From the NCBI GenBank assembly GCA_024860865.1, contig JACRDV010000053.1:1-9002 (forward strand): a DNA stretch of 9,002 bases, in the 5' to 3' direction. Shown piece after piece: positions 1-9,002 of the stretch. The translations under genes and the position numbers were made by a program. Below the pieces are notes generated by a model. The model made no database searches, was not told the origin of the DNA, and saw only the letters and a list, made by a program, of their open reading frames with translations. Each line of letters begins with the position of its first letter. Within the stretch, counting starts at the first letter, position 1. The DNA comes from JACRDV01 sp024860865 [NCBI: Methanobacteriota archaeon]. Lineage in GTDB: Archaea; JACRDV01.

Positions 1-1
1 A

Positions 2-151
2 AACCTTGGAAATTCTTCACTTCTTAGGAATTCAACAGCAGGGATTTGGTTTTTAGCAAAGGCCGATGAACTGGATAAAGAGACCCAGATTCTTAGGTTA
101 AAAGCTGCCGAGGTACAAGAGATTCTCAGAAAGACTTCAGAATATCGCTGA
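2..151 (+). CDS. 3' end of an unidentified protein gene (partial)
   Basis: An open frame enters from the left edge and ends at TGA 149-151, giving about 49 residues. The other two plus-strand frames are closed by stops in this stretch. The end of the product is rich in Lys, Glu, Arg, Ala and Leu and reads as a charged helix (for example AKADELDKETQILRLKAAEV). No catalytic motif or membrane segment is visible, and I do not recognise the family. Base composition around 61-120 is close to half G+C, higher than most of the window and similar to the ATPase gene at 3635-5035. There is no convincing internal start, so the gene probably begins outside the window. It could be a chance open frame, but the codons look used. 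Confidence 0.45.
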   Translation, partial: NLGNSSLLRNSTAGIWFLAKADELDKETQILRLKAAEVQEILRKTSEYR

Positions 152-215
152 GGTTAATCTAACTATTTTCGTTCCATTCTTAGAGACATAAATCTCAGTG
201 TTTTTAAACTGCTAA

Positions 216-226
216 TTTTTTATATT
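216..226 (+). promoter_or_regulatory. Candidate TATA box of the PIG-L deacetylase gene
   Basis: A T/A-rich TATA-like element (TTTTTATATTT) lies about 50 nt upstream of the ATG at 274. A start site 25 nt downstream would leave a leader of about 27 nt. That leader contains a weak AGGG ribosome site at 265-268. This is inferred from spacing and composition only. Confidence 0.35.
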
Positions 227-273
227 TGAGCGCTGTAATGTAGACAGGCAATTTTAGAATTAGCAGGGATATA

Positions 274-882
274 ATGGAAATTATAGTTATTTCGCCCCAT
301 CCAGACGATTGTGTGCTCGGGTGTAGCGGAATTACAGCTCTCCACGCCGAAAAAGGCGATAACGTTCATGTTTTAATCCTATCAAATGGCGAAGGTGGCG
401 GCAATCCTAAAATTCGAGTTAAAGAAGCAAAGGAATCTGCGAAAATTCTAAAGATTAAATCAATCAAATTTTTCGGATTGCCCGATGGAAAAATTTCAGA
501 TGATATTGATACTATTTCATTAATTGAAAAAGAAATAGAAAAAATTAAACCCCAAAGAGTTTATTCAAACTCCCTGCACGATAGGCACCAGGATCATAGG
601 AACACATCTTTAGCATCCCTCTCAGCAGCGCGAGCAGTTCCAGAAATTTTTCTCTACGAAACTCCGAGCACACTTTTTAATTTCTCTCCAACTATTTTTA
701 TTGATATCTCAAAGAGTATTGATTTAAAAATTCAAGCTATTAAAGCTCACAAATCTCAGATTAAAAAAGCGTACACAAAACCAGATGCAATTAGAGGACT
801 CGCTCAATTTCGAGGGCATCAAAGCCGACTAACTTTTGCAGAAGCTTTCGAACTAGGGCATATTATAGTAAAAGAACTTTAG
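274..882 (+). CDS. PIG-L/LmbE-family zinc-dependent N-acetylglucosaminyl deacetylase
   Basis: A 202-residue protein of the PIG-L (LmbE) superfamily, which removes N-acetyl groups from sugar conjugates using a bound metal, usually zinc. The N-terminal strand leads into PHPDD (residues 8-12), the family's metal and catalytic motif. By analogy with MshB, His9 and Asp12 are metal ligands and Asp11 the general base. The third ligand is His108 in HDRHQDH (102-108). The segment SNGEGGGNP (37-45) is the usual glycine-rich loop. Length is typical of stand-alone archaeal members. There is no signal peptide or membrane segment, so it is cytosolic. The ATG is preceded by AGGG at 5 nt. The substrate is unknown: GlcNAc-lipid, GlcNAc-inositol and nucleotide-sugar-derived amides are all possible. 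It stands alone, convergent with the zinc-protein gene at 918-1088, with 35 nt between their stops. Confidence 0.88.
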   Translation: MEIIVISPHPDDCVLGCSGITALHAEKGDNVHVLILSNGEGGGNPKIRVKEAKESAKILKIKSIKFFGLPDGKISDDIDTISLIEKEIEKIKPQRVYSNSLHDRHQDHRNTSLASLSAARAVPEIFLYETPSTLFNFSPTIFIDISKSIDLKIQAIKAHKSQIKKAYTKPDAIRGLAQFRGHQSRLTFAEAFELGHIIVKEL

Positions 883-917
883 TTTTAACTTCAAAATTCT
901 TTCAAAGGCTAAAAGCG

Positions 918-1088
918 CTAGTACGGCAGCATGTTCGGTATTCCATCTTCAATTGGATATTTTTTGTTGCATTTTTTGCAGTAAAATTCGCCTTCTAGTA
1001 TTTCATCGCTTTCTTCCTTAGCAACTTTTAAATCTAAATCGCCTTTGCAAATTGGACAACATAGAATTTCGATTAAATCTTTCCTCAT
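918..1088 (-). CDS. Trm112-like small zinc-binding protein (UPF0434/Trm112p family)
   Basis: A 56-residue protein with an ATG at 1088 and a TAG at 918-920. It has two CxxC pairs, Cys11-Pro-Ile-Cys14 and Cys37-Lys-Lys-Cys40, spaced as in a zinc ribbon. The N-terminus is MRKDLIEILCCPICKGDL, and the ending KKYPIEDGIPNMLP is the signature of the Trm112/UPF0434 family. Trm112 proteins bind and activate SAM-dependent methyltransferases acting on tRNA, rRNA and release factor; archaeal versions are known to serve several methyltransferases. A GGAG ribosome site lies at 1097-1100, 8 nt before the ATG. It follows the HEPN gene by 36 nt on the same strand, so it is probably the last gene of the comAB operon. 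Family membership is clear from the sequence; which methyltransferase it partners with is not. Confidence 0.87.
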   Translation of the reverse strand: MRKDLIEILCCPICKGDLDLKVAKEESDEILEGEFYCKKCNKKYPIEDGIPNMLPY

Positions 1089-1124
1089 AAATGATTCTCC
1101 AGCAATTACTCTTTTTTTGATATA

Positions 1125-1547
1125 TCAGGCTTTAATTAATTTCTTACAATTGCTATATACTCGTTCCGCTTCTTTTAGCGCTTTAATCCCGTCAGGTTCG
1201 TTAAAAAGCATCGATGGTGGCTTTTGGCTAGATTCATCCCCATAAAAAGCTGGACCCCTTTTCTTAGCTAAGTCAATAGAAGAATTTACCATAAAATCAA
1301 CTTCAACTTTGAACCAATCAGGAAGATTTCTAATCTTCACTGCCTGAAGCAAAATATCTCCTACATCATGGTCTTTAGGATATTCTATCGCTAAATATCT
1401 TAAAACAGCTTTTAACGAGAGCTCTACTGTTTCTTGTGATCTTTTAATTGTTAAAGGATAATCTTTACTTAATAAAGCATTCTTCGCTTCATTCAGCGTC
1501 CTTTCAGCTCTGGTAATATAGTCTAATGCCATTTCACTGCTTTTCAA
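1125..1547 (-). CDS. HEPN-domain protein, partner of the adjacent MNT nucleotidyltransferase
   Basis: A 140-residue, mostly helical protein of the archaeal HEPN family. Recognisable segments are the N-terminal helices (residues 5-27), the ERSQETVE-like helix (here RSQETVELSLKAVLRYL, 36-52), PKDHDVGDILL (57-67) and RGPAFYGDE (97-105). HEPN proteins paired with MNT enzymes are commonly toxin-like RNases neutralised by the MNT partner. The canonical Rx4-6H RNase motif is not obvious: Arg50 and His60 are nine residues apart, so RNase activity is uncertain. The start is TTG at 1545-1547, overlapping the MNT stop by 4 nt (TTGA). A GGAGAGGT ribosome site at 1558-1564 ends 10 nt upstream. An ATG five codons in (1530-1532) is the alternative start but lacks a ribosome site. 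The overlap implies translational coupling and a complex with the MNT protein. Confidence 0.85.
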   Translation of the reverse strand: MKSSEMALDYITRAERTLNEAKNALLSKDYPLTIKRSQETVELSLKAVLRYLAIEYPKDHDVGDILLQAVKIRNLPDWFKVEVDFMVNSSIDLAKKRGPAFYGDESSQKPPSMLFNEPDGIKALKEAERVYSNCKKLIKA

Positions 1548-2062
1548 ATCTCAACTACCTCTCCTAGCTTATAATCTGGCTTTAGATCCCAGTACCATTT
1601 TCCAGGTTTGAGAAAAATTTTTTTAGCACCGATTTTCTCAAGTTTTTTTTCAAGTTCTTTTAAATGATTTTTTATGAAATCATTTTTATCGTACAAAATA
1701 ATGCCGTCAGTGATTATATCCAGCAGAATTGGCGGATTTTTTATTATTTCATCAGGTGTGAGTGGAACTGGGCTAATCAATGTACCAAACTTCAGCTCTT
1801 TTAGCTTTTGATAGGCTTCAGTTTGTCTAAGCTTTTTTTCAATTTCATTAAAGACCTCGAATCTACTGCCGAAAGAACTGGCAAAACTTTTTGAAACAAC
1901 TAAAAAATCAAGATCGCTACCTTCTCCAGCTTCTTCTCTAGCTACACTACCATACAAAACTAAAGAAATTAAATTTTCTTTAAAATAGCCTTTTATTGAT
2001 TTAACAATCAAAGTTATATAATCTCGATATTCGCTTTGAATTGAACTGCTATTTCCCACCAT
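1544..2062 (-). CDS. MNT-type nucleotidyltransferase (minimal nucleotidyltransferase domain)
   Basis: A 172-residue protein of the polymerase-beta nucleotidyltransferase superfamily. The active-site signature is GSVAREEAGEGSDLDFLVV (residues 38-56). Gly38-Ser39 is followed after exactly ten residues by Asp50-x-Asp52, the GSx10DxD motif of MNT antitoxins, some of which AMPylate their HEPN partner. A third catalytic carboxylate is not evident in the following strand (FGTLISPVPLTPDEI, 92-106), which may limit catalysis or reflect a variant. The C-terminal 60 residues (ILLDIITDGIILYD onward) are typical of the archaeal subfamily. The ATG lies 6 nt after the comB stop, with GGTGAG filling the gap, an unusually close ribosome site (1 nt before ATG). 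A GTG at codon 2 is a possible alternative. It overlaps the HEPN gene by 4 nt. The pair sits inside the comAB operon. Confidence 0.87.
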   Translation of the reverse strand: MVGNSSSIQSEYRDYITLIVKSIKGYFKENLISLVLYGSVAREEAGEGSDLDFLVVSKSFASSFGSRFEVFNEIEKKLRQTEAYQKLKELKFGTLISPVPLTPDEIIKNPPILLDIITDGIILYDKNDFIKNHLKELEKKLEKIGAKKIFLKPGKWYWDLKPDYKLGEVVEI

Positions 2063-2068
2063 CTCACC

Positions 2069-2800
2069 CTAAACTTGCTCAAATTTCACAAATGCCCCAT
2101 TACTAAAAATAGGAACAACATCGGTTAAATTAGCTTTTGAGCAATATTCAATATCTTCAATATTTTTAAAGGATTTTAATCTTTCACCCGTTTCCGAGCT
2201 TTCAATGAAACTCTTAATTTTATTTTGGTCATAATTAGCATAAATAGCGGCAGATTTTGCCCTTTCAGTTAACTGGTTGATTTCAAATCGACTCGCAATT
2301 AAACCCGCTCCAATCCAATCCTCAATTGCAAATTTTCCGATCCTTCCAACTGCCAAAATAGTGACGTTAGTTCGATATTTATTTGCAAGGGTTTTAGCTA
2401 CATTTGCTACTGCATATGTATTGATAAGAGCACCGATTAAAATTTCCTTAGCAAAGGGCTTAATTGCATTTATTGCTCTAGTACCATTTGTAGTGGTTAA
2501 AACTATTGTTTTATTTTTAACATCGCTTTTTGAAAGCTTAGCTGGAGAGTTGTTTAAATCAAAAGTAGGTATTTCTACTCCAAATCTTTCTCCAGCAAGA
2601 ATTGCACCCTCAAATTCTTTAGCAATTGTCTTGGCTTCCTCGATATCGCCAACAGCGACTACTCTTTGGGCTCCATTTGCTAAAGCTGTTATAATAGTTG
2701 AGCTCGTTCTTAAAACATCAACTAAAATGAAAATATTTCGATCAAAAAAAGGTTGTGCTTCAAGATAAGGGATAGCGTCAATAACAATATCAAAGGCCAA
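2069..2800 (-). CDS. comB: 2-phosphosulfolactate phosphatase (coenzyme M biosynthesis)
   Basis: A 243-residue ComB homologue. The enzyme hydrolyses 2-phospho-3-sulfolactate to 3-sulfolactate and phosphate with Mg2+, the second step of coenzyme M biosynthesis from phosphoenolpyruvate. Family landmarks visible in order are VDVLRTSSTIITALANGA (residues 27-44), LAGERFG near residue 68, FDLNNSPAKLS, TTTNGTRA, and the C-terminal GRIGKFAIEDWIGAGLI. Length is normal for the family. The start is TTG at 2798-2800, supported by AGGAG 6 nt upstream (2807-2811); the next Met is far downstream and would remove the first strand. It lies 16 nt after comA and 6 nt before the MNT gene on the same strand. No signal peptide or membrane segment is seen, so it is cytosolic. 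Confidence 0.93.
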   Translation of the reverse strand: MAFDIVIDAIPYLEAQPFFDRNIFILVDVLRTSSTIITALANGAQRVVAVGDIEEAKTIAKEFEGAILAGERFGVEIPTFDLNNSPAKLSKSDVKNKTIVLTTTNGTRAINAIKPFAKEILIGALINTYAVANVAKTLANKYRTNVTILAVGRIGKFAIEDWIGAGLIASRFEINQLTERAKSAAIYANYDQNKIKSFIESSETGERLKSFKNIEDIEYCSKANLTDVVPIFSNGAFVKFEQV

Positions 2801-2816
2801 CTTAAACTCCTATTTA

Positions 2817-3587
2817 CTATTTGTTTAGCACGTCTGCCCTTAAACCTCGGCGAAGGGTTTCAAGTGGAATCACTTCTTCAGGTCTAATGTTTCCTAAGTT
2901 TACATCAGGTCCAAACCTTTTAATTAAAAACACTTGTTGGTTCTTCAATGGGGCTTCAAAAATTAAATCCTTAATGTCAACTTGTTTAACTATTGATATT
3001 ACTCGAGGAAGCACGACCTCTCCATGTTCATTAAAAATACCTGTTGTTCCAGTTTCTCTAGCCTCAAGCGATACTTTTTCCGCTCCTAAATTGAGATATT
3101 CTTTTATTAATCTAATTCGCTCGTCAACTGTAATAGTTTGATCTTTTTCATAGCTTTTTTTTCCCACTTCAGCAAAAACTTTAAACCCAAGGCTTTTTGC
3201 AGTTTTAAGTATTTCGCTTCTTTGCTCCGGTGTTAGATCTATTACGCCTTCAGAAATCTCAAATGCAGTTAATCCAAGTTCTTTTACCTCTGTTAAAAAA
3301 TTCTTAACTTTACCCTGTAAAAGCGCTATTTCAAAGGAAGTTCCACCATTCATCACATAAATTTTATTTTTTCTATAAAGTTCAATTTTTTGTTTGAGTA
3401 AATCTTTTGAAAATAGTTGCCATGTTCCCCAACCAAGTTTTATAACATCGATAAATTCTCCTGCTGTTGAAAGTAAATCTTCGGCGCCACGAATTCCCAA
3501 TCCTTTATCTAGAACTATGGTGAGGCCTTGAGCCCTTGGTTTTGAGTTCCGGTTAGGAACTTGTATATCGCCTAAAATTGTCCTCAT
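2817..3587 (-). CDS. comA: Phosphosulfolactate synthase (coenzyme M biosynthesis)
   Basis: ComA adds sulfite to phosphoenolpyruvate to give (2R)-phospho-3-sulfolactate, the committed step of coenzyme M biosynthesis. It is a TIM-barrel enzyme. Numbered from an upstream ATG at 3599, the landmarks are KPRAQGLTIVLDKGLG (20-35), IKLGWGTW (53-60), NGGTSFEIA (84-92), EISEGVIDL (114-122), AEVGKK (143-148) and SLEARETG (177-184). I prefer the second ATG at 3585-3587 (256 residues). It has GAGGT 5 nt upstream, and a TATA element at 3609-3616 would place transcription start almost exactly there. The ATG at 3599 adds four residues and has no ribosome site. The C-terminus ends GLRADVLNK, where many homologues have GLRGDT. 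It is first in the comA-comB-MNT-HEPN-Trm112 series and follows the ATPase gene by 47 nt. Confidence 0.93.
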   Translation of the reverse strand: MRTILGDIQVPNRNSKPRAQGLTIVLDKGLGIRGAEDLLSTAGEFIDVIKLGWGTWQLFSKDLLKQKIELYRKNKIYVMNGGTSFEIALLQGKVKNFLTEVKELGLTAFEISEGVIDLTPEQRSEILKTAKSLGFKVFAEVGKKSYEKDQTITVDERIRLIKEYLNLGAEKVSLEARETGTTGIFNEHGEVVLPRVISIVKQVDIKDLIFEAPLKNQQVFLIKRFGPDVNLGNIRPEEVIPLETLRRGLRADVLNK

Positions 3588-3608
3588 TTTAAACCTCATT
3601 CAATAAAT

Positions 3609-3616
3609 TTTTTAAA
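3609..3616 (-). promoter_or_regulatory. Candidate TATA box of the comAB operon
   Basis: On the minus strand TTTAAAAA sits between the ATPase stop codon and comA. Its centre is about 26 nt from the second comA ATG (3587), the spacing expected for a start site at that codon. If correct, comA can be expressed independently of the upstream ATPase gene and as a leaderless mRNA. Read-through from the ATPase would instead use the GAGGT at 3593-3597. Confidence 0.4.
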
Positions 3617-3634
3617 TGGTTAGTTTCCTGCTGG

Positions 3635-5035
3635 CTAGTTTTTCTTAAGGAGATCTTTAAGTTCTAGGATAACATAGCCTTGCTTGGAAAGTTCTTCTTT
3701 ACCTTGGACCTTCTTGGCGAACAGGCCCAAGTATTCTGTCCGGTTTTCTTTCCTCCATCTAAAGTCTTGAACCTTTCGCTCGAGCATTTGAAGTATCTTT
3801 TTGGCCTCAGCCTCTTTTAGACTGCTCCACTTTACTTCGAAGAACATTGCCGAGGGTTGGGCTTCATCTAGGGCTACACCATCGATTTCTATGTCTCTAA
3901 ACCACCATCTTCCCACACTTTTCGGACGGATGGGCAAAAGGCCCTTTACTGTGAGGTGCCATAGGTTTTCTCTGAAAAGCTGCTCAAAGACTGTTCCAAG
4001 GTATACTTTATAGTCCCGTTGTACTTTCTCTATGATTGGCCCTATGTTCCCTAGCTCTAAGTCGGATTTGTTTGGGAAGAGGTATCGGAACCAGAAGGCC
4101 ATGTAGGGATCGGCTATGCAATGGAGGGCCTTCCGTGGCTTAAGCCTCTCTCCGACTGGGTAGAGACGCTCCACCCAACCAAGTTCTTCCAGCACATTCA
4201 CATATTTTGAAAGGAGGCTTTTTTCAAGACCTGTAGAGTTAGCTATCTCGCCGAAGGATGATGCGCCTAAGGCTACGGCCCTGAGTATGGCTGAGTAGAA
4301 CCTTGGCTCACGAAGCTCCTCCCTAAGCAGAAACTCAGCCTCACCATAGAGGAACTCCCCTTTCCTAAGGAACCTTTCCGATACGTTAGCCCAAAAGGAA
4401 ACGTTGGGGTCGAACTTGAGGAGATACGCTGGAATCCCGCCGAGGCACCCGTAAACCCTGACGAGATCTTCTTCACTGTATTTGGGGAAGAACTCACTGA
4501 GGTATTGGAAACGTAAAGGTATGAGCTTCCATTGCCCAGTCCTTCTGCCGTAGAGAGGACTTCTGTAGCCCAACACCTCTGTCTCCATTATGCCCACGGA
4601 TGAACCGAGGAGAATGAGCATAACTCGGCTGTTTTTAAGCTTCAGGTCCCAGATCTTCTGAAAAATAGACGGTATGGCCTTGTTGCCCTCGATGAGAGCG
4701 GGAAACTCGTCTAGGGCTACAATGATCCTGCCTCCCTTCCACCATTTTAGGAACTCTTCAAAAAGCTCCAGCCAGCCTTTCACCTCGAGCTTTGCGAAGG
4801 ATTCATCTTTAAGCACCTGGGCCATTTTTGCTCGTAACTCGAGAAGTAGGTCCTTTTCAGGTCTCCTATCAGCCAGAAAATATAGAGCGGGCTTTCCCTT
4901 GATGAATCTTGCGACAAGCTCGGTCTTACCGACCCTTCTACGCCCATATATAACTACAAGCTCGGGGCCCGTAGTATTGAATTTTTCCTCTAAGAACTGG
5001 AGCTCTTGATCCCTATTAACGAATAGTTGAATCAT
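3635..5035 (-). CDS. Archaeal ATPase with winged helix and DUF234 PD-(D/E)xK-like C-terminal domain
   Basis: A 466-residue protein of the archaeal ATP-binding family (ATPase_2 plus DUF234). Walker A is GRRRVGKT (31-38). Walker B is RIIVALDEFP (103-112, Asp109-Glu110). A sensor-like strand LILLGSS (140-146) and the GYRSPLYGRRTG segment (156-167) follow. A winged helix-turn-helix spans about 245-293 and the family motif DPYMAFWFRYLFP is at 309-321. The C-terminal domain has RDIEIDGVA (380-388) and FEVKW (399-403), which match the PD-(D/E)xK nuclease core with Asp385, Glu400 and Lys402 intact. The gene is complete. Its biological role is not established for this family; DNA binding or processing is an inference. 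Lines counted within it are 47-57% G+C against 27% in flanking genes, and it favours AAG/GAG/AGG codons, which suggests acquisition by transfer. The ATG at 5035 is preceded by a TATA box and no ribosome site (leaderless). Confidence 0.9.
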   Translation of the reverse strand: MIQLFVNRDQELQFLEEKFNTTGPELVVIYGRRRVGKTELVARFIKGKPALYFLADRRPEKDLLLELRAKMAQVLKDESFAKLEVKGWLELFEEFLKWWKGGRIIVALDEFPALIEGNKAIPSIFQKIWDLKLKNSRVMLILLGSSVGIMETEVLGYRSPLYGRRTGQWKLIPLRFQYLSEFFPKYSEEDLVRVYGCLGGIPAYLLKFDPNVSFWANVSERFLRKGEFLYGEAEFLLREELREPRFYSAILRAVALGASSFGEIANSTGLEKSLLSKYVNVLEELGWVERLYPVGERLKPRKALHCIADPYMAFWFRYLFPNKSDLELGNIGPIIEKVQRDYKVYLGTVFEQLFRENLWHLTVKGLLPIRPKSVGRWWFRDIEIDGVALDEAQPSAMFFEVKWSSLKEAEAKKILQMLERKVQDFRWRKENRTEYLGLFAKKVQGKEELSKQGYVILELKDLLKKN

Positions 5036-5062
5036 GAGTATAATACTCGTAATTCAACTATT
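5022..5062. repeat. 41-bp interrupted palindrome over the ATPase start codon, probable operator
   Basis: The arms are 5022-5041 and 5043-5062, centred on A5042. The outer 11 bp (AATAGTTGAAT / ATTCAACTATT) match perfectly. The inner half-sites (GAGTAT / ATACTC) also match perfectly. Only two of twenty pairs fail, both in the three-base segment that contains the ATPase start codon. It lies between the ATPase TATA box and its first codons, where a bound repressor would block initiation. The same DNA could form a hairpin in RNA. Confidence 0.75.
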
Positions 5063-5066
5063 TAAG
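5059..5066 (-). promoter_or_regulatory. TATA box of the ATPase gene (leaderless transcript likely)
   Basis: On the minus strand CTTAAATA is centred 27 nt before the A of the ATPase ATG at 5035, so transcription would begin at the start codon itself. This agrees with the absence of a Shine-Dalgarno site. The palindrome at 5022-5062 overlaps the downstream edge of this box, which suggests repression by steric block. Confidence 0.5.
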
Positions 5067-5156
5067 CTTAAGGTCCATGTTGACGACAACGATTGATCGG
5101 GATGCGATGCGGCCTCTTTATGTGTTTTTGTGGTTGAAGATCAAAACCTCCAGTTA

Positions 5157-5170
5157 TATTCTTAAGAATA
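5157..5170. repeat. 14-bp perfect palindrome upstream of comD
   Basis: TATTCTTAAGAATA is self-complementary over its full length. It lies 119 nt upstream of the comD ATG in the AT-rich half of the intergenic region. It could be a binding site for a dimeric regulator of comDE, or a chance palindrome in AT-rich DNA. Confidence 0.4.
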
Positions 5171-5275
5171 CTTCATCCTCTGCATTGTCTTTCAATTCCC
5201 TTTTAATGGGATTTACCTTTTACATTCCATTGGAAAGTACAAAAGTTAAAGTCTACATTAAGCGAATTAGCTATA

Positions 5276-5289
5276 GGTATTTGGATACC
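5276..5289 (+). promoter_or_regulatory. Short hairpin directly abutting the comD start codon
   Basis: GGTAT and ATACC (5276-5280 and 5285-5289) form a perfect 5-bp stem with a TTGG loop. The stem ends at the base before the comD ATG. The only ribosome-site candidate, AGGT at 5275-5278, falls within the stem. If transcribed, it could limit or tune initiation. Confidence 0.35.
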
Positions 5290-5790
5290 ATGAAAAAAAG
5301 CACTTTGGCAATCCTTCAGGGATTAAAAAGCGTAGGCATCAACTTTATCGTGAGTTTTCCATGCGTTTTACTAGAAGAGGTTATCAGAGCAATCGATTCA
5401 GAAAGAACTTTTAAGCACGTTCGTGTTACAAGAGAGGAAGAAGGGGTCGGAATTTCTGCAGGAGCCTACTTGGGTGGAAAAAAACCAGCTATATTAATGC
5501 AAAATTCCGGTTTAGGCAATTCAATAAATGCATTTGCTTCTTTGATTAATTTTTATAGAATTCCGTTGCTTCTATTAATAAGTCATAGAGGGGTTTTAGG
5601 TGAAGAAGTAGCAGCTCAAATTCCAATGGGTTTAGCTACGCCAAAGTTGCTCCAGGTATTGGGAATTCCTTTCTTTGAACCCTTTTCAGCTGAAGAAATA
5701 AGTAAAACAATAAAAAAGGCTCAAGCTGTTGCTGAGTCCAATCAAAAACCTTTTGCAATCTTATTAACTAAACCGGTGTTGGCAAAGTGA
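5290..5790 (+). CDS. comD: Sulfopyruvate decarboxylase, alpha subunit (coenzyme M biosynthesis)
   Basis: A 166-residue homologue of ComD, which carries the N-terminal (pyrimidine-binding) half of a thiamine diphosphate enzyme. With ComE it decarboxylates sulfopyruvate to sulfoacetaldehyde. Visible features are KSVGINFIVSFPCVLLEE (13-30) at the N-terminus, VTREEEGVGISAGAYLGGKKP (46-66) with the glutamates expected to activate the cofactor, QNSGLGNSINAFASL (71-85), and SHRG (98-101). Start choice: the ATG at 5290 gives the family's usual length and N-terminus. An in-frame ATG at 5077 would add 71 residues of low-complexity sequence unlike the family. The ribosome site is weak (AGGT 11 nt upstream, within a hairpin). 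comD overlaps comE by 4 nt (GTGA), so the subunits are translationally coupled. Confidence 0.92.
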   Translation: MKKSTLAILQGLKSVGINFIVSFPCVLLEEVIRAIDSERTFKHVRVTREEEGVGISAGAYLGGKKPAILMQNSGLGNSINAFASLINFYRIPLLLLISHRGVLGEEVAAQIPMGLATPKLLQVLGIPFFEPFSAEEISKTIKKAQAVAESNQKPFAILLTKPVLAK

Positions 5791-6353
5791 AAAGATTCGA
5801 TGCAATTAAATCCATTGTTGAAGAATTAACTGATGAACTCGTTGTTTGTAATTTAGGTTATCCATGTCGCGAACTTTTTGCTATAAAAGATTCTCCAACT
5901 CACTTTTATATGCTCGGAAGCATGGGCTTGGCTTCTTCTATTGGATTGGGACTAGCTCTAGCTCTTCCCAAACGCAAAATTATAGTGTTAGATGGAGATG
6001 GGAGCTTATTGATGAATCTAGGCTCGTTTGCCACAATTGCAAATCAAAATCCAAGCAATTTGGTATTAGTTGTTTTAGATAATGAAGCCCATGGTTCAAC
6101 TGGTTTCCAACCTACTGCTACGGGAGGTTTAACTGATCTTGAAAGAGTTGCAAAAGGTGCAGGAATCGCAAATTCAATTACAGTAAAGAATAAGAAAAAC
6201 CTTAAAAATTCATTAAAAAAAGCATTAAGAGACAAACAGATGCATCTAATTGTTGTGAAAATTGAAAAAGGAAATGCTAATGTTCCGCACGTCAATTTAT
6301 CTCCTATTGAGATTAAAAATAGATTCATAAACGAAATAAAAAAATCAAAATAA
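5787..6353 (+). CDS. comE: Sulfopyruvate decarboxylase, beta subunit (coenzyme M biosynthesis)
   Basis: A 188-residue ComE homologue forming the diphosphate-binding half of sulfopyruvate decarboxylase. The thiamine diphosphate motif is intact: GDGS at 70-73 followed by LDNE with Asn99, the GDGx(about 25)N pattern that binds Mg2+ and the diphosphate. LGSMGLASSIGLGLALAL (43-60) is the conserved stretch before it. The start is GTG at 5787-5789, overlapping the comD stop by 4 nt. Separate comD and comE genes contrast with the fused ComDE known in Methanosarcinales. The gene ends 9 nt from the stop of the convergent helical-protein gene at 6363. No signal peptide or membrane helix is seen, so the complex is cytosolic. 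Confidence 0.93.
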   Translation: MKRFDAIKSIVEELTDELVVCNLGYPCRELFAIKDSPTHFYMLGSMGLASSIGLGLALALPKRKIIVLDGDGSLLMNLGSFATIANQNPSNLVLVVLDNEAHGSTGFQPTATGGLTDLERVAKGAGIANSITVKNKKNLKNSLKKALRDKQMHLIVVKIEKGNANVPHVNLSPIEIKNRFINEIKKSK

Positions 6354-6362
6354 TTTGTGAGA

Positions 6363-6776
6363 TTACAAGAAAGAATTCCAAGTTGCTTTTTTCAGATAAT
6401 TTAATCCTTTTTTACGGTATTTCTCAGAAATTTCTGAATAATGGAGCTCGCCAGTTAAGAAATATTGTTGCAAATTATATACGGAGTTTTTATAGCATTC
6501 AATTGCTTTTCCATAATTATTGTGTGCTTTTTCAAGGGATTTAGGTGGGTTTAAAATTTTAAGTTCTTCGTAAATAGTGGTTAATTCAGCATATACTTCG
6601 CTGCATGTCTTTACTATCTTTTCTGTATTTTCCGGATCTATTTTCCCATCTATTAAATCGCGAATTCTTTTGATACAGATATTGGTAAGATTAGAAACAA
6701 TCGCTTGTGCATTTCTTGATAATTTAAATGCTTTCTTTAAATATTCAATTTCATGCGATTGACTGTCATGCCTCAT
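6363..6776 (-). CDS. Conserved-looking helical protein of unknown function
   Basis: A 137-residue protein that I cannot assign. It is predicted to be almost all helix: charged helices at about 8-41 and 50-74, then LNPPKSLEKAHNNYGKAIE (75-93), a long helix to about 107, and a final Lys-rich helix (115-130). The 'hinge Pro-Pro followed by a His-containing helix' layout recalls small helical-bundle proteins in archaea and bacteria, but this is only a resemblance. There is no signal peptide, membrane segment or cysteine motif. A TATA box at 6797-6806, centred about 26 nt before the ATG, and no ribosome site indicate a leaderless mRNA. It is divergent from the ATP-grasp gene (84 nt between starts) and convergent with comE (9 nt between stops). 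Composition matches the AT-rich neighbours. Confidence 0.7.
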   Translation of the reverse strand: MRHDSQSHEIEYLKKAFKLSRNAQAIVSNLTNICIKRIRDLIDGKIDPENTEKIVKTCSEVYAELTTIYEELKILNPPKSLEKAHNNYGKAIECYKNSVYNLQQYFLTGELHYSEISEKYRKKGLNYLKKATWNSFL

Positions 6777-6796
6777 GAAAATCCCACTAATCGAGA

Positions 6797-6806
6797 TATT
6801 TTTAAA
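6797..6806 (-). promoter_or_regulatory. TATA box of the helical-protein gene
   Basis: TTTAAAAATA on the minus strand is centred about 26 nt from the ATG at 6776, the archaeal spacing for transcription starting at the start codon. It is one of two back-to-back TATA boxes in this short intergenic region. Confidence 0.5.
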
Positions 6807-6820
6807 GCAACACCACTATG

Positions 6821-6829
6821 TTTTTAAAC
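6821..6829 (+). promoter_or_regulatory. Candidate TATA box of the ATP-grasp/nucleotidyltransferase operon
   Basis: TTTTTAAAC on the plus strand is about 36 nt upstream of the ATG at 6861. Transcription would start near 6850 and leave a leader of about 10 nt with no clear Shine-Dalgarno site. Confidence 0.4.
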
Positions 6830-6860
6830 AAATTGTACAAGTACTTTATGTGGTTGGAAA

Positions 6861-7850
6861 ATGCCTAAGATAACAGTGCTTTTAAGTGGTTCAGGTGGCC
6901 CAGCAGGCCTTGGAGCAATTAAAAGTTTAAAAGAAATTAAAGAGCGAAAAATTGGAATTATTGGAGTTGATGCAGACCCCTTCGCTCCCGGCTCTTTCTT
7001 AGTTGATAAATTTTATACTGTTCCTAAAGCTTTTGAACAAAATTTTGTGGATAAGTTATTTAGAATTTGCAAACGAGAAAAAATCGATGTGATCATTCCA
7101 ACTGTTGATGATGAAATCTTTGTCCTATCGAATATAAAACAAAAATTTGAATCTGAAGATATTAGATTGTTAATACCCGATCATAAAACTTTTTTAAAAG
7201 CATATGATAAAGGACTAACCGTTAAAACAGCAGAAGAAAACGGCATCGATGTTCCAAAAACTTTCTTTCCAAATAATTCAATTGAACTGAAAAAAATATC
7301 TAAACAGTTGGGATCTCCATTTGTTGTTAGACCTAGAATTTCACATGGAGGGCGGGGGATATTCTATGTAGAGACAATTGCCGAAGCAACTGCCGCATTT
7401 AATTGGTTAAAACGAGAGGGTTCAATACCAATGGTCCAGCAATATGTTAAGAGAGGCTCTGTTTATTCCGTTGCAACGTTATTTGATAGAAGAAGCGAGC
7501 TGGTTGCAGTAGGAACAATGAAAAAGTTGAGAGAAAAACCGCCAAGCGGCGGAGTAGCATGGGCTGGCGAGACTGTAAAGAATCCTAAAATTCAAAAGCT
7601 TGGGATTAAAATCATAAAATCGTTTGAGAATTGGGTTGGTCCTGCAACTGCTGAAATAAAATTTGATGGGAAAAATGCATATTTAATGGAAGTTAATCCC
7701 AGGCTTTGGGGGTATAACTATCTAATGACAAAAGCAGGAATTAATTTTCCATATCTTACTGTTAAGCTTGCACTAAATGAAAAAGTTAAAGTTGGTAATT
7801 ATAGGACAGGTTTAAAATTCGTAAGAGTCTGGGAAGATGTTGTATATTGA
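6861..7850 (+). CDS. ATP-grasp protein, carbamoyl-phosphate-synthase-like
   Basis: A 329-residue ATP-grasp enzyme of the type often labelled carbamoyl phosphate synthase-like. The Rossmann-like pre-ATP-grasp domain begins with LLSGSGGPAGLGAI (7-20) and continues through VDADPFAPGS and IIPTVDDE (78-85). The ATP-grasp core has PFVVRPRISHGGRGIFYV (153-170), the lid and Lys region (QQYVKRGSVYS, 193-203), and the metal/ATP site from Glu265 to LMEVNPRLWG (275-284) with Glu277, Asn279 and Arg281. These enzymes join a carboxylate to an amine or other nucleophile through an acyl-phosphate. At a third of CarB's length and with a single ATP-grasp unit, this is not carbamoyl phosphate synthase itself. 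The substrate is unknown. The nucleotidyltransferase gene 21 nt downstream suggests a role in building or modifying an activated sugar. The start at 6861 fits the glycine-rich N-terminal strand. Confidence 0.85.
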   Translation: MPKITVLLSGSGGPAGLGAIKSLKEIKERKIGIIGVDADPFAPGSFLVDKFYTVPKAFEQNFVDKLFRICKREKIDVIIPTVDDEIFVLSNIKQKFESEDIRLLIPDHKTFLKAYDKGLTVKTAEENGIDVPKTFFPNNSIELKKISKQLGSPFVVRPRISHGGRGIFYVETIAEATAAFNWLKREGSIPMVQQYVKRGSVYSVATLFDRRSELVAVGTMKKLREKPPSGGVAWAGETVKNPKIQKLGIKIIKSFENWVGPATAEIKFDGKNAYLMEVNPRLWGYNYLMTKAGINFPYLTVKLALNEKVKVGNYRTGLKFVRVWEDVVY

Positions 7851-7871
7851 AAAAATTTTTAGGATTCAATT

Positions 7872-8561
7872 ATGCAAGCTTTAATTTTAGTAGGTGGCAA
7901 AGGAGAGCGTTTGCGCCCGTTAACTGAAAGTTGTCCTAAAGCACTTTTAAAAGTTGGTGACAAGCCGTTACTCCAACATATAATAGAGTACCTTAAAGGG
8001 TATGAATTTAAAGAAATCATTCTTTGTGTAGGGTATCTTGGGGACCAAATTGTGAAATATTTTGGGGATGGGTCGAAATATGGCGTAAAGATAACTTATT
8101 CTCGCGAACATAGGCCTCTTGGGACAGGCGGACCAGTAAAAAAGGCTGAGAAGTATATAAACAGAACTTTTCTTACAATGAATGGCGATATCTTAACTGA
8201 CCTGCCCCTTAACAAAATGATTGCATTTCACCAGAAGAATAAATGTATAGGAACTATCGCCCTTGTTAAGATGCCCTCTCCTTATGGCGTAATCCACCTT
8301 ACAAAATCTAAAATCAAATCCTTTGAAGAAAAACCAGTTTTGCCTTATTTTATTAATGCTGGCGTCTATTTATTCCAACCTGAAATCTTAAAATTTTTCC
8401 CAAATGGGCCATCATCTATTGAATATGATGTTTTTCCAAAAGTTATAAAAGCAAAAAAGAAACTCTGCGGATTTAGAGCAGAAAATATTTCTTGGCTAGA
8501 TATTGGGAGTTTTAAAGATTACAAACTTGCAAACGAGCTTTTTCGAGTTAAGCGCGAATAG
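7872..8561 (+). CDS. Short NDP-sugar pyrophosphorylase (sugar-1-phosphate nucleotidyltransferase)
   Basis: A 229-residue NTP_transferase-family protein that would make an NDP-sugar from a sugar 1-phosphate and an NTP. The nucleotide-binding signature is LVGGKGERLRPLT (6-18), with PKALLKVGDKPLL (22-34) beside it. It also has LGTGGPV (83-89), NGD with metal-binding Asp106 (104-106), FEEKP (151-155), NAGVYLF (162-168), and WLDIGSFKDY (208-217) with the second metal Asp210. The C-terminal left-handed beta-helix of longer archaeal relatives is absent, as in short MurU/HddC-like or RmlA-like enzymes. Base and sugar specificity cannot be read from the sequence. AGGAT 6 nt before the ATG supports the start. 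It follows the ATP-grasp gene by 21 nt and is probably cotranscribed. Confidence 0.9.
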   Translation: MQALILVGGKGERLRPLTESCPKALLKVGDKPLLQHIIEYLKGYEFKEIILCVGYLGDQIVKYFGDGSKYGVKITYSREHRPLGTGGPVKKAEKYINRTFLTMNGDILTDLPLNKMIAFHQKNKCIGTIALVKMPSPYGVIHLTKSKIKSFEEKPVLPYFINAGVYLFQPEILKFFPNGPSSIEYDVFPKVIKAKKKLCGFRAENISWLDIGSFKDYKLANELFRVKRE

Positions 8562-8697
8562 TCAAGGTGTAAGACTTAACGGTGGAAACTTTCTAAAAAA
8601 CATTAAAGAATCATAAAATGGATGACCCTAAAAAAATTCAAGCATGAACAAATGAAATCTATAACAATGGATTAAATTTGGTCAGACTTAGGTAGAC

Positions 8698-8704
8698 AAA
8701 AAAA
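8698..8704 (-). terminator. Candidate poly-T terminator of the acyl-CoA synthetase gene
   Basis: On the minus strand a run of seven T residues lies 27 nt past the TAA at 8732, in the 170-nt convergent gap. Archaeal RNA polymerase often terminates at such tracts without a hairpin. No equally clear tract was found for the plus-strand nucleotidyltransferase gene. The remainder of 8562-8731 contains no gene that I can support. Confidence 0.4.
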
Positions 8705-8731
8705 CTCAGCTACACTTTCTTAACATGAGCC

Positions 8732-9002
8732 TTAGCTTAATATCATTCGCGCATCTATTGCTAATACACCATGATTTTTCTCATATACAAATAGTGGATT
8801 AACATCTAGCTCTTTTATTTGTGGTTGTTCGATCGCAAGTCTAGAAATCTTGAGCAAAGTATCAACAATCGCTTCGATATCAGCAGGCGGCCTCCCTCTA
8901 AACCCTTTTAAAATTGGGTATCCTTTTATCTCTTGAATCATCTCTTGAGCATCAGTTTTAGCAATTGGTGCAACTCTCATTGAAACATCTCTCATTATTT
9001 CT
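8732..9002 (-). CDS. ADP-forming acyl-CoA (acetyl-CoA) synthetase, C-terminal fragment
   Basis: The last 89 or so residues of an ADP-forming acetyl-CoA/acyl-CoA synthetase; the frame stays open to the right edge, so the gene begins outside the window. The segments MRDVSMRVAPI, EMIQEIKGYPILKGFRGRPP, DIEAIVDTLLKIS, ELDVNPLFVYE and AIDARMIL are the characteristic end of the ATP-grasp (beta) part. The enzyme converts acyl-CoA, ADP and phosphate into acid, CoA and ATP, and is used by many anaerobic archaea to conserve energy from acetate or amino- and fatty-acid breakdown. Whether this is a separate beta subunit or the end of a fused alpha-beta protein cannot be told here. The Met at 8995 is internal, not a start. 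Confidence 0.9.
   Translation of the reverse strand, partial: EIMRDVSMRVAPIAKTDAQEMIQEIKGYPILKGFRGRPPADIEAIVDTLLKISRLAIEQPQIKELDVNPLFVYEKNHGVLAIDARMILS

What the first reader, a model, noticed from the sequence alone, without database searches (positions are those of the whole stretch)
5022..5062. Near-perfect 41-bp palindrome spanning the ATPase start codon
Eighteen of twenty base pairs match around a single central base. The outer half-sites (11 bp) and inner half-sites (6 bp) are both perfect, and the break falls on the start codon. It lies just downstream of a TATA box suited to a leaderless mRNA. A nested pair of half-sites suggests binding of a tetramer or two dimers. The encoded protein has its own winged helix, so autoregulation is an attractive but untested idea. 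Alternatively the site may be a recognition end for the element's movement.
Basis: partly seen in the sequence, partly recalled or inferred. Interest (0 to 1): 0.65.

Follow-up and report, generated by a model that had tools for sequence, protein, structure and literature searches.

The report
Self-operator of a candidate defence gene
The mirror-image DNA at the start of this archaeal gene is very probably the docking site through which the gene's own protein, a suspected antiviral nuclease, holds down its own production, and differently spelled versions sit at the start of related genes in other archaea and even bacteria.

Summary
The 41-bp palindrome is real: arms of 20 bp, 18 paired, the strongest dyad in the window; 2 of 1000 shuffled windows reach its score. 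The gene encodes ATPase_2 + wHTH + DUF234 and matches the unvalidated candidate defence family PDC-S27.
It is not a local oddity. Two 73-76% identical homologues in unrelated neighbourhoods keep it. Remoter homologues carry different palindromes at the same place: strong dyads at 46 of 140 homologue starts against 1 of 137, 1 of 140 and 4 of 127 control sites. The two halves, one non-coding and one inside codons 2-5, change together. In 33 of 46 strong cases the axis lies 23-24 nt from the TATA box, whether the start codon is 7 or 18 nt away: the site is tied to the promoter. 7 of 9 bacterial plasmid homologues examined have dyads too. The protein's own recognition helix is among the best predictors of the operator's sequence (exploratory); correlation tests are mixed.
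Best reading: an autorepression operator bound by the encoded protein. Binding is untested. No sign of a paired element end was found.

The parts
5022..5062 (.). 41-bp nested palindrome (proposed operator), axis at 5042
5052..5062 (.). promoter-proximal outer half-site (AATAGTTGAAT on the gene strand)
   Evidence: nearly unchanged in L032 and L033
5022..5032 (.). downstream outer half-site (ATTCAACTATT on the gene strand; codons 2-4 and part of 5)
5043..5048 (.). inner half-site GAGTAT (gene strand)
5036..5041 (.). inner half-site ATACTC (gene strand)
5059..5066 (-). TATA-like box CTTAAATA, 24 nt from the dyad axis
5033..5035 (-). start codon ATG, 7 nt from the axis; probably also about where transcription starts (leaderless, inferred)
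3635..5035 (-). ATPase_2-wHTH-DUF234 protein, 466 aa, PADLOC PDC-S27; G+C 47.7% against 32-38% for the 8 other genes measured
4415..5023 (-). ATPase_2 domain (residues 5-207)
4166..4291 (-). winged helix-turn-helix (MarR_2/IclR-like, residues 249-290)
4193..4237 (-). putative recognition helix region (residues 267-281)
   Evidence: helix assignment by eye from the wHTH match
3794..4093 (-). DUF234 domain (residues 315-414) with an EIDGVA...FFEVK pattern typical of PD-(D/E)XK nucleases (motif recognised from memory)

Best explanation
The palindrome is the autorepression operator of the gene it starts. The encoded AAA+/STAND-type ATPase binds it through its wHTH, probably as a dimer of dimers on four half-sites (outer pair plus inner pair), covering the 3' half of the TATA box, the transcription start and the first codons; this blocks TBP/TFB/RNA polymerase and keeps its own (predicted nuclease) product low. 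Lineages of the family have their own operator spelling, read by their own recognition helix. Shown: the palindrome, its conservation, covariation of halves, phasing to TATA in most strong cases, presence in bacteria. Supported statistically but not proven: reading by the protein's own helix. Inferred: binding, repression, tetramer, leaderless start, release on infection.
For: Close homologues L032 and L033 keep the site while the DNA outside the TATA-palindrome-gene unit is unrelated. Dyad score >=10 at 46 of 140 homologue starts against 1 of 137 (200 bp upstream), 1 of 140 (inside the gene), 4 of 127 starts of other ORFs of >=150 aa and 0 of the 34 AT-rich ones. On homologues with the window's start offset (65 of 140, thinned at random 50 times to 22-24), true halves pair at 0.54-0.58 against re-paired means of 0.42-0.44, codons 2-5 against their non-coding partners at 0.58-0.62 against 0.44-0.46, and the axis 7 nt upstream of the start codon is the best of 22, in 50 of 50 thinnings (one search gave the same with a thinning that favoured strong dyads). 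TATA-to-axis distance 23 or 24 nt in 33 of 46 strong cases. Dyads in M. jannaschii, some haloarchaea and bacteria: 13 of 22 plasmid homologues at p<=0.05. Recognition-helix neighbours share operators: window 267-281 ranks 6, 22, 2, 21, 3 and 1 of 444 in six settings. No second copy within 3 mismatches in two genomes, each searched with its own palindrome.
Against: 57 of 140 homologue starts have no dyad beyond their shuffles at p<=0.05; several haloarchaeal sites are conserved but poorly symmetric. 13 of 46 strong cases do not fit the 23-24 nt spacing: 8 lie at 29.5-31.5, 2 at 16, 3 at 23.5-25. Mantel tests are mixed: wHTH block p 0.006-0.041 in four settings but 0.045-0.287 in six (recognition-helix block there 0.029-0.244), no single window significant after correction in either; two of three sets were led by windows outside the recognition helix (109-116, 289-296). 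Window 267-281 was chosen after looking, and in one of six settings the best window lay elsewhere (304). No binding, expression or structural data; the one structure model was too poor to use (pLDDT 42).
Confidence: 0.75

Rival explanations
1. The site is an operator, but for another regulator of the host, not for the encoded protein.
For: Symmetry and phasing to TATA only say that some symmetric protein binds there.
Against: The site travels with the gene between unrelated neighbourhoods, differs between family members within one genome family, was not found elsewhere in the two genomes searched, and its spelling tracks the gene's own recognition helix (exploratory).
Confidence: 0.1
2. The palindrome is a movement or homing site: a recognition end, or the target cut by the DUF234 nuclease domain.
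For: The gene looks mobile: G+C 47.7% among 32-38% neighbours, homology bounded by the TATA-palindrome and the stop codon in three species, and an exchange hotspot where 4 of 11 stretches fetched carry different members and others none.
Against: No strong dyad at the 3' end (0 of 142) and no repeat of the site there (5 of 140 loci with any shared 9-mer); the site is intact beside an intact gene, unlike a homing site split by its element; the nearly empty sites G097 and G076 hold no strong dyad (6.5 and 7.5); distances from the same upstream gene differ by eye. Phasing to TATA is unexplained by movement.
Confidence: 0.07
3. The symmetry is kept for a structure (DNA cruciform, or an mRNA hairpin hiding the start codon), not for sequence-specific binding.
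For: Symmetry is kept while sequence changes, as in structured RNA.
Against: With a TATA box 24 nt from the axis, the left arm lies upstream of the expected transcription start and would not be in the message (and general knowledge of archaeal promoters); half-site spellings recur within helix classes.
Confidence: 0.06
4. Chance palindrome in AT-rich promoter DNA.
For: 57 of 140 homologues lack a significant dyad.
Against: Shuffle, positional, other-gene and re-pairing controls.
Confidence: 0.01

Closest known systems
PDC-S27 putative single-gene defence candidate (PADLOC; PMC12988326)
   Same: The window's protein matches the PADLOC models (1.4e-43), as do 7 of 7 other members tested; ATPase fused to PD-(D/E)XK as that paper states (passages read).
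   Different: No operator or self-regulation is mentioned in the passages read; [quoted passage not shown]
CapS/CapK, CapW/BrxR and CapH/CapP regulators of immune operons (PMC13373217, passages read)
   Same: Repressors of immune operons; CapS has a wHTH, binds a 'narrow' and a 'wide' palindrome through two dimer interfaces, and one of its sites is at its own promoter, much like the inner and outer half-sites here.
   Different: There the repressor is a separate gene; here the putative effector and the putative repressor are one polypeptide, and operator sequence diversifies between members.
SSO1545 (2fna) / 2qen Walker-type ATPases
   Same: ATPase_2 domain; 2qen is the only solved relative found by sequence. 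A relative of 2qen in the same hotspot has its own repeats at its start codon.
   Different: That relative matched an MCM_C-type wHTH and no DUF234.
IniR of mycobacteria (PMC5760070, passages read)
   Same: AAA+ ATPase domain similar to SSO1545 joined to a DNA-binding domain; binds a promoter.
   Different: Induces a separate operon; no nuclease among its three named domains; the words for palindrome and autoregulation do not occur in that text.
Autoregulated antitoxin AbiEi on inverted repeats (PMC7319586, search listing only)
   Same: Defence-type protein that represses its own operon through inverted repeats.
   Different: Two-gene toxin-antitoxin system with another kind of effector.

Membership tests
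PDC-S27 / ATPase_2-DUF234 family | ATPase_2 domain above the Pfam cut-off | tested here: met
   94.1 bits, cut-off 33.2
PDC-S27 / ATPase_2-DUF234 family | DUF234 domain above the Pfam cut-off, PD-(D/E)XK residues present | tested here: met
   95.8 bits, cut-off 22.5; E383-I-D385 and E400-V-K402 invariant in the window protein and its two close homologues; motif assignment from memory
PDC-S27 / ATPase_2-DUF234 family | Match to PADLOC PDC-S27 models | tested here: met
   1.4e-43 and 7.6e-25
PDC-S27 / ATPase_2-DUF234 family | Protects cells against viruses | not testable with these tools
   no experiment; unvalidated in PMC12988326 (passages)
Autoregulatory operator | Symmetric site at own promoter, conserved in homologues | tested here: met
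   not in every homologue (57 of 140 without a significant dyad)
Autoregulatory operator | Encoded protein has a DNA-binding domain whose specificity residues track the site | tested here: inconclusive
   favourable in most of six settings; mixed
Autoregulatory operator | Encoded protein binds the site and changes transcription | not testable with these tools
   needs EMSA and reporter assays
Transposon or homing element end | Matching inverted or direct repeat at the other end of the element | tested here: not met
   0 of 142 3' ends with a strong dyad, 5 of 140 loci with any operator 9-mer near the stop
Transposon or homing element end | Empty sites carry the intact target | tested here: not met
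   best dyads 6.5 and 7.5 at G097 and G076; G080 holds a dyad of 12.5 that looks like a relic of a gene start; only these few sites of one hotspot were looked at

The most novel reading that the evidence does not exclude
The whole ATPase-DUF234 (PDC-S27) family, in archaea and bacteria, is a one-protein poised defence module: the nuclease-ATPase sits as an oligomer on a private, fast-diversifying operator at its own promoter, and the same release event (a phage signal or DNA state sensed by the ATPase) both frees the nuclease and opens its promoter. The many paralogues in one genome stay separate because each has its own operator spelling.
Probability: 0.25. Interest if true: 0.85.

Novelty: new variant of a known kind. 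Interest (0 to 1): 0.66.

Why it matters
The family is large (3503 archaeal and 4562 bacterial occurrences reported in PMC12988326, passages read) and its function is unproven. A built-in operator gives a concrete, cheap handle: it predicts which DNA each protein binds, allows binding assays for dozens of natural protein-operator pairs, and suggests how a single-gene nuclease is kept silent. The covarying pairs are also a natural data set for how a winged helix changes its DNA code.

Tried and rejected
The first palindrome scan used loci as fetched, so minus-strand homologues were read at the wrong end; redone with orientation. The covariation test thinned the set in order of dyad strength, which favours symmetry; repeated with 50 random thinnings, with the same outcome. 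Structure prediction from three sequences gave pLDDT 42; not used, and no fold search was made. A viral-contig scan found no relative. NCBIfam gave no family. Protein-window correlation tests (three sets, four settings, six settings) were mixed; no single window survived correction (applied none). The nearest-neighbour test was designed after these, and its window after looking, so it is exploratory. Homing or transposition was considered and set aside. An mRNA hairpin was considered and set aside because of TATA phasing. Literature: ten searches of the open-access library listed no paper that, by title, start of abstract or passages read, reports palindromes at the starts of these ATPase genes; passages of six papers were read; subscription papers and preprints are not held.

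Full report
OBSERVATION. Window 5022-5062 holds AATAGTTGAAT-CAT-GAGTAT-A-ATACTC-GTA-ATTCAACTATT. Eighteen of twenty pairs match; the breaks lie in the start-codon block (5033-5035) and its mirror block. It is the strongest dyad in the window by a wide margin (15.0; next 9.5), and 2 of 1000 shuffled windows reach that score. It was found once in the window's genome, also with up to 3 mismatches.

THE GENE. The minus-strand gene 3635-5035 encodes ATPase_2, a MarR/IclR-like winged helix and DUF234, with a pattern typical of PD-(D/E)XK nucleases in DUF234 (motif from memory). It matches PADLOC's PDC-S27 at 1.4e-43; 7 of 7 further members tested do too. PMC12988326 (passages read) describes PDC-S27 as an ATPase fused to a PD-(D/E)XK member, with 3503 archaeal and 4562 bacterial occurrences, and says most such candidates lack validation. 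The gene has 47.7% G+C; eight other genes measured have 32-38%. It lies between a ComA gene (2817-3599) and a TPP-enzyme pair that I take for ComD/ComE by inference.

CLOSE HOMOLOGUES. The genome-contig scan gave 2 relatives, L032 (titled Brockarchaeota) and L033 (titled Thaumarchaeota), 76% and 73% identical. Both keep the palindrome with few changes, while the surrounding DNA and ORFs are unrelated. Homology begins at the TATA box and ends at the stop codon: the unit that travels is promoter-operator plus gene.

REMOTE HOMOLOGUES. Of the 152 loci held (L031 left out of the search), 146 gave a hit reaching the conserved arginine; 157 rows became 140 unique start regions after short and duplicate rows were dropped. 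Many come from one unnamed archaeal family that I take for Thermococcaceae (inferred), and they were picked from the top of score-ranked lists. The palindromes differ in sequence but sit at the same place. Score >=10: 46 of 140, against 1 of 137 upstream and 1 of 140 internal control sites; 83 of 140 beat their own shuffles at p<=0.05, so 57 do not. At 127 starts of other ORFs of >=150 aa, 4 reach 10 (two of them the related ATPase gene described below); among the 34 AT-rich ones none does.

COVARIATION. Of the 140, 65 have a start codon at the window's offset. One search thinned these to 24 in order of dyad strength: pairing 0.59 at the axis 7 nt upstream of the start codon and 0.25-0.38 at 21 other axes; true halves 0.578 against 0.441 (sd 0.016, max 0.496 of 1000) for halves re-paired between genes; codons 2-5 against their non-coding partners 0.614 against 0.456 (max 0.530). 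Because that thinning favours symmetry, one search repeated it with 50 random thinnings (22-24 genes each): true halves 0.540-0.581 against re-paired means of 0.421-0.442; codons 0.577-0.621 against 0.436-0.463; in 50 of 50 the true halves beat all 200 re-pairings and the axis at 7 nt was the best of 22. The first residues of the protein are thus partly dictated by the palindrome.

PHASING. In the 46 strong cases the axis is 23 or 24 nt from the start of the best TATA-like octamer in 33; 3 more lie at 23.5-25, 8 at 29.5-31.5 and 2 at 16. With start codons assigned mechanically, the distance is 23-24 in 20 of the 23 cases where the start codon lies 7 nt from the axis and in 8 of 8 where it lies 18 nt away (two more at 19 nt also have an in-frame GTG 7 nt from the axis). 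The site is therefore tied to the promoter. With the usual archaeal TATA-to-start spacing (general knowledge) transcription would begin near the start codon in the window, a leaderless message; that is why the palindrome spans the start codon.

BEYOND ARCHAEAL CHROMOSOMES. Among 22 plasmid-borne homologues examined, 13 have a dyad at p<=0.05 within 100 nt upstream to 25 nt downstream of the start; of 9 bacterial ones, 7 (two of them close Cetobacterium relatives), including a 48-bp palindrome with perfect 23-bp arms in Cetobacterium and sites that reach the start codon or stop one base short of it in Mesorhizobium and Rhodothermus. Four of the 13 (L164, L182, L185, L186) lie 57-81 nt upstream and may be something else. 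Eight haloarchaeal members share a conserved block that is poorly symmetric in all but one.

WHO READS IT. By eye, recognition-helix class tracks operator class: [DE]K[ST][LM][LV]SKY with AGTTGAA/GAGTAT, HSD[IV]TPY with TGATAAT/ATTATCA, VTNLPKY with TTAATAAC/GATATTAA, AKDL[SP]AY with TTCGAATC-like sites; M. jannaschii (HSDLTPY) fits the TGATAAT class. Tests: partial Mantel scans gave wHTH-block p of 0.006-0.041 in four settings and 0.045-0.287 in six others with other sets and another metric (recognition-helix block 0.029-0.244); no single window was significant after correction, and windows 109-116 and 289-296 led two of three sets. A nearest-neighbour test asked which 15-residue window best finds a partner with a similar operator among proteins under 40, 45 or 50% identity, with and without a dyad threshold: the best window started at 267-272 in five of six settings (304 in the sixth), and window 267-281 ranked 6, 22, 2, 21, 3 and 1 of 444 overlapping windows. 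This is supportive but exploratory.

MOBILITY. In the unnamed family, DNA upstream of one member (L017) was found in 38 of 41 genomes searched. Of 11 such stretches fetched, 4 hold ATPase-DUF234 members with different operators (G005, G061, G084, G092); in G097 and G076 the flanking matches lie about 53 and 90 bp apart; G080 lacks the gene in the stretch fetched but keeps an operator-like dyad (score 12.5), read here as a relic. No strong dyad lies at the 3' ends (0 of 142), so the palindrome is not half of a pair of element ends.

MECHANISM. The best-supported reading is an operator for the gene's own protein: binding across the TATA edge, start site and first codons would exclude the transcription machinery. 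Four half-sites suggest a dimer of dimers; CapS (PMC13373217, passages read) is a precedent for a defence repressor using narrow and wide palindromes. Keeping a nuclease gene low until needed is the plausible purpose; binding, repression, oligomer state and release signal are inferred.

NOVELTY. Autoregulation through palindromes is known. A private, diversifying operator built into a one-gene ATPase-nuclease family across two domains was not seen in the listings and passages from ten searches of the open library. New variant of a known kind.

Noticed in passing
L167:1224-2306, L170, L177, L004: A second ATPase family in the same hotspot (ATPase_2 + MCM_C wHTH, closest solved structures 2qen and 2fna) carries tandem palindromes ending at the start codon; three copies share AACTTGCAGGGGTGCAAGT-AACTTGTGGGGGTGCAAGTT and a more distant relative in L004 has a different spelling of a like layout.
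   Followed up: partly
window 1125-2062 (minus strand): HEPN gene and nucleotidyltransferase gene overlapping by 4 bp, a HEPN-MNT-type pair (Pfam); the nucleotidyltransferase also matches PADLOC PDC-S09 and PDC-M05A models.
   Followed up: partly
window 2069-3599 and about 5293-6353: ComA and 2-phosphosulpholactate phosphatase genes and a two-gene TPP enzyme, probably sulfopyruvate decarboxylase (inferred), flank the ATPase gene: a coenzyme M-type cluster interrupted by a gene of different base composition.
   Followed up: no
window 5077-5292: The ORF starting at 5077 probably over-extends the TPP-enzyme gene; a start near 5293 looks more likely (my reading, not tested).
   Followed up: no
L032:3-545 (minus strand): In the Brockarchaeota homologue the divergent neighbour looks like a TATA-binding protein gene (recognised by eye, no family search).
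   Followed up: no
L167 (G080 hotspot): Palindrome CTGTGAGGATTATCTTGGGGAGGATAATCTTCACAG without an ATPase-DUF234 gene beside it in the stretch fetched, resembling the operator of the G061 member at the same site.
   Followed up: partly
L156-L160, L162-L164: Eight haloarchaeal plasmid members share the block GTCATTATCGYARTAATCATTA before the start codon (last bases vary) although only L162 is clearly symmetric.
   Followed up: no
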